A stretch of 64,000 nucleotides of DNA from Planctomycetota bacterium (GTDB lineage: Bacteria > Planctomycetota > Planctomycetia > Pirellulales > Pirellulaceae): the NCBI GenBank assembly GCA_016872725.1, contig VGZC01000027.1:1-64000 (forward strand), read 5' to 3'. The position numbers and the translations under genes are program-made. The notes below the pieces were generated by a model. That model saw only the letters and a list, made by a program, of their open reading frames with translations. It ran no database searches and was not told the origin of the DNA. This document shows, in pieces, positions 1 through 64,000 of the stretch (positions are counted from its first letter, which is position 1; the number at the start of each line of letters is the position of its first letter).

Positions 1-340
<340 letters not shown>

Positions 341-772
341 TCACAGATTGCACGCCAAGACGCCCAGATCGACCTTGAAGTAGTCGGCCAGCTTACGAAT
401 CATCTGACGGCTGAACGGCTTCTTTCCGGCAAGAACCTCCGAGATCGTGGACTTGGCGATTCCCGTCTCCTGACTCAGTTGCGCCTGCGTGACGCCCTTG
501 GCTTCGAGCAGATGCCGCAGCATGTCAGCGTCCGATGCCGGCTCAATGGCATGATGCTCGTCTTCGTAAACTGCGACGAGATCGCTGAGCGCATTGAGAT
601 ACGTCTCCTCGCCGTCATCACGCTCGCCCTTGGCGAGCAGCCGGTCCATGACCTTCTGCGCCTCATCGAGATGCTCGTCCGAGCGGATCGACGAGAGCGG
701 GAAGGCCAGCACGAGCTCCAGGTAGGAGTCCCGACCTTTCCCCTTCAAGCCGAATTTGGTCTTGGTCGCCAT
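341..772 (-). CDS. higA: HigA-like antitoxin, XRE helix-turn-helix
   Basis: 143 aa. The C-terminal half is a lambda-Cro/XRE helix-turn-helix (about residues 85-140, with LLEAKGVTQAQLSQETGIA and then STISEVLAGKKPFS), typical of HigA antitoxins, which bind the toxin and repress their own operon. The N-terminal half is acidic and helical, as expected for the toxin-binding part. The ATG has a GGAG about 8 bases upstream. The gene directly follows a HigB-like fragment that lost most of its length, so this may now be an orphan antitoxin or a plain repressor. Family assignment is good; a present-day antitoxin role is doubtful. Confidence 0.8.
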   Translation of the reverse strand: MATKTKFGLKGKGRDSYLELVLAFPLSSIRSDEHLDEAQKVMDRLLAKGERDDGEETYLNALSDLVAVYEDEHHAIEPASDADMLRHLLEAKGVTQAQLSQETGIAKSTISEVLAGKKPFSRQMIRKLADYFKVDLGVLACNL

Positions 773-935
773 CTTCTATCTCCGCGGCAGAGTCGGCCTT
801 CACGTCAGCCCACGAATGCCACGAAACGGTCTTGCTGTTGACGTGCGTGTACCAAGCTCGAAGCGGTCCCTCGGCATCTTCGTAGCCGGGCTGTTCCCAG
901 AACTGCACGCTATTCGGTGAAAAACCGAGAGGTTT
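773..935 (-). pseudogene. Truncated HigB-like mRNA interferase toxin
   Basis: The frame reads through RKPL, FWEQPGYEDAEGPLRAWY and SWADVKAD, which matches the N-terminal part of the HigB_toxin family (full length about 95-100 aa; N-terminal consensus about RKxLxxFWxxxPDAExPLxxWxxxV...ADVKA). It then breaks off after about 40 family residues and runs straight into the higA start. The RNase core and C-terminus (normally VVFNIGGNKYRL-like) are absent. No convincing start or ribosome-binding site is seen; a GTG at 906-908 is the only nearby candidate. The pattern suggests an internal deletion that fused a toxin stump to the antitoxin gene. Confidence 0.65.
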
Positions 936-984
936 TCGGTCGCCGCACGTCCTTGTCGCACAATGAGTATTGTGCGACTTCCGC

Positions 985-2190
985 TCACCTGTCTATCTCG
1001 CCCATGACGATATCGAGCGAACCGACGATCGCGGGGACGTCGGCGATGAGGCAGCCTCGGCAAAGTTCGCCGGTCACCGACAGATTGCAGAAACAACTGC
1101 TGCGGGCCCGGACGCGCCAGGGTATGGCGTTCCCGTCGCTCACCAGAAAGAAACCCATCTGTCCGCGCGGCGCCTCGGTCTCCAAATAGGCCTCGCCCTT
1201 GGGCAGCTTTTGCGTGAGTTTGATCGGCGTGCCCCAGTCGCCCTTGCACTTGCCGTAACGATCGATCGCCTGCCGCACAAGGTCGATCGATTGGACGACT
1301 TCCAGCATGCGAACATAGAACCGGTGCCAGCAGTCGCCGAGCACGGCCTCGCGCGGAACGGGCGGGTACTTGTGGTCGCTCGGATACCGGCCTTCCTTCT
1401 GAACGATCACCTCAAACGCGTACCCGTCGTACATACCCGTGTACCGGGGTTCGCCGTCGCGTCGCAAATCGTAATCGACGCCGCTGCCGCGCAGCACAGG
1501 CCCCGAGCAGCCGTAGTCGATCGCCGTCTCGGCCGACATCACGCCGATCGCCGCGGTCCGCTTGACGAAGATCGCGTTCGTCGTCAACAACGCGTGGTAT
1601 TCATCGATGACCGGTTCGAGTTCCCGCAGGAACGACTCGCACCTCCATAGCCAGCCGTTGGGCAAATCGGCCGTCGCTCCGCCCGGAGTCAAGTAACTGT
1701 ACGTCAATCGGGCTCCGCAAGCTTCCTCGAACAGATCGAGGATCTTCTCGCGTTCCCGAAACGCGTAGAGGAACGGACTGAACGTCCCGAGGTCGAGTCC
1801 GTAAGCGCCCATGCCGACCAGATGGCTCGCGATGCGGCCCAGCTCACAGATGATGACCCGCAAGTGCCTCGCCTTCTCGGGCAGATCGTACGCCAGGAGT
1901 TTTTCGACGACGAGCGACCAGCCGAGATTCATGTTCATCGCGGCCAGGTAGTCCATCCGATCGGTATAGGGAATCCATTGCCGCGGCGACAGGTTCTCGC
2001 CGATCTTCTCGGCGCTGCGGTGCAGGTATCCGATGTGCGGTTCGACCTCCGACACGATCTCGCCGTCCGTGCGCAACACCAGCCGCAACACGCCGTGCGT
2101 GCTCGGATGCTGCGGCCCCATGTTGACGAGCATCTCGTCCGTTCGGACGTCGAATTCCACGATTCGGGGATCGTCGGCTTGAATCGGCAT
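985..2190 (-). CDS. nuoD: NADH-quinone oxidoreductase subunit D (49 kDa)
   Basis: 401 aa, the full usual length. NuoD is the peripheral-arm subunit of complex I that forms the quinone pocket with NuoB. The N-terminal HPSTHG (residues 28-33), the GYLHRSAEK segment near residue 54 and the canonical C-terminal end LDIVMGEIDR are all present; the first two line the quinone site in the family. It lies downstream of nuoC on the same strand, 122 bases away, as part of the order nuoI, DUF2203, nuoA, nuoC, nuoD read 5' to 3'. nuoB, usually between nuoA and nuoC, is missing from the window. The ATG at 2190 starts MPIQADDPRIVEF. Confidence 0.97.
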   Translation of the reverse strand: MPIQADDPRIVEFDVRTDEMLVNMGPQHPSTHGVLRLVLRTDGEIVSEVEPHIGYLHRSAEKIGENLSPRQWIPYTDRMDYLAAMNMNLGWSLVVEKLLAYDLPEKARHLRVIICELGRIASHLVGMGAYGLDLGTFSPFLYAFREREKILDLFEEACGARLTYSYLTPGGATADLPNGWLWRCESFLRELEPVIDEYHALLTTNAIFVKRTAAIGVMSAETAIDYGCSGPVLRGSGVDYDLRRDGEPRYTGMYDGYAFEVIVQKEGRYPSDHKYPPVPREAVLGDCWHRFYVRMLEVVQSIDLVRQAIDRYGKCKGDWGTPIKLTQKLPKGEAYLETEAPRGQMGFFLVSDGNAIPWRVRARSSCFCNLSVTGELCRGCLIADVPAIVGSLDIVMGEIDR

Positions 2191-2312
2191 GATGAACGGT
2201 GGCTCTCGCGATCAGCGGGTTACAAATCGGAATTCACGCTCGGCGTTCGGCGGCGCCTCGGGTCCCGGTCCGCCGATCGAAACGGGAAACGGGGCTCGGC
2301 GCCCGGCGCCGG

Positions 2313-2843
2313 TCATCGGCCTCGCATGCCGTGGTATTCCAGGGGCATCACGTAGTCCTTGCGCAGCGGATGGCCCGCCCAATCCTCGGGACACAGGATG
2401 CGGCGCAGGTCCGGATGTCCTTCGAACCGGACCCCGGACAGGTCATAGACTTCGCGCTCGTGCCAGTCGGCCGTCCGCCACACTCCGGATACGGTCGGCA
2501 GCACGGGAAGTTCGCCCTCGACGTCGCCCCGCCATCGAGGCAGGCTGACCTTGAGCACGAGCGAGTGTTTTCGGGTCACGCTCGACAGGTGGTACACCAC
2601 TTCGATGTGCGGCCGCCACGGCGTCTTCGCGGCCTTCTTGGGATCGGGCTCGAAGTAATCGACGGCCGTGATGCAATTCAGGTAATGGAATTCCAAGCCG
2701 GGCGCGGTCTTCAGGAAGGCGGCGACGTCGGCGATGGACTCGGGCGCGACGTCAATCCACGGATCGATGGCGTCGAGCTTGGCGCCGAGGATTCGGTCGC
2801 CGAACTTCGCCTTCAATTGGTCGACCAGACCTGTTCCACTCAT
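2313..2843 (-). CDS. nuoC: NADH-quinone oxidoreductase subunit C (30 kDa)
   Basis: 176 aa. The 30 kDa subunit signature is clear in the C-terminal half: [19 protein letters not shown] followed by [20 protein letters not shown]. NuoC supports NuoD and NuoB in the peripheral arm of complex I. It follows nuoA by 75 bases, leaving no room for nuoB. The C-terminus ([10 protein letters not shown]) is short, so this is an unfused NuoC and not the NuoCD fusion of enterobacteria. Confidence 0.96.
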
Positions 2844-2918
2844 GCGATCAGCCCCCCTGCGCGACGCGCCATGCCATGAAATCGACCGACCGGATCGACG
2901 GGAATGTCTCCGCGGGAC

Positions 2919-3632
2919 CTACGCCGAGAGGGCGGCTTCCCGATCGGCCGAGTTCCCGGCCGAGTTCCCGGCCGATTGGGTCGGGCCGACGGAGATAGCC
3001 GCGCGGGTTTTGGCGACCGCGCGGACCCAGTCGAGGTCTCCGCGCCTCCAAACGTAAAAGAACCCGACCATCAACACGCCGAAGAAGACCAAGATATCCG
3101 CCACGGCGAGCCACGCGAGCGACCGCATCGATTCGCGCGCCGTGAAGTCGGACGCTTCGACATCGGTCAGTTGCTCCGCTTGCCCGGCGCCGAATCGCGA
3201 GCGGACCTCCTCCGCGATGGAGGCGGGCGCCGACTCGGGCGCCCGCGGTTCGCGAACACCCAGTTCTCGAAGCGTCGCGAGCGCGTCGGGCGCGAGCGCC
3301 GGTCCGCCTTCGGCGCTGACCACGATCGGACCATCGGCGAGATTCGTCGCCTTCCCAAAAACGGTGGCCCACGGGAAGAAGAACGCCACTTCCACGTCGA
3401 AGATGATGAACAGCAACGCGACCACGTAGAACCGAAGATCGAACTGAACATAGCTCGAACCGATCGCCGGTTCGCCGCATTCGTAGATCTCGACCTTCTC
3501 CGGGTGGGGATCGCGCGCCCGGACGAAACTACCCAGGAACAAATTCACGAACAGAAAGACCACGCCGACCGCGCTGAACAGGGCCAGGTAGCCGACGATC
3601 CCGATCGATGAACCCATGGCTTCGGACATCAT
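2919..3632 (-). CDS. nuoA: NADH-quinone oxidoreductase subunit A with a long insertion
   Basis: 237 aa, against the usual 115-150. NuoA is a three-helix membrane subunit at the junction of the arms of complex I. TM1 (about residues 10-33) is followed by the diagnostic YECGEP loop and QFDLRFYVVALLFIIFDVEV at the start of TM2. TM3 (LAWLAVADILVFFGVLMVGF) lies near residues 170-195. Between TM2 and TM3 there is an extra stretch of about 75 residues, rich in Ala, Glu and Pro, and the C-terminus also carries an extended tail with a repeated SAGN/SAGN. Function is secure; the insertion is unusual. Confidence 0.93.
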   Translation of the reverse strand: MMSEAMGSSIGIVGYLALFSAVGVVFLFVNLFLGSFVRARDPHPEKVEIYECGEPAIGSSYVQFDLRFYVVALLFIIFDVEVAFFFPWATVFGKATNLADGPIVVSAEGGPALAPDALATLRELGVREPRAPESAPASIAEEVRSRFGAGQAEQLTDVEASDFTARESMRSLAWLAVADILVFFGVLMVGFFYVWRRGDLDWVRAVAKTRAAISVGPTQSAGNSAGNSADREAALSA

Positions 3633-3762
3633 TCATTCCATTCCGGATAGCGAGCCCGCATTGTAGGCCGCGAAGGCCTTTTTGCAAGGAGGCCGACCCG
3701 TACCGGTCTCGGAGGCGAGCCGCGCGGATCGGCGAGGAAACCGCCGCGAGGGCGTCGCCCGT

Positions 3763-4218
3763 TCAGGCTTCGCCGCATTGATGCCGAGCACAGCTTCCCG
3801 TGCCGGTCAGGAGCGGGCGGCGGCCGGCGAATCCCGCGTTCAGGTCGTGCCAGTAGCGAAGCTCGGGTTCGTCGTATTTCCAGCAGAGGTAGACCACGCG
3901 GCCGTCCAACCGCGACGGAAAATCGACCAGACCTTCCGGGCCGCTCTTGAGTTCGACACCGAGTCGCCGCAGTTCGTCGGAATACTCGCGGAGCCGGCAC
4001 GTGTCTTTCTTCAGATCGATTTCGCTTTGGGACAGTTCGTCCAGATAGAGATCGCGATCGCCCGCGGTCCCGCGCCGCAGCGCGGCGATGCGGGTCCGCC
4101 GTTCGAGCATGTCGCGCGACAACTCCACGATGTCCGCGACAATGGCGCGAACGAGCGGCAACATGGCGTTCGCCTGCTCGATCGTGAACAGTTTCGCGGT
4201 CCGTACGTCGTCGCTCAC
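3763..4218 (-). CDS. DUF2203 family protein
   Basis: About 151 aa from a GTG at 4216-4218, preceded by GGAGAG 5 bases upstream; this start is preferred over in-frame upstream options that would overlap nuoI. The sequence matches the DUF2203 family: KLFTIEQANAMLPLVRAIVA at the N-terminus, a central helical segment, and a C-terminal part with LVDFPSRLDGRVVYLCWKYD and YWHDLNAGFAGR. The family is soluble and has no established function. It sits between nuoI and nuoA, 62 bases after nuoI, so it is probably co-transcribed with the complex I genes. Whether it has anything to do with complex I is unknown. Confidence 0.85.
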   Translation of the reverse strand: MSDDVRTAKLFTIEQANAMLPLVRAIVADIVELSRDMLERRTRIAALRRGTAGDRDLYLDELSQSEIDLKKDTCRLREYSDELRRLGVELKSGPEGLVDFPSRLDGRVVYLCWKYDEPELRYWHDLNAGFAGRRPLLTGTGSCARHQCGEA

Positions 4219-4280
4219 TAGGTCTCTCCATCCCGGCCCGCCGCTCCCAAGACAATCCTGCCCTTCCGGGATCGGGGATT

Positions 4281-4805
4281 CTAGTTGGGGCCTCCGTGCA
4301 CCGGTTGCGTAATGACCTTCGCCTCGGCCACCGCTGTCGGATTCAACGTCGCGCGCCCCCAGGCGATGTCCAGGGGCAATCGCGAGAAATCCACAATGCA
4401 CCCGTCCCGGCTGTAGCAACTCAAGTCGTGCGTGGCGCCCATGAAGATGCAGTCCACCGGACACGGCTCGACGCACAAAGCGCAAAACATGCATTTGCTG
4501 TAGTCGATCGCATAGGTCGTGATCCGGAACCCTTTGCCGCCCTCGACCCGCTCCTTGCCGATGTAAATGCAGTCCACCGGACACGCCTTCGCGCACTGGT
4601 CGCAGGCGATGCACGTCGTGAGATCGTAACGGTGGAAGCCCCGGTACCGGGTCGCCAGCGGAACAGGCTTTTCCGGGTATTCAAACCTTTCCGTGAACGT
4701 TCCGCGGTCCGATCGATAGGTGATCATCCAGTACCGAAGTGTGATCCACATTCCATGCGCCACCGTCCCGACGGCCGTGACGATATTGGAGATCCAATCC
4801 CGCAT
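4281..4805 (-). CDS. nuoI: NADH-quinone oxidoreductase subunit I (2x 4Fe-4S)
   Basis: 174 aa. Two ferredoxin motifs are intact: CIACDQCAKACP (Cys 65, 68, 71, 75) and CMFCALCVEPCP (Cys 105, 108, 111, 115), each followed by VDCI. These hold clusters N6a and N6b, which pass electrons to NuoB in complex I. The N-terminal amphipathic/hydrophobic segment (WISNIVTAVGTVAHGMWITL) is usual for NuoI. It is the first gene of the minus-strand nuo run here; nuoH, which often precedes it, is not in the window. Confidence 0.96.
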   Translation of the reverse strand: MRDWISNIVTAVGTVAHGMWITLRYWMITYRSDRGTFTERFEYPEKPVPLATRYRGFHRYDLTTCIACDQCAKACPVDCIYIGKERVEGGKGFRITTYAIDYSKCMFCALCVEPCPVDCIFMGATHDLSCYSRDGCIVDFSRLPLDIAWGRATLNPTAVAEAKVITQPVHGGPN

Positions 4806-5175
4806 CCCGAATACCCTATGCGCCGATGAAGTCCGAAAAGCGGCCTTTGCCGACGATTGCTCGGATTATAGGCCGAGCTGGGTATCCCGCAAGAGTGCGA
4901 ACGGGGCGGTCGCCGGACCTGCGCGGAATATTCGGCTTTCCGGGGGTATGCGGCTTCCGCCCACCCTGCTCGACACGCCGCGCGAATTTGGCGGAAAATG
5001 GCGTCGGGAACCCGCGTTTGCTTGACTCTGGAATTCCAGCACGTAGAGTGGAACAAAGACTGGGAGCGCCCGCACGTGGGGGGCCCTCCGCGGGACGCAT
5101 CGAGGCGAGCGGGGGACGTGCGTCCGCATCTTGGCGACCCATTCCGGAGGGAATGGGATCACAAAGGAATGAACC
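4806..5175. other. Intergenic region between divergent nuoI and csrA
   Basis: 370 bases without a credible gene. The right half carries the predicted csrA promoter (see separate entry) and a 5' leader of about 120 bases. Open frames in this stretch have no family resemblance. Confidence 0.6.
5022..5049 (+). promoter_or_regulatory. Sigma-70-like promoter of csrA with an internal palindrome
   Basis: TTGACT (5022-5027) and TAGAGT (5044-5049) are 16 bases apart and resemble the -35 and -10 boxes. The spacer begins with a perfect 12-base palindrome, CTGGAATTCCAG (5028-5039), which would place any dimeric regulator between the two boxes. The leader to the csrA start would be about 120 bases. Confidence 0.5.
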
Positions 5176-5376
5176 ATGTTAGTCCTTTCGCGCAAGAAGA
5201 ACGAGAGCATCGTCATCAACAACGACATCACAATCGTGGTCGTTGAGATTCGGGGCGACAAGGTGCGCCTGGGAGTTGAAGCTCCCAAGGAAGTGCCCGT
5301 GCACCGTCGCGAAGTATACGATGCGATCAAACGCCACGAATCGGAAGCTCAGGCGGACGAACCGGCGGCCGAATAG
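5176..5376 (+). CDS. csrA: Carbon storage regulator CsrA
   Basis: 66 aa, normal length. CsrA is a dimeric RNA-binding protein that represses or stabilises mRNAs by binding GGA motifs in their leaders. The N-terminus MLVLSRKKNESIVINNDITI and the RLGVEAPKEVPVHRREVYD segment are textbook; the Leu4 and Arg44-region residues used in RNA binding are present. The C-terminal tail is acidic and short. AAAGGA lies about 8 bases before the ATG. It stands alone and is followed by a hairpin (GCGTGG-ACT-CCACGC, 5379-5393) just after the stop codon. Confidence 0.97.
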   Translation: MLVLSRKKNESIVINNDITIVVVEIRGDKVRLGVEAPKEVPVHRREVYDAIKRHESEAQADEPAAE

Positions 5377-5665
5377 GGGCGTGGACTCCACGCGATCGGT
5401 CGATTCCCCGGCCTCCTCCCTCGATTTGCCGAGTCTTCGAGTTCCCGCCGCGACCCGTCCGCTCGTCCAGGTCCCCCCCCTGCCTTTCGGTCCCGGCGCA
5501 CCGATCGCTCCGATGTCTTCACCGTCGGCGATCTCCCGTCGCGTCACCGCCCCGGATCTCCGTCGATCCGCCCCGCGTCGGTGGGCCGCGCCGAGTCCAC
5601 TTGACGGTTGGCACGTGCGAGCGGTATACACCATGGCACGCCGCGGGTCGGCACGACCCTCGCGA

Positions 5666-5738
5666 GGCCCCGTCGTCTAGCGGCCTAGGACACTGGCCTT
5701 TCACGCCGGCAACACGGGTTCGATTCCCGTCGGGGTCA
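5666..5738 (+). tRNA. tRNA-Glu (anticodon UUC)
   Basis: 73 bases fold into a complete cloverleaf. The acceptor arm GGCCCCG pairs with CGGGGTC (one G-T pair) and the discriminator is A. The anticodon arm CTGGC/GCCGG encloses CTTTCAC with TTC at 34-36, and the T arm holds GGTTCGATTCC. CCA is not encoded. The D-arm region GTCTAGCGGCCTAGGAC is typical of glutamate tRNA. Confidence 0.97.
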
Positions 5739-5766
5739 CTGGTCTTCCTTTTGGTTTGGCTATTGG

Positions 5767-6387
5767 CTATTGGGCCGAGGCCAATTCGCGGCGGCGGATC
5801 GATTGCACGCCGACGTAGGCGCGGCGCGCCTTCATGCACGCATGCCGGAACGCTTCCGGTCGCGAGACGCCTTCGAGCCGAAACGTCTCGGTCTTGCCGT
5901 CGCGGAAGATCAGATCGCCCGCCGCATACCATGCCTGCCCGGGGCGAACGGCGACTTCAATCGAGTCGAACCGATCGAGGCCGACCGACCGCAATTCGGC
6001 GCCGAACGTGAACCGCGCGCGACCGTCGACGCGCGCGACCTGATTGATCGCTTCGATGACTCGGCGGTTGGTCAGCCGGTAAAACGAACCGCGAACCGGC
6101 AATCCCAGGACTCCCGGCCAGAGCCGATGCAGGCTGGGAACGAGACGCATGAAATAGAGCGCGGCGGCGATCGGAACGAGCGGAGGCGCCAACAGGACGC
6201 CGAGCCGCACGAACAGGATGTCGGGCCACCGGATCGCCAGGACCCGGCCGATCGCTCGCCCGCATGCGTACACGGCGATCGACGGCCAAACGATCATGGC
6301 GGTCGCCTCCCCGCCTTCCTGGCCCGACGCCGGATCCGCCACGCCTCCGTGCACGTCGTCCGCTGTTTGTCCCGCGTTCATGCCCAT
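5767..6387 (-). CDS. Membrane protein with bacterial PH-like domain
   Basis: About 206 aa if started at the ATG at 6387; another ATG at 6381 has a better-spaced GGGCGG upstream. Two hydrophobic stretches occur in the first 100 residues (around AMIVWPSIAVYA and GVLLAPPLVPIAAALYFMRL). They are followed by a domain with FYRLTNRRVIEAINQ, a signature of the bPH2/DUF304 family of membrane proteins with a pleckstrin-like fold. The C-terminal part (LRSVGLDRFDSIEVAVR, then DLIFRDG) continues that beta-rich fold. The function of these proteins is not defined. The gene faces pxpB and starts about 200 bases from it. Confidence 0.7.
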   Translation of the reverse strand: MGMNAGQTADDVHGGVADPASGQEGGEATAMIVWPSIAVYACGRAIGRVLAIRWPDILFVRLGVLLAPPLVPIAAALYFMRLVPSLHRLWPGVLGLPVRGSFYRLTNRRVIEAINQVARVDGRARFTFGAELRSVGLDRFDSIEVAVRPGQAWYAAGDLIFRDGKTETFRLEGVSRPEAFRHACMKARRAYVGVQSIRRRELASAQ

Positions 6388-6587
6388 TCCGCCCACGACA
6401 GGAATTGATTCTTGTGCGGTAACCGAGAGCCCGTCCGAGGAATCTAGCAAACGGTTCCCGGCGCGGCCAGTGGTTGGCCTCCCGTATGACCTGGTATTGT
6501 CCGCCAAACGGCGCGAGGACACGATGGACGTGTGTCCCGGCTGCGGTGGCTCGCGATGCCTTGACGCCTATCGACGCTCCAGCACCC

Positions 6588-7289
6588 ATGGATCCACCCT
6601 TCGACAGGCCGACGCTCACGTGTCTTGGCGAATCCGCTTGGCTCGTCACGTGGGGCCATTCGATCGATCGGGAAACGTTCGCGCGCATCGCCCGTTTCAC
6701 CCAAACGCTCGACGCCGATCCCCCCCGTGGTCTTGTCGAATATGTCCCCGCGTTCACGACGGTGGGCGTCTATTTCGACCCGGAAACGACCGGCGCGGAC
6801 GCGTTCGCCGGGGACCTCGAACGGCGCATCGCGCGAAGCGCCGCGTTATTCCCTCCGCCGCCGCGCGAGGTCCGGATTCCCGTCTGCTACGAGGATCCCT
6901 TCGCGATCGATCTCGCCTTCGTCGCCCAATACCACGGGCGAACGCGGGATGACGTGGTGGCCCGGCATCATCGTGCCGAGTATTTCGTGCACATGATCGG
7001 ATTCGTTCCGGGCTTCCCGTATCTGGGCGGGCTCGACACGGCGCTCGCGACACCCCGTCACGCATCGCCCCGGCTCCGCGTTCCGATCGGTTCGGTGGGG
7101 ATCGCCGACCATCAGACGGGGATCTACCCGATCGACATTCCCGGCGGTTGGCGGATCATCGGGCGAACTCCGCTGCGGCTCTTCCGTCCTGAGGAACGGG
7201 AACCGGCCCTGCTTCGTCCGGGCGACGTCGTGCGGTTCGAACCGATCCCGGCATCCGAGTTCCACGCGACATGCGAGTACTCCGCATGA
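6588..7289 (+). CDS. pxpB: 5-oxoprolinase subunit PxpB (KipI-like)
   Basis: About 233 aa from the ATG at 6588. PxpB/KipI is the subunit that works with PxpC and PxpA to hydrolyse 5-oxoproline (pyroglutamate) to glutamate at the cost of ATP. Diagnostic stretches are LGESAWLVTWG at the N-terminus, HMIGFVPGFPYLGGLD in the middle and SVGIADHQTGIYPIDIPGGW near the C-terminus. It overlaps pxpC by 19 bases, so the two are translationally coupled. An open frame continues upstream of 6588 but has no family similarity. Confidence 0.92.
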   Translation: MDPPFDRPTLTCLGESAWLVTWGHSIDRETFARIARFTQTLDADPPRGLVEYVPAFTTVGVYFDPETTGADAFAGDLERRIARSAALFPPPPREVRIPVCYEDPFAIDLAFVAQYHGRTRDDVVARHHRAEYFVHMIGFVPGFPYLGGLDTALATPRHASPRLRVPIGSVGIADHQTGIYPIDIPGGWRIIGRTPLRLFRPEEREPALLRPGDVVRFEPIPASEFHATCEYSA

Positions 7290-8314
7290 ACGCGCATGTG
7301 GTGCGAGCCGGCTTGTTGACGACCGTACAGGACCTTGGCCGAACGGGCAACCAGCGATGGGGAGTGCCTGTCGGCGGCGCGATGGATGCGGCCTCGCACC
7401 GGCTCGCCAATCGACTTGTCGGCAACGGCGACCGCTGCGCGACGCTCGAATGCACGGGGCTCGGACCCGTCTTGGTTTTCGAACGCGATGCGCTGATCGC
7501 GCTGACCGGCGCGCGGCCGGCGGTAACCGCCGCGCATCGGGCTGTCCCGATGGATCGGCCGATCCTGCTGCGCGCCGGAGTCCACCTCGCGTGCGGCGCG
7601 CCGTGGTTCGGTTTTCGAACCTACGTCGCCGTGGGCGGAGGGATCGATGTGCCGCCCGTCTTGGGCAGCCGCTCCACGTACGTCCCCGCATCGTTTGGCG
7701 GTCATGAGGGAAGGGCCCTTCGCGCGGGTGACGCGTTGCCCGTCGGCCCGCTTTCGCCGCTGGGTGCATCGATCCGCCGCCTGCTGGACCGATCCTCGAA
7801 CGCGAATCCGTTCGAAGCGCCGCCCTGGTCGGCGGCGCATGCCGAGACGCGTGGCGACCGCGCCACAATCCGGTTGATCCGAGGCCCCGAGTGGCATCGG
7901 TTGACGGCGGGAAGTACGGAGCGGATCACGGCCGAGCCGTTTTGGATCGGGCCGGACTCGAATCGCATGGGGTGCCGCTTGCTCGGCCCGCGGCTCGAAC
8001 TGGTCGATCGCGGCGAGCTGATTTCACAGCCGGTTTGCCCGGGGACCGTGCAATTGCCGCCCGGTGGTTCGCCGATCCTGCTCACGAGTGACTGCGCGAC
8101 GACGGGGGGATATCCTAGGATCGGGTTTGTCGCGCGCGTCGACCTTCCGCGCGTGGGCAGGCTGCGCCTCGGGGCGAGCGTCCGGTTTCAGTGGATTTCG
8201 GTCGAAGAGGCCCGAGCGGAAACGCGGCGCTGGGAAGCGTCGTTCGCGCGGTGGACGTGTTGCTACCGCGAAAAGATCAGCGGCTGGCGTTGCGCGACGG
8301 ATGACGATGAATGA
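7271..8314 (+). CDS. pxpC: 5-oxoprolinase subunit PxpC (KipA-like)
   Basis: 347 aa. The N-terminal VRAGLLTTVQDLGRTGNQRW and GVPVGGAMDAASHRLANRL are the hallmark of the PxpC/KipA family (biotin-dependent carboxyltransferase-like fold). Later conserved parts are RLIRGPEWHRLT and GTVQLPPGGSPILLTSD with TTGGYPRIGFV. With PxpA and PxpB it makes the widespread prokaryotic 5-oxoprolinase, which removes the spontaneous cyclisation product of glutamine. The C-terminal 35 residues, Trp/Cys-rich, are less conserved. Confidence 0.92.
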   Translation: MRVLRMNAHVVRAGLLTTVQDLGRTGNQRWGVPVGGAMDAASHRLANRLVGNGDRCATLECTGLGPVLVFERDALIALTGARPAVTAAHRAVPMDRPILLRAGVHLACGAPWFGFRTYVAVGGGIDVPPVLGSRSTYVPASFGGHEGRALRAGDALPVGPLSPLGASIRRLLDRSSNANPFEAPPWSAAHAETRGDRATIRLIRGPEWHRLTAGSTERITAEPFWIGPDSNRMGCRLLGPRLELVDRGELISQPVCPGTVQLPPGGSPILLTSDCATTGGYPRIGFVARVDLPRVGRLRLGASVRFQWISVEEARAETRRWEASFARWTCCYREKISGWRCATDDDE

Positions 8315-8359
8315 GGTCCGACTCGGCCTTCCGAATCGGTCGCCTCGGCGGAGATCCGC

Positions 8360-9160
8360 ATGGCCATCGACTTGAACGCCGATATCGGCGAGGGATTCGG
8401 CGTGTACCGCATGGGCGACGACGAATCGCTCATGCCGTGGATCACGTCGGTAAACATCGCGTGTGGTTTCCATGCGGGCGATCCGACGACCATGCGGCGG
8501 GCGGTCGAGCAAGCGGTTCGCCATGGACGGGCGATCGGCGCGCACCCCGGCTTGCCCGACCGGCTCGGCTTCGGCCGCCGCGCGATGCGCGTGACACCGG
8601 CCGAGGCGCGCGACCTGATCCTCTATCAGGTCGGCGCGCTGGAGGCGTTTGTCCGCGCCGCGGGATCGAGGGTCGCCCATGTCAAACCCCACGGCGCGCT
8701 CTACCACATGGCGGAAGGCGACTCCGCGCTGGCGCGCGCGATCGCCGAGTCGGTCGGATCGCTGGGCGACGACCGGATCCTGATCGGCCTCGCCGGCGGG
8801 GCCTTGGTCGACGCCGGTCGGCGAGCGGGCGTTCCGACGGCGGCCGAGGCGTTCGCCGACCGGGCCTATCTCGCCGACGGCACGCTGGTGCCCAGGGACC
8901 GCGAAGGAAGCGTCCTGGAAACCGAGGCCGCCGTCGTCGCGCAGTGCCTGACCCTCGCGCGGTCCGGAACGGTCGCGACGCGTGACGGCACGACAATATC
9001 CGTCCGCGCCGACACGATCTGCTTCCACGGCGACACCCCCTCGGCCGCGCGCATGGCGCGCGCCGCGCGCGGCCGACTCGAAGGCGAATCGATCGCCGTT
9101 CGGCCTCCCTGCGCCGCGGACCTCCGAACCCTGGGCTCGGCGCAAGGCGAATCGCCGTAG
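8360..9160 (+). CDS. pxpA: 5-oxoprolinase subunit PxpA (LamB/YcsF)
   Basis: 266 aa, usual length of about 250. The LamB/YcsF family signature is complete: DLNADIGEGFG at the N-terminus, NIACGFHAGDPTTMRRAV, IGAHPGLPDRLGFGRR, HVKPHGALYHM and CFHGDTPSAARMAR. The metal-binding Asp/His residues (DLNAD, CGFHAGD, HPG, KPHG) are intact. It follows pxpC by 45 bases; GGAG precedes the ATG by about 6 bases. This gene completes a pxpBCA operon. Confidence 0.95.
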   Translation: MAIDLNADIGEGFGVYRMGDDESLMPWITSVNIACGFHAGDPTTMRRAVEQAVRHGRAIGAHPGLPDRLGFGRRAMRVTPAEARDLILYQVGALEAFVRAAGSRVAHVKPHGALYHMAEGDSALARAIAESVGSLGDDRILIGLAGGALVDAGRRAGVPTAAEAFADRAYLADGTLVPRDREGSVLETEAAVVAQCLTLARSGTVATRDGTTISVRADTICFHGDTPSAARMARAARGRLEGESIAVRPPCAADLRTLGSAQGESP

Positions 9161-9245
9161 ATCCTCCGCGCCGAAGGAGCAACACGAGAAGACAATCGAG
9201 AGTGAGAACAGGTCAGCGCAAGGCCTTCTCGCCACCGACCGCCCC

Positions 9246-9365
9246 ATGCCCACGAAGAAGCGCGATCGACCCGACGAGAAGCTGCCGCTCAAGCTGAGCG
9301 CCGCCAAGCGAAAGCTCGTCCTCAACCGGCTGGATGCGTGGCGGCTGGAGTCCGTCTGGCCATAA
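9246..9365 (+). CDS. Possible 39-aa basic peptide, unrecognised
   Basis: A short frame from ATG 9246 to TAA 9363-9365, rich in Lys, Arg and Leu. There is no clear ribosome-binding site. It lies between the pxp operon and a convergent VOC gene, beside an inverted repeat. It may be a decayed fragment of a longer gene. Confidence 0.2.
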   Translation: MPTKKRDRPDEKLPLKLSAAKRKLVLNRLDAWRLESVWP

Positions 9366-9404
9366 TCGGCGCCGATTGCCGAGACGTCGAACGTCCTGCT
9401 CCCT

Positions 9405-9473
9405 ATTCGTCCCATTCGTGGTTACGAAGGAGCGGGGATCCAGTGACCACGAATCACGCGAATGGCACGAATC
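9405..9473. repeat. Imperfect inverted repeat of ATTCGTG-type units
   Basis: ATTCGTCCCATTCGTGGTTA (9405-9424) is mirrored by TGACCACGAATCACGCGAAT plus GGCACGAAT (9443-9473). Each arm is itself built from short ATTCGNN repeats, so the element has both inverted and tandem symmetry. It is intergenic. Such CACGAAT-rich palindromes look like dispersed REP-type repeats, but only this copy is in the window. Confidence 0.6.
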
Positions 9474-9544
9474 GGGAAGAAGGAAACGATGTCTTTCCGT
9501 GAGGTTCCGCGGCCCCAACCCCTCGTGGTATTGGTCGCTCATCG

Positions 9545-9892
9545 TCATTCTGGAACCACATCGGCCCGCATCGCCGCGAGTTCGTTGCCGCCCGGGTCGA
9601 GGAAGTGGAAGCGCCGGCCGCCGGGGAAGCTGAATATCGGTTTGGTGATCGGCGCTCCGGTCGCCGTGACCGCGGCGAGCGTTGCCTCCAGGTCCTTCAC
9701 CTCAATCACCGGAAGGGGCGCTCGGGTCGCCTCCGCCTGGTCCGCCTGGAGTCCGATATCCACATCGCCGGAAAGCGTGCACGCATACGTCGGCCCGAAC
9801 GGGGTCATCGTCATGCCGAACACCCTTTCGAAGAAGTTCCGGCTGGCCGCGAGGTCGCGCGCGGGCAATTCGATGAAGTTGGGTCTGGCCAT
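9545..9892 (-). CDS. VOC (glyoxalase/bleomycin-resistance fold) protein
   Basis: 115 aa, a single VOC domain. It starts PNFIELPARDLAASRNFFER, the usual betaalpha unit, and ends FHFLDPGGNELAAM, the usual metal-site and dimer strand. Family members are metal-dependent lyases, dioxygenases or resistance proteins; this short form with no recognisable substrate residues cannot be assigned further. It lies 28 bases downstream of the ABC ATPase gene on the same strand, so it may be co-transcribed with that importer. Confidence 0.85.
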   Translation of the reverse strand: MARPNFIELPARDLAASRNFFERVFGMTMTPFGPTYACTLSGDVDIGLQADQAEATRAPLPVIEVKDLEATLAAVTATGAPITKPIFSFPGGRRFHFLDPGGNELAAMRADVVPE

Positions 9893-9920
9893 GGTGGTCT
9901 CCTTGCTTTACGGGAACGTC

Positions 9921-10661
9921 TTACGGGAGCGCTTCGCGCAGGAAATCGCGGGTGACCGTCGTTTCGGGCGATTCAAAAATCCGGGCGGGCGGACCCGATT
10001 CGGCGATGCGGCCCTCGTGCATGATATGCACCTGGTGCGCGACGTTTCGCGCGAAGCCCATCGCGTGGGTCACGACGATCATCGTCTGGCCCGCCGACGC
10101 GAGATCGGCGATCACGCCGATCACCTCCGCCGTCGTCCGCGGATCCAACGCGCTCGTCGGCTCGTCGAACAGCATGACCTCGGGGTTCATCGCCAGCGCG
10201 CGGGCGATCGCGACGCGCTGCTGCTGGCCGCCCGACAAGTTCATCGGCATCGCGTCGGACTTGGCGAGCATACCGACGCGGTCGAGCAATCGCCGCGCCT
10301 CGGCCACCGCCTCGTCCACCGGCTTCCGCAGGACATGCACGGGCGCTTCGATGATGTTTTGAAGGACCGTGCGGTGCGGGAAGAGATTGAACTGCTGGAA
10401 CACCATGCCCACTCGGCGGCGAATCCGAAGCAACGTCGCCGCGCGTTCCGCCGTCGGCTCGGGAGTCAGCCGCAGATCGCCCACCTCGATCACGCCCTCG
10501 TCGAACGTATCGAGCCCGTTGATCGCGCGCAACAAGGTGCTCTTGCCGCCGCCCGACGGCCCGAGCAGGACACTGACCTCGCCCGGCGCCACGCCGAGCG
10601 TGATTCCGCGGAGCACATCGTGGCCCGCGTACCGTTTCTTGAGTTCCCGAATCCGTATCAT
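9921..10661 (-). CDS. Polar amino acid ABC importer, ATP-binding protein
   Basis: 246 aa, GlnQ/ArtP-like. Walker A GPSGGGKST (residues 34-42), signature LSGGQQQR and Walker B VMLFDEPTSALDP are intact, followed by the D-loop and the switch histidine in VTHAMGFA. It powers import of a polar amino acid. Its start overlaps the upstream binding-protein/permease gene by 4 bases, indicating translational coupling. The substrate cannot be read from the ATPase. Confidence 0.93.
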   Translation of the reverse strand: MIRIRELKKRYAGHDVLRGITLGVAPGEVSVLLGPSGGGKSTLLRAINGLDTFDEGVIEVGDLRLTPEPTAERAATLLRIRRRVGMVFQQFNLFPHRTVLQNIIEAPVHVLRKPVDEAVAEARRLLDRVGMLAKSDAMPMNLSGGQQQRVAIARALAMNPEVMLFDEPTSALDPRTTAEVIGVIADLASAGQTMIVVTHAMGFARNVAHQVHIMHEGRIAESGPPARIFESPETTVTRDFLREALP

Positions 10662-12331
10662 AGGGTCCGCTCACGCCGCAATCGCCGCTCCAGCCAGCCG
10701 GTGAGCATGGCGAGCGGATAACTCATCGCCAGATACAACAACGCGGTCAACACGCCGAGTTCGAGCACGGAGCCCGTGCTGCGCGCGTGGATATAGTATT
10801 CCTTGCTCAATTCGACCACCGTGATCACCGAACAGACGGCCGTGTCCTTGAACAGGGCGATGAAATCGTTCGTGACCGGCGGAATGACGATGCGCGTCGC
10901 CTGCGGCACGATGACGCGCCGCAGGGCGAGCCATCGAGGCATGCCGAGCGCGAGGGCCGCCTCCATCTGGCCTTTGGGGATGGCCAGCATGCCCGCTCGG
11001 TAGATCTCGGCTTCGTACGCCGAGTAATTCACGGCGAGTCCGATGACGGCGGCCCACAGGGCGTTGATCGAGATGCCCATCTCCGGAAGCAGGAAGAAAA
11101 TGACATAGAGCTGGAGGACGAGCGGCGTTCCGCGAACCACCTCGACATACAGCGCGGCGACGCGGCCGGGCCATTTCGGCCCGAACAGGCGCGTGAGGGC
11201 CATGGTGAGTCCGATCAGGACGGCGAGCGGCATCGCCAGGCAGGAAAGGAGGACCGTGATGCCCGCGGCGCGGATCAGCAACGGTCCGCGGTCCGAAAGC
11301 ACGCGCCAGCCCCGCAGCGGCTCGTATTCCCGGACCTCGGCCGCCCCGTCCGCGCGGACCGTTCCCGGCTGGAACCCGCCGTCCGCGTCCATTTCGAGCC
11401 CGCGCATGCGCTGCGTCTCGTTCCATAATCCGTAATTCGAAAGGACGGCGCGGAGGCTTCCGTCGCGGAGCGCGGCCAGGATGGCGTCGTTGATCGCCGC
11501 GAGCAGCCGACGGTCCGATTTCTTGACGAGGATCGTATAAAACCCCCGCCCCACGGGATCCCCGACCCGCGCGAGGCCCGGAAACCCATCCGCGAAGAAG
11601 ACGGCGATCGGCAGGTCCTGCAGGGTCGCGTCGATGCCGTCCGCGTTGAGTTCGACCGCGCGCATCGCATCGGTCACTCCGTCGAACAGGACCAATTCGA
11701 CCGAGTCCGCGTGGTTTTGCTCGAGATAGGCCTGGGCGGCGGATCCGCCGAGCACGGCGATGCGCCGCTTGCCCCGCTCGGACGGCGCCTTCAAATCGGA
11801 CCAATCGGACAGCGTGCCGTCGCCGCTACGGGCCAAGAGTTGCAGCTCGTACACGTAATACGGAATCGACGTTCCAAACCGTTCGGCCCACGCCGGCGTC
11901 CATTCGTATCCGTTCAACACGATATCGATATCGCCGCGCTGGACGAGATCGGGCAACTTGTCCCATTGTCCCTGACGGAACTCGGCTCGTACGCCGAGCC
12001 GCGAGGCGATGAGATCGGCGAGTTCGACTTCGAATCCGATCCGCCGCGATCGGTCATTCGGGTCAGCGTAGACGTATGGGCCTCCCCCTTCCTCATCCGC
12101 GCCCCATCGCAGCACGCCGCGCGCGCGGACATCGTCGAGCCCGTCGGCGAGCGCGGTCGTCGAAAGGCCAAAGCCGATCAGCGCCGACGCAACGCACGCG
12201 ACAAGCAGGCTCCGCATCGCGAACCGTGGACTCGGACTCGCTCGCCGCGACGGCGCGACGGCTGCGCGCCCCGCGCTTCCGTCGATCGGTTCCCCGTGTC
12301 GTTCCATCGCTCGTTCCATCGCGTTCCTCAT
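10658..12331 (-). CDS. Fused substrate-binding protein and permease of amino acid ABC importer
   Basis: About 557 aa from ATG 12331, chosen because earlier in-frame starts would run into the GH2 gene. A hydrophobic export segment (MRSLLVACVASALIGFGLST, residues 39-58) is followed by a periplasmic binding domain of the SBP_bac_3 family (VRARGVLRWGADEEGG ... GFEVELADLIASRLGVRAEF). The permease half begins near residue 330 and carries the EAA-type loop (YRAGMLAIPKGQMEAALALG) and several membrane helices. This is the GlnPH/PatM-style architecture in which the receptor is tethered to its own permease. It forms a complete importer with the downstream ATPase. Confidence 0.9.
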   Translation of the reverse strand: MRNAMERAMERHGEPIDGSAGRAAVAPSRRASPSPRFAMRSLLVACVASALIGFGLSTTALADGLDDVRARGVLRWGADEEGGGPYVYADPNDRSRRIGFEVELADLIASRLGVRAEFRQGQWDKLPDLVQRGDIDIVLNGYEWTPAWAERFGTSIPYYVYELQLLARSGDGTLSDWSDLKAPSERGKRRIAVLGGSAAQAYLEQNHADSVELVLFDGVTDAMRAVELNADGIDATLQDLPIAVFFADGFPGLARVGDPVGRGFYTILVKKSDRRLLAAINDAILAALRDGSLRAVLSNYGLWNETQRMRGLEMDADGGFQPGTVRADGAAEVREYEPLRGWRVLSDRGPLLIRAAGITVLLSCLAMPLAVLIGLTMALTRLFGPKWPGRVAALYVEVVRGTPLVLQLYVIFFLLPEMGISINALWAAVIGLAVNYSAYEAEIYRAGMLAIPKGQMEAALALGMPRWLALRRVIVPQATRIVIPPVTNDFIALFKDTAVCSVITVVELSKEYYIHARSTGSVLELGVLTALLYLAMSYPLAMLTGWLERRLRRERTL

Positions 12332-12372
12332 ACGCCTTCGCGAATCATGACTTGGCCGTGCGCCGTCCCGGA

Positions 12373-14775
12373 TCAATGCTTGGTATCGATAGGCCGCCCG
12401 ACACCCAATCCGGCATCCACGTACTGTCCACCCGCGGTCTGACGGCAATGCACGGCGAGGACGTTCGTGCCTTCGCGCAGCGTCTTCATGCATTCCTCTC
12501 CGAGATCGACGTCGGCGTATTCCGTGGCGTGCCCGCTCAACACGGCGATCCGCGTTCCATTGAGATACACCTCCGCGTCCTCATCGTGGTGGATTCGCAG
12601 TTGGAGCGTCGCGGACTTGGCGGCTTGAACGGCCGGCGGCGCTTCGAAGGTCCGTCGCAACCAGATGTCCGAAGTCCTCCAGGGCGTGCGGACGACCGAA
12701 CCGGGCGTCGTCGGTTCTCCGAAACCGCCGGGTCCCGATTGCCACGCCGTGTCATCATACGCGATCGTGGCCCAATCGGGGCCGGGGTCCGACGTCGCGA
12801 ATCGCCAGACTTGCGACTCGCGTTCCGCCGTGGGGACGATCACGTCGACATGCATCGCGACCGGTCGTTCGTACAGCCATGCGTGCATGCGGGCGATCCG
12901 CTCGGCATCCAGCTTCACGATCTCGCGATCGTACGTCATGAGTCCATTGACCTCACCCTCGACATCCGTCGTCTGCGTGTACACGGCCGCCGACAATCCA
13001 CGCGCCGCGAGCGGACGGAGTCGACGGATGAGCATCTCGTAGTTCGACTGCAGGTCTTCGCGCGTCGTATAGGTCCGATATCCCCAGTTCCTCTTGTTCC
13101 ACCAAAGGTGGCCTTCGATCGGAAGCCCCAATCCGCCGAACTCGCCGAGCACAATGGCGCGTTTGGATTCGGGGTCGGGCATCGCCGGGCCCGGGTAGCG
13201 ATGCATGTCGTTCAGGTCGCCCGTTCCCCGATCCGACCAACCGCTCGGCCCGTCGACGAGCCGCGTCGGATCGCGCTCCTTGGTCCACGCGAGGATCTCA
13301 TTCGTCTTGAATTGTCCCCAGCCCTCGTTGAACGGAACCCAGGCGACGATGCACGGGTGGCTGGCGAGCGAGTCGATGATCGCCGCCCATTCGCGCCGAT
13401 AATTCGACTCGGATTCCCCGGACCGCTCGAAATCCGCCTGATCCGGTCGGATGTGCCCATCACCGTTCGGCATGTCCTGCCAGACCAATAGACCCAATCG
13501 ATCGCAGTGGTAATACCATCGATCGGGTTCCACCTTCACGTGCTTTCGGATCAGATTGAAACCAAGACGCTTGGTCATCTCCAGGTCATAGCGCAGCGCC
13601 TCGTCGCTCGGCGCGGTGTACAGCCCGTCGGGCCACCATCCCTGATCGAGGGGTCCGATTTGGAACAGCGGTTTTCCGTTGAGTCCGATGCGGAGTCGGC
13701 CTTCGTCGTCGGCGCACAAGCCGACCTCCCGCACGCCGACATAGCTTTCGACGCGATCCTCGATCCCCGATCCCGACACGACGCCGACGGTCAGCGAATA
13801 GAGGAACGGCGATTCGGGCGACCAGAGCTTGGCATCGGGGACTTCAACGCCGAGTTCCGTGCCGGCCGGGCCCGTCGCGCGCGCGATCCGGGTTTCGCCG
13901 TCGCGCACTTCGGCCCAGATCTTGTCGCCGCTCGCGTCGCCCGCGAGATCGACGGCGATGCGCACGCGCGCCGGGTCCACTTCGGTGCGAATCCGCAGTC
14001 GGCGGATCGACGTCGCGGGGACCCATTCGAGCCACACCGTTCGCCAGATGCCGGTCACCGACGTGTACCAGATGCCTTTCGGATCGGCGACCTGCTTGCC
14101 GCGCGGTTGAAAGCCGGCGTCGGTCGGATCCCATACGCGCACGACCAATTCGTGTTCGCGCCCCGAGTCGGAACCGCCTTGGTCTTGGTCTTGTGCTTTG
14201 CCTTCGTGGCCTTGAATGGCCTCGGTGATATCGAACGTGAACGGATCGTAACCGCCCTGATGTCGGCCGACCTCGTGCCCGTCGACCCATGCGGTCATTT
14301 GCCAATCCACGGCTCCGAAATGCAGGAGGAGGCGCGCGCCCGCCGACGCGCCTTCGGGGCGCGGCGCCCGAAACTTCGTTTGGTACCAGAGCGCGCGATC
14401 CGGTCCCACGGTCGTCGCGACTCCGGAGAGGCCGGACTCGATCGCGAACGGCACGAGGATGCTTCCTGGGAATTCAGCGGGCCGTTCGTCTTCCTTCGGA
14501 ACGACGGCGTATCGCCACAATCCGTTCAGATTGGTCCAGGCCTCGCGCCGCAGTTGGGGTCGCGGATACTCGGCATACACCTTATTGGGATCGATGGCCT
14601 TGGCCCACCGCGTCATGATCTTGTCGCCCGCCGGTTTCCAACCCGTGCCCGCCGTATCCTGGGTCCGCGCACCGTCGGTTCGCAGGGCCGTCACGACGAG
14701 CACGGACGCCCACAGGACGGCCCGTGCTCGCCGGAGTGCCGTACCATTCGGACTCGCTTCATCATGCGCGTTCAT
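12373..14775 (-). CDS. Secreted glycoside hydrolase family 2 protein
   Basis: About 800 aa from ATG 14775, which has ACGAGG about 8 bases upstream. A signal peptide is visible (VLWASVLVVTALRTDGA). Then come a GH2 sugar-binding jelly roll (LRREAWTNLNGLWRYAVVPK ... WYQTKFRAP), an Ig-like domain, and a TIM barrel with GFNLIRKHVKVEPDRWYYH. The catalytic acid/base Glu is in WVPFNEGWGQ and the likely nucleophile Glu in VLGEFGGLGL. A C-terminal beta-sandwich (about 660-800) ends DAGLGVGRPIDTKH. Substrate could be beta-galactoside, beta-glucuronide or beta-mannoside. The sulfatase gene upstream suggests a sulfated polysaccharide. Confidence 0.9.
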   Translation of the reverse strand: MNAHDEASPNGTALRRARAVLWASVLVVTALRTDGARTQDTAGTGWKPAGDKIMTRWAKAIDPNKVYAEYPRPQLRREAWTNLNGLWRYAVVPKEDERPAEFPGSILVPFAIESGLSGVATTVGPDRALWYQTKFRAPRPEGASAGARLLLHFGAVDWQMTAWVDGHEVGRHQGGYDPFTFDITEAIQGHEGKAQDQDQGGSDSGREHELVVRVWDPTDAGFQPRGKQVADPKGIWYTSVTGIWRTVWLEWVPATSIRRLRIRTEVDPARVRIAVDLAGDASGDKIWAEVRDGETRIARATGPAGTELGVEVPDAKLWSPESPFLYSLTVGVVSGSGIEDRVESYVGVREVGLCADDEGRLRIGLNGKPLFQIGPLDQGWWPDGLYTAPSDEALRYDLEMTKRLGFNLIRKHVKVEPDRWYYHCDRLGLLVWQDMPNGDGHIRPDQADFERSGESESNYRREWAAIIDSLASHPCIVAWVPFNEGWGQFKTNEILAWTKERDPTRLVDGPSGWSDRGTGDLNDMHRYPGPAMPDPESKRAIVLGEFGGLGLPIEGHLWWNKRNWGYRTYTTREDLQSNYEMLIRRLRPLAARGLSAAVYTQTTDVEGEVNGLMTYDREIVKLDAERIARMHAWLYERPVAMHVDVIVPTAERESQVWRFATSDPGPDWATIAYDDTAWQSGPGGFGEPTTPGSVVRTPWRTSDIWLRRTFEAPPAVQAAKSATLQLRIHHDEDAEVYLNGTRIAVLSGHATEYADVDLGEECMKTLREGTNVLAVHCRQTAGGQYVDAGLGVGRPIDTKH

Positions 14776-14912
14776 GCGATGCGCCTCGTTGGAAAAGATC
14801 GAATCCCGACGCAGCCCCCAATGATCGCCGCATGCCCGGCCTCGCACCACAGCGCGGGGTGTCGGCGGCTCCGCGTCCGCGACGACCGTCACCTCGAATC
14901 GCGTCCGCGGCC

Positions 14913-16841
14913 TCACTGCCCATCTCCCGGCGGACCGGGATGCGCGTCGATCCGTTCGAGCAACCGTTCGGAATACTCGCGCATCCGAGCCGGTATCGAT
15001 TCGGACGTGCGGGGCAGCCGCCGGATCGCATCGGCCGCGACGGAGGTCTTAGAACCCTGTCGATCGAGCGCGTTGAGCGCCGCGACGACGACATAGAGAC
15101 TGTTTCCGTTCAGGTCGGCGTGCGCGACGAGCCGATCGAGTCCGCGTCGGCGATCGCCCTCGTCCTCCAACATCGTAAACGCCTCGGCCGCCGCGACACG
15201 CACGCTCGGGCACGCGTCGTCCAACCGGCGTTCGAGTGGTCCCCGCGCCGACGCGATCGCCTTGGCGCCGCGCATTACGAGTCCGAGCACGGACCAATAA
15301 CGAACGGCCGAATCCGGATCCTCGAGCCGCTCGACGAGGACCGCTCGGGAATCGGCTCGACCGGCGGACGCGATTTCGGCCGTTTCGAGGATTCGGTCGA
15401 ACGGAAATGACGCGTCGTGTCCCACGTCATAGGGCGATCGGTCGACCGACCGAACGTGCAGTTCATCCTCGGGCAACATGCCCACGTCGCGGATTTCACG
15501 CTGCCAGTCGCGAAGGACGCCGCGCATGCGTTCGACGACCTCGCGGTATTCCGGTTGCTCGGCGAGATCTTGGATCTCATCCGGATCGGTCCGGAGGTCG
15601 TAGAGTTCCTCGACCGGCTTGGGTTCCCAAAACCGCGATTGAACCGGATTGAGCCGGCCCGCGTCGTACAGGGATTTCCATACCTGGGTCGTCGGCGTTT
15701 GAAACATGTAGGCCAAGTGCTGCCCATACGGCAGGTGGGGCATGAAGTGCCGAACATAGACATACCGCTCATCGCGGACCGATCGCACCAGATCGATGCG
15801 CTCGTCCATCCGGCCGCGGAATCCAAACAGATAGCGCGAAGGCGGCGCGCGATGAGGGCCCAGGAACGCTCGGCCCTGCAAATGGCGTGGTGGCTTGACA
15901 CCCGCGAGACTCAGCATGGTCGGCGCGAGATCGACGAAGCTGACGAGCCGTTCGGATACCGTTCCGCTTCCTTGGACTTGGCCGTCGGGTCCCAGGCTCG
16001 CGAACTTCGCGGGAAGACGCACGATGAGCGGCACGTGGAGTCCGCAATCGAGCGGCCAGCGCTTGTTGCGCGGCATGCCCGATCCATGGTCGCCGAAATA
16101 GACGACGATCGTGTCCTCTTCGAGCCCGGCTTCGGCAAGTTCGCGCAGATTGGCGCCGACCAGCGCGTCCATCTCGGTGATCTTGTCGTAATACTGGGCC
16201 CAATCGAGCCGCACTTCGGGCGTGTCGGGATGATAAGGCGGCACGCGCACCTTCGCCGGATCGTGGATCGGCGTGTGAGGCCGCCGCCGGATCTGGCTTT
16301 CGTGCGTCACCGTATGATTGAAGACGGCGAAGAAGGGCTGCCCCTTCGCGCGGTGTCTCCAATGGGCTCGGGGCGACGATTCGTCCCAAACCGTGCCGGC
16401 CTTTTCCAGGTTGTAGTCCTCTTTGCTGTTGTTCGTGCAATAATACCCGGCATCCCGAAGGTACCGAGGAAACATGAGAAAACCGTCGGGCAATCGGGTC
16501 ATGCTCCGCATGTGCTCCGATCCGGTGGAGGGAGGATACATGCCGCTGATGATCGCGGTCCTCGCCGGCGCGCACACCGGCGCATTGGACCATGCGTTTC
16601 GATAGAGGATGCTTCGCGCGGCGAGCGCATCGAGATTCGGGGTATCCGCGTAGGCGTCGCCGTAGCAGCCGAGGTGAGGCCCATTGTCCTCGCTCGTGAT
16701 CCACAGAATATTGGGCCTTGAATCGGACGTCCGAGCCGCCGCGCCGGTCGCTTCCGCGGCGGCCGTGCCGCCCGTCCCCCCGAGTACGCAGAACGCGACT
16801 CCGAAAACGGCCGCACGCATTGTCGTCCAAGCCGGATTCAT
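14913..16841 (-). CDS. Secreted sulfatase (N-sulfoglucosamine sulfohydrolase-like)
   Basis: About 642 aa from ATG 16841 with a signal peptide (AAVFGVAFCVLGGTGGTAAA). The type I sulfatase core is plain: PNILWITSEDNGPHLGCYG with metal-binding Glu/Asp, and the formylglycine site CAPARTAI (Cys90), which needs the maturation enzyme to convert Cys to formylglycine. Later motifs are FFAVFNHTVTHE and VVYFGDHGSGMPRNKRW. The last 120 residues look like helical HEAT-type repeats, absent from minimal sulfatases. It lies 137 bases upstream of the GH2 gene on the same strand, which suggests joint action on a sulfated glycan. Confidence 0.93.
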   Translation of the reverse strand: MNPAWTTMRAAVFGVAFCVLGGTGGTAAAEATGAAARTSDSRPNILWITSEDNGPHLGCYGDAYADTPNLDALAARSILYRNAWSNAPVCAPARTAIISGMYPPSTGSEHMRSMTRLPDGFLMFPRYLRDAGYYCTNNSKEDYNLEKAGTVWDESSPRAHWRHRAKGQPFFAVFNHTVTHESQIRRRPHTPIHDPAKVRVPPYHPDTPEVRLDWAQYYDKITEMDALVGANLRELAEAGLEEDTIVVYFGDHGSGMPRNKRWPLDCGLHVPLIVRLPAKFASLGPDGQVQGSGTVSERLVSFVDLAPTMLSLAGVKPPRHLQGRAFLGPHRAPPSRYLFGFRGRMDERIDLVRSVRDERYVYVRHFMPHLPYGQHLAYMFQTPTTQVWKSLYDAGRLNPVQSRFWEPKPVEELYDLRTDPDEIQDLAEQPEYREVVERMRGVLRDWQREIRDVGMLPEDELHVRSVDRSPYDVGHDASFPFDRILETAEIASAGRADSRAVLVERLEDPDSAVRYWSVLGLVMRGAKAIASARGPLERRLDDACPSVRVAAAEAFTMLEDEGDRRRGLDRLVAHADLNGNSLYVVVAALNALDRQGSKTSVAADAIRRLPRTSESIPARMREYSERLLERIDAHPGPPGDGQ

Positions 16842-16916
16842 TGCAATCAACCTCGTCGCGCGGCACAAGCCCGTTCGGGCCGATCCGCGTGGACCAAGAC
16901 GCGATCCGATGCTGGT

Positions 16917-17744
16917 CTACCGGCGGAACCAACGCGGCCCGCGCCGGGTTCGCATGGCCGTTTCGGGGCCGGATCCCGCCGCCGACGAAGGCGCTGCCGA
17001 ATCGCGGCTCACCCGTTCGAGTTCACCGCGCATCCAGGTCATAACGCGTGGAAAGCAGCGGGACAAGTCGGCCTCCCGCGCGGGATCCGAACCGCCGCCG
17101 AGCGCGGCCGCGAATGATTCGGCGAACACTTCTTGCCGCCCCGCGTCGCGCGCTTGCAGATAATAGGCCATTCGCGCGGCGTCCTCGGCCGAAATCGCCC
17201 CGCGATCGGCCATGTAGGCGGCGCGAAACGGATCCTGCGACGAGCGATAGGAACGCCGAGCGTCCTCGGCGCCGAGCACATCGTACGCGTGGCCGACCTC
17301 GTGACGCAGAACGCCCGCGACGCGATCGGCCGCTACGACGGTTCCCGCGCGTGTTCGGCGCTTTTCGGCGAGGATCAACAGCTTGTCGGCCGGCAAGTGG
17401 ACCGCGTCGACCTGTTCCCAGGTCACGCCCTCGGGCCATCCCCGCGGCCTCGCCGATTTCAATTCCGGTGCCCTGTCCACGACGAACTCGACCAATTCGC
17501 ATCGCCAGCCGGAACGACGTACGGAGGACCAGATGACGGGAGGGATCGCCGCGAGCGCCTCGGCCACCTCCGCTTCGAACACGGGAGTCACCTCGGATCG
17601 AACGGCGACGCCCGCCGAGACAAGGCCCTTGAATCGAACGGGTTCCTCCGCGTCCATCGACGTCGAATCGCCAACGATCGCTCCGCTCAGTGCGAGCGTC
17701 ACGGCGGCGAATCGGCACATCCGGCATCGTGGGAAAGGGCTCAT
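16917..17744 (-). CDS. Secreted zinc metalloprotease-like protein (ATLF type)
   Basis: About 275 aa from ATG 17744. The N-terminus has an export segment (FAAVTLALSGAIVG). The centre holds HEVGH (148-152) in VLRHEVGHAYDVLG, and a downstream EVFAESFAA helix (Glu209) places a third metal ligand about 57 residues later. This spacing and the surrounding sequence fit the anthrax-lethal-factor-like (ATLF/Pro-Pro endopeptidase) clan. The C-terminal 40 residues are Arg-rich. It lies between the PVC-type cytochrome gene and the sulfatase; substrate unknown. Confidence 0.7.
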   Translation of the reverse strand: MSPFPRCRMCRFAAVTLALSGAIVGDSTSMDAEEPVRFKGLVSAGVAVRSEVTPVFEAEVAEALAAIPPVIWSSVRRSGWRCELVEFVVDRAPELKSARPRGWPEGVTWEQVDAVHLPADKLLILAEKRRTRAGTVVAADRVAGVLRHEVGHAYDVLGAEDARRSYRSSQDPFRAAYMADRGAISAEDAARMAYYLQARDAGRQEVFAESFAAALGGGSDPAREADLSRCFPRVMTWMRGELERVSRDSAAPSSAAGSGPETAMRTRRGPRWFRR

Positions 17745-17983
17745 GTGCGACAGGATGGGGAATCGTGTGGATTCGATTCGGCGAGTGCCTCGACCTCGGC
17801 GTCCACGCCGCTCGCGTTTTCGCGGACGCACAAACCGCCGACGGACGAAACGAACCGCGAGGGCCAACCGTGCCGTCCGTCGGCGTTCCGAATAGGACCC
17901 ACCAACAACACGGTGCCGCGGCCCGAGCTTCGATCGATGGCCGCTGTGGACGTTTCGCGCACCATGCCGCGATGCGCATTCCC

Positions 17984-20900
17984 TCAGGGGAGCTTCAGGC
18001 TCAGCAGGAAGGCCACCACGTCCGCAAGCTCGGATTCGCTGAGATCTTTTTCCAAACCGTTGGGCATGATCGAAACCGATCCGGGGATTCGCTGCTCGAT
18101 ATCCGCGGCGCGAATCGGCGTGGGATCGCCCGTCTGTTGCTGGATGAACACGGTATCGCCGGTCTCCCTGGCGACAAGCCCCGTCAGCAGGCGCCCGTCG
18201 GTGAGCGCGAACGCGAACGGTTCGTAGTCGCGAACGAGGGTCGCCGAGGGAAAGACGATCGATTCGAGCAAGTCGGCCGCCGCGCGATTCGATCCGATCG
18301 TCGTGAGATCGGGCCCGACGCGTGTTCCCCGGTCGCCGACCCGATGGCATGTCGCGCACTTGGACTTCTCCGCGAAAAAGAGATCGCGGCCTCGCGCCGG
18401 ATCCGCATGTTCGACGAGCGGCAGTAAGTGGTCGAGCTTGGCGAGCTTCGCCTGTTCGGCTTGACGGACTCGATCGAGCAGGCGATTGGCGGCGGGCAAC
18501 AGATCTTGGGGGTACCGCAGGATCACGTCGGAAAACTGGTGGGGAGCCACCAACGTCAGGCTCGCGGCGTTCTCCATCGCGGCGAGGAACGCGGCGGCGA
18601 TCCGCGGGTCGGTCGTCGATCGATACGGCCCGATCAATTCGGGAAGCTGGGACGGGGAAGCGGACGCGAGGAGAGGCGCGAGGCGCACGAGCTGGTTCTT
18701 GTTCAACGAAGCGCGTCCGATCCGCTGTGCGGCCTCGACGCTCGCATTCGGCCCGGCGCCGAGCGCGCCGATCAACAGATCCAGCGACGCATCGGTCAGA
18801 TCGCCGCGGCGGCCGGCGGCCGCTTCGAGCGCGGCGACGCGGAGCAGGACGGGGCGCGAAGCATCGGCGCCGATTTCGAGCAGACGCGCTTTGAAAGACT
18901 CGGCCTGAAGGCCGCCCAAGGCGGCGAGCGCCGACTCGACGCGTCTTGAATCCGCGCTCGCGAGTCGACCTTCGATCGGCGCGATCCACGTTTTGTGCGC
19001 GGGGACGCCCTGCGATTCGGCCATCGCCGCGAGCAAGAGGTCCTGCACGGAGGCCGGCGCGCCGGGGTCGGCGAGCGATCGCCCCACGAGCGTCGCGACC
19101 CCTTCATCGGAGAGCGAGCGCGCGATAAGCCGCCGAATGACGTCGGTGAGCGAGTCGATCGAGGACGGGTTCGCGAGCAACCCCTCGATGACCTCGGCCG
19201 AACGCCCCGTCCAGTCCGGGCGGCGTTCGAAGATCCGCGCCGCCGAGCTCTGCGACGGAGCATGGTCCGACGCCGCCAACGGCACGACCTCGTCGGCCGT
19301 CAGGTCGCCGCCGTCCATCTGATCGAGGGCGAGCATCGCGCCGCGCCGGATCAAGGGTCGATCGGAAGCCAAACCACGGCGCGTCGCCGACGGATCGCCG
19401 ATCTCAATCAATGCGTAAACGACGGCGTGTTCTTCCGTGCGATCGGCGGCGCGGTCGAGCGCGACAAGCAGCGAAGGGACCGACCTCGCGTCCCGAAGCC
19501 GGCCGAGTGCGACCGCCGCCTCGCGCCGGATCGGCGCCGAGTCCTCTTGCAGCATTTCCCGAAGTCGGGCCATCGCCTCGGGATCGACATAGGTAGCCAG
19601 GCTTCGGCACGCGGTTCTCCGAACACGAGCATCGGGGTCGCTCAGCGCCTCGCGAATCGCCTCGCGCGCGGCCGCGACCGTCGCGTCGCGTGTCGGGGCG
19701 GGCTCCGAGCTCGAACCGGCGGCTCGGCGCGGCGCCATGGACCCACCAATCATGCGCGTGCAAGCCCAGACCACGTCGATGCGAACGGACACATCGCGAT
19801 CGCGCGCCGCGTGCCGCAGCACGGGCACGATCGGTTCGCCGCGATTCGCGCATTCCGCGATCGCCCTCCCGCGGACCGCGAACCGGGAATCGGCGAGGAA
19901 CGCGGCGAGTGATGCGTTGGACAGCTTGGGCCAATCGATGAGCTCGCCGCGTGGATCGTCGATCTTCGCCGCATCGGCGCGGCGCACGCGATAAAGGGCG
20001 CCGGGCACCTCGGGCTTCGCGAACTGCGACGTGGGACATCCGCGATAGAACCAACCTCCCGTGTCGACGATGATCAGGCTTCCATCCGCGTCCTCGGCGA
20101 CATCCGTCGGATGGAAATCGCGATTCAGGCAAGCGAGGAACTCGCGCTGGACCGCGCGGTACGAAGCGCCGTCCGGTTCCAACACGACGCGAACGACTTT
20201 TCCGCTGTTGAAGAACGTGACAAGGAAATCGTCGCGCCACGAGGCATCCATCGCGCCGCTTCGATACCGCTGCGTTCCCGAAACGGCCACATGGCCGAAT
20301 CGATGCACGGGCCCCAGGAACTCGCCCGTCTCCTTCCATTCATTGAGGATCTGTTCGCGGTGCGGGTACGTGCCGCCGTGCTGCCAATGCACAAGGCAGT
20401 CGATCCGCGGGCGCGTGTACATGATGTTGACCGTGCCCAACATCTCGCCTTCCTCGGTGAAATCGACCTCCACCGGATTATCCATGCCGCCGCCACAGTG
20501 GATCCGGACATCCGATCCGTCGGGCAGGCACGAGAATAGGTAGGAGCCTTCGCGCTTGCTGGTGATCCGCCCCGCGTCGTCGGTGAATTCATGTCCGTGA
20601 TACCCGTCGCACCAATACAGGCGGCCATCGGGTCCCGAAATGCACCCGTGGATGCTCGCCGCGTTGCCCGTATAGCCGAACGTGCCGACGATGGCGTCCC
20701 GCTTGTCGGCGACGCCGTCGCCATCGGTGTCCTCGAGACGCCAGATGCGCGGGGGCGAAGCGACGTACAGCGCGCCGTTGTGCCACGCGCCTCCCATCGG
20801 AAACGTCATCTTGTCCGCGAACACGACGCTCTTGTCGAAACGCCCGTCGCCGTCGGTATCCTCGAGCATGCGCACGGAGTTCGGCAGTAGTTGTTCGAGC

Positions 20901-21157
20901 TCCTCGGCGCTCAGGTTCACTCCCGCGTTTTCACTGACGAAAAGGCGGCCTCGATCGTCGAACGTGGCGAACGTGGGATGCGCGACAAGCGGAGGCGCCG
21001 CCGCAACCTCGACGACAAATCCCTCCGGCACCGAGATCGCCTGCGGAACGAATCCGGGATCCGGCGAGGGCGGTTCGGCCGCTTCCGCGCGGCCGACGAG
21101 CAGCAAAGCCGCGCAACCCGCGATCCGGCCGATCCGTTGGAACCTGTCGTTCTTCAT
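17984..21157 (-). CDS. PVC-type propeller, HEAT-repeat and cytochrome c protein
   Basis: About 1057 aa from ATG 21157, preceded by GGAGG 8 bases upstream. After a signal peptide (AGCAALLLVGRAEA) there is a soluble-dehydrogenase-like beta-propeller (VPEGFVVEVAAAPPLVAHPT, two DTDGDG calcium-loop-like motifs, GYTGNAASIHGC). A long HEAT-repeat region follows (about 430-880). The C-terminus holds a class I cytochrome c with CATCHRVG as heme site and SIMPNGL carrying the likely axial Met. This architecture is almost confined to planctomycetes and relatives, where such proteins are assumed to be periplasmic dehydrogenases. No substrate is established. Confidence 0.93.
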   Translation of the reverse strand: MKNDRFQRIGRIAGCAALLLVGRAEAAEPPSPDPGFVPQAISVPEGFVVEVAAAPPLVAHPTFATFDDRGRLFVSENAGVNLSAEELEQLLPNSVRMLEDTDGDGRFDKSVVFADKMTFPMGGAWHNGALYVASPPRIWRLEDTDGDGVADKRDAIVGTFGYTGNAASIHGCISGPDGRLYWCDGYHGHEFTDDAGRITSKREGSYLFSCLPDGSDVRIHCGGGMDNPVEVDFTEEGEMLGTVNIMYTRPRIDCLVHWQHGGTYPHREQILNEWKETGEFLGPVHRFGHVAVSGTQRYRSGAMDASWRDDFLVTFFNSGKVVRVVLEPDGASYRAVQREFLACLNRDFHPTDVAEDADGSLIIVDTGGWFYRGCPTSQFAKPEVPGALYRVRRADAAKIDDPRGELIDWPKLSNASLAAFLADSRFAVRGRAIAECANRGEPIVPVLRHAARDRDVSVRIDVVWACTRMIGGSMAPRRAAGSSSEPAPTRDATVAAAREAIREALSDPDARVRRTACRSLATYVDPEAMARLREMLQEDSAPIRREAAVALGRLRDARSVPSLLVALDRAADRTEEHAVVYALIEIGDPSATRRGLASDRPLIRRGAMLALDQMDGGDLTADEVVPLAASDHAPSQSSAARIFERRPDWTGRSAEVIEGLLANPSSIDSLTDVIRRLIARSLSDEGVATLVGRSLADPGAPASVQDLLLAAMAESQGVPAHKTWIAPIEGRLASADSRRVESALAALGGLQAESFKARLLEIGADASRPVLLRVAALEAAAGRRGDLTDASLDLLIGALGAGPNASVEAAQRIGRASLNKNQLVRLAPLLASASPSQLPELIGPYRSTTDPRIAAAFLAAMENAASLTLVAPHQFSDVILRYPQDLLPAANRLLDRVRQAEQAKLAKLDHLLPLVEHADPARGRDLFFAEKSKCATCHRVGDRGTRVGPDLTTIGSNRAAADLLESIVFPSATLVRDYEPFAFALTDGRLLTGLVARETGDTVFIQQQTGDPTPIRAADIEQRIPGSVSIMPNGLEKDLSESELADVVAFLLSLKLP

Positions 21158-21250
21158 GATACGAACCTCCTTCGACTGCCGCTCGCGCCGCGGATCCGAT
21201 ACCAAACCGAGAAACGCCGCGAAACGACGCTCATTCCATCGTGATCGACG

Positions 21251-24200
21251 TCAGGGCCCGAGGCAAAGGAACTGTCCGTCCTGGGTGGTCAGGAAGAGCC
21301 GGCCTTCGGCGATCGCCAGCCCATCCCAGGCGGGTGCGGGGACCCGACCTTCGTGAACCACGTGGCCGTCGTCCGTCGCGACGACGACCAATCGGCCGTC
21401 CTCGTGCGCGGCGTACAATCGATCACCGGCCAGAGCCAGGGCTTGAATGCGATTCTGGAGCTGCGTTCCCGGCTTCACCGGTTGATCGGGCGCGTCGGGG
21501 CCGGCGAACGGATCGACCGTCCACTTCGCGCCTTGGGCGATCCGGTAGTTGCGATAGGGCGTGCCCCCCTTGCCCGCCTCCTGGCCCGCCTGCCAGCCGG
21601 TGATCCACTTGGCGTCGAACGATTCACCCTTATCGAGATCGAAATCGCGGCGAAAGATCTTGGTGGTTCCATCGAGCGAGCCAAAAAAATTGTCGTCGCG
21701 GAACGCGATGAGCGGTCGGCGCGGCGCCTCGCCCCGGAACCGATGCTGGTGTCTGGCTCCATACGTCCAGGCTCCCCGCGGAACCCAAACGTCGCCGCCT
21801 CCCGTGTTCAATTTGGCGAACGCGTTCCACTTGTCGACCGAGATCCCCTTCCCATCGGCGGTCAGGACCCAGCGGGACATGGTGAGTCCGTCGCCCTCGG
21901 CATGCAGGATGTCGAACGGATCGAACTCCAACCCCGAGTTTTCGTAAAAACCCGTTTGCGGCACGCTGTCGATCCGGGTGATCCAGTGCCGGTTTCCTGT
22001 CATTGGGTCGACGGCGAACACCAGGATGCCACCGTCGGCGAGCGGCTGGCGGCCCGCCGCGAAATGCGCGACGCCATCCATCACCAGCACCGCGCCGGGA
22101 ACGGGCCAAGGGGATTCGACCTGCCCGTACGCCACGATCCGTTCGTCGGTCGGCGCGGCCCGCATGCGCCAGACGGTTTGGCCCGAGTCCGCGCGCAGCG
22201 CGTAGACCCAGCCGTCCGCCGAACCGAACAGGCACAGCCCGCGATGGATGGCGGGAGGCGTATCAATGCGGCCGCCCGCCGTAAACCGCCAACGGATTGC
22301 GCCGGATGCCGTATCGATGGCGAGCAGTTCGTGGGCATTCGGTCTCGCCACGTACGCCGTTCCGTTCGCGATGGTGGGAGCGCTGAGCGGCCCCTTCACC
22401 ACCGGATTCTCGTCCCAATCGTGCAGGATCGGACCGACAACGGCGTCCGCGGATTCCGCCCCCGTCCGCAAGTCGACGCGCCATCGCTCGTCCAATCGCT
22501 CGGGCCCCGCCGACGTCGTCGACGCGCTGCGCCACCGATCGTGTCGGTAGAGCGGCCAATCGTGCGGTTGAGCGTCCTGGGCCTCGGGATCGGGCGTCGC
22601 CGGTCCCGTTTCCAGCACGAACTCAATCTGATCCAACGGCCGCTTGGCGGGGGACTCCAACGGAGGCGCCGGCGCCATCGCGACGAAACCGCGCAGCATG
22701 GGCCAGCACGTGCAGTGTTTGGGAGTCGTGTAGATCAATCCGTTCGCCGGAACCCATCCGTTCTCGCGCGAGCAGTTCGCTTTCGTGATGCGGTTGGCGA
22801 CCACGGCGCCGGATTTCAGGTCCGTCATGTCCAATTCGCCGGTGAACATGAACTCGGGCGTGCAAACCGGCGGGAAACAATGCGTCAGTCCGGCGGGATA
22901 CGTGACCTGCGTTTCACCCGAGAGGGGATCGAGCGCCGAAATGCGGATCGGCTCGCGAACCATGTTCGGTTTGTCGGTCGTATTCACTTTTCCGCCATGG
23001 AGGATCCAGTACTGGCCGTTGAGGAACATCGCGCGGGCCTGGCGCGTATGGTTCATTCCCGGCGGGAAATCGCGTGACCACAGGTGCTTGCCGTCCTCGG
23101 ACGCGACGACGTGGATCCCGTTCCCGGCGTCGTCGTCGTTGAGCGTCGATACCTCGAACACCAATTGGCCGTTCGCGAGGACGGTCCGGGTCGTCCGGTT
23201 CAACCACGGAAAATCGTCGCGCTTCCAGCGGAGCCCTCCCGATTGCGCGTCGACCGCGACGACTTCGAGCTTCTCGCCGCGCCGAACCCGACCTCGCACG
23301 AAGATGACGGAAGCGCCATCGGCGACGAGATTGGCGGGGCTCGCCGCCTCGACCTTCCAGAGTTCCCGCCCGCTGCCCGCGTCGAACGCCCGCACCGCTT
23401 CGTCGTTCGCGGCGATCACGCGCGTCCCATCATGCGCGACGCCCGTTGGCTTCTTCATTCCACCGTACTCGACGACCACCTCGCCCGTCGTGGCATCCAG
23501 GGCGACAAGCCGTTCCCGCAGGACGCCGAAAAGGAACTGTTCGGAAGCGATCGGGCGCGCCTCGGTCGCCGACAACTTGGGAAGTTCGAATTCGGCCGCG
23601 TTGTTCCCGCCTCGAGTCAAATCGCGGTGCCATAGCCGCAGTCCGTTGAAACTATCGCGGGCCAGGATCGCGCCGTAGTAGTTCCGGCCGCCGGCCGAGA
23701 CCATGCCCTCGACCTCGGACGTCGCGGCGGCGACCCATCGAACGCGTTCGGGAGGTCCCACCGCCGTGTCGCGCGAGACGGCGTTTCCGTCGGGGCCATG
23801 TCGAGGGTGCGACCACGCGTCCATCGCCGAGGGCCAGGGCTTGCGGGCGACCAAGTGGGCGTCGACGGTCGCGACCTCGAATCCGGCCGATTCAAGTCGC
23901 GATCGGTCGACCAGCGCCGTATCGGTCACGACGATGGAGCCGCCGGGTGTGAGGACGCGCTTCATTTCCTCGATGTCCACCGCGAACTCCCGCACGACGA
24001 TCAGATTGACGAGATTCTCGGCGTACGGCAGCCGCGAGGCGTCGCGCGCCCGTTCGGCCCAAACGATGCCGTAGCGGGCGTTCGCGCGAAGACGGGTCCT
24101 TGCGGATTCCACTTTGTCCGCATCCGGATCCAAGACGTGAATCAGGTAGCGTCCCGACCGGCTGAGCACCTCGGCCTCCGCCGTGTCTCCCGCGCCGAGC

Positions 24201-24334
24201 TGAACGACGAGGCCGCCGCGCAGACCCGCCGCGTTCGCAGGATCGAATGCCAGTCCATGGGCCGGAACGCCGCAGGCGAACGCCGCAAGGCATCCTCCAA
24301 TAATCCCGACGCGGGACACCGAGCGGATAATCAT
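21251..24334 (-). CDS. Exported methyltransferase-fold domain fused to PQQ-like propeller
   Basis: About 1027 aa from ATG 24334, with AGGAAG upstream. Residues 1-28 look like a signal peptide (VGIIGGCLAAFACGVPAHGL). Residues 40-165 read as a Rossmann methyltransferase: VVQLGAGDT (motif I), HVLDPDADKVESAR (acidic loop), LPYAENLVNLIVV (motif IV) and VLTPGGSIVVTDTA (motif V region). The rest is PQQ-like propeller repeats of the type DAxSGxxxW (for example FDAGSGRELWKVEA, IDTASGAIRWRFTAG). It lies 93 bases downstream of the helicase-side intergenic gap, in the same direction as the PVC-type gene. Whether the domain binds S-adenosylmethionine outside the cytoplasm is doubtful. Confidence 0.85.
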   Translation of the reverse strand: MIIRSVSRVGIIGGCLAAFACGVPAHGLAFDPANAAGLRGGLVVQLGAGDTAEAEVLSRSGRYLIHVLDPDADKVESARTRLRANARYGIVWAERARDASRLPYAENLVNLIVVREFAVDIEEMKRVLTPGGSIVVTDTALVDRSRLESAGFEVATVDAHLVARKPWPSAMDAWSHPRHGPDGNAVSRDTAVGPPERVRWVAAATSEVEGMVSAGGRNYYGAILARDSFNGLRLWHRDLTRGGNNAAEFELPKLSATEARPIASEQFLFGVLRERLVALDATTGEVVVEYGGMKKPTGVAHDGTRVIAANDEAVRAFDAGSGRELWKVEAASPANLVADGASVIFVRGRVRRGEKLEVVAVDAQSGGLRWKRDDFPWLNRTTRTVLANGQLVFEVSTLNDDDAGNGIHVVASEDGKHLWSRDFPPGMNHTRQARAMFLNGQYWILHGGKVNTTDKPNMVREPIRISALDPLSGETQVTYPAGLTHCFPPVCTPEFMFTGELDMTDLKSGAVVANRITKANCSRENGWVPANGLIYTTPKHCTCWPMLRGFVAMAPAPPLESPAKRPLDQIEFVLETGPATPDPEAQDAQPHDWPLYRHDRWRSASTTSAGPERLDERWRVDLRTGAESADAVVGPILHDWDENPVVKGPLSAPTIANGTAYVARPNAHELLAIDTASGAIRWRFTAGGRIDTPPAIHRGLCLFGSADGWVYALRADSGQTVWRMRAAPTDERIVAYGQVESPWPVPGAVLVMDGVAHFAAGRQPLADGGILVFAVDPMTGNRHWITRIDSVPQTGFYENSGLEFDPFDILHAEGDGLTMSRWVLTADGKGISVDKWNAFAKLNTGGGDVWVPRGAWTYGARHQHRFRGEAPRRPLIAFRDDNFFGSLDGTTKIFRRDFDLDKGESFDAKWITGWQAGQEAGKGGTPYRNYRIAQGAKWTVDPFAGPDAPDQPVKPGTQLQNRIQALALAGDRLYAAHEDGRLVVVATDDGHVVHEGRVPAPAWDGLAIAEGRLFLTTQDGQFLCLGP

Positions 24335-24407
24335 GATCCGGCTTCCTTTGGTTTGCGTGTGGCTGGCCAGTCCTCGGCCCGGATTTTGAATCCTCGGCCG
24401 GCGCGAG

Positions 24408-26369
24408 TCAACCGTCGAGCCATTCGCCGTGCAGGAAGACGCTTTCGTACGCTTGGCGCGATTCGGCATGGTCGAGCATGCGTTGGTAGAACGGATCGCG
24501 TCCGATGGTGGCTGCGTCGCCGATCACGATCAGCGCGCGGCGGGCGCGGGTCCATGCCACGTTCATGCGGCGGTAGTCGCCCAGGAAACCGATCTCGCCC
24601 CGCTCGTTCGACCGCACCAGGGAAACGAGAACGGCCTCCTTTTCCCGCCCCTGGAATCCATCAACCGTGTCGATTTCCATCGATGTGTCGCCGATCGACT
24701 CGCGGACGAGCCGGACCTGCGCCGAATACGGGCTGATGACGGCGAGGTCGGTCGGCGCGACGCCCGCCGCGAGGAACCGCCGGGCAATCCGCGCGGCGAC
24801 CGACGCTTCGCCCGGATTGGCGATGCTCGCGCCCCCTTCCTCGCGCGTCTCCTCGAAGCCGGCCCCCGCCGTATCGATGAACCGCAATGGGCGCGTTGTC
24901 CATGCGTCCGACGCGACACCCGGACATTCGCTCAACGTGTGCGTCGCGACCGATCCGTGTGCCTCCAACGAGCCCTCGTAGAATTCGGCGGACGGGAACT
25001 CCATGATCGTCGAGTGCATTCGATACTGGGTCGTCAACCGCCGCGCGAGGAGTGAACCGTGCGTCGCAAGCAGGCGTTCCATGAGTGTTCGTCCGAGTCC
25101 GAGACGAGCCGCGTCCCGCGAGAGGATGGTGGGGGGAAGCTGGCAGTGGTCGCCGGCCAAGACCAGCCGCTCGCACCGGAGGATCGGGATCCAGCACGCG
25201 GGTTCGGTCGCCTGGGCCGCCTCGTCGATCACCACGAGGTCGAACCGGCGATCGCCGAGGATCGACGCGTCGACGCCGGTGAGCGTCGCGCAGACAACGG
25301 CGGCGCCGTCGAGCAGGTAGTCGACGAGTTGTCCTTCGATGCGGCGCGCGTCGGCGATCCGCTCGGCGGCGTCCTCGCGCAGCTCCCGCCGTTCGTCGCG
25401 ACCGCGCGCGGCCCGCGTCCACCGCGCCGCGTCGTCCCGAAGTCGGCGCGCGTCGCGGATCAGACGCCGCGCGATCTTGAGATCGGGATGCCGCTCGACG
25501 AGACAATCGAGCGTGTGGTCGATCGCCGCCGGAGTCACTCGGGCCGGATGCCCGACGCGAACGACCCGTTCGCCCGCCGCGGCCAGCCGTTCGACCAGCA
25601 AATCGGTCGCCAGATTGCTCGGCGCGCAGGCCAGCACCTTCTGACCGCGCGCGATCGCCTGCCGGATCAGTTCGATGACGGTCGTGGTCTTTCCCGTTCC
25701 GGGCGGACCATGGATGATCGCGACGTCGCCGGCCCCGAGCGCGTGCTCGACCGCCGCGCGCTGCGACGCGTTCAGCTCCGACTTCCACTCGGTGATCGGG
25801 GTCGGGGTCCACGGCGCGATCGGGATCGCGCCGCACAGCAGGTCGCGCAGCCGAGCGAGCCGCCCGCGCGCGACGTTCGAGTTGGTCGGCGAACCCGATG
25901 CTTTCCCCACGTTCGTCGAGCTGGATGCGTGTCCCACGGTGAGCGATCGGATTGCGTCGCGTTGGCGGTCGCGCGAGACCGAGTCGGGCAGCGACTCGAT
26001 TCGCAGCGGCGTTCCGCGCTCCGGTTCGAACGAGCCGCTGACCGCGACCCGGATCGCATGCGAATCGACGCCGCACACGACGGCCCGCCCCCGTTCGCCG
26101 TCTTTCCCCGGCTCGCGTTCCTCGATGATGACGACGGGGCATCCCGGCGTCAGCCGGTGCCACGGCAGCGCATGACGGCCGTCGCGGCCGGCCAGTTCGA
26201 GGATCGCCTTTCCGCCGAACCCGACATCGCGATCGCCGATCACCAGGTGACGCACGAGTTCGCCGCGCCGTTCCAGCCGGTCCGCCGCGCCCGCGCCGTC
26301 CCATGCGCGCAGCTCGGCTTCCTGTTCGAGGTCAATGCACCGCAGCAGGTCGGCAAGATGATCGTTCAT
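24408..26369 (-). CDS. UPF1/SMUBP2-type superfamily 1 helicase
   Basis: About 653 aa from ATG 26369 (GAGGG 12 bases upstream; ATG 26393 is an alternative). The N-terminal 190 residues form a beta-rich domain, as in IGHMBP2. The SF1 motor follows: Q-motif region LNASQRAAV, Walker A GPPGTGKTTT (221-230), Walker B VVIDEAAQATEPA, motif III GDHCQLPPT, motif IV QYRMH, motif V TVDGFQGREKE and motif VI NVAWTRARRALIVIGD. These enzymes unwind RNA or DNA 5' to 3'. The gene stands alone upstream of the propeller gene and divergent from the EthD gene. Confidence 0.92.
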   Translation of the reverse strand: MNDHLADLLRCIDLEQEAELRAWDGAGAADRLERRGELVRHLVIGDRDVGFGGKAILELAGRDGRHALPWHRLTPGCPVVIIEEREPGKDGERGRAVVCGVDSHAIRVAVSGSFEPERGTPLRIESLPDSVSRDRQRDAIRSLTVGHASSSTNVGKASGSPTNSNVARGRLARLRDLLCGAIPIAPWTPTPITEWKSELNASQRAAVEHALGAGDVAIIHGPPGTGKTTTVIELIRQAIARGQKVLACAPSNLATDLLVERLAAAGERVVRVGHPARVTPAAIDHTLDCLVERHPDLKIARRLIRDARRLRDDAARWTRAARGRDERRELREDAAERIADARRIEGQLVDYLLDGAAVVCATLTGVDASILGDRRFDLVVIDEAAQATEPACWIPILRCERLVLAGDHCQLPPTILSRDAARLGLGRTLMERLLATHGSLLARRLTTQYRMHSTIMEFPSAEFYEGSLEAHGSVATHTLSECPGVASDAWTTRPLRFIDTAGAGFEETREEGGASIANPGEASVAARIARRFLAAGVAPTDLAVISPYSAQVRLVRESIGDTSMEIDTVDGFQGREKEAVLVSLVRSNERGEIGFLGDYRRMNVAWTRARRALIVIGDAATIGRDPFYQRMLDHAESRQAYESVFLHGEWLDG

Positions 26370-26548
26370 GCGAGCCGTATCCCTCGTTTTCATGTCGTCA
26401 CGGGTGGTATTTCGCCCTCCAATCGAACAAAATCGGGGTCCGATGTCGACCGTTTCGGCGCGTGGCCGCCCGCCGCGACCATACCAAGGCTCCGCCGCCG
26501 CGATACGGTTGCCTCGCCGGTTTCGCACCATCATCCGGAGAACCGATC

Positions 26549-26863
26549 GTGATCCGATTGCTCGTGCTCTACGGCCATCCCGAAGATCCCGCGGCGTTCG
26601 ACAAATACTATGACGAAGCCCACATCCCGATCGCCAAGAAGATGAAGGGACTGAGGAAGTGGTCGGTCGGCAAGGTTGTCGGCACACCCGACGGATCGCC
26701 GCCTCAATACTACTATGTCGCGGATCTCTACATGGAAAGCCGCGAGGAGTTCGAACGGATGCTCGCGTCGCCCGAGGGACAGGCCGCGGTGGCCGATGTG
26801 CCCAACTACGCGACCGGGGGAGTCACGTTCGTCTACACCGAAGTCGAGGACGTCGTTTCCTGA
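26549..26863 (+). CDS. EthD family small protein
   Basis: 104 aa from GTG 26549, with GGAG about 9 bases upstream. It is a dimeric alpha/beta barrel of the EthD type: MIRLLVLYGHPEDPAAFDKY, then YDEAHIPIAKKMKGLRKWSV and the C-terminal DVPNYATGGVTFVYTEVE. EthD was found in an ether-degradation cluster, but most members have no known reaction. It precedes a sulfatase by 20 bases and is probably co-transcribed with it. Confidence 0.85.
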   Translation: MIRLLVLYGHPEDPAAFDKYYDEAHIPIAKKMKGLRKWSVGKVVGTPDGSPPQYYYVADLYMESREEFERMLASPEGQAAVADVPNYATGGVTFVYTEVEDVVS

Positions 26864-26883
26864 AGGGAACGGGAGACCCTGCC

Positions 26884-28479
26884 ATGAACGAAAGACGCAT
26901 GCGCCCCGCGGGGCTCGTGGTTCTCACGCTCGCCGCGCTGGTTGCCGACGGCCGCTCCGCCGAGCCGGTTCGGCCGAATATCCTGTTCCTCTTCTCGGAC
27001 GACCTGACGTGCCAGGCAATCAGCGCGTACGGAGACGAGCGGAAACTCCTCAATACGCCGAACATGGACCGGATCGCGCGGGAAGGCATGCGGTTCGACC
27101 GGTGCCTGGTCACCAATTCGATCTGCGGCCCGAGTCGGGCGACCATCCTGACCGGGAAATACTCGCACCTGAACGGCTTCTACAACAACACGAACAGCCG
27201 GTTCGACGGCGCGCAGACGACATTTCCGAGCCTCCTGCGCGACGCGGGATACTCGACCGCGATCGTGGGCAAGTGGCATCTGATCAGCGAACCGGTCGGC
27301 TTCGATTACTGGCACATCCTTCCGGGCCAAGGCCGGTACTACAACCCCCCGATGATCGACAACGGCAAGAAAGTCGAACATCACGGCTACACGACCGACA
27401 TCATCACCGACTTGAGCATCGAGTGGCTCAGGAACAGGGACAAATCGAAGCCGTTCCTGTTGATGTCGCAGCACAAGGCGCCGCATCGGGAATGGTCGCC
27501 GGCGCTCCGCGATCTCGGATGGGACGAGGACCGCGACTACCCCGAACCGCCGACGCTTTTCGACACCTTCGAGGGCCGTGGTAAGGCGATCCACGACCAC
27601 GACATGGGGATCGCCGGCACGTTCACGGATCTCGACGTCAAGCTCGTCGCGCCTCCCGGCATCGACGCCGAGCAGCTCGCCGAATGGAACGCCTATTACG
27701 GGCCTCGCAATGGGGCGTTCCGCAAGGCGGCGCCGACCGGCAAGGACCTCGTGCGCTGGCGTTACCGCCGCTACATGCACGATTACCTTGGCTGCGTGAA
27801 GGCGGTCGATGACAACATCGGACGCATTCTGGAGTTTCTTGACGAGGAAGGGCTCGCCGAGAACACGATCGTCGTCTGTTCGTCCGATCAAGGATTCTAT
27901 TTGGGCGAACACGGCTGGTTCGACAAGCGGTGGATTTTCGAGGAATCGCTTCGCACGCCGCTCCTGGTCCGATGGCCCGGCAAGGTCCGTCCCGGAACGG
28001 CGAGCGCGTCGATCGTGTCGCTGATCGACTTCGCCGAGACGTTCCTTGACGTCGCGGGCGTCGCGGCGCCCGAATCGATGCAGGGTCGGAGTATTGTGCC
28101 CCTGCTTTGCGGCGAAGCGCCGAGCGACTGGCGGACGAGCCTGTACTACCACTACTACGAATTCCCCGTTCCGCACCGCGTTCGACCGCATTACGGCGTC
28201 ATCACCGATCGCTACAAACTCGTCCACTACTACAAGCCCGACGTGGACGATTGGGAGCTGCTCGATCGGGAGAAGGACCCGCTCGAAACTCGCAACTTCA
28301 TCGACGACCCGGCGTATGCGGACGTCGTGAAACAGCTCCGCGCCGAACTCGACCGACTTCGCGTCGAAGTCGGGGATACGGCCGAGCCGCCTCGATCGGC
28401 CTACGGCAATCAGCCGTTCGCGAATGAACCGAGACCGCAGGGGCGACCTGGGGGGAAAACCAAGGCGGCGGCGAAGTAG
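26884..28479 (+). CDS. Secreted sulfatase
   Basis: 531 aa from ATG 26884, with GGGAG about 9 bases upstream. A signal peptide (GLVVLTLAALVADGRSAE) precedes PNILFLFSDDLTCQAISAYG. The formylglycine site is CGPSRATILTGKYSHLNG (Cys81), the classical CxPSR form. Other hallmarks are IVGKWHL, FLLMSQHKAPHREW, VVCSSDQGFYLGEHGWFDKR and a C-terminal VITDRYKLVHYY subdomain. It belongs to the same broad group as choline and heparan sulfatases. Unlike the 16.8 kb sulfatase it has no C-terminal helical repeat region. Confidence 0.94.
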   Translation: MNERRMRPAGLVVLTLAALVADGRSAEPVRPNILFLFSDDLTCQAISAYGDERKLLNTPNMDRIAREGMRFDRCLVTNSICGPSRATILTGKYSHLNGFYNNTNSRFDGAQTTFPSLLRDAGYSTAIVGKWHLISEPVGFDYWHILPGQGRYYNPPMIDNGKKVEHHGYTTDIITDLSIEWLRNRDKSKPFLLMSQHKAPHREWSPALRDLGWDEDRDYPEPPTLFDTFEGRGKAIHDHDMGIAGTFTDLDVKLVAPPGIDAEQLAEWNAYYGPRNGAFRKAAPTGKDLVRWRYRRYMHDYLGCVKAVDDNIGRILEFLDEEGLAENTIVVCSSDQGFYLGEHGWFDKRWIFEESLRTPLLVRWPGKVRPGTASASIVSLIDFAETFLDVAGVAAPESMQGRSIVPLLCGEAPSDWRTSLYYHYYEFPVPHRVRPHYGVITDRYKLVHYYKPDVDDWELLDREKDPLETRNFIDDPAYADVVKQLRAELDRLRVEVGDTAEPPRSAYGNQPFANEPRPQGRPGGKTKAAAK

Positions 28480-28494
28480 GACCCCGGCATGGGC

Positions 28495-29250
28495 CTAGGG
28501 CGACCACGACGCGCCGTTCCAATCGGCGACCCGCTCCAATAGGCCGCGCACGCCCTCGGCGAATCGGTTGAACAGATACTCTCCCTTTTCGGCCGTCGCC
28601 GAGCCCGGATTGCCGATATGGCCGGGCGCCGAACGGTCCCGCGTGATCCAGCCGCGATAGGCAGGCTCGAAACCGAACCCGGGCTTGACCTCGGCGATCG
28701 ACGCGGGAGACTCGACGAGGTGCGGCGCGATGCGGAGGATCATCGACGTTTCCCATTCGCACGCGTGGCCCATGCGGGACTGAACAAGATCGTCGCGCCC
28801 TTCGCCCGGACGCGCGCAGTCCCAGTACGTCGCGAACAGCAAGAGCAGGTCGTCGCGGCCGCGGTGGCGCTGGCGCAATTCAAACACCGCCTGCCGACCG
28901 GGGATCTCATTCCCGCCGTGCCCATTCAGGAACACAATCCGCTGAAAACCGTGGGTCAGCAGGTTCTCGGCGAGACCGGCGAGCAGATCGATGTAGAGCC
29001 GGGGCGCGGCGGAGAGGGTGCCGGGAAAATCCATGTGGTGATCGGAATTGCCCAGCCATTGGAGGGGCGTGAAGAGCGCCCGGTCTCCGATCGATTCGGA
29101 AACGCGCCGCACGATTTCCCCGAGCAACATGCTGTCCGTGAAAACCGGCAAGTGCCGTCCGTGCTGTTCGAGCGCGGCGACCGGAACGACCACCGGGATA
29201 TTCTTGTCAAGCGATTGGACGCGGGGCCACGAGAGTTCGGCGAGTTGCAT
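28495..29250 (-). CDS. Creatininase family amidohydrolase
   Basis: 251 aa from ATG 29250, with AGGAG 8 bases upstream. Metal-binding motifs are intact: VVVPVAALEQHGRHLPVFTD (Glu, His, Asp), GNSDHHMDFPGTLS, IVFLNGHGGNEIP and GHACEWETSMIL (Glu). The family includes creatinine amidohydrolase, the riboflavin/F420 enzyme ArfB and mycofactocin maturation protein MftE; no partner genes for those pathways are nearby, so the substrate is open. It is convergent with the sulfatase (15-base gap). Confidence 0.9.
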   Translation of the reverse strand: MQLAELSWPRVQSLDKNIPVVVPVAALEQHGRHLPVFTDSMLLGEIVRRVSESIGDRALFTPLQWLGNSDHHMDFPGTLSAAPRLYIDLLAGLAENLLTHGFQRIVFLNGHGGNEIPGRQAVFELRQRHRGRDDLLLLFATYWDCARPGEGRDDLVQSRMGHACEWETSMILRIAPHLVESPASIAEVKPGFGFEPAYRGWITRDRSAPGHIGNPGSATAEKGEYLFNRFAEGVRGLLERVADWNGASWSP

Positions 29251-29459
29251 GATGTCTCCTGTCGCTCGAGCCGGATACGGATGCGTTGCGTTGAAACCGC
29301 CTTCGATTGTACGACGGCCCATCACCGCGTCCAGGAAATTCGGGGCGCGCTCCCGATTCGCGCGAGGTCGCGAAAGCGGGTACATTGACGCGGCGGGCGC
29401 GGCCCCCCGCGCCGCGCGGTCCCGCGTCCAAACGTCGATCCGATTCGGAGTTCCATACG

Positions 29460-30740
29460 ATGTTCCGTTCCTCGCCCGCCGCCATTCGGTGCGTCCTCGC
29501 CCTGCTCCTTCACGCCGCACTCGTTTCCGGAGCCGACGCCGAGTTCCTGGCGGGGATCGGCGTGCGGTCGATCACGCCCGACCCGCTGCTTCCGGTCTCC
29601 GGCGGCCTCGGAGCTCCCCATCCCGTCACGGAGAAGCGGGGCGAGCTCACCGCCCGAGCGCTCGTCTTGCGGAACGGCCCGACGACCGTCGCGATCGTCA
29701 GTCTCGACCTGCTCGGATTTCCGTCCGTTTTGGCGGACCGTGTCCGCGCGAAGATCGAGGGCATTCCCGAAGAGCACATCCTCATCGGCGCGACGCACAC
29801 GCACAGCGCCCCCGACTGTTACGCGTTTCCCGACGGGAAGGGCGGACATACGGCCGACCTGAAGTACATCGACTTGGTTTGCGAACAGGCGTCGGCCGCG
29901 ATCCAAGACGCGATCGGACGCCTGGAAGCGGCCGAACTGCGGATCGCGACCGGCGAGGCTCGGGGCAAGATCGCGTACAACTACTACGCCCCCGATCTGT
30001 ACGATCGGCGCATGAGCGTGATTCAGGCGGTCCGGCCGGACCGGACTGTGATCGCGACGCTCGTCAACTACGCGATCCATCCCGAGGTGCTTGGCGCCGA
30101 GGTCGGTATTTGCAGCCCTGACGTGATCGGACCGATGTGCGAGCGGATCGAGGCGCTCGCCGGCGGCCGCGCGATATTCATGAACGGAGCGCAAGGCGGC
30201 ATGATCACCGCCGACAACCGCGACCTCGACGATCCCCGCGACCCGCTGCGCGGCTATTGGAACGACCGCCGCGTCTGGGACGAGTGCCTGCGGATCGGGA
30301 ATACGATGGCCGACGAAGCAATGCGACTCGTCGGCGACGCGACCGCGCAGCGCGATCCCAAGCTCGTCTGCCGATTCCTCGACATGCGGATTCCCGTCGA
30401 TTCGGACGACCTGGCGGCCGTCATCAAGGGTTCACCCCTCCGATACCCCGTGAACGACGACGGCTCGATCACGACGCGGGTCAACTTCCTTGAGCTCGGA
30501 AACGCCCAAATCCTCACGATTCCCGGCGAGGCCCTTCCGAACATCGGTTTCTATCTGAAACGCACGATGCGGGGCGAACACAACCTGCTGTTCGGCCTGA
30601 CCAATGACGCCTTCGGATACATCATGACGAAGGTCGACTTCAAGAGCTTCCCGCGCTACGATTACATTTCGCGCGTCTCGCTCGGCGAAATGACGGGCGA
30701 GATCCTGATCGAAACGGCCCATCGACTGATCGGGCGTTGA
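29460..30740 (+). CDS. Secreted neutral/alkaline ceramidase-like hydrolase
   Basis: 426 aa. Signal peptide (CVLALLLHAALVSGADAE), then FLAGIGVRSITPDPLLPVSG, the start of the neutral ceramidase N-terminal domain. Zinc-site motif GATHTHSAPD (near 105) and VNYAIHPEVLG (near 205) carry the expected histidines, and MNGAQGG follows. The protein is shorter than true ceramidases (about 650 aa) and lacks most of their C-terminal domain, as do many planctomycete proteins annotated only as ceramidase-domain. Substrate may therefore differ. The ATG at 29460 lacks a strong ribosome-binding site. Confidence 0.85.
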   Translation: MFRSSPAAIRCVLALLLHAALVSGADAEFLAGIGVRSITPDPLLPVSGGLGAPHPVTEKRGELTARALVLRNGPTTVAIVSLDLLGFPSVLADRVRAKIEGIPEEHILIGATHTHSAPDCYAFPDGKGGHTADLKYIDLVCEQASAAIQDAIGRLEAAELRIATGEARGKIAYNYYAPDLYDRRMSVIQAVRPDRTVIATLVNYAIHPEVLGAEVGICSPDVIGPMCERIEALAGGRAIFMNGAQGGMITADNRDLDDPRDPLRGYWNDRRVWDECLRIGNTMADEAMRLVGDATAQRDPKLVCRFLDMRIPVDSDDLAAVIKGSPLRYPVNDDGSITTRVNFLELGNAQILTIPGEALPNIGFYLKRTMRGEHNLLFGLTNDAFGYIMTKVDFKSFPRYDYISRVSLGEMTGEILIETAHRLIGR

Positions 30741-30772
30741 GCGTCTCGCGCGACGAGCGCGCCGAGGCGAGG

Positions 30773-32935
30773 TCAATCGGTGGGGAATCCCCGCTTGCGC
30801 AGCAGGGCCTTGGTGTCGACGTCGCGGCCACGGAACGCGCGAAACGCTTCGGCCGGGTCCACCGTATCGCCGACCGACATGACGTGGTCGTAAAGCCGCT
30901 TCGCGATCGCCGGATCGTAGTACGTTCCCGCATCCTCGAAGACATTCGCCGCGTCGGCGGTGAGCGCGTCCGCCCAGAGATAGCTGTAATAACCCGCCGA
31001 GTACCCGTCGCTCGAAAAGATATGGCTGAAGTGCGGCGTGCGATGTCGCATCACGATTTCCTTGGGCATGCCGATTTCGGAGAGCGTCGCGCGTTCGAAT
31101 GCCCATGGATCGGTGATCGAATCGCCCGCGAGATGCAGTTTCATGTCGACCAGCGCGCTCGCCAGGTACTCCACGGTGGCGAACCCCTCGTTGAACGTCG
31201 CCGCCCGCTCGATCTTCGCGACCAGTTCCGCCGGCAGGGGCTTGTTCGTCTCGTAATGCAGGGCGAATCGATTCAGGACCTCGGGCGTCGAGAGCCAGTG
31301 CTCGTTGATCTGCGAAGGGAACTCGACGAAATCACGCGCGACATTGGTTCCCGCCTGCGACGGATACCGGACGTTCGAGCATAACCCGTGCAACGCGTGC
31401 CCGAACTCGTGGAACAACGTCCGCGCGTCGTCCCAGGAAATCAACACGGGCTGACCGGGGCCCGCCTTGATGAAATTCGAGTTGTTCGAGACGATCGGCG
31501 TGATCGGACGGTCGATCCGTTCCTGAACGCGGTAGTCGGTCATCCACGCGCCGGACCGCTTTCCCGTCCTCGCGTACGGATCGAAATACCACAGGCCGAC
31601 ATGGTCGCCCGTCCGCCCGACAACCTCCCAGACCTCGACGTCGGGATGGAAGATGGGAATGTCGGCCAACCGGCGGAATCGGAATCCATAGAGTTCCCCG
31701 GCGGCCCACATCATGGCGTCGCGCAGCTTATCGAGCTGCAAATGGGGTTTGACCAGGTTGAAATCGAGGTCGTATTTCGCCTTCCGGACCTTTTCGGCGT
31801 AGTACCGGTAGTCCCACGGCTCGATCGTGACTCCCGGATCGGATTGATCGGCGATCCGCTGCATGTCGGCCACTTCCTCGCGCACCCGCGCGACGGCCTT
31901 GGGCCAGACGGTCAACATCAAGGCGAGCGTCGCCTCGGGCGTCTTGGCCATTTGGGGCTCAAGCCGCCAGTGCGCGTGGGTCGGGTACCCGAGCAACTTC
32001 GCGCGCTCGGCCCGCAGTTGGAGGATCTCCGTGATAATCGCCCGATTGTCGTGTTCGTCCCCATGTTCCGCCCGCGTGTAGTAGTTGCGCCACACCTGTT
32101 CGCGAAGCGGACGGCGATCGGCGTATGTCAGGAACGGTTCCATCGACGACCGCGTGTTGAGCACGGCCCATCGGCCGGGCTTGCCCCGCTCGCCGGCGGC
32201 CGCCGCCATGGCCCCGACGATACTCTCGGGTAGGCCCGCGAGATCCGCTTTCTCCTCGATCCACGTCACGTGCCCCTGCTCCTCGGCAAGCACGTTCTGG
32301 TTGAATTCGGTGAACAGGGAGGCGAGCCGCTGGTTGATGGCGGACAGTTTGGCCTTGTCTTCGGCACTCAGCCGAGCCCCCTGGCGAATAAACGCTCTGG
32401 TGCGTTCGTCGACGAGCCTGCGTTCGGCGGGTGTGGGATCCGACGTTCCGAGGGCCCCGTGCACGGCGGACATGCGCGCGAAGAGCTTGGTGTTCTGGAC
32501 GACGCTGTCGCGAAACGCGGCGAGCTTCGGTTCGACCTGACGCTCGATGTCGGGGATCGGATCGATGTTCAGGTTGCTCGTGTGGACGCCGAAGATGTTT
32601 TCGAGCCGCGTGAGCGCGCGGCCGGCGTTCTCCATCGCGACGAACGTATTGGCGAACGTCGGCGGATCGGACTCGTCGGCGATCGCGTCGATCTCCCGCT
32701 TCGCCTGTTCGATCGCCGCGTCGAACGCCGCGATGAATGCGTCGGGGCGAACCTGGTCCCACGGAGGCACGCCTCCAAATGGTCCGGGCCATGTCTTGAG
32801 TAGGATCGATACATCGTTTGGGTTCATCGGTTCCCGCGCCAAATTGGGCTCGCCTCGCGCGATCGCTCCGGCGATGCCGACGAGGCTGAGCAAGAAAAAG
32901 CGGATCGTTCGCGAACGGAGGCATGTCCGTTTCAT
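30773..32935 (-). CDS. Exported M3 family oligopeptidase (Dcp/OpdA-like)
   Basis: 720 aa from ATG 32935. The thermolysin-like site is TLFHEFGHALHG (HEFGH at 509-513) with the third ligand Glu in FVEFPSQINEHW. The whole M3 helical fold is present, including RPITPIVSNNSNF and FATVEYLASALVDM. An apparent signal peptide (IRFFLLSLVGIAGAIARGE) points to the periplasm, whereas classical Dcp and OpdA are cytoplasmic or weakly localised. Its start overlaps the upstream permease gene by 4 bases, so peptide breakdown and amino acid uptake may be coupled. Confidence 0.92.
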   Translation of the reverse strand: MKRTCLRSRTIRFFLLSLVGIAGAIARGEPNLAREPMNPNDVSILLKTWPGPFGGVPPWDQVRPDAFIAAFDAAIEQAKREIDAIADESDPPTFANTFVAMENAGRALTRLENIFGVHTSNLNIDPIPDIERQVEPKLAAFRDSVVQNTKLFARMSAVHGALGTSDPTPAERRLVDERTRAFIRQGARLSAEDKAKLSAINQRLASLFTEFNQNVLAEEQGHVTWIEEKADLAGLPESIVGAMAAAAGERGKPGRWAVLNTRSSMEPFLTYADRRPLREQVWRNYYTRAEHGDEHDNRAIITEILQLRAERAKLLGYPTHAHWRLEPQMAKTPEATLALMLTVWPKAVARVREEVADMQRIADQSDPGVTIEPWDYRYYAEKVRKAKYDLDFNLVKPHLQLDKLRDAMMWAAGELYGFRFRRLADIPIFHPDVEVWEVVGRTGDHVGLWYFDPYARTGKRSGAWMTDYRVQERIDRPITPIVSNNSNFIKAGPGQPVLISWDDARTLFHEFGHALHGLCSNVRYPSQAGTNVARDFVEFPSQINEHWLSTPEVLNRFALHYETNKPLPAELVAKIERAATFNEGFATVEYLASALVDMKLHLAGDSITDPWAFERATLSEIGMPKEIVMRHRTPHFSHIFSSDGYSAGYYSYLWADALTADAANVFEDAGTYYDPAIAKRLYDHVMSVGDTVDPAEAFRAFRGRDVDTKALLRKRGFPTD

Positions 32936-34296
32936 TTCGGTCTTCTCCAATAGAAATAGGCCACACCCGCGAGGATGAGTACGCTTCCGGCCATCGATTC
33001 CAGAAACTTGTCGAGCAGCATGCTCAGCAGGGCCGCGGCGAACGCGAGCAGGTAGAGGGCGGGCGTCCACGGATATCCCCATGTGCGGTAGGGACGCGGA
33101 AGATCGGGCCGCCGGTACCGAAGCACGAAGACCGACGCGACGGCGAGCGCGTAGAAGAGCGATCCACCGAAGATCACGAAGTCGGTGAGCGCGTTGAACG
33201 CGTCCTCCGGATCGCTCCGCCATAGATGGGCCACGACGACGAGGACCGACGCCCATACGCCTTGCACGATGACGGAATTGGCGGGCGTCGAGTACTTCGA
33301 ATGAACTCGGGCTAGCTGGTCGGGGAGCAGTCCGTCCCGCGCCATGGCGAAATAGATGCGGGGGCCGGTCAGCATGTTCGATTGCGTCGCGCCGAATGTG
33401 GAGCACATCACACCGACGGAGGCGAGTACCACTCCGATCGGTCCAAGCAAGACGAGGAAGACGTCGCTCGCGACCGCCTTCGATTCCTTCACCGCGTCCA
33501 TCGGCAGGACGAAATGGTACGCCGCGTTCGCGGCGACGTAAACGGCGACGATCAAGATCACGCCGATCGCGAGCGCCAACGGAATGTTGCGCTGCGGATT
33601 GCGGATCTCCTCGGCGAGCGGCGCGATGTTGATCCAACCATCATACGGCCACAGCACGGCGATCGCAGCGATTCCGAGCGACCGAGCGAAGTCCACGCCC
33701 GGCGCGTCGGGCCAGATCGGACCGAGATTCGTTGAACTCGCCTTGCCGAGCATCCAGGGAAGGGAGATCAAGAGCCCGAGGAATCCGACTTTGATGATGA
33801 CCGTGATGTTCTGAAGCGTCGCGCCCCAGCGCGTGCTGCGCCCGTTGAGCGCCGTCAAGACGAGGATCAGTCCGATGGCGGCCGGGCCTTGCGCCGCATC
33901 GGGCATCGGGACGATCTTCCTGAAATAGATGATCGTCGCGCAGGTCAGCGCGCCGAGCGAGCCGGTCCGGACGATCCAGAACTCCGTCCATCCCCACAGG
34001 AAGGCGGGCAACTTTCCGAACGCCTCGCGCAAATAGACATACGGGCCGCCGGCCTGGGGAAGCATGGCCGAGAGTTCGGCGAGCGCCAGTGATCCGCACA
34101 GCGTGACCAGACCGATCACCGACCAGATCAGGACGATCGGTCCGAAGCGGTCCAGCTCGCGGGCGACCACCGAGGCCTTGAGGAAGATGCCTGAACCGAT
34201 GATCGATCCGACGACGATGCCGATCGCGTCGAAGAGCCCGAGCACGGTCGGGAGCCTCGCGGCGGCCGGATCGGAAAGGGGCGCGCGATCGTTCAT
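32932..34296 (-). CDS. APC family amino acid permease
   Basis: About 454 aa from ATG 34296 (ATG 34311 also possible). It has about 12 predicted membrane helices. The TM1 signature VGSIIGSGIFLKASVVAREL and GSLALAELSAMLPQAGGPYV in TM2/3 place it in the APC superfamily, near the LAT/serine-threonine exchangers. Later segments are PYDGWINIAPLAEEIRNPQR and GPRIYFAMARDGLLP. The 4-base overlap with the M3 peptidase gene suggests import or exchange of amino acids released outside the cell. Confidence 0.9.
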   Translation of the reverse strand: MNDRAPLSDPAAARLPTVLGLFDAIGIVVGSIIGSGIFLKASVVARELDRFGPIVLIWSVIGLVTLCGSLALAELSAMLPQAGGPYVYLREAFGKLPAFLWGWTEFWIVRTGSLGALTCATIIYFRKIVPMPDAAQGPAAIGLILVLTALNGRSTRWGATLQNITVIIKVGFLGLLISLPWMLGKASSTNLGPIWPDAPGVDFARSLGIAAIAVLWPYDGWINIAPLAEEIRNPQRNIPLALAIGVILIVAVYVAANAAYHFVLPMDAVKESKAVASDVFLVLLGPIGVVLASVGVMCSTFGATQSNMLTGPRIYFAMARDGLLPDQLARVHSKYSTPANSVIVQGVWASVLVVVAHLWRSDPEDAFNALTDFVIFGGSLFYALAVASVFVLRYRRPDLPRPYRTWGYPWTPALYLLAFAAALLSMLLDKFLESMAGSVLILAGVAYFYWRRPK

Positions 34297-34724
34297 GCTC
34301 GATCCATCCATGCTCCGGAACGCTCGAAAACGGCGGACAGTATGCCGTTCCCCGCCGGTGCGGTCAATTCCCCCGCGCAAAGCGGGCCCGGGCTCTCCGC
34401 ATGACGTGAATATGTCAGTTCACCGTCCCCCGTAGCCACCGTCGCCAGACGGTGGCGGCAGCGAGACGGGCTCCTCCGCGCTCTGGCGAGCGTGGCTACG
34501 GACGGTGGCCGACGCGCGCCCTGTTCGGCGGATCGAGCCCGGACCATCGTGGAAATCGATCGTCCGCCCGTTCGGAATCGCCCGGTTTCCGCCGCGATCC
34601 CTCGACAATAGGAACTTTCCCAAAGGTCATCGCCATGCGCCGCGCCACGTCGTCTCATCCAGACTCCCGATCCGTTTGGGCCGTTCGATGGGAACTTCGC
34701 GCCGAGCCCGAATGAGGATCCCGA
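34297..34724. other. Intergenic region carrying a large inverted repeat
   Basis: About 430 bases between the permease start and the chimeric reading frame. It contains the inverted repeat at 34431-34500. No gene is supported; open frames through it are GC-driven. Confidence 0.5.
34431..34500. repeat. Inverted repeat, about 22-base arms starting CGTAGCCAC
   Basis: The left arm CGTAGCCACCGTCGCCAGAC (34431-34450) is mirrored by a right arm that on the opposite strand reads CGTAGCCACGCTCGCCAGAG (34481-34500); 17 of 20 positions agree. The spacer of about 30 bases contains GGTGGCGG, which can also pair with part of the left arm. It lies just before a truncated gene and a gene of different style, and looks like a dispersed REP/MITE-type palindrome. 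Confidence 0.7.
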
Positions 34725-34739
34725 TTGGGGACGCCGAGG

Positions 34740-35190
34740 ACGCGCGGATCTCGACCGTGCGCTGGCTTCGAGCGGGTGCAACTGTTTTTCGGGGATGCCG
34801 ATCGCATCTACCATCCGATCGACGCCGCGCGTCAGCGGCAGGCGGTTCAGTTCCTGATCGAACGCGCATTCGCGACGCCCGCCGCGCTCGTCGACCCGAA
34901 CGTGCTCGAGCGGCTGGAAGCCGGCGGAGCTCCCGATCGCATCTTGGGTGGCCAGAAACCGATCCGCGCGTCGCTGCTCAGCGACGCGCGGCTCAAACGG
35001 ATGGCCGAGCACGCGCAGCGCGCCGGCGGAGACGCCTACACGCCCGCCCAGCTCATGGCCGACCTGCATGCGGGGATCCGGGCCGAGCTCGGCGCCGACC
35101 CCGGCGTGATCGACCTATACCGGCGCAATCCCCAGCGCGCGCGCCCGGACCTGCTGGTCGCGCGACTCCAATCCGATGACGACTCGACCG
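34740..35190 (+). pseudogene. C-terminal fragment of a DUF4953/DUF5117-type zinc metalloprotease
   Basis: About 135 residues read like the extreme C-terminus of large secreted zinc-dependent proteases of the DUF4953 group: GDADRIYHPIDAARQRQAV, LVDPNVLERLEAGGAPDRIL, SLLSDARLKRMAEHAQ, AYTPAQLMADLHAGIRAEL and DLYRRNPQRAR. The catalytic domain (HExxH and a propeller-like N-terminus, about 650 residues) is missing; upstream sequence is non-coding with an inverted repeat. The frame has no ribosome-binding site of its own and continues without a stop into the next, unrelated protein. I read it as the stump left by a deletion or insertion. Confidence 0.6.
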
Positions 35191-35306
35191 AAGCCGCGGC
35201 CCCGGTAGGCGACGGCTTCGGGTTTCACGAGAAGCCGGACGCCGCTTCCTTGTGGCGGTCAACACTATGGATACCGTACTCGACCAACCGCACCGTCTCG
35301 GGCAAA

Positions 35307-37769
35307 ATGCAATCGCGCCCCGATCCGGGTCGCTCGTTGCGCCAGTACGCGGTACGTATCTTCGACCTCGATCGGTATGCGGGCATGCCCATCTCTCCGT
35401 ATCCCAGACCTGGCCATCCGATCGCGCCAACCATACTCGCGCCGTTCCTTCAACACAAGGCGCCGAGGGTTGGCGTTCTATTCTCGGAATTGGACGCGAC
35501 GGCGTGGGACCGCTTTTCTCCGGCGACGTGCAGGAATCTGGGACGGAAGCTGATCGAGCGCCTCAAACCGCGCGTTAACGAGATTGAGACGCTCGTTGGC
35601 GCGGAACGAGTGGCTCCGGCACCCGCGTGCCTGACACTGCAACAACTTGACATCGAGACGCGGACGTTCAACTGCCTCATCGCAGTCAATATCGACGAAG
35701 CACCTGGAGGCGTTGCGGGATTGACCGTTCGGGATGCGCTTGCCATGCGCGCGTTCGGCGTCAAGTCGCTTGTCGATTTGCTCACGTCGGTCGAGGCGGC
35801 GGTTGCCGCTTGCCCTGGAACAACCGACGTGCCATTGCGTCGAAATGAGCCGGCCAAGACCGTTTTCCCGGTCGACATATGCGGATTGATCCGACGATAC
35901 GGCTACGCTCCAGCCTGCATCGAGGCTCTTCGCATGCCGGCACTTCCCCGCGACATCCTGTTGGAGGATCTTGGACTTCGCAATCGAACGCTTCACGCCC
36001 TGATTCAGGCGGGCTATCAAGACGACCCGACACGTCTGGGAGGCCTCACGTTTCGTCAATTCATGGCACTACCCAAATTCGGCGCGGTAAGCCTCTGCGA
36101 CCTGATTGAGGCCGTCGAGCGCATTGCGAATCGCCGATGCGAGCTTCCTTCGGGGCAGGACGTTCGACGAGACGAGTGGCGTCTTGTCGTGGATACGATA
36201 CGCGATGCCGACGCGATTCCGAATTCCGTCTTGACGAGCACCATTCCGCCGCTGCCTCCCCGTTCGACGATCAAGGACCTTGGACTGCAACCTCGCACGC
36301 GAAGCGTGCTCGATCGGGAAGGCATCACCAGGACGTCGCAGCTAACCGACAGGACGGTCGGAAGTCTGTGTGAATTGCGGGGCTTTGGTCGGGCCTGCGT
36401 TCTCGATCTACTGACGAGTGTCTGTCGCCTTCGCGAGTCCGCCGGTCGCCTCGGACACGACAAGAGACCGCATTATCGTGAGATCGACAAGACGGTCAAG
36501 GCGATCTGCTCCGTGCCCGGCGTTTCCTCCGTCGGTAAGTCCGATCCGCGACTCGGGCGCTTGCTCCGAAACGTGGACGCCGGCATCGCCACAATTGGTG
36601 ACCTGAGGGACAATTGCAAAAGGTCGGCCGTCCTTGGACGAAAGCGGGTGCTGGATCGACTGCAAGCGACGATTCGCCATTGCGAGGGACTAACCGTGGA
36701 ACGGGAACTGTTCGACCTGATCGTCGGGCAAAGGGCGCCGTCACGGAATAGTGGACTCGTGGCGGAATACTACGGATTCCATGGGCAACCTCTTCAATCG
36801 CTTCAGGCCATCGGCGCCAGACATGGGTTGTCTCGCGAACGCATTCGCCAAATTTGTGCTCCGAACCGGATTACCCGATTGCCGCAACCTCCGTTCGCGC
36901 CGGCCATTGACGCGGCTCTCGCGCTGGTGCGTGATCAAGTTCCCGCGTCTCGGTCGCGCATCGAGAGGCTCCTTGTCGAGCGACACCTCGTGGAGGCGGA
37001 AACGACAATCGAGTGCTTGTTGCGAGTCGGCCGTTTCTTGCGCCGCGAAGCCGATTTCGCGTTCCTGGGGACTGGGAAATCCGCATTCGTCGTTTCACCC
37101 GCGGAATTCGGACCCATCAAACAGGTCGAATCCACCGCGCGCAGGCTCGTTTTCAATTACGGAGCAGCGGCCATCGATGAAGTCCTTGAACGCTGTGGGG
37201 ATTGTCTCCCCAAGACCAACGCGAGGGGGCTCGTCGTCGCGGCCGTTGAATTGCTGACGGGGTTTCGATGGCTCGACGTGGAGACGGGGTGGTTTGGGTT
37301 CGACGGTAGTCATCACACTCGACTTCGTCAAAGGATCCGAAAGGTCCTGTCGGTCTGTGGCCCGATCGATGTGGAGGAATTGCGATCCGCGATGGGACGC
37401 GACTTCCGTTGGTCGGATCGTATTCCTCCAAAGGGCGTTCTCCTCGAGTTGTGCCGGCAAATGCGCGAGGTCGTGGTCGACGGTGAGTTCGTCAAGGCCA
37501 AGGTGAAGGGAGGGTCGGCGGCGTTGTTGCGCGGTGCCGAGGCCAAGATAGTGGAAATCTTTCTCAAGCACGGACCGATTTGCCGACTGGAGAACCTGCA
37601 ACACCTCGCGTCGGAAGCGGGCATCGGCGACCACTCGTTTTGGAGGTGCCTTGTGAATTGCCCGACCATCTCCAGATACGCGCCCAGGGTATACGGTCTG
37701 GTTGGCGCAAAAGCAACGCCGGCCCTGATCGAATCGCCGCCAAATCGGCGTCGCGCCGACGATCGTTGA
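35307..37769 (+). CDS. Protein with alpha-CTD-like repeats and sigma-4-like HTH, unknown function
   Basis: About 820 aa if started at ATG 35307 (ATG 35385 is an alternative); the frame is open upstream into the protease stump at 34740-35190. Three segments resemble the RNA polymerase alpha C-terminal domain helix-hairpin-helix. They are near 35627-35790 (LTVRDALAMRAFGVKSLVDL), near 35940-36120 (LEDLGLRNRTLHALIQAGY, then LPKFGAVSLCDLIEAVE) and near 36250-36420 (IKDLGLQPRTRSVLDREGIT, then LRGFGRACVLDLLTSV). Near 36800-36860, LQAIGARHGLSRERIRQI matches sigma-70 region 4.2. The C-terminal 300 residues appear winged-helix-like. The lack of a signal peptide and the domain set point to nucleic-acid or RNA polymerase binding. 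GC is lower than its neighbours in several sampled stretches, fitting acquisition. Confidence 0.6.
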   Translation: MQSRPDPGRSLRQYAVRIFDLDRYAGMPISPYPRPGHPIAPTILAPFLQHKAPRVGVLFSELDATAWDRFSPATCRNLGRKLIERLKPRVNEIETLVGAERVAPAPACLTLQQLDIETRTFNCLIAVNIDEAPGGVAGLTVRDALAMRAFGVKSLVDLLTSVEAAVAACPGTTDVPLRRNEPAKTVFPVDICGLIRRYGYAPACIEALRMPALPRDILLEDLGLRNRTLHALIQAGYQDDPTRLGGLTFRQFMALPKFGAVSLCDLIEAVERIANRRCELPSGQDVRRDEWRLVVDTIRDADAIPNSVLTSTIPPLPPRSTIKDLGLQPRTRSVLDREGITRTSQLTDRTVGSLCELRGFGRACVLDLLTSVCRLRESAGRLGHDKRPHYREIDKTVKAICSVPGVSSVGKSDPRLGRLLRNVDAGIATIGDLRDNCKRSAVLGRKRVLDRLQATIRHCEGLTVERELFDLIVGQRAPSRNSGLVAEYYGFHGQPLQSLQAIGARHGLSRERIRQICAPNRITRLPQPPFAPAIDAALALVRDQVPASRSRIERLLVERHLVEAETTIECLLRVGRFLRREADFAFLGTGKSAFVVSPAEFGPIKQVESTARRLVFNYGAAAIDEVLERCGDCLPKTNARGLVVAAVELLTGFRWLDVETGWFGFDGSHHTRLRQRIRKVLSVCGPIDVEELRSAMGRDFRWSDRIPPKGVLLELCRQMREVVVDGEFVKAKVKGGSAALLRGAEAKIVEIFLKHGPICRLENLQHLASEAGIGDHSFWRCLVNCPTISRYAPRVYGLVGAKATPALIESPPNRRRADDR

Positions 37770-37795
37770 TCGCAATCCCGGTGTCGGAGGGTGAC

Positions 37796-37817
37796 CTGAG
37801 GCGTGTTTCAGCCTCAG
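37796..37817. terminator. Hairpin between convergent genes
   Basis: CTGAGGC (37796-37802) and GCCTCAG (37811-37817) form a 7-base stem with an 8-base loop that includes GTGTTTCA. It lies 27 bases after the stop of the alpha-CTD-repeat gene and overlaps the stop codon of the convergent isomerase gene, so it could end transcription from either side. There is no long T-run. Confidence 0.35.
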
Positions 37818-38368
37818 CTCGACCGAGCCGCCCTGGTTTGGCACTCGACTTTCGCCGTGCGGATCGCCACATCGGTCTTGGGCCGGTCGTTCGCGCCGGT
37901 TGGAACACGACCGATCTTACGGACCGTGTCGAGGCTCGCCGGATCGGCCGTCAGGCCGAATACCGTATAGTTGCGGTCGAGATGGGGCGCTTTTTCGAGG
38001 CAAAGGAAGAACTGGGAACCGGCCGAGTTCGGATCGTTGGTTCGCGCCATCGATAGAGTGCCCGGTTCGTGCGGCAGCCGATTGAACTCGGCGCGTATCG
38101 TGTACCCGGGGCCACCGGTCCCCGTCCCGCTCGGGCAACCGCCCTGGATCATGAACCCCGCGATCACGCGGTGGAAGAGCAAGCCGTCATAGTATCCGAT
38201 TCGGGACAGGCCGATCAGATTGCGGCAATGTTCCGGCGCCGCGTCCGGGAAAAGGTCGAGCCGGATGGGGCCGAGCGTCGTGTCGAACTCGATCCGGTAC
38301 GTGTTGGCGGCGAAATCGAGATCGGCGGTCGCGGCGTCAACGTCGGACTTGCGATTCGCGGAAGCCAT
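37814..38368 (-). CDS. Peptidyl-prolyl cis-trans isomerase, cyclophilin type
   Basis: About 184 aa from ATG 38368 with GGAG about 9 bases upstream. Cyclophilin motifs are clear: IEFDTTLGPIRLDLFPDAAP, YYDGLLFHRVIAGFMIQGG (active-site Phe-His-Arg), MARTNDPNSAGSQFFLC and YTVFGLTADPASLDTVRKI. It catalyses prolyl bond isomerisation during protein folding. There is no signal peptide, so it is likely cytoplasmic. The last 35 residues (GRVPTGANDRPKTDVAIRTA) fit the family's end plus a short tail. Confidence 0.93.
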   Translation of the reverse strand: MASANRKSDVDAATADLDFAANTYRIEFDTTLGPIRLDLFPDAAPEHCRNLIGLSRIGYYDGLLFHRVIAGFMIQGGCPSGTGTGGPGYTIRAEFNRLPHEPGTLSMARTNDPNSAGSQFFLCLEKAPHLDRNYTVFGLTADPASLDTVRKIGRVPTGANDRPKTDVAIRTAKVECQTRAARSS

Positions 38369-38605
38369 GTGGCGATTCTCCATGGATCTAACGATGGGCG
38401 CGCTAACGATGGGCCGCATCAAAGGCGGAACTCATGATAGTCCTGATGGGCGTCGAGCGGGAGGTGCGGACCAGGAGGCGCACACTGGTTGATCCATGGG
38501 TGACGCGATAGAATCGACCGTTTCGTTCGGGGAGGCGGGCACAGCGGATTCCTTCCCCGGAAGTTAATCCTGTCCCCCCACGCGAATGAGGCGGTTTGAG
38601 AATCC

Positions 38606-39907
38606 ATGGCTGACGATCCGAATCCGTTTCGAGGGCTTGGCACCCGGGCGGTGCACGCCGGGCAGGTGGTCGACGCGACGACCGGGTCGCGGGCCATGCC
38701 CATCCATCAAACGACGAGCTACCAGTTCCGCGACACGCGGCACGCCGCCGACCTGTTCGCGCTGCGTGAGATGGGATTCATCTACACGCGGCTGATGAAT
38801 CCGACGACGGAAGTCTTCGAGCAGCGCATGGCCGCGCTCGACGGCGGCATCGGCGCGCTCGCCCTATCGAGCGGGCAGCAGGCGATAGCCGTCTCGCTCT
38901 TCAACCTCGTGCACGCCGGCCAGCATCTGGTTTCGGCCGCCGCGTTGTACGGAGGCACGCTCTCGCTCTTCGGCCAGACCTTCAAACGGCTCGGGATCCA
39001 CGTCACTTTCGTCGACGCGACCGATCCGCGCAACATCGCCGGCGCGATCCGCGACGATACGCGGGCCGTCTACATCGAATCGGTCGCCAACCCCAAGAAC
39101 GACGTGCTCGACTACCGCGCGATCGCGGACGTCGCCCACGCCCGCGGTCTTCCCGTGATCTGCGACAACACGGTGCTCACGCCGATCCTGTTCCGCCCGT
39201 TCGAGCACGGCATCGACATCGCGATCTACAGCGCGACCAAGTTCCTTGGCGGGCATGGAACGAGCATCGGGGGCGTGATCGTGGACAGCGGCCGGTTCGA
39301 TTGGCAGGCCGATCCCGATCGCTGGCCCCAGTTCACGAAACCTGATCCGTCGTACCACGGCACGGTCTTCGCCGATGCCGTGGGCCCCCTGTGCTACATC
39401 ATCACGTGCCGCACGCACTGGTTGAGGGACTTGGGCGGCGCGCTGAGCCCGTTCAATGCGTTCCTGCTCCTGCAGGGGCTCGAGACGCTGCACTTGCGGA
39501 TGCCCCGCCACTGCGCGAGCGCGATGGCCGTCGCCCACCACCTCGAGTCGCACCCGCTCGTGCGTTGGGTCAATTTTCCGGGCCTCCCGTCGCATCCTTC
39601 GCACGACCTCGCCCTGCAATACCTGCCGTCCGGAGTCGGCGCGATCCTCGGGTTCGGCATCGAAGGCGGTCGCGAGGCGGGCGCGCGGTTCATCGAGGCG
39701 TGCCGACTCGCATCCCACCTCGCCAACATCGGTGACGCGAAGACGCTCGTCATCCATCCGGCATCGACGACCCACAGCCAACAAACGGCCGAGGAGCTCT
39801 CGGCCGCGGGAGTCTCCGACGACTACGTCCGAATCAGCGTCGGGCTCGAGGATGTCGACGATATCCTCGCCGACTTGGATCAGGCACTGCGGGCCTCCCA
39901 AGCCTGA
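38606..39907 (+). CDS. metY: O-acetylhomoserine sulfhydrylase (MetY)
   Basis: 433 aa, usual length. A gamma-family PLP enzyme: LGTRAVHAGQVVDATTGSRA, GFIYTRLMNPTTEVFEQRMA, ALSSGQQAIAVSLFNLV, VICDNTVLTPILFRP and the PLP lysine in YSATKFLGGHG (Lys212). MetY makes homocysteine from O-acetylhomoserine and sulfide, or methionine directly from methanethiol. Length and SATKFLGGHGTSIGG favour MetY over cystathionine gamma-synthase. It is the first gene of a five-gene run ending in a RuBisCO-like protein, 25 bases before metX-metW. Confidence 0.95.
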   Translation: MADDPNPFRGLGTRAVHAGQVVDATTGSRAMPIHQTTSYQFRDTRHAADLFALREMGFIYTRLMNPTTEVFEQRMAALDGGIGALALSSGQQAIAVSLFNLVHAGQHLVSAAALYGGTLSLFGQTFKRLGIHVTFVDATDPRNIAGAIRDDTRAVYIESVANPKNDVLDYRAIADVAHARGLPVICDNTVLTPILFRPFEHGIDIAIYSATKFLGGHGTSIGGVIVDSGRFDWQADPDRWPQFTKPDPSYHGTVFADAVGPLCYIITCRTHWLRDLGGALSPFNAFLLLQGLETLHLRMPRHCASAMAVAHHLESHPLVRWVNFPGLPSHPSHDLALQYLPSGVGAILGFGIEGGREAGARFIEACRLASHLANIGDAKTLVIHPASTTHSQQTAEELSAAGVSDDYVRISVGLEDVDDILADLDQALRASQA

Positions 39908-39932
39908 GGCCGCATTCGCCTGGAGGCCGAAC

Positions 39933-41816
39933 ATGTCGGGTGTTCGACGCAATGAACGGGCTCATGGATCGACCGCGGAGGCCCCGCGCGAGGCGGAGTC
40001 CGCGTCGTTCGACAGCGATCTCGACCGCCACGCGCGTGAACTGCGGCACGCCCGTCGCGTGACGTTCGACGAACCGATGCGGCTGATGCGGGGCGGAAGC
40101 CTGCCGTCCGTCACGGTCGTCTATGAAACCTACGGAAAACTCAACGCGCGTCGCGACAACGGCGTGCTCATCTGCCACGCCATCTCGGGCGATTCGCATG
40201 TCGCGAGGCACGATGCGAACGACGATCCCGGTTGGTGGGACCTCTTCGTGGGGCCCGGCAAGCCGGTCGACACCGACCGCTATTTCGTCGTTTGCCCGAA
40301 CATCCTGGGCGGATGCCGCGGGTCGACCGGGCCGAACAGCGTGAATCCGCGGACGGGACGGCCGTACGCCGCGGATTTTCCCGTCATCACCGTCGAGGAC
40401 ATCGTCGATGTCCAGCGGAAACTCGTCACCCACCTCGGCATCGATCGGTTGCGCGCGGTCATCGGCGGTTCGCTCGGCGGACACATGACGCTCACCTGGG
40501 CGACCCGTTATCCGGAACGCCTCGATGGAGCCGTCGCGCTGGCGACTTCGGCCCATTTATCGAGCCAATCGCTGGCGTTCGACGTCGTGGGACGCAACGC
40601 CATCCTCTGCGATCCCGAATACCAGGGCGGGCAATATTACGGCAACGGCGCCGGACCCCGCGTCGGACTCGCGATCGCCCGCATGCTCGGACACATCACC
40701 TACCTCTCGCCCGAGGTCATGACCGAGAAGTTCGCGGAGGAGCGTTCGGAACCGCGCGAAATCCGGTCGCGGTTCGAGACCACGTTTTGCGTGGGATCGT
40801 ATCTCGCCCATCAAGGCGACAAATTCGGCGAGCGGTTCGATGCGAACAGTTACCTGACGCTATCGATGGCGATGGACCTGTTCGATCTGGGAAGCACACC
40901 CGGGAAGCTCGCCGCGGCGCTGCGCGCGTCGCGCTGCCGATGGCTCGTGATCAGCTATTCGAGCGATTGGCTGTTTCCGCCGGCGCAATCCCGCGAAATC
41001 GTCGACGCGCTCGTCGCCGAAAACAAGCCGGTCAGTTACTGCAATGTGGAGAGCCGCAACGGCCACGACGCCTTCCTGCTCCCCAACGATCTCGGTACCT
41101 ACGGCGAATTGACCCGCGCGTTCCTCGCCAACCTCGGCGCGGACGCGCGCGGGGCCGCCGATCCGAATTCGGATCAAGAATCGCCCCAGGCGGCGAGGCA
41201 CAGCCCCACAAGCATTTTCCACGCGCGACACCGGCTCGACTACGAACGCATCGCGCAGCTCATTCCGCCCGCCGCCGCCGTGCTCGATCTGGGTTGCGGG
41301 AGCGGAGGCCTTCTGTGCCGGCTCGCGGACCGCCAACAGGGCCGTCTCGCCGGCCTCGAACTGGACGAACGGGCCGTCGTGTCGTGCGTGCAGCGCGGTT
41401 TGGACGTCGTCCAGCACGATCTCAACCAGGGGCTCGCGCCCTTCGCCGACCGCCAATTCGATTTCGTCGTCCTGTCGCAAACGTTGCAGACGGTGCTCGA
41501 CGTGGAACGCGTGATCGACGAGATGCTCCGAGTGGGCAAGCGGTGCATCGTCAGCTTTCCGAATCTCGGCTACGAACCGCATCGAGTCCAGCTCGCCGAA
41601 TACGGTCTCGCTCCGCGCGTCGATGCGGCGCGGGCGTTCGAATGGTACAACACGCCGAACGTCCGGTTCCTCACAATCGCCGATTTCGAGGAGTTCTGCC
41701 GCAACAAGGGGCTGCGGATCCATGAACGGATCGCCCTCGACACGGTGGCCGGACAACCGGTCGAGCACGACCCGAATCGGAACGCGAACGTGGCCATCAT
41801 CGTTCTGAGCCAATGA
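39933..41816 (+). CDS. metXW: MetX-MetW fusion: homoserine O-acetyltransferase with methyltransferase-fold domain
   Basis: About 627 aa from ATG 39933 with GGAGG 7 bases upstream. Residues 40-420 are homoserine O-acetyltransferase of the alpha/beta hydrolase fold: nucleophile Ser180 in IGGSLGGHM, Asp in ISYSSDWLFPP, His in SRNGHDAFLL. Residues about 430-627 are MetW, with a class I methyltransferase motif VLDLGCGSGGLL, LSQTLQTVLDV and PNLGYEPHRVQ. In proteobacteria MetX needs a separate MetW for activity; here both are one chain. It supplies O-acetylhomoserine to MetY. The stop overlaps the next start by 4 bases. Confidence 0.95.
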   Translation: MSGVRRNERAHGSTAEAPREAESASFDSDLDRHARELRHARRVTFDEPMRLMRGGSLPSVTVVYETYGKLNARRDNGVLICHAISGDSHVARHDANDDPGWWDLFVGPGKPVDTDRYFVVCPNILGGCRGSTGPNSVNPRTGRPYAADFPVITVEDIVDVQRKLVTHLGIDRLRAVIGGSLGGHMTLTWATRYPERLDGAVALATSAHLSSQSLAFDVVGRNAILCDPEYQGGQYYGNGAGPRVGLAIARMLGHITYLSPEVMTEKFAEERSEPREIRSRFETTFCVGSYLAHQGDKFGERFDANSYLTLSMAMDLFDLGSTPGKLAAALRASRCRWLVISYSSDWLFPPAQSREIVDALVAENKPVSYCNVESRNGHDAFLLPNDLGTYGELTRAFLANLGADARGAADPNSDQESPQAARHSPTSIFHARHRLDYERIAQLIPPAAAVLDLGCGSGGLLCRLADRQQGRLAGLELDERAVVSCVQRGLDVVQHDLNQGLAPFADRQFDFVVLSQTLQTVLDVERVIDEMLRVGKRCIVSFPNLGYEPHRVQLAEYGLAPRVDAARAFEWYNTPNVRFLTIADFEEFCRNKGLRIHERIALDTVAGQPVEHDPNRNANVAIIVLSQ

Positions 41817-42796
41817 CCGAATCGATTAGACAGGCGATCGCTATGGTTCCGACCGAAACGGGTACCGACACGGCATGGATCGCGCGGGCGTGTCGCATTG
41901 CGTCGTCGGTGCGCCGTCGCGTTCTTGAGCACACGGTCAAGCACAACGGCGGCTACCTGAGCCAGGCCTGCTCGGCGGCCGAGATCCTCGCGACGCTGTA
42001 TGCGCGCGTGATGCGGCTTGGGCCCAGCGCCGGACCGCTCGCGCCGCTCCCCTTCCCCGGCGTTCCGAGCGCGTGCAACCCGTGCGCGTTCACGGGTGCG
42101 GCGTACAACGGACCGCGCGCGCCGCATCTCGACCGGTTCATCTTTTCGCCCGTGCATTACGCGCTCGTGCTCTATTCCGTTCTGATCGAGATCGGAAGGC
42201 TCGCGCCCGACGCGCTCGATCGGTTCAATACCGACGGAAGCACGCTCGAACTGATCGGCGCGGAGCATTCGCCCGGGCATGAGGTGACCGCCGGTTCGCT
42301 CGGGCAGGCGATCAGCCAGGCGGCCGGGATCGCCTTGGCGAGACGGCTGCGCGGCGACACGGGCCGCGTATGGGTGTTCATGTCGGACGGTGAATTCGAG
42401 GAAGGCCAAACGTGGGAGGCGTTCGCGGCGGCCGCGTACCATCGGCTCGACGGACTCGGCGTCTATGTCGACGCGAACGGACAGCAATGCGACGGGCGAA
42501 TGGACACCGTGATGAACATCGAACCGCTCAAGGCGCGGCTCGAAGCGTTCGGCGCCGAGGTTCACGAGGTGGACGGACACGATCCCGCGGCGCTCGCCGA
42601 ACCGGCCGAGCGGGACCGGCGCGGAAAACCGATCGTCGTCATCGCGCGGACCGATCCGTGCCGGGGCATCGATCTGCTTCGTCGCCGAGCGCCCCGATTG
42701 CATTACGTGCGGTTAAAGAGCGACGAGGAACGCGGCGCGTTCCGGGACGCGCTCGGCGGCGGCGCGGAGAGGGAGACCGGCCATGGAGATCGTTAG
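41813..42796 (+). CDS. Transketolase-like N-terminal (TPP-binding) subunit
   Basis: 327 aa. The TPP-binding half of a split transketolase: HNGGYLSQACSAAEILATLY, FIFSPVHYALVLYSVLIEIG, GAEHSPGHEVTAGSLGQAIS and the GDG-like motif VFMSDGEFEEGQTWEAFAAA ending VDANGQQ. Two-chain transketolases of this sort act on pentulose phosphates or, in some characterised cases, on apulose 4-phosphate. The start overlaps metX-metW by 4 bases and its end overlaps the partner subunit by 14 bases, so the whole set is translationally coupled. The natural substrate is not evident. Confidence 0.85.
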   Translation: MTESIRQAIAMVPTETGTDTAWIARACRIASSVRRRVLEHTVKHNGGYLSQACSAAEILATLYARVMRLGPSAGPLAPLPFPGVPSACNPCAFTGAAYNGPRAPHLDRFIFSPVHYALVLYSVLIEIGRLAPDALDRFNTDGSTLELIGAEHSPGHEVTAGSLGQAISQAAGIALARRLRGDTGRVWVFMSDGEFEEGQTWEAFAAAAYHRLDGLGVYVDANGQQCDGRMDTVMNIEPLKARLEAFGAEVHEVDGHDPAALAEPAERDRRGKPIVVIARTDPCRGIDLLRRRAPRLHYVRLKSDEERGAFRDALGGGAERETGHGDR

Positions 42797-43790
42797 TCGC
42801 CCGCACGGCCGCAATCTCGTGCGGTGGGCGCGCGATCGGGAACGGGTCGTTGTGCTGTCCGCCGACCTGACGTCGTCGTGCGAAGCCGACGAATTTCGCG
42901 AGGCGTATCCCGACCGGTTCTTTTCGCTCGGTATGGCCGAGCAGAACATGATGGGGTTCGCGGCGGGCCTTGCGCGCGAGGGCTATTTTCCGTTCGTTCA
43001 CACGTTCGCCGTTTTCATTTGCCGCCGCCCGTTCGACCAGGTGGCCATGTCGATCGCCTATTCGAATCTCCCGGCGCGGCTGATCGGGTTCCTTCCCGGC
43101 GTCACGACGCCGGGCGGCGCCACGCACCAGGCGATCGACGACCTCGGTCTGATGCGCATCCTGCCGAACATGACGATCCTGGAATGCGGAGACGCGACCG
43201 AAGTGGAGTCGGTTCTCGACGTGGCCCAGTCCGTGAACGGCCCCGTGTATGTGCGCATGCTGCGCGGCGACGTGCCTCGCCTGTTTCCTTCTTCCGAGCC
43301 GATGCGGTTGAACGCGTGCCGCGAACTCGGCGACGGCGACGACGTCGCGATCGTGTCGAGCGGAATCTGCACCGAGGAGGCGATGCGGGCCGTGCCGGCG
43401 CTGAGGGCGCGGGGCGTCTCCGTGCGCCACCTGCACGTTTCCACGCACAAACCGTTCGACGATCCCGCGATCCTCGACGCCGTCACCACCGCGCGCCGCG
43501 GCGTTATCACGCTCGAAAACCACACCATCATCGGCGGACTCGGTTCGGCCGTGGCGGAACGGATGGCCGAGTCCGGCGCGGGCGCGCGGCTCATCCGATT
43601 GGGACTCCGCGATACGTTCGCGCACGGCGCGAGCCGCCCCTACTTGATGCGAAAGTACGGACTCGACGCCGTCGCGCTCGTCGGCGCCGTCGAGGACCTG
43701 ATCGGCGACCGGCTCGGGATCGCCGCCGACGCCATCCCCGCCGCGCCGCCCCCCCCCCTTTCGCACGCGGTCAAGGTCGAGGACCTCTAA
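42783..43790 (+). CDS. Transketolase-like C-terminal (pyrimidine-binding) subunit
   Basis: 335 aa. Carries the partner half of the TPP site: FSLGMAEQNMMGFAAGLARE, with the catalytic Glu that activates TPP in MAEQN, PFVHTFAVFICRRPFDQV, and THQAIDDLGLMRILPNMTIL. The C-terminal third is a transketolase C domain (VAIVSSGICTEEAM, LENHTIIGGLGSAVAERMAE). It resembles the second half of 1-deoxyxylulose 5-phosphate synthase and split transketolases. It overlaps the N-terminal subunit and ends 3 bases before the RuBisCO-like protein gene. Confidence 0.87.
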   Translation: MEIVSRPHGRNLVRWARDRERVVVLSADLTSSCEADEFREAYPDRFFSLGMAEQNMMGFAAGLAREGYFPFVHTFAVFICRRPFDQVAMSIAYSNLPARLIGFLPGVTTPGGATHQAIDDLGLMRILPNMTILECGDATEVESVLDVAQSVNGPVYVRMLRGDVPRLFPSSEPMRLNACRELGDGDDVAIVSSGICTEEAMRAVPALRARGVSVRHLHVSTHKPFDDPAILDAVTTARRGVITLENHTIIGGLGSAVAERMAESGAGARLIRLGLRDTFAHGASRPYLMRKYGLDAVALVGAVEDLIGDRLGIAADAIPAAPPPPLSHAVKVEDL

Positions 43791-43793
43791 GAA

Positions 43794-44984
43794 ATGGCGA
43801 ACAGCATGCCGGCATGCGCCGAGACGATTTCGGACGAACGATTCACGGCCATCTACCATCTCACCGCGTCCGACGCGGAAGCCTCGGACCGCGCGTGGGA
43901 TATCTGCCTCGAGCAGACGGTCGAGTTCCCCGACGATCTGATCCCGACACGGGCCATTCGGGAACGGATCGTCGGCCGGATCGCCTCGATCGTGAAACTC
44001 GGCCGGGACCGACACGAGGCGAGGATCGCGTTTCCCGTCGATGTCGCGGGCGGCGAACTCACGCAGTTGCTCAACGTCCTGTTTGGGAATGTGAGCATCA
44101 AGCCGGGTGTTCGTCTGATGGGGTTCGAACTGCCTGCGAGCCTGGCGAACCGTTATCGCGGACCACGATTCGGACAGCGGGGCCTTCGCGAGCGGCTCGA
44201 CGTGTGGGATCGGCCCCTGCTCAGCACGGCGATCAAGCCGATGGGCCTGTCTCCCAAGGAGCTTGCGGAATTCGCCTACCGGTTTGCGCTCGGCGGTATC
44301 GATCTGATCAAGGACGACCACGGATTGGCCAACCAATCGTTCGTGCCGTTTCGGGAACGCGTCACCCGATTGAGCGAGGCGGTCGAGCGCGCGAATCGGG
44401 AGACGGGCCTGCGCTCGGCTTATCTTCCGAACATCACGGCGCCTGCGGACCAGGTTCTGGAACGGGCGCGGCTTGCTCGCGAATTGGGCGCGGGAGGCTA
44501 TCTGATCGCGCCGGGGCTCGCGGGATGGGACGCCATGCGCCGCGTCGCGGACGACGATGCATGCGGGCTTCCCATCATGAGCCACCCGGCGTTCCTCGGC
44601 GCGTTCACGTCAAGTCCCCTGGCGGGCATCGCGCACGGAGCGCTCTACGGCCAAATCACGCGGCTCGCCGGCGCGGACGCGACGATCTTCCCGAATTACG
44701 GCGGTCGGTTCGCATTCTCGATCGACGAATGCCGGGACATCGTGCGGGCCTGCAACGCGCCGATGGCCTCGATCGCGCCCATATTCCCGGCTCCGGCCGG
44801 CGGCATGAAAGTGGAACGGACCCGCGAATTGTGCGCCTTCTACGGCCGCGATTCCGTGCTGCTCATCGGCGGCGATCTGCACCGCCCGGCGGGAGACCTG
44901 GTCGCGAACTGCCGCCGGTTCGAAAACTCGGTGCGCGGCGCGATCGGCGTCCCCCCGCGCGCCGAGCGGCCGGATTCGGAATGA
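43794..44984 (+). CDS. RuBisCO-like protein (form IV)
   Basis: 396 aa, about 75 residues shorter than true RuBisCO large chain. Active-site landmarks are altered. Lys148 in TAIKPMGLS matches the Lys175 region, but the second Lys (177) is missing. The metal-carbamate loop reads IKDDHGLANQ (Lys173, Asp174, Asp175, His176), so the usual metal ligand Glu204 is replaced by His. A loop-6 lysine is not seen (IFPNYGGRF instead). Phosphate-site glycines remain in PAPAGGMK and LLIGGDLHR. It cannot fix CO2; known relatives act as enolases or isomerases in methylthioadenosine salvage or as decarboxylase-like enzymes in apionate use. Context with metY, metX-metW and a transketolase suggests sulfur or pentose salvage. 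Confidence 0.9.
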   Translation: MANSMPACAETISDERFTAIYHLTASDAEASDRAWDICLEQTVEFPDDLIPTRAIRERIVGRIASIVKLGRDRHEARIAFPVDVAGGELTQLLNVLFGNVSIKPGVRLMGFELPASLANRYRGPRFGQRGLRERLDVWDRPLLSTAIKPMGLSPKELAEFAYRFALGGIDLIKDDHGLANQSFVPFRERVTRLSEAVERANRETGLRSAYLPNITAPADQVLERARLARELGAGGYLIAPGLAGWDAMRRVADDDACGLPIMSHPAFLGAFTSSPLAGIAHGALYGQITRLAGADATIFPNYGGRFAFSIDECRDIVRACNAPMASIAPIFPAPAGGMKVERTRELCAFYGRDSVLLIGGDLHRPAGDLVANCRRFENSVRGAIGVPPRAERPDSE

Positions 44985-45061
44985 GCCGTTTACCAACGAG
45001 AATCCGTATCGAGACGTCCCGCCCTTCGGTTACACAGGCTTGCCCCACGGGGTAGAGTGAG

Positions 45062-45125
45062 CTTCCGGCTTGCGATCCCTTTCCCCATCCCCGCATGAAT
45101 GCGGCAAGCCGGAAGTTGCGATTTT
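45062..45125 (+). terminator. Nested hairpin after the RuBisCO-like gene
   Basis: CTTCCGGCTTGC (45062-45073) pairs perfectly with GCAAGCCGGAAG (45104-45115). Inside, CCGCAT-GA-ATGCGG (45091-45104) forms a second stem sharing its last base. A T-rich stretch (TTGCGATTTTCTT) follows. It lies about 80 bases after the stop, the right place for a terminator of the metY to RuBisCO-like operon. The 30-base loop is longer than usual, so a structured RNA element is possible. Confidence 0.5.
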
Positions 45126-45231
45126 CTTGATGGGGTCGACATCGTGTGTCCGATCGTCGCCGGTTCCGCGTCTTGATGGGTAGAATGAACCCATGCGATG
45201 AAGTCGATGTCGAGCGTCAAAGGAGAACCGA

Positions 45232-45963
45232 ATGATCTTGCGGCGTTTCCTGAGCAGTATTGCTTGTGCGACGGTTCTTGCCGCGTTGACGGTGAACGGC
45301 GCCGTCGCTCAGCCCAATCGCGAGTCGGCCATTCGATGGAACGACAAAGACGGGATCCCCGACGATCTGGTGGATGCCGAGTTCGCCCAGGCGATTGACC
45401 TGGAGCGCCTGCGGGAGGCCGTCCGTTCGCTCGACCAAGCGTGGATCGTCGACGCGGCCGTTGGCCTTTCCCAAACCGAGAAAAAGGTCGGACGATCCCA
45501 TCGGGCCATTTCGTCGGATGCCCTGTTTCGACTCGCCTTGCGGATGGCCGCCGATGCGCGGGACGGAGGGGCGTTCGAACGCGCGGCGAAGGCGATCGCG
45601 TCGGTCGGGAAACCCGAGTTCGACGCCATTGTCGAGCAAACAAGGAAACTCGTTTCCGCGGGACGCAAGCTGGACGTTCCGCCCGACGTGCCGCGCGGCG
45701 AACTGACGGCCGAGGCGATTCTCGTATACAACGCCTGCAAGAAACAGGTCAAGGCGGCGCGCGTCGTCGGTGATTCGAATGTGCTGCGGGACCTGCGCGG
45801 ACAGCTCGGCGATCTGTCCGAGCTGCACCCCAAACAGCGCGTTCACCTCCAACGCATGATCGACGAATCGCTGGTCGCCATCGCGCCCAGGCCAGACGCC
45901 GAGCAGCTCGCGCTGAGCCGGCTCACCGGCTTTTCAACGCGGTCGACGCGCTCCGAGCGGTAG
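45232..45963 (+). CDS. Secreted protein of unknown function
   Basis: 243 aa from ATG 45232 with AAAGGAG 8 bases upstream. A signal peptide is clear (FLSSIACATVLAALTVNGAVAQ). The mature part is mostly helical by sequence, with segments such as SSDALFRLALRMAADARDGG and AEAILVYNACKKQVKAARVV, and a single Cys in the latter. I do not recognise a family. It converges with the operon containing the 46290 gene and the split CHAT protein, and its helical middle faintly recalls AQDLIAYGRRTKSPEALLMA in that neighbour; that resemblance is weak. Confidence 0.75.
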   Translation: MILRRFLSSIACATVLAALTVNGAVAQPNRESAIRWNDKDGIPDDLVDAEFAQAIDLERLREAVRSLDQAWIVDAAVGLSQTEKKVGRSHRAISSDALFRLALRMAADARDGGAFERAAKAIASVGKPEFDAIVEQTRKLVSAGRKLDVPPDVPRGELTAEAILVYNACKKQVKAARVVGDSNVLRDLRGQLGDLSELHPKQRVHLQRMIDESLVAIAPRPDAEQLALSRLTGFSTRSTRSER

Positions 45964-46289
45964 GTCGCGGCGCGGTGTTCGCACCGGTTCCATGACGTCG
46001 CCCTCCCGCGGCGGCAAGCGACGATAGTCGACGCGGGCGGGATCTTTGATGACGCAATCACTGCCCCGATCCGGACCGTCTCCCGGTTTGCGACGCGGTC
46101 TTCCCACCGAAATGAGCGATGCGCCGCTGGGTGCCTGGTAAATCGACCCCCTTGTTGGGAACGATCCGCACATCATGCGGATAGACCGGATCGCAAGAAA
46201 ACGCGCATGCCGGGCACTTGCGATCGCAAGGCCCGGCACACGCCCGTCTCCTCTGGTCGACGAATCGCCGGCGGTCGATCTAGAGGGGG
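45964..46289. other. Intergenic region between convergent genes
   Basis: 326 bases. It holds the strong palindrome at 46208-46238. A short minus-strand frame with Cys-rich reading (CDRKCPACAFSCDPVY near 46170-46225) overlaps the palindrome and has no start signal; I do not annotate it. Nothing else is seen. Confidence 0.5.
46208..46238 (-). terminator. 31-base palindrome, likely terminator of the CHAT operon
   Basis: TGCCGGGC (46208-46215) pairs with GCCCGGCA (46231-46238) around the perfect 14-base palindrome CTTGCGATCGCAAG (46217-46230), with one unpaired A at 46216. On the minus strand it is followed by GTTTTCTT, and it lies about 52 bases beyond the stop of the 46290 gene. A rho-independent terminator fits best. 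The core GCGATCGC octamer is also a known type of over-represented genomic palindrome. Confidence 0.55.
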
Positions 46290-46973
46290 CTAGTTGTGAT
46301 ACAGGTTGAACCGTACGGGATTGGGAGTCGGATTGAGAATCGTCACGGTGACCGGCCCGCCCTCTTCGGACCCATAGCCGGATCCCACTGAAGTCCCCAG
46401 ACCACCACCGACGGGCCGCCCCTTGTCCTTGATCTCGACCTGCAGGATGGGCGGGACCGGTCGCCTATTTGGAGCTGCAACGGGGATTCCGTTCACGCGG
46501 AAGATCGTGTTCGTCCGCGGTTGGCAAACAACGGTGATATCGGCCTTGGCGCCCGGCGCGAGAACACCGCCCATGTTTCGCGGACCGGTCACGGCGCCTC
46601 GCGCCGTTTCAGAGACGGCCTCGGCGGCCTGGTCGGCCAAGCCGGCGAGCGTTTTGTCGTCGGCACGGGCCTTGCGCGCTTCCTCGATGAGCGCGGCGGG
46701 CGTTTCCGTGTCCGCGGCGTCGCCGACCTTCTCGGACGGTGTCCGATGCAGGATCAAGGCGGCCATCAGCAAGGCCTCGGGCGACTTCGTGCGGCGGCCA
46801 TACGCGATCAAGTCCTGGGCCATGCCCAGATCGGCGACCGCCTGAGCCGACTCGCTGAGCTCGGGCACGGCCTTGTCGTCCGCACGGCCGGCGATCGCGA
46901 CCACCGCCCCCATCATCACCAGGCTCGCCGCGAACAGGGCGCGCCCATACCCAAATAGAACTCCAAACCTCAT
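46290..46973 (-). CDS. Secreted or lipid-exposed small protein, unknown function
   Basis: About 227 aa from ATG 46973, with AAGGAG 8 bases upstream, which settles the start. A signal peptide or anchor is present (LFAASLVMMGAVVAIAGRAD). A helical part (AQDLIAYGRRTKSPEALLMA and ALIEEARKARADDKTLAGLA) is followed by a Gly/Pro-rich beta part ending VTVTILNPTPNPVRFNLYHN. I do not recognise a family. It follows the CHAT gene by 66 bases in the same direction and probably belongs to its operon. Confidence 0.75.
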   Translation of the reverse strand: MRFGVLFGYGRALFAASLVMMGAVVAIAGRADDKAVPELSESAQAVADLGMAQDLIAYGRRTKSPEALLMAALILHRTPSEKVGDAADTETPAALIEEARKARADDKTLAGLADQAAEAVSETARGAVTGPRNMGGVLAPGAKADITVVCQPRTNTIFRVNGIPVAAPNRRPVPPILQVEIKDKGRPVGGGLGTSVGSGYGSEEGGPVTVTILNPTPNPVRFNLYHN

Positions 46974-47039
46974 CACGACACTCCTTACGTAAGGGAAACA
47001 AATCACGAGACGACGCGCCTCGCGATACATGCACTCGGT

Positions 47040-49787
47040 TCATGACGACGACGGCCCCGCTTCTCCATCCGAGCCGGCGGCGGAAAAGACGGCCCAAAAA
47101 TAGGGATGGAGCCACGGTTCGGCTTTCTTTGACTTCCGCAATGCATCCACGAAACTCCGCTGCGACTCGGCGAGCGCCGACGAAGGCCGTGCGCCGGCCG
47201 CCACGCGTTTGAAGAAACCCAGCATCAGACGCGGAGCCGTTCCGTCGTACACGTCCCATAGTCCGGAAACGACGACCCGCGAACCGGACTGGAGGAAGGC
47301 CCGCTGAAGGCCGAACAGATCGTCGCCCGGCAGCGGCGAGCGATCCCCCAGGCCCGAATAGCAGGCATTCATCAGCACTACGTCCGCCCGCACGCGCGTT
47401 CCATACACTTCGCGGGCCGTCAATCGGCCATCGTTTCCGCCACGCGCCGGCGAGTCGTCTGGTTGGTCGCCACTCGACGGCTCGGGCAGGAACAGGAGGT
47501 GGCTTTCCAACGGATCCAAGGCGTCATTCATCCCGTGCGTCGCCAAGACGAGGAGTCCAGGCCGACGGAGCGCGTCCTTGGCCTCGCTCTCGCGCGCCGC
47601 GTCGCCTTGCGAAATCTTGGATACTCGTGATCCGAACACCGAACGCACATTCTCGATATCGGCGTCGACTCCGGGAAGCGGATCGGCTCCGGGCAATTCC
47701 GCAACGCCGACCGCCGAAACCTGATCGATGGCCCGCCACGCTTTCCGACCCAGAAGGTCCCACGTCGCCAGGGATGGCGCGTAGATCACATCAAACGGTT
47801 CGTCCAAGAGGAATCGAGGACGGACCATGTCCATCTTCCCGCGCGGCTCGGCGTCGAGTTCCGTAACGAGCGCCGCGAAGGGAAAGTAATGCAAGACATG
47901 ATGCGGCACGACGACGACCGTCTTGGCTTCTCGCAGCCGTTCCCGAAAGGCCGTCGGTATGAGCCGATCGTGGAGTTCATGGAGTTCATTCTGCCACGCA
48001 TGGTCGAAACCGCCGCCCGACAAGATGTCGCGAGCCATCTTCGCCGAATGGTTGTTGATGCCGGCCAGGAACGCACGCACCTGCCGGATGAGTTCGGCGG
48101 GCGGCATCGGCGCGCCGGACGCATCGCACAGCGGGGCCGCGTGGACTTGTCCGGACGTGTCCACGAGGAACACCCAAGCGACGCGGCTTCCGAGGAAATA
48201 CTCAAGCACCGCGACGTGTCGAGGCCACCGCCCCAGGAGTTCGGAAAGCGAGTCGCCGGGGCCGGCGTCGCGGGTCGGCAGATTCGCGGCCTCCAGTACG
48301 TCCTGAGCGGATCGGGCCTTCGCGAGTTCGGCGTAACGCAGGGCTTCGGCGGGACGGCCCGCACCGATCAGCAGTTCGACGATATGTTCATGGACGTAGC
48401 TGCGTCGAGCAATAAAGCCCGCTCGACCCAGACCGACCTGATCGGACGGGAACTGCTCGCGCAGTTGTTCGGCGACGATCTGCGACACCAGGAACTGGCG
48501 CAAGGCCGACGCTTCGTCCCCGCATCGCAATTCCACGAGCCCGAGAAGGCGCGCCACACTTTCCACGCCGGCCAATCGGCCATTCGCGACGTACGATTCG
48601 CGCGCGACGGCCGCATGCCGACGGCTCGCTTCCCAGTCTCCCGCGCGGAACGCGAGGTGCGCGCGAAGTTCGTGCGCGAAAGCGATCGTCGCCGAGTCCT
48701 GGACGCGATCCGCCGAGCGATCGGTGACCTGTTGGGCAAACCGATCCGCCGTCCTCGCCGCCGTCGCCTCCACCTCCGACGAACGACTTTCCATCGGATC
48801 CCCGTTATCCAACATGCGAATCGTGTCGGCGAGGAGCGCGTAGAGGCGAGCGAGATTGATGCGTGTGGCCGCGGTCTCCTCGACATCGCCCATTCCGTCC
48901 GCCAATTCGAGTGCCGATTCGTACTCGTCGAGCGCCGCCTGCCACGCCCCCAGCGCCGTCAGGATGGGCCGTTCCACGCCCACCGCCGTGCGAAATGAAG
49001 CGTTGTTGAGTCGATCCTGAGCCTGCCGCAAGAGGAAGTTGCCGTAGTTCACATGCGCTCGGTATTGGTCCGACGCATGACCGCCCTCCAAACGGCGAAT
49101 GGCCTGTTCAAATGCGGCGGTCGCATCGCGTTCGCGCGTCGCTCCGGCCTCCGACAGGATGACGCCGCGGTACGTGTCGGCAAGTCCCGCGGACCGAGGT
49201 TCCGATGCCGCGTCCCGACTTATTGCGTCGAGCTCGGCCAACGCCTCGTCCCACCGTCCAAAGGCGATCTTGTCGCGGGCCGCATCGATGGATGGGATCC
49301 CTGTCGTTCGCTCGACGCCGCCCGTCACAAGATGGGCGGATGACGCGCCCGGATCGCGCGCCAAATGCTCGAGCCACTGCAGCAACTGTTCCCTGCGCTT
49401 CCGCAGGTGGGCTGTCAGTGATGCGTCGGGCCTGTCGCGAAGGGCCATCCACGCGTCATTCAAATGGAGCGGCACACCGCTCTCATCCTTCTCGCTCAAC
49501 AACGCCTCAACCGAAAACGTAATGAACATCGGATCCTCGGGGTCATTGACGATCCGCGCCAATGCATCGATCGAACGCATGGCGAGCCGACGGCGCGCGG
49601 GGTCCGCGACCCGGAACTCGGTCTGTTCCGCCGCGTTTTCCAATTGAACGCGGTAATTCCCCGGCGGAAGGCCATCAAGGTGTTCCGGAACGGCGGCCGC
49701 GATTCCGGTCCACGCGAGTTCCGCCTTGCCGCTTGGGAAACGAAACTCGACAAGCGGCTGAGCGCGGTTCGATTCGCGAATCCGCAC
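47040..49787 (-). CDS. CHAT-domain protein, main part (separated from its N-terminus by a stop)
   Basis: 915 aa counting from GTG 49785-49787, which has no ribosome-binding site. A mainly helical TPR-like middle (for example FGRWDEALAELDAISRD, FEQAIRRLEGG, RYAELAKARSAQDVLEAANL) leads to a C-terminal CHAT peptidase domain. The catalytic dyad is visible: His in LVLATHGMND near residue 750 and Cys in LMNACYSGLG near 809, followed by LQRAFLQSGSRVVVSGLWDV. CHAT enzymes are separase/caspase-clan proteases. The frame upstream of the GTG is the same as that of the gene ending at 49794, so the two may be one gene (see findings). Confidence 0.88.
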   Translation of the reverse strand: MRIRESNRAQPLVEFRFPSGKAELAWTGIAAAVPEHLDGLPPGNYRVQLENAAEQTEFRVADPARRRLAMRSIDALARIVNDPEDPMFITFSVEALLSEKDESGVPLHLNDAWMALRDRPDASLTAHLRKRREQLLQWLEHLARDPGASSAHLVTGGVERTTGIPSIDAARDKIAFGRWDEALAELDAISRDAASEPRSAGLADTYRGVILSEAGATRERDATAAFEQAIRRLEGGHASDQYRAHVNYGNFLLRQAQDRLNNASFRTAVGVERPILTALGAWQAALDEYESALELADGMGDVEETAATRINLARLYALLADTIRMLDNGDPMESRSSEVEATAARTADRFAQQVTDRSADRVQDSATIAFAHELRAHLAFRAGDWEASRRHAAVARESYVANGRLAGVESVARLLGLVELRCGDEASALRQFLVSQIVAEQLREQFPSDQVGLGRAGFIARRSYVHEHIVELLIGAGRPAEALRYAELAKARSAQDVLEAANLPTRDAGPGDSLSELLGRWPRHVAVLEYFLGSRVAWVFLVDTSGQVHAAPLCDASGAPMPPAELIRQVRAFLAGINNHSAKMARDILSGGGFDHAWQNELHELHDRLIPTAFRERLREAKTVVVVPHHVLHYFPFAALVTELDAEPRGKMDMVRPRFLLDEPFDVIYAPSLATWDLLGRKAWRAIDQVSAVGVAELPGADPLPGVDADIENVRSVFGSRVSKISQGDAARESEAKDALRRPGLLVLATHGMNDALDPLESHLLFLPEPSSGDQPDDSPARGGNDGRLTAREVYGTRVRADVVLMNACYSGLGDRSPLPGDDLFGLQRAFLQSGSRVVVSGLWDVYDGTAPRLMLGFFKRVAAGARPSSALAESQRSFVDALRKSKKAEPWLHPYFWAVFSAAGSDGEAGPSSS

Positions 49788-49793
49788 GACGCG

Positions 49794-50297
49794 TTAGGGA
49801 TAGGCCTGGTCGCCGGTACCCTCGGGCAACCTCCGAAAGACGGCTCGCCCGTCAAGCAGCTCCGCGTTGTGCCGGGGACTGACGAGCAGCGCCGCCCGCG
49901 TCAACGTTCCCGTCGCCAGTTGCTCGACACGGATGTCGCGCAAGAACCCGACCGGCCCACTCGACGTATCACCGCGCGTGCCGCCGCGGACGGCCGACAG
50001 TTCGACAAAGGGGGTTGTTTCGGCCGGGGTTGATGGCCCGGGCCATGCGTCAAGCCTCGAAAGCGACTGGCAGTATTCCGTGGTTCCGTCGGGCGACCAC
50101 ACGACCAAACCGACCTGGCCGGGCTCCATCGCCTGGTCTTCGTCAATCGACTCCACGACCACGTTGCCTTCGTGATCCACTCGGATAACGCGGATCTCGG
50201 ATGCCGCCGTAGCGAGCGGGGCGCCGACCAGGATGATCAAGGGCACGATGCGCCAATCAATCCCGGCGGCTGAGCGAATTCCCAGGGCATCCCCCAT
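49794..50297 (-). CDS. Exported N-terminal segment in frame with the CHAT protein
   Basis: About 167 aa from ATG 50297. An export or anchor segment (IVPLIILVGAPLATAASE) is followed by a beta-rich domain (RVIRVDHEGNVVVESIDE, QVGLVVWSPDGTTEY, GFLRDIRVEQLATGTLTRAA) and ends GRAVFRRLPEGTGDQAYP before TAA (49794-49796). The next codons in the same frame (CGC GTC GTG CGG ...) continue as VRIRESNRAQPLVEFRFPSG of the CHAT protein. That reads naturally as the same beta domain. As a stand-alone protein it is unrecognised. Confidence 0.65.
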   Translation of the reverse strand: MGDALGIRSAAGIDWRIVPLIILVGAPLATAASEIRVIRVDHEGNVVVESIDEDQAMEPGQVGLVVWSPDGTTEYCQSLSRLDAWPGPSTPAETTPFVELSAVRGGTRGDTSSGPVGFLRDIRVEQLATGTLTRAALLVSPRHNAELLDGRAVFRRLPEGTGDQAYP

Positions 50298-50761
50298 GTT
50301 GCGTTTCTCGTCGTGGTGTCCGTCCCCGCCCATCATCCTGGCCAAGCCGAATCTACTCGTCCCGCCCCGGATTGGAAAGCCCTTCGTTCCTGACGGGGGA
50401 GTGCGTCCACCGGCATGTTGACTCACCGTTCCGTCCTACCAGACGCGATCCGGGGCCGAACCGGACACGATTCCTCAAAAAAAACCAAGAACTCGTCCCA
50501 ATGGGCCGCCACATCGGGACGCGACGTGGTCTATTCGTACGAATCACTGGAGAGGAACGCGCGACGGGAACGGCGAGACGAAGAGGCTCACCGCCAGTCT
50601 CCGCTCAGCACGAACGGCGCCCAGTAATACGGCGAGGCGCGATTCGAGGCGTCTTGGGCGCCGGCCCTCTCGCGCACCGCGCCGCGCTGCGCGAGGGTCT
50701 TGGATTCGGATTTCTCCCGCACAACGCCGCGCGGCGGTTCGGAGTCCGAATCGGAGTCCGA
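50298..50761. other. Intergenic region, no feature recognised
   Basis: 464 bases between the two CHAT-related genes on the minus strand. There is an A-run (near 50477) and no credible gene or strong hairpin. The promoter of the downstream CHAT operon probably lies here, but I cannot identify its boxes. Confidence 0.4.
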
Positions 50762-53700
50762 TTAGGCCGCCGCGCGCGGCTCGCCGCGCCGCGGGCCTTG
50801 GTTGAGCATCCAAAGCTGCGCCTCGCGCAGTGCCTCGTGCGTCGGAAGGTCCCGATCCCAGAGATTCCGGTAGAACCGTTCCATCAGAGCCCGCGTCTGG
50901 TCATCGTCGACCTTCCAGAGCGACGCCATGACCGTATCCGCGCCCGCGACTTGAAACGCGCGCTGCAACCCCAACACGCCCTCGCCGCGCGCGAGCGTTC
51001 CAAGCCCAGTTTCGCACGCGCTGAGCGTGACGAGCGCGACGCCCCGCAAGTCGGCCGTTCCCACTTCCTCGGCCGTCACGAATCCGTCGATCATACCGGC
51101 GTCACTCTCCGATTCGGCCGGAGGTCGATTCGCGCCGGCGAGCACCAGACCGGACAACGGGTTTGACGCGACGGCATTCCGCGGGGCATTCGCCGCCCAC
51201 GCGTCGTCCTCGTCGAACCCGTTGGACCGATCCACGTCCGCCGTCTCCCGTTCGCCGGCCGCGAAGAACCCGTGTGTCGCGATGTGCAGGTAGGCATGCC
51301 GAGGCGATTCCCGCCAAAAAGCGCGTTCGCCGGCATCGGCTTTCCGCAACGTCGTCACTCGGTCGTTTCCGAACGTATGCCGATAGAGCTTCTCGACGGC
51401 CGCGATTTCCTCGAGCGTACCATCGAGGGGCGCAAATGGTCCCAGGACTCCGTCACGGGTGAAACGAGGCCCGAATCGACGCGCCGATCGTTCCGAACCG
51501 ATCGAGCCGACCGCATCGGCCGGTTCGATCGCGTCGGCCGCTCGATCGTAGTCGACGCCGCCGATCAGCAGGAGGTTCTTCTCGGCGCTGGGCCGCGGGC
51601 CGTCGTCGAACATCGCGGGCAACCCTTGCGCGGCGGGCACGAGCGCGAACGTCCGCTCTTCGACCAGGTATCGGTCACCGGCGGCCTTCGCGGGCAATGC
51701 CGCGAACGGAACGCCCGCCATGGCGCCGTCGGGTGAGACTACGATGATCTCCGCGTCGCCGACGTACGGTTCGATCGGATCCCATAGGCGTGTTCTCAGG
51801 ACGACGCCCGCTTCCCGACCGGACTCGGTTTGGCCATACGATGCGCGCCACGCCGCGACAGCGGGCGCGATCGGCGCCGCGTCACCCAGGGGGACGAGCC
51901 GCAAAGGCGCATCGCGCCGGACGACGAACGCGACCAGTTGCCGCGTGCCTTTCGCGGGGACGGGATCGGTCGAACGGCGAATCGGGACGTATTCCAAATA
52001 GTCCACCAGAACCGCATCGGAGGGCAGGCTTGTTCGTACCGATTCAGCCGTGACGGGCGAGCGGGCAAGACGATACGATTCGTTCTTCGCGGCGAGTTCC
52101 GCCTCGATCGCCTCCTTCCGACGCGACCAATCATCGATCCGCCGCCGCCACGCATCGCGCTCGGCGGGAGCGGGCGTCCGGAGGGCGAGTGACGCGAGCC
52201 GACGCGTCAAGGAGGCGAGTTCCGCGCTGCGAGGCTCGGTTGTCGTGTCGTCCCGCAACGTGCGCATCGCCCGTTGCCTGGAAAACACCGAACCTTTCCA
52301 CTGCAGAACCTGGTCATAGGCCGAGTCGGCGTGCGATCCGGAACTCGCGGAAACCGCGACATAGGAATCGAGGAATCGGCGGGCCGTCTTGACCATCGCC
52401 AACTGCTGCCGCTGGGATTGCACGGACGCCGACGTCTCGATCAGGCGCCGCATCACGGGTATCGCCTCGCGCAGCAGCGACTCGGCGCCCGCGTCATCCC
52501 CGCGTTTCGCGAGGATCCGCGCCAGAAGACGCTTGGTTTCGGCCGTTCGCGGATGTTCGCCGCCGAACGTCGCGACTTCGAGTGCATGGCTCTCCCGCAT
52601 GAGTCGCTCCGCTTCGGGCAAATCCCCTTTCGACATGTGCCAGATCGCCAGATTGGTCATGCTGAATATCGTTTTGGGATGGTTGGGTCCCAACGATTCG
52701 CGATACGCGGCAAGGCTTCGCTCCAAGTACGGCAGGGCTCGATCGAGTTGCCCCGAGGATTCGAACAGCGCGCCCAGGTTGTTGAGGATATCGGCCGTAC
52801 CGGGATGGGAATCTCCAAGCGCCTCGCGCTGGGTTGCCAGGCTTTGCTCCAACAGGCGTTCGGCATCGGCGGTCATGCCGCGCGCGCCGAGCAACGTTGC
52901 GAGGTTGCTTCGGACTTTGGCGACTTCCAAGTGGTCTTTCCCAAGAGCGCCCTCGAGCATCGCCAGACTGCGCTCATAAAGCGCCTGGGCCATCTCGATA
53001 TCGCCCATCGTCTCGCGCACATCGGCGAGATTGTTGAGCATTCCGGCCAAGTCCCGAGGGTTGGTGTCGGAATCGTCCTCCAGAATCGAGAGCCCCTCCG
53101 ACATCAGGGACACGGCGCGCGCCGTGTTTCCGAGGTCCGAATGAAGGAGGGCGAGGCTATTTTGCGCGGCGATCGTGTCCGGATGTTCGGCGCCAAGATG
53201 GTCCCGCTGCATTTTCCAACCGCGGTCGAGCAGCGGTTCGGCTCGCACCAGGTCGCCCACATCGGCATAGAGCGAGCCGAGGTTCACGACGTGTTTTGCG
53301 ATCGCCGGATGCTCGGCTCCCCTAGCCGCTTCGCCGATCCGAATGCTCTCCTGAAAACAGGACTCGGCACGCTCGAAGTCGCATTGCCATTGATAGACCA
53401 GTCCGAGGTTGTTGAGTGTCACGACCGCGCCGGATTCGTCCGGTTCCTCGCCGCCGCGCTGGATTTTCAATGCCCGCTCAAAGAGCGCCGCCGCCTCGTC
53501 GAGTTTGCCGAGGGCGCGTGCGAGCGAGGCGAGGTTGTTCAGATTGAGCGCGGTGTGGGGATGCGACGGTCCCAACACCTTTTCGCAGATTTCCAGGCTG
53601 CGGCGATAAAGCGGTTCCGCCTCGGCGTACCGCCCCATCGAATCGTAAAGGAGGGCCAGATTATTGAAGCACGCGGCCGTGTCGGGATGATCGTCGCCGA

Positions 53701-54442
53701 TCGTAGTCCGCGCCACGTCGAGCGCGCGCCGCAAAAGCGGTTCGGCCTTCGAGCCGTTCCCCATCGCGATATGCAGCGATGCGAGGTTGTTCAAGTGGTC
53801 GGCGATGGTCCGATCGGCATTGCCGAACAGGTCGGAATGAAGGGCCAAGGCGCGTTCGGCGTCGGGAAGGGCTTCCGCGTAGCGGCCCTCGTCGTAGAGC
53901 GTCCAGACACGATCGGCGAGCTTCTTCGCGTCCCGCGCCCGGGACCTCGTTTCGGGCTCCATCGCGTGGAGCCGTTCCAATCGGGCGCGTTTGAGCCTCG
54001 CGTTGGCCACACGCCAGTCGTCCGCCCCGAACCGTTCCCGGCGCAGCGCCAGCAATTCGTCGCATAGCCGCATCGCCTCGCGGAATTCGTCCGCGTCGCC
54101 GTGGAGGTCCACGAGAATGTCGAGTGATTCGAAAATGTCGTCGTGCAATCGATCGAACAGCTCCCGCTCGATCGCCAGCATCTTCGTCGCGGCGCCGATC
54201 GCCTCACGCCATCGGCCCTGGTCGCGGAATTCGATCGCCTGGGCCGCATATCGATCCCGCTCGTCGATCCGTGTCCGGGACGGTGGCTCGGTCGGCGCGG
54301 CGCGCAGGCCGATCGAACGGGGCCCGAGGCCGCCATCGCCGGCGCACCGCGCCCAAACGAGGAGTGCGAACGCCGCGACGGCCAACGCCCGGCCCATTCC
54401 GCGACGCGGGGCGTCCTTCCCGGCCCACCATCCGTCTTGCAT
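50762..54442 (-). CDS. TPR-rich CHAT-domain protein, exported or membrane anchored
   Basis: 1226 aa from ATG 54442, preceded by GGGAGG 7 bases upstream. A hydrophobic N-terminus (ALAVAAFALLVWARCAG) indicates export or anchoring. Residues about 60-700 hold about 12 kinesin-light-chain-type TPRs, each with the core HPDTAxxxNNLAxLxxxxGxxxxAExLxxRxL (for example NNLALLYDSMGRYAEAEPLY). The C-terminal CHAT domain has His in LHIATHGFFA (about residue 1055) and Cys in LVTLSACETGLG (about 1142), then FQVAGADTVMASLWKVDD. The layout matches TPR-CHAT proteases such as the partner of type III-E CRISPR effectors, but no CRISPR genes are here. Confidence 0.93.
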   Translation of the reverse strand: MQDGWWAGKDAPRRGMGRALAVAAFALLVWARCAGDGGLGPRSIGLRAAPTEPPSRTRIDERDRYAAQAIEFRDQGRWREAIGAATKMLAIERELFDRLHDDIFESLDILVDLHGDADEFREAMRLCDELLALRRERFGADDWRVANARLKRARLERLHAMEPETRSRARDAKKLADRVWTLYDEGRYAEALPDAERALALHSDLFGNADRTIADHLNNLASLHIAMGNGSKAEPLLRRALDVARTTIGDDHPDTAACFNNLALLYDSMGRYAEAEPLYRRSLEICEKVLGPSHPHTALNLNNLASLARALGKLDEAAALFERALKIQRGGEEPDESGAVVTLNNLGLVYQWQCDFERAESCFQESIRIGEAARGAEHPAIAKHVVNLGSLYADVGDLVRAEPLLDRGWKMQRDHLGAEHPDTIAAQNSLALLHSDLGNTARAVSLMSEGLSILEDDSDTNPRDLAGMLNNLADVRETMGDIEMAQALYERSLAMLEGALGKDHLEVAKVRSNLATLLGARGMTADAERLLEQSLATQREALGDSHPGTADILNNLGALFESSGQLDRALPYLERSLAAYRESLGPNHPKTIFSMTNLAIWHMSKGDLPEAERLMRESHALEVATFGGEHPRTAETKRLLARILAKRGDDAGAESLLREAIPVMRRLIETSASVQSQRQQLAMVKTARRFLDSYVAVSASSGSHADSAYDQVLQWKGSVFSRQRAMRTLRDDTTTEPRSAELASLTRRLASLALRTPAPAERDAWRRRIDDWSRRKEAIEAELAAKNESYRLARSPVTAESVRTSLPSDAVLVDYLEYVPIRRSTDPVPAKGTRQLVAFVVRRDAPLRLVPLGDAAPIAPAVAAWRASYGQTESGREAGVVLRTRLWDPIEPYVGDAEIIVVSPDGAMAGVPFAALPAKAAGDRYLVEERTFALVPAAQGLPAMFDDGPRPSAEKNLLLIGGVDYDRAADAIEPADAVGSIGSERSARRFGPRFTRDGVLGPFAPLDGTLEEIAAVEKLYRHTFGNDRVTTLRKADAGERAFWRESPRHAYLHIATHGFFAAGERETADVDRSNGFDEDDAWAANAPRNAVASNPLSGLVLAGANRPPAESESDAGMIDGFVTAEEVGTADLRGVALVTLSACETGLGTLARGEGVLGLQRAFQVAGADTVMASLWKVDDDQTRALMERFYRNLWDRDLPTHEALREAQLWMLNQGPRRGEPRAAA

Positions 54443-54578
54443 ATCGAATCCTCCCAGCCCTATAGTCGCGAATGGCAGCCGTCGTGTCCGGTGTCCGTTC
54501 CGATTGCGTTGTATTTGTCAGGATCGGCCCGCGGCAACGGGGCCGGCATCGACCCTACGAACCGGGAGCCGTTTCCCC

Positions 54579-56834
54579 ATGACGTTTCCGTCTTGTCATG
54601 TTCCCGATCGCGGGCACCGCAGTCAGTGTAACCCATGTTCGTGGTTTCGCGCTATTCCGATTCTTGCCGCATGGGTGGCCGGAATGACCTTGGAAGCGCG
54701 CGGGCAGGACGCGCGGACTTCCCGAATTGCCGAGCGGCACGCGTTGTTGGTGGGCGTCACGGCGTACGCGAACCTGCCCGAGTCGTTGCAGCTCAAGGGT
54801 CCCGCGAACGATGTCCGCCTGATGCGGGAACTTCTTGTCAACCGGTTCGGTTTCGTGCCGGACCATGTTCGCGTGCTCGCCGAGGGCGAGCCGGACGGTG
54901 ACGCGGCTCGCCCGACGCTGGCCAACATCGGACGTGAATTCCGACGGCTCGCCGACGCGGCCCGATCGGGCGACCAGGTCGTCATCCTGATGGCCGGGCA
55001 CGGCAGCCAACAACCCGATCAGGACCCGCCCGGTTCGGACGACCGCGAGCCCGACGGGCTCGACGAGATTTTCTTGCCGGCCGATGTCGGAGCGTGGTCG
55101 GGCGCGATCGGACAAGTCGAGCGGGCTATCTCCGATGACCAACTGCGCGCGTGGTTGAACCCGATCCGGGAGAACGGCGCCTCGCTCTGGGTGATCCTGG
55201 ACTCATGCCACTCGGGGACCATGGTTCGGGGCGCCGATCAGGAAGTCGTTCGCCAAATCCCACCGGGCGCGTTGATCCCGGAAAACGTGATGGAAAGCGT
55301 TCGGTCGATCACGCGCGATCCGGAGACGGTTCAGGATCGGATGCCTCTCGCGCGGCGCGCGGACGGCGCCGCCCCGCTGGTCGCCATGTACGCCGCTCAG
55401 GCGAACGAAGTCACCGTCGAAAAGGCCCTTCCCTCGGGAGCCCGCGACAAGAAGCCGCACGGGCTATTCACCTACACGATCACGCAGGTGCTGTCCCAGG
55501 CCAATGGACCGCTCACGTACCGGGAACTCGTGAGCCGCGTGCAGGCTCGATATTCGCAAACGGGCCGCACCGCTCCCACGCCGCTCGTCGAAGGCGCCGA
55601 CCGGGATCGCGAGGTCCTCGGTTCCAAGCAATGGCCGGGCCGTTCCCGCATGGCGCTCGCCAAATCCGATCGGGAATGGACCGTATCGGCCGGGCGCCTT
55701 CAAGGCGTTCTGGAGGGAAGTGTGCTTGCCGTCTTTCCGCCGCCGGGACGAGCGCGAACCGAGAAGCCGCTCGGATATGTCACGGTCATCGAGTCGCGGA
55801 CATTCGATTCGATCGTCGAACCGCGCGAATACGAGGGTATCGCGACCGATGCCGCGAGCTTGCCGGTCGGCGGCATCTGCGACACGGTCTTCGTCGACTG
55901 CGGCGATCTTCGCCTGCGCGTCGCCGCGGATCCCCTCGATCATCGCGGTCATCCGGTGGACGCCCCTCTTCTTGAGTCCTTGCGACGGAAACTCGATTCG
56001 ATGTGCGGCGCGGAGGGCTCTTTCGTTCAGGCGGTCGACGCGTCCTCGGACGCGGATTGGTTGATCCGCGCGGATCGTGGCGGCGTCTATCTTGTGCCCG
56101 CGTCCGGAGTCGTCGCCGATCGCGGCGCCGACGGCTCGGCGCTGCCGCCGATCTATGGCCCGGCGCCCCAAGGAGCCGACGAGACCGATTGGCTGAAGGA
56201 CCGATTGAACCGGATCGCGCGCGTGAAAAACCTCGTTCGGCTCACCGGCCTATCCGCCGACGCGGGAGACGATGCGGCGCCGTCGCCGATCGAATTGACG
56301 ATGGTCCGTCTGCGGGACCGGAAGGATCGCGAGGGGATCGCCATCGGCGCCGAGGAGAACGGCGCGGTGCTGCACCACGACGACTGGGTCGAGCTGAAGC
56401 TGACGAATTCGGGTCGCGATCCGGTCGATGCGACGCTGCTCTATATCGACAGCGCGTTCGGCATCGATTGCCTGTATCCGCGGGACGGAGAGGACAATCG
56501 ATTGCGGCCCGGCAATTCGGTTCCGATCCGCATTCGAGTCGATGGGCGAACGGCCGGACTCGAACACCTGGTCGTGATCGGCGTGCGGGCGGTCGCGGGT
56601 CCGCCGGCCGACTTCTCGGTGCTGACGCAAGAACCGATCGAGCGGGGCGCGGCCATCGCACGGAACCGCGGCGGAGCGCCGGTCGCGCCCCAATCGCCGC
56701 TCGGCAAGTTGCTCGAACGGGCCGCGAACGCGAGGGGCACGACACGCGGCGTCCAGCGGGCTACACTGGACGACCATGTGCTGCGTCTGCATTCGTGGGT
56801 CATCCGGTCCCAACCTCGAAACGTCGGCCGTTGA
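54579..56834 (+). CDS. Secreted caspase-family (C14) peptidase-like protein
   Basis: 751 aa from ATG 54579 (GGGAG 10 bases upstream). An export segment lies at residues 24-40 (FRAIPILAAWVAGMTLEARG). The caspase domain (50-330) starts RHALLVGVTAYANLPESLQL and carries His141 in LMAGHGSQQ and Cys210 in VILDSCHSGTM, a complete p20 dyad. The rest is beta-rich, ending in a DUF4384-like segment (VLHHDDWVELKLTNSGRDPV ... CLYPRDGEDNRLRPG). It is divergent from the TPR-CHAT gene with 136 bases between them, so they may share regulation. Confidence 0.9.
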   Translation: MTFPSCHVPDRGHRSQCNPCSWFRAIPILAAWVAGMTLEARGQDARTSRIAERHALLVGVTAYANLPESLQLKGPANDVRLMRELLVNRFGFVPDHVRVLAEGEPDGDAARPTLANIGREFRRLADAARSGDQVVILMAGHGSQQPDQDPPGSDDREPDGLDEIFLPADVGAWSGAIGQVERAISDDQLRAWLNPIRENGASLWVILDSCHSGTMVRGADQEVVRQIPPGALIPENVMESVRSITRDPETVQDRMPLARRADGAAPLVAMYAAQANEVTVEKALPSGARDKKPHGLFTYTITQVLSQANGPLTYRELVSRVQARYSQTGRTAPTPLVEGADRDREVLGSKQWPGRSRMALAKSDREWTVSAGRLQGVLEGSVLAVFPPPGRARTEKPLGYVTVIESRTFDSIVEPREYEGIATDAASLPVGGICDTVFVDCGDLRLRVAADPLDHRGHPVDAPLLESLRRKLDSMCGAEGSFVQAVDASSDADWLIRADRGGVYLVPASGVVADRGADGSALPPIYGPAPQGADETDWLKDRLNRIARVKNLVRLTGLSADAGDDAAPSPIELTMVRLRDRKDREGIAIGAEENGAVLHHDDWVELKLTNSGRDPVDATLLYIDSAFGIDCLYPRDGEDNRLRPGNSVPIRIRVDGRTAGLEHLVVIGVRAVAGPPADFSVLTQEPIERGAAIARNRGGAPVAPQSPLGKLLERAANARGTTRGVQRATLDDHVLRLHSWVIRSQPRNVGR

Positions 56835-56907
56835 CGGAAACGCCATGCCCTGATCGCATGCGGCCGCGGCTTCACCTCGCAAGGCGGACAGCGCGCGGAG
56901 TACCGAC

Positions 56908-59217
56908 ATGAGATCGCAAGGGCCCTTGTTCTCGTTCTTGTGTTGCTGGATGGCGTCCGCCGCATCGATCGCATGGGCGCAAGCCGATCCGGAACCGCAT
57001 CCGCGCGCCTTGGACCTCGTGGGCCTGCATGCCTACGCGCCGAAAGTCGTAGCCGCCGGGGAGACGATCGAATTCCGGACGAGCAGTTCGGCTCCGTACG
57101 AGCTCTCGATCTGCCGCCTTGGCCACGCGGTGGACGACCCGGCGGGCGACACGGTCCTTGCCGTCTTGCCTCCGACGCAACCGATCGCTCAACCGATCCA
57201 CCCCGGATCGTTTGTCCATATCGCGCGGAATCTGCCGCCCGATCAACGGCTCGGCGCGCTCACCGTCGAATGCTGGGTCCGGCCGTGGAAGCTCACCGGA
57301 TGGCAAACGCTCGCGGGGCAGTACAACTATCCGAACGCGTGCGGATTCGGCCTGTTCCTCGGGCCGGACGGCCGCGCCGAGTTCTATTTGGGGGACGGCG
57401 CCGCGTACCGCGCGGACAACGTGCTTCGAGGGCCGCCCCTCACGCACCGACGATGGAGCCACATCGTCGGAACGTGGGATGGATCGACGAAGGCGATCTG
57501 GGTCGACGGCAAGAAGATCGCCGAATCGCCGTTCGCCGGGGAAGTGAAGCCCGGTCCCGCGCCGATTTGGCTCGGAGCGTGCGGTCACGACGGACCCGCC
57601 GTGAATATCCTCGACGGCGACCTCGCCATGCCCGCGATCCACAACCGCGCGCTGCGTCCCGAGGAGATCGAGGCTCGGTTCCGCGATCAGGGTCTTACGC
57701 CCGCGACGGGCGATTCGGTGCTCGCGTGCTGGCCTTTGTCGGAGGAACGCGGCGAGCGCATCGTCGACGCATCCCCGCACGAACGGCATGGCCGCATCGT
57801 GAACAGCGCGATCTGGATGATCGGAGGACCGAGCTTTGACGGGGCCAAGGTTCCCCGGTTCGGCGACTACGACCCGAGTCGCGACGCGCGCCGCGGACAC
57901 GGGCTTCGTTTCGCGTCGGACGATCTCTACGACTGCGGATGGCGCGTCACCGAGTCGTTCGAGATTCCGCGCGACGCCAAGCCCGGCATCTACGTCGGTC
58001 GTTACCGCTATGAGCTCGACGGCGTGCCGCGGATGTACCACGTGACATTCGTCGTGCGCAAGCCCCGCGGCGCTCCCCGCGCTCCGATCCTCGTGCTTGC
58101 GGCGACCGGCACGTGGGGTGCCTACAGCGCGACGTCCTTCGTGGCCACGCCGCCGGGACTCCACCAGAACTGGGGTACGGGCGGCATCGAGAACAGCCCC
58201 GGGAATCCGCCCGCGTACTGCGTCTATCGCGATCATCAGGCCGGTCAGCCCGCGTATCAGATCGGGATCAACAAACCGTGGCCCAACGCCGCGCCGTACG
58301 TGCTCTACAGCCCGGAGAGCGTCGGATACAGCCACTTGATGCGGGCCGAGCGGTTCCTGCACGTCTGGCTCGAGAAGTCGGCCTACGACTATGACATCAT
58401 CGGCGACTACGAGCTGCATTGCGACGCGAGCGAGCTTGACGGGTATCCCGTTCTGATCATCAACGGTCACAGCGAGTATTGGTCGATCGACGCGTACGAG
58501 GCCGTGGACCGATATCTGCGAAAAGGCGGCAACGTCGCCGTGCTTTCCGGGAATTCGATTTTCTGGAGAGTCAGTTACGACGAAGGTGGGCGAATCATGG
58601 AGTGCCGCAAGCTCAACGAATTGCCCGGCGGCAGGCCCGGATGCACGGTCGGCGAGATGTGGCACAGTCAGGATCGACGCCGCGGGAGCATGCTGCGCGA
58701 ATGCGGCTACCCCGCGTGGCGGCTCGTCGGCCTCGAAACGCTCGGATTCTGGGACGCCGGCGCGAATTCGGCCTTCGAGACGGCGATGCCCGGCCACTTC
58801 CTCTTCCAAAAGCCCGAGCCGACCGGCCTTGGGAAAGGCGATGCGTTCGGCGGCGCGCCGGGCGGCGGATTCCCGAAAGCCGTCGGCCATGAGCCGGACG
58901 TTCGGTTGGAACTGCTGAGGCGATTGACCAAGGAGATTCCGGACGGCGCGACGCTTCCGGAGGAGCCCGCCGGCATCATCACGCTCGCCGACGGCCGTCA
59001 GCCGGGCGCGGTCGCGTTCGACTACTTCTTCCGGCCCGCGCGCATCGCGGATGTCGACAATGTCGCGTGCCAAATGATCTATTGGGAACGTCCGGCGGGC
59101 GGTCGCGTCTTCCACACCGGTTCGCTCGGCGCCGGCTGGGGCCTTTCGGCCGACGTTCGATTCCAGACCCTCATGCGGAACGTCCTGCACCACTTCGGCG
59201 TCGATCCGCGCCGATAG
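56908..59217 (+). CDS. Secreted dimethylformamidase beta-subunit-like protein with LamG domain
   Basis: 769 aa from ATG 56908, GGAG 7 bases upstream. A signal peptide is present (FLCCWMASAASIAWAQA). A short beta domain is followed by a LamG/concanavalin-like domain (about 105-245: LTVECWVRPWKLTGWQTLAG ... IWVDGKKIAESPF ... MPAIHNRALRPEEIEARF). From about 300 on it matches the C-terminal domain of N,N-dimethylformamidase large subunit (SATSFVATPPGLHQNWGTGG, YDYDIIGDYELHCDASELDG, YPVLIINGHSEYWSIDAYEA, GGNVAVLSGNSIFWRV). Known DMFase has a separate small subunit; none is seen. The true substrate is unknown. It follows the caspase-like gene by 73 bases. Confidence 0.88.
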   Translation: MRSQGPLFSFLCCWMASAASIAWAQADPEPHPRALDLVGLHAYAPKVVAAGETIEFRTSSSAPYELSICRLGHAVDDPAGDTVLAVLPPTQPIAQPIHPGSFVHIARNLPPDQRLGALTVECWVRPWKLTGWQTLAGQYNYPNACGFGLFLGPDGRAEFYLGDGAAYRADNVLRGPPLTHRRWSHIVGTWDGSTKAIWVDGKKIAESPFAGEVKPGPAPIWLGACGHDGPAVNILDGDLAMPAIHNRALRPEEIEARFRDQGLTPATGDSVLACWPLSEERGERIVDASPHERHGRIVNSAIWMIGGPSFDGAKVPRFGDYDPSRDARRGHGLRFASDDLYDCGWRVTESFEIPRDAKPGIYVGRYRYELDGVPRMYHVTFVVRKPRGAPRAPILVLAATGTWGAYSATSFVATPPGLHQNWGTGGIENSPGNPPAYCVYRDHQAGQPAYQIGINKPWPNAAPYVLYSPESVGYSHLMRAERFLHVWLEKSAYDYDIIGDYELHCDASELDGYPVLIINGHSEYWSIDAYEAVDRYLRKGGNVAVLSGNSIFWRVSYDEGGRIMECRKLNELPGGRPGCTVGEMWHSQDRRRGSMLRECGYPAWRLVGLETLGFWDAGANSAFETAMPGHFLFQKPEPTGLGKGDAFGGAPGGGFPKAVGHEPDVRLELLRRLTKEIPDGATLPEEPAGIITLADGRQPGAVAFDYFFRPARIADVDNVACQMIYWERPAGGRVFHTGSLGAGWGLSADVRFQTLMRNVLHHFGVDPRR

Positions 59218-59474
59218 CCGCGCATCGATTGGTCGAGAGGCACACCCGCTCGCGCGGCGAACTTGTTGAGCGGTTCCAGGTGGCCGAACGCGCCCGCTCC
59301 CCGCTCGGGTTCTCCATACCGAATCACGATGTCGCGGCAGCCTGGGTAGTCCATGCCGAATTGTCGAACGGTCAGGTCCGGGCGGAGCGGAGGTCGGCGA
59401 GCCGAACGGATGGTCGCATCCTGCTCGGGTGTCTTCACATGTTCGTCACGCCCCTCCGACTCCAAGCGGTCCAT
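59215..59474 (-). pseudogene. Possible ScdA/DUF542-like N-terminal fragment
   Basis: A minus-strand frame reads LTVRQFGMDYPGCRDIVIRY and GHLEPLNKFAARAGVPLDQ, which has the pattern of the small DUF542/ScdA N-terminal domain (TVxxxxxxYPxxxxVxxRYG...PLxxFAxxxGV). After that the frame continues antisense into the end of the dimethylformamidase-like gene, where it looks non-coding. No start codon context or following domain (hemerythrin or NnrS) is seen. It may be a decayed remnant. The match is short and I could be wrong. Confidence 0.35.
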
Positions 59475-59685
59475 CCGATGGACCTCCGTCGATCCCGAAT
59501 CATGCGTGTTTGCCCGACGCGTCGTGAATCGCCCGACCGGTTGTCATAAGTACAACCCAACCCGAAACTCGCCTAGCCAAACCATGCTGGGCGCGGCAAA
59601 ATAAGGACCGTTTTGCGGTCGGCGTATCGAACGAGCCGCATTGTCGCAAAACGGGGAATGGATTGCCGACATGCAAGGACGCCGT
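59475..59685. other. Intergenic region before the acyltransferase
   Basis: About 210 bases, forming with the 59218-59474 remnant a 468-base gap between intact genes. I see no promoter or hairpin I would defend. Confidence 0.4.
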
Positions 59686-60621
59686 ATGAAGAACGCCGCC
59701 GACTGGCTTGTGTATCTGGGCGTCCGAATTGCGATCTGCGTCGTTCAAGCGGCTCCCATGGAAACCTGCGCCGCGTGCGCGGACGTACTGGCCTGGTTGC
59801 TCACCGCGGTCATTCCGATCCGCCGCCAAGTGATCGAGGAAAACCTGCGTTGCGCGTTTCCCGAAATGACGGACGGCGATCGGCGAAAACTCACGTTGCG
59901 CATGTGGCGCCATCTTTTCCTGATGGTCTTCGAGGTCGCGCACGCTCCGATCCACCTGAAGGCGACCGATTGGCGGCGCCGTATCCGGTCGCGATCGCAC
60001 GGTCGAATCAGCCGGTTGTTGCTCGATCCTCGCCCCAAGATCGTCGTATCGGCGCACTTCGGCAATTTCGAGATCGCCGGATACGTCGCGGGCCTCTTGG
60101 GGTTTCCCGGCTATACGATCGCCCGGCCCCTCGATAACCGATACCTCGACCGATACGTCAACCGTTTTCGACGCTCGACGGGCCAAGCCATCCTTCCAAA
60201 ACAAGGCAGTGCCGAGACCGTGCAACGCATCATGGACGAGGGCGGCGTCATTGGTCTGCTGGGCGATCAGCACGCGGGTCCCAAGGGATGCTGGGTCGAC
60301 TTCTTTGGGCGTCCGGCGTCGAGCCACAAGGCGGTCGCCCTGTTTTGCCTTGCCTACGATGCGCCGCTCATCGTGCTTTTCGCGATCCGAGGCTCCAGGC
60401 CGTTCTGTTTTGACATGGATGTCGCCGACATCCTCGATCCCCGCACGCTGCCGCCGTCATGCCGCGATGTGCGTTGGATCACGCAATGGTACCATCACGA
60501 ACTCGAGGCGGTCATTCGCCGCTCACCCGAACAATATTGGTGGGTCCACCGGCGATGGAAGGGAACGCCGCCGGGCAATCGCAAGGCGGCGGAAGGCGAG
60601 AAGGACCGGGAAGCGGCGTAA
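59686..60621 (+). CDS. LpxL/HtrB-like lysophospholipid acyltransferase
   Basis: About 311 aa from ATG 59686 with AAGGA 7 bases upstream; earlier TTG and ATG codons are less well supported. A hydrophobic N-terminal helix (WLVYLGVRIAICVVQ) is followed by RRQVIEENLRCAFPE. The catalytic HxxxxE is in VVSAHFGNFEIAGY and the lipid-site glycine segment in GGVIGLLGDQHAGPKGCWVD; FFGRPASSHKAVALF and EQYWWVHRRWKG complete the family pattern. LpxL-type enzymes add a secondary acyl chain to lipid A precursors at the inner membrane. No other lipid A gene is nearby. Confidence 0.93.
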   Translation: MKNAADWLVYLGVRIAICVVQAAPMETCAACADVLAWLLTAVIPIRRQVIEENLRCAFPEMTDGDRRKLTLRMWRHLFLMVFEVAHAPIHLKATDWRRRIRSRSHGRISRLLLDPRPKIVVSAHFGNFEIAGYVAGLLGFPGYTIARPLDNRYLDRYVNRFRRSTGQAILPKQGSAETVQRIMDEGGVIGLLGDQHAGPKGCWVDFFGRPASSHKAVALFCLAYDAPLIVLFAIRGSRPFCFDMDVADILDPRTLPPSCRDVRWITQWYHHELEAVIRRSPEQYWWVHRRWKGTPPGNRKAAEGEKDREAA

Positions 60622-60679
60622 ACGGCGCGGCTTCGGCGATCCGAGCGGCCGATCGTCGGCGGTGAGGCTCCCCAAGAAC

Positions 60680-61009
60680 ATGAAACAATGGCATTCCGTC
60701 GGTCCTACCGACCACTTTCCTCCCGAGTCGGGGCGCGAAGTCGTTGTGGGGAACCGCGTTCTTGCCGTATTCCGCGTCGGCGAGGCGTTCTACGCGCTCG
60801 ACGGCCTTTGCGACCATCAGGCCGGGCCGCTCGGTCGAGGTGCGCTCAACGGACATGTCGTCACCTGCCCTTGGCATGGATGGCGATATGATGTACGGTC
60901 CGGCCAGCACGTGGATATTCCATCGCTGGTCCACGGGACGTTCGCCACGCGGGTCGAGCAGGGCGAGCTCTTCGTGGAAATCGCCGTTGACGGTGCCGCC
61001 GCCCCATGA
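60680..61009 (+). CDS. Rieske [2Fe-2S] ferredoxin
   Basis: 109 aa from ATG 60680. The Rieske site is complete: CDHQ (Cys44, His46) and CPWHGW (Cys63, His66), 17 residues apart. It is soluble and of the NirD/dioxygenase-ferredoxin type, VVVGNRVLAVFRVGEAFYAL leading into the site. It would pass electrons to an oxygenase or reductase, but no such partner is nearby. Its stop overlaps the start of the next gene by 4 bases. Confidence 0.94.
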   Translation: MKQWHSVGPTDHFPPESGREVVVGNRVLAVFRVGEAFYALDGLCDHQAGPLGRGALNGHVVTCPWHGWRYDVRSGQHVDIPSLVHGTFATRVEQGELFVEIAVDGAAAP

Positions 61010-61977
61010 TCCAGTTCCGGCCGTTCTCGAACCAGGACCCGCCCCGGCTGCTCGAAGTCTGGAACAGCGAACCGCCCGTGAACGGCATCGCGCGCCTGCT
61101 CGGCGTGCCCCTGCTGGAGCAGTTTGTTCTTTCCAAGCTGTACTTCGACCATCACGGATTGATCTTGGCCGAGGAATGGGACGGAGCGGATCGCCGAGTC
61201 GTGGGATTCGCGCACGCGGGTTTCGGGCCGAACGCGGACGGATCATGGATCGGGACCGACGTCGGCGTCGTAGCCATGGTGATGGTCCGGCCGCGCGACG
61301 ACGAGGATAGGATCGCGGCCGAACTGGTGTCGCGGTGCGAACAATTCGTGCGGGCCGCTGGAGCGAGGTCCGTCTGCGCGGGCGGCCTTTTCCCGACGAG
61401 CCCGTTCTATCAGGGCGTCCATGGCGGCTCGCAGCCGGCCGGAATCCTCGCATCGGACGCGCGCCGCACGCGATGGATGGCGGCGGCCGGATATCAACCC
61501 GGCCCGAGGCGGCATATCCTCCAATTGCGGCTCGCCGATCTGTGCCCCGTTGCCGACCGCCAGCAACTCATGATCCGGCGGCGCTATCGAATCGAGGCGG
61601 TCGTGGATCCCCCGCCCCGCACCTGGTGGGAGGCGAACCGCGTCGCGCAGCACGACCATCTCCGATATCAACTCACCACGACGCCGTCCGGCGCGCCCGC
61701 CGCGATCGTGGACTATGTGTCGATCGACCCGTTGTCCGCGACGTGGGGAATCCGCGCCGCCGGCATCCTGTCGATCGAACGGGCCGACGGGTGCGAGGAA
61801 GGCATCGAGACCTACCTGCTCTGCGAATCACTGCGCGAGCTCAAGTCGACCGGCCTTGGCTTGGTGGAAATCCACCTCGACGAGCATGACGACCGGCTGC
61901 CCACACTGCTCGAACGCGTGGGATTCCGCAACACGGACACGGGGGTTCTCTACCGGAAACAATGGGCGGACGGATAG
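61006..61977 (+). CDS. Tandem GNAT-fold acetyltransferase-like protein
   Basis: 323 aa, coupled to the Rieske gene by an ATGA overlap. The N-terminal half contains a GNAT fold (MIQFRPFSNQDPPRLLEVWN, DRRVVGFAHAGFGP, VAMVMVRPRDDEDRIAAELV, where the acetyl-CoA loop is degenerate). The C-terminal half repeats it (IVDYVSIDPLSATWGIRAAG, LLCESLRELKSTGLGLVEIH, LLERVGFRNTDTGVLYRK). Substrate unknown. The odd pairing with a Rieske protein has no explanation I know. Confidence 0.8.
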   Translation: MIQFRPFSNQDPPRLLEVWNSEPPVNGIARLLGVPLLEQFVLSKLYFDHHGLILAEEWDGADRRVVGFAHAGFGPNADGSWIGTDVGVVAMVMVRPRDDEDRIAAELVSRCEQFVRAAGARSVCAGGLFPTSPFYQGVHGGSQPAGILASDARRTRWMAAAGYQPGPRRHILQLRLADLCPVADRQQLMIRRRYRIEAVVDPPPRTWWEANRVAQHDHLRYQLTTTPSGAPAAIVDYVSIDPLSATWGIRAAGILSIERADGCEEGIETYLLCESLRELKSTGLGLVEIHLDEHDDRLPTLLERVGFRNTDTGVLYRKQWADG

Positions 61978-62046
61978 GCGGAACTTGGCGTACGGCGCGC
62001 CGCGGCGCGATCGTCCCACGGTTGGAATCGACGGGAGGACGCAAGG

Positions 62047-63027
62047 ATGCCCAGAACTCGGATCCGATGGCGAGTCGCGGGATTCGTAGCCGTGCTGGCG
62101 GCGTCGACGACCGCGTGCGTCGTGCCGGCCGCTCCCGAGTTCACGGCGCTCCCGGATCAGGAGCAGGTCCAGCGCGAACAACTCGTGCTGCATACCGACT
62201 TCCGATTGCCGAGACATCACCGGCTTGTCGAGGAGCTGATCGCCCTTCGGCACGACGTATCCGAACGGCTTGAAGTGCCGCTTTCCGACGAACCGATCCA
62301 TGTCTACCTGTTCGAGGACGCGGATCGGTTCCACGGATTTGTGAGTCGGCACCACGAGCAGTTGCCCGAGCGTCGCGCGTTCTTCGTCGAGAGCGATACA
62401 CAACTGGTCGTGTACGCGCACTGGGGCGACCGTGTTGCCGAGGATCTTCGGCACGAGTTGACGCACGGTTATCTGCATTCGGTGGTTCCCCACCTGCCCT
62501 TGTGGCTCGACGAAGGCCTTGCCGAGTACCACGAGTTGCCGAGGGGTCGGAAGGGTCTTCATCTTCCGCATATCACGGCGCTGTCCGACCGTTACGCCAA
62601 GTACCTTTGGAAGCCGGGCCTCGACCGACTGCAGCGGTTCACCGACGTCCGCGACATGCGCCAGATCGACTATGCCGAATCGTGGCTGTTCGCGCATTGG
62701 CTCATGGAATCCTCGCCCCAGCGATCGGCCCTCTTGCGGAACTACCTTGCTCGACTCCGCATGACGGGCGAATGCCCGCCGTTTTCGCGGTATTTGGCGG
62801 AAGCCGAGCCCAATTACGAACAGGAGCTGCTCGCGCATCTGGAGTCCTTGCGTCGGGAAGTCGAGCTGAACGATAATGAGTTCGGCTCGCGGGCCCCGCC
62901 GGTCGGCGTCCGGAATCCCCTCGCCCTTCCCGGCGCAACTCCATGCATGTCTCGATTCGATCGGTCCGGTTGGGACTCCTCCCCTCCGAAACGCGCATTC
63001 CCTTCCGATACGGATCGGCATGTCTGA
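62047..63027 (+). CDS. Exported gluzincin-type metalloprotease-like protein (DUF1570-like)
   Basis: 326 aa, GGAGG and AAGG upstream of ATG 62047. The N-terminal export segment VAGFVAVLAASTTACVVPAA contains a possible lipobox (TTAC), so it may be a lipoprotein. A zinc site HELTH (136-140) is followed by LWLDEGLAEYHE with Glu160 as the third ligand, the gluzincin spacing. The C-terminal helical part (YAESWLFAHWLMESSPQRSA) is as in DUF1570 proteins. The last 28 codons overlap the start of the next gene. Confidence 0.8.
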   Translation: MPRTRIRWRVAGFVAVLAASTTACVVPAAPEFTALPDQEQVQREQLVLHTDFRLPRHHRLVEELIALRHDVSERLEVPLSDEPIHVYLFEDADRFHGFVSRHHEQLPERRAFFVESDTQLVVYAHWGDRVAEDLRHELTHGYLHSVVPHLPLWLDEGLAEYHELPRGRKGLHLPHITALSDRYAKYLWKPGLDRLQRFTDVRDMRQIDYAESWLFAHWLMESSPQRSALLRNYLARLRMTGECPPFSRYLAEAEPNYEQELLAHLESLRREVELNDNEFGSRAPPVGVRNPLALPGATPCMSRFDRSGWDSSPPKRAFPSDTDRHV

Positions 63028-64000
63028 CCGCCTGTCCCCAATCGGTGGTCGAAGTGGTCGCGGAGACGCCTTCGGGAATCGTCTCGGGCTTTGGCGGCGA
63101 CTGTTTTCCGCCGCTTTGGTTCGACAAGGACGCGACGAAGTCGTTCGAGCTGCAGGTCGAGGAGATGGTTTTTGCGATCGGGACGGCGGCCGCCTGTTTT
63201 CGCGACGCGTTCCGAACGGGCCGCACGGTGTTCGACGGCTGGTGCGACGCGCACGCGGAGACGATGCGGGCCGTGACCGAACGAAGCCTGCCTCGATTGC
63301 TCGCCGCTTTCGGCGGCGGCATGCTCGAACGGGCCTTGCTCGACGCGACCGCCCGCGCCGCCAACGTCTCGTTCTCGAAAGGACTCGCCGCCGACTGTTT
63401 CGGCATCCGGCCCGGCCGGATCCACCCCGAGCTTGCGGGCGCGCGCCTTTCGGATTGGATTCCGGCCGAACCGGCCAGGCATGTTTGGGTCCGCCAGACG
63501 GTCGGGTTCGCCGATCCGCTCGGCCGCGAGGAACTCGTCGAGGGAGTTTGGCCGGACGACGGGTTTCCCGTCGCGATCGAGGATTACCTCGCCGATTCCC
63601 GAGTCCGCTATTTCAAACTGAAGGTCGGCAATCATCTGGAACGCGACGTCGCCCGGCTTCGCGCCTTCGCGGCGCTGGCCGAGCGGTATTGGGGAGACGC
63701 CTATCGCCTGACGCTCGACGGAAACGAGCAATACGCGCGGATGGCCGACTTCGAGTCGCTTGTCGACGCGATCGAATCGGACGCGAACCTCGCGACGCTC
63801 TGGTCGAACACGCTGGTCATTGAGCAGCCCCTGTCGCGGGCGGCGGCGATGTCGGCCGACGAGACCCGCGGCATCCGTGAGCTGTCGGCGCGCAAGCCGA
63901 TCATCATCGACGAGTCCGATTCGGACGTACATTCCTTTCGCGAGGCGATCGACGTCGGGTATCGCGGCGTGAGCAGCAAGAACTGCAAGGGCCCGATCAA
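62943..64000 (+). CDS. Enolase-superfamily enzyme (MR/MLE type), 3' end cut by window
   Basis: At least 352 residues from ATG 62943; no stop before 64000. The N-terminal capping domain (IRSVRLGLLPSETRIPFRYG) is followed by barrel motifs of the mandelate racemase/muconate cycloisomerase group: YFKLKVGN (Lys225/Lys227, acid-base), LTLDGNEQY (metal Asp near 259), LVIEQPL (metal Glu), IIIDESDSD (metal Asp/Glu) and GVSSKNCKG (second Lys). These enzymes abstract an alpha-proton next to a carboxylate. It could be a dipeptide epimerase, an o-succinylbenzoate synthase-like or a sugar-acid dehydratase. It overlaps the previous gene by 85 bases; a later start is possible. Confidence 0.85.
   Translation, partial: MHVSIRSVRLGLLPSETRIPFRYGSACLTACPQSVVEVVAETPSGIVSGFGGDCFPPLWFDKDATKSFELQVEEMVFAIGTAAACFRDAFRTGRTVFDGWCDAHAETMRAVTERSLPRLLAAFGGGMLERALLDATARAANVSFSKGLAADCFGIRPGRIHPELAGARLSDWIPAEPARHVWVRQTVGFADPLGREELVEGVWPDDGFPVAIEDYLADSRVRYFKLKVGNHLERDVARLRAFAALAERYWGDAYRLTLDGNEQYARMADFESLVDAIESDANLATLWSNTLVIEQPLSRAAAMSADETRGIRELSARKPIIIDESDSDVHSFREAIDVGYRGVSSKNCKGPI

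What the first reader, a model, noticed from the sequence alone, without database searches (positions are those of the whole stretch)
35307..37769. Protein with three RNA polymerase alpha-CTD-like repeats and a sigma-4.2-like HTH
Three segments follow the alpha-CTD pattern (DLxLxxRTxxxLxxxGI ... LxxLxxFGxxxxxDLLxxV) and a fourth region matches sigma region 4.2 (IGARHGLSRERIRQI), followed by about 300 residues of probable winged helices. Both parts normally contact promoters or RNA polymerase; their multiplication in one protein suggests a transcription regulator, an RNA polymerase mimic or an anti-phage factor acting on transcription. It sits alone in an accessory-looking island.
Basis: partly seen in the sequence, partly recalled or inferred. 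Interest (0 to 1): 0.7.

Follow-up and report, generated by a model that had tools for sequence, protein, structure and literature searches.

The report
RNA-polymerase-like promoter-reading regulator family
A planctomycete gene encodes a protein that joins the two parts of RNA polymerase that normally touch the upstream half of a promoter, plus extra winged-helix domains, and it is most likely a transcription regulator rather than a phage defence.

Summary
The protein is real, with a corrected start: the gene most likely runs 35385-37769 (794 aa). The in-frame stretch before it is the tail of an unrelated broken metalloprotease gene (DUF4953). It holds three alpha-CTD-like repeats, a sigma region 4 and four predicted winged helices. 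The repeats are RNA polymerase alpha-CTD homologues, not generic helix-hairpin-helix: all 42 PDB sequences matched by the module profile are RNAP alpha. Repeat 1 keeps six of seven alpha-CTD DNA-contact residues, with D for E at the seventh; repeats 2 and 3 have lost most. Region 4 keeps the -35-contact motif. No sigma region 2 or 3 and no alpha-NTD was found, so it should not work as a sigma factor or alpha subunit. Relatives form a family in planctomycete genomes of the same order. Several, some of them without the alpha-CTD, sit beside hydrogenase-maturation or isocitrate-dehydrogenase genes; no defence system was recognised among scanned neighbours. In the window's family 1 of 241 genomes has it, and its GC3 is low, so it was probably acquired. 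Best reading: a DNA-binding transcription regulator that reads upstream promoter elements as RNAP does. The anti-phage reading is not supported. Binding is untested. A new variant of an architecture I recall being noted in 2012.

The parts
34791..35090 (+). remnant of an unrelated gene: C-terminal 100 positions of a DUF4953 (PF16313) metalloprotease, in the same frame as the factor; not part of it
   Evidence: Pfam 3.7e-15, profile 214-313 of 316; GC3 0.823 for 34776-35300; open frames of 828-896 aa at the matches in 3 of 59 other genomes
35385..37769 (+). the factor, 794 aa, most likely start ATG at 35385
   Evidence: homologue P0003 starts at the aligned Met; open to the stop; GC3 0.667
35385..35621 (+). 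N-terminal part of module 1 (YPRPGxPIxP ... FSELDxxxWD ... long helix), residues 1-79, conserved in the family; not folded alone
   Evidence: alignment A6; model of the whole module, mean pLDDT 91
35634..35795 (+). alpha-CTD repeat 1 (residues 84-137); R93 N96 C97 G125 K127 S128 D131 = E. coli R265 N268 C269 G296 K298 S299 E302
35961..36119 (+). alpha-CTD-like repeat 2 (residues 193-245), contact residues mostly lost (R H A G V S D), low model confidence
36267..36422 (+). alpha-CTD-like repeat 3 (residues 295-346), contact residues mostly lost (R S V G A C D)
   Evidence: structure overlay on alpha-CTD chains at rmsd 0.9-1.7 over 57-61 residues
36468..36689 (+). linker/helical region with conserved DPRLG-like motif (residues 362-435)
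36696..36875 (+). sigma-70 region 4 (4.1 and 4.2), residues 438-497; motif RERIRQ at 36834-36851
36900..37094 (+). winged helix 1 (residues 506-570)
   Evidence: AlphaFold2 secondary structure, my reading
37098..37301 (+). winged helix 2 (residues 572-639)
   Evidence: SelB winged helices 1lva Z 9.5 over model residues 575-711
37320..37499 (+). winged helix 3 (residues 646-705)
37515..37700 (+). winged helix 4 (residues 711-772)

Best explanation
It is a DNA-binding transcription regulator that reads the upstream half of a promoter with the parts RNA polymerase itself uses. The sigma-4 HTH would dock on a -35-like hexamer, and alpha-CTD repeat 1 would sit in the minor groove just upstream, as in the UP/-35 complex 3n97. 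The other repeats and the four tandem winged helices would add contacts, spacing or specificity. With no region 2 or 3 and no alpha-NTD, it should not melt DNA or assemble into core polymerase. The simplest outcome is occupation of particular promoters: repression by occlusion, or activation if region 4 also touches the beta flap. Shown here: the domain homologies, the retained contact residues, the missing parts, and relatives beside metabolic genes. Inferred: DNA binding, the site, the sign of regulation and the targets. The window copy is a single, probably acquired, deep-branching member.
For: (1) Module profile A6 matches 42 PDB sequences at E<=0.1, all RNAP alpha, best 9.7e-8. The module model overlays alpha-CTDs in 43 of the 44 rows shown, rmsd 1.0-2.5 over 53-61 residues, Z 4.2-7.2. 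(2) Contact positions over 37 family repeats: R265 36/37, N268 23/37, C269 32/37, G296 28/37, K/R298 37/37, S/C299 37/37, E/D302 37/37; strict identity to E. coli 0.59 against 0.30 for random sets of seven positions, p 0.018. Three of 40 repeats were dropped: window repeats 2 and 3 and the second of L098. Repeat 1 reads R N C G K S D. (3) Sigma70_r4 matches 29/29 rows; the family profile hits sigma factors over region 4 at 8e-14. Of 26 relatives found without using the motif, 22 carry RERxRQ and G063 has YERVRQ; three have none: L072, L073 and fragment L071. (4) No region 2 or 3 and no alpha-NTD family in the window protein. (5) Among 91 neighbours at 19 loci: Iso_dh 4, HypA 3, CobW/HypB 3, HycI 2. 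The gene abuts or overlaps a hydrogenase protease or hypA at L051, L067 and L097, and is divergent from the dehydrogenase at L058, L061 and L070.
Against: No DNA-binding, expression or RNAP-interaction data. Four of the six members with those recurrent close neighbours (L058, L061, L070, L097) lack the alpha-CTD module; only L051 and L067 have both, so the neighbour evidence for alpha-CTD-bearing members is thin. Window repeats 2 and 3 have lost most contact residues. Contact residues may be kept for fold reasons. Foldseek itself gave no match at E<=0.001 for either model, and Z under 8 can mean only a common arrangement. The window gene's own neighbours give no target, and no promoter-like site was found on its strand. 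The nearest homologues are about 34% identical, so selection on the window copy was not measured.
Confidence: 0.6

Rival explanations
1. It is mainly an RNA-polymerase-bound cofactor: region 4 docks on the beta flap in place of sigma's own region 4, or the alpha-CTDs bind activators or sigma, so it redirects or blocks holoenzyme instead of finding promoters by itself.
For: The profile match to sigma factors covers about 70 positions, which I read as 4.1 plus 4.2, the parts that meet the flap. Alpha-CTD position D259 is kept in 73% of 37 repeats.
Against: E261, the other recalled sigma-facing residue, is kept in 11%. The winged-helix array and metabolic neighbours fit a site-specific regulator at least as well. 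No interaction was tested.
Confidence: 0.2
2. An anti-phage factor acting on transcription.
For: MzaA models match 29 of 29 rows in NCBIfam and 26 of 29 in PADLOC (best 2.9e-7); PglW matches 2 of 29 (best 1.5e-8) and RmrA 1 of 29 (1.2e-5).
Against: In the window protein the MzaA match is 14.2 bits against a cut-off of 800 and covers only profile 598-695, which I read as its sigma-4 part. Among 91 neighbours PADLOC matched HIT-family, response-regulator-like and other generic models, and SduA once at 8.6e-8; the SduA model is unspecific, ringing in 12 of 14 control genomes, and one of its places is the response regulator at L059. No phage record hit; in viral contigs nothing or short matches of at most 92 query residues.
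Confidence: 0.06
3. An RNA-binding regulator: the winged helices resemble those of elongation factor SelB, which bind the SECIS RNA.
For: 1lva Z 9.5, 2v9v Z 8.8 and 2uwm Z 8.4 over model residues 505-711.
Against: Winged helices are a common fold, the Z-scores are modest and the Foldseek E-values are 0.014 or worse. The alpha-CTD and region-4 parts point to DNA.
Confidence: 0.06
4. A decaying acquired gene without function in this organism, created or exposed by an insertion that broke a metalloprotease gene.
For: Low GC3 and a remnant in the same frame. 1 of 241 family genomes carries it. Contact residues are lost in repeats 2 and 3.
Against: 794 codons without a stop; conserved residues of repeat 1, region 4 and the winged helices are largely intact.
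Confidence: 0.08

Closest known systems
Bacterial proteins that combine features of RNAP alpha subunit and sigma factors, noted by Aravind and Iyer 2012 with the HARE-HTH domain (PMC3272235; abstract recalled, paper not held; only the citation seen, in reference lists of PMC5644247 and PMC10853773)
   Same: alpha-CTD and sigma-4-like parts in one protein with extra winged helices (as recalled)
   Different: no HARE-HTH (PF05066) match at the family genes of 7 genomes at E<=10, behind a loose first look; here the winged helices are nearest to SelB by fold, and the YPRPG-alpha-CTD module occurs one to three times
Primary sigma factor region 4 (RpoD/SigA)
   Same: region 4 and the -35-contact motif
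   Different: no regions 2 and 3 found in the window protein, so no -10 recognition or melting part
RNAP alpha subunit C-terminal domain
   Same: fold and DNA-contact residues
   Different: no alpha-NTD; several repeats; fused to region 4 and winged helices
Proteobacterial and Gemmatimonadota proteins, some annotated 'sigma factor-like helix-turn-helix DNA-binding protein' (plasmids of Pseudomonas, Diaphorobacter, Variovorax, Rhodoferax and others)
   Same: region 4 followed by related winged helices
   Different: match starts at query residue 391 or later, so the alpha-CTD module is not matched; other N-termini, for example one annotated as XRE family in Rhodoferax
MzaA (MZA anti-phage system) and PglW (BREX)
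   Same: a sigma-4 or alpha-CTD-like stretch
   Different: 14.2 of 800 and 12.6 of 990 bits in the window protein; partial matches only

Membership tests
RNAP alpha-CTD (PF03118) | profile match above curated cut-off | tested here: met
   41.6 bits against 23.8; 18 of 29 family rows match at E<=1
RNAP alpha-CTD (PF03118) | DNA-contact residues 265, 268, 269, 296, 298, 299, 302 (positions recalled) | tested here: met
   repeat 1 keeps six and has D for E at 302; repeats 2 and 3 fail
Sigma-70 region 4 (PF04545) | profile match above curated cut-off in the window protein | tested here: inconclusive
   18.2 of 24.1 bits alone, but 29 of 29 family rows match at E<=1, best 1.7e-10
Sigma-70 family sigma factor | regions 2 and 3 for -10 recognition and melting | tested here: not met
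   no such Pfam family matched in the window protein
RNAP alpha subunit | N-terminal assembly domain | tested here: not met
   only C-terminal stretches of the RpoA models match
MzaA (NF041931) | curated cut-off 800 bits | tested here: not met
   14.2 bits, profile 598-695 of 726
HARE-HTH-containing alpha/sigma hybrids (Aravind and Iyer 2012, recalled) | HARE-HTH domain PF05066 | tested here: not met
   no match at the family gene in any of 7 genomes at E<=10, behind a loose first look; not among Pfam matches of the window protein
Helix-hairpin-helix DNA-repair proteins | HhH profile match better than alpha-CTD | tested here: not met
   HHH_5 1 of 29 at 1.7e-4, alpha-CTD 18 of 29, best 5.2e-15
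SelB C-terminal winged helices | tandem winged helices that bind SECIS RNA | tested here: inconclusive
   fold resemblance only, Z 9.5; RNA binding not testable

The most novel reading that the evidence does not exclude
A polypeptide that carries, without polymerase, the upstream promoter-reading half of the holoenzyme: alpha-CTD for the UP element and region 4 for the -35 element. It would use them to occupy or mark chosen promoters, for instance of hydrogenase maturation, so RNAP's own promoter code is reused as a regulatory code by a planctomycete family, some of whose members have since dropped the alpha-CTD and work with region 4 and winged helices alone.
Probability: 0.25. Interest if true: 0.75.

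Novelty: new variant of a known kind. Interest (0 to 1): 0.45.

Why it matters
If the binding model holds, it shows that the DNA-reading surfaces of RNA polymerase can be detached and reused in a stand-alone regulator, and it would give a compact one-chain model of the UP/-35 recognition complex. It also points to a regulator class in planctomycetes, with candidate targets (hydrogenase maturation and isocitrate dehydrogenase promoters of relatives) that can be tested in vitro.

Tried and rejected
Generic HhH: rejected. Anti-phage: neighbours, phage and viral collections gave nothing beyond generic or short sigma-4-sized matches. The large tallies (107 of 396; 25 of 241) were not taken at face value: most are region-4-only matches, which I take for true sigma factors (at most 24.9 bits, at most 51.4). 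The real members, by score, are 20 of 396 (own, G063 and 18 f17 genomes) and 1 of 241. Those searches scored only 2 and 4 candidates per genome, so copies may be missed.

An apparent invariance of RERxRQxC in alignment A4 was not used, because its rows L077-L104 were fetched by the pattern [ST]RER[IT]RQ[IV]C; rows were used instead. Intact DUF4953 frames in three genomes shared no flanking gene with the window, so no empty site could be shown. Upstream regions of three dehydrogenase-divergent members show what look by eye like conserved sigma-70 promoters, but no separate operator could be told apart. Residues 1-79 were not folded alone, and no claim is made about their fold.

Paper searches: (any of three broad terms, uninformative); searches returned nothing; one search listed 15 of 51 HARE-HTH papers, of which I read passages of two; one search returned journal-code noise; one search listed six papers, none opened. 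One search was left unused.

Gene calls around relatives are from my own script, not a standard gene finder. Of 98 neighbours within 3 kb at 20 loci, 91 at 19 loci were scanned; 7 doubtful calls were left out, among them all four of L072, as were neighbours over 1000 or under 60 aa. NikR beside L063 was judged by eye. The tree left out L090, close to L091. E. coli residue numbers and their roles are recalled.

Full report
What was checked. The frame at the stated place is open from 34725 to 37769 (1014 aa). Its first part is not the same protein: residues 23-122 match the C-terminal end of DUF4953 (PF16313, E 3.7e-15, profile 214-313 of 316), so the ORF is a remnant of a metalloprotease gene running in frame into the factor. 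The nearest homologue (P0003, genome G063) begins at the Met aligned with window position 35385. I therefore take 35385-37769 (794 aa) as the gene. GC3 is 0.667 for the factor, 0.823 for the remnant and on average 0.798 (sd 0.041) for 34 other genes over 200 aa predicted by my script; one of the 34 is lower still, 0.658. I read this as one acquired gene beside a native remnant, with moderate confidence.

Domains. Pfam finds RNA_pol_A_CTD (1e-10, two stretches) and a sub-threshold Sigma70_r4. In an alignment of 29 family members, Sigma70_r4 matches 29 and RNA_pol_A_CTD 18 at E<=1; HHH_5 matches one. A profile of the N-terminal module (31 rows) matches 42 distinct PDB sequences at E<=0.1, all RNAP alpha subunits. 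A profile of the whole family matches sigma factors over region 4, best 8e-14. AlphaFold2 with 29 rows gives mean pLDDT 79.8: a well-ordered module 1-145, repeat 2 poorly ordered, repeat 3 at 280-355, region 4 near 438-497, then four units that I read as winged helices. Foldseek gave no PDB match at E<=0.001 for the full model or the module. In the VIA second look, repeat 3 overlays alpha-CTD chains at rmsd 0.9-1.7 over 57-61 residues, 3n97 (alpha-CTD plus region 4 on UP/-35 DNA) among them. Module 1 folded alone (pLDDT 91) overlays alpha-CTDs in 43 of 44 rows, Z 4.2-7.2. The winged helices are nearest to SelB's (Z 9.5), a modest score for a common fold.

Contact residues. Compared with E. coli RpoA (fetched), repeat 1 keeps R265, N268, C269, G296, K298 and S299 and has D at 302. 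The organism's own RpoA reads R N C G T T E. Repeats 2 and 3 keep R265, G296, an acid at 302 and, in repeat 2, S299. Over 37 family repeats the seven positions are kept more than random positions (0.59 against 0.30 strict identity, p 0.018); with conservative exchange 298, 299 and 302 are kept in 37 of 37. Rows are related and count sequences, not events. In region 4, of 26 relatives not chosen by that motif 22 carry RERxRQ, G063 has YERVRQ, and L071 (a fragment), L072 and L073 have none; six of six plasmid relatives carry RERxRQ. The roles of these residues are recalled from the literature.

Family and distribution. The genome has one copy. By score, real members occur in 1 of 241 genomes of the window's family and in 20 of 396 genomes of the order, 18 of them in family f17. 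Of eight member genomes searched with all candidates scored, seven have one gene and one has two; four others show two loci each. Of 28 public loci, 21 have planctomycete titles (Pirellulales, Planctomycetales, Thermoguttaceae and the like), two carry the title of one MAG called Nealsonbacteria that falls inside this clade in the tree and is probably mislabelled, four are Proteobacteria and one is Gemmatimonadota. Modules per protein, among the 26 relatives: two plus region 4 in 9, one plus region 4 in 11, none plus region 4 in 3, modules without region 4 in 2 (one of them with three modules), and one fragment. Relatives on plasmids and in Proteobacteria and Gemmatimonadota show region 4 and winged helices without a match to the module. 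In the tree 27 rows of the planctomycete family group together, with weak second support (95/74). The window row, G063 and L099 are lone deep rows. Members without the module (L058, L061, L070, L097) nest within the one-module clade, so they look like secondary losses.

Neighbourhoods. Around 20 loci of relatives, recurrent neighbours are hydrogenase maturation genes and an isocitrate/isopropylmalate dehydrogenase. A Pfam scan of 91 neighbours at 19 loci gives Iso_dh 4, HypA 3, CobW/HypB 3 and HycI 2. At L051, L067 and L097 the gene abuts or overlaps a hydrogenase protease or hypA; at L058, L061 and L070 it is divergent from the dehydrogenase with 156-276 bp between. Four of these six (L058, L061, L070, L097) lack the module, so for alpha-CTD-bearing members the close link rests on L051 and L067. 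PADLOC matches among the neighbours are few: HIT family 3, mad8 2, and single matches to mad2, mad3, a CARF model, SduA (8.6e-8), PDC-M60B and an ATPase-Toprim model. The SduA model rings in 12 of 14 control genomes and one of its places is the response regulator beside L059, so I count no defence system. The window gene lies between a permease and a cyclophilin and gives no target.

Judgement. The regulator reading is supported by homology, contact residues, lack of other polymerase parts and, more weakly, neighbours; direct function is untested. The defence reading is not supported. I recall that Aravind and Iyer (2012) noted bacterial proteins combining alpha-subunit and sigma features. The paper is not held, and its HARE-HTH domain was not found at the family genes of seven genomes. 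In the held library, searches returned no paper; most subscription papers are not in that library. Hence: a new variant of a known kind.

Noticed in passing
window 47040-56834: Two CHAT-domain proteins (one with TPR repeats) next to a caspase-domain (Peptidase_C14) protein: a planctomycete caspase-like cluster.
   Followed up: no
window 24408-26369: AAA_11/AAA_12 helicase of SMUBP-2/HCS1 type, probably the source of the PADLOC MkoA match of 6e-94.
   Followed up: no
L108 1471-2940 (G000:C2) and L111 1453-1731 (G000:C42): The same genome has a protein with two alpha-CTD domains and TPR-like repeats beside a tgt-like gene (repeats and tgt judged by eye), and a 92-aa protein holding an alpha-CTD: loose reuse of alpha-CTD may be common in this lineage.
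   Followed up: partly
L015 8211-9287 and L018 7995-9068: Pseudomonas megaplasmids carry a region-4 plus winged-helix relative close to their own dnaE, dnaB and dnaG genes.
   Followed up: no
L073 8798-11077: A 759-aa protein with three full YPR...alpha-CTD modules and no region-4 match.
   Followed up: partly
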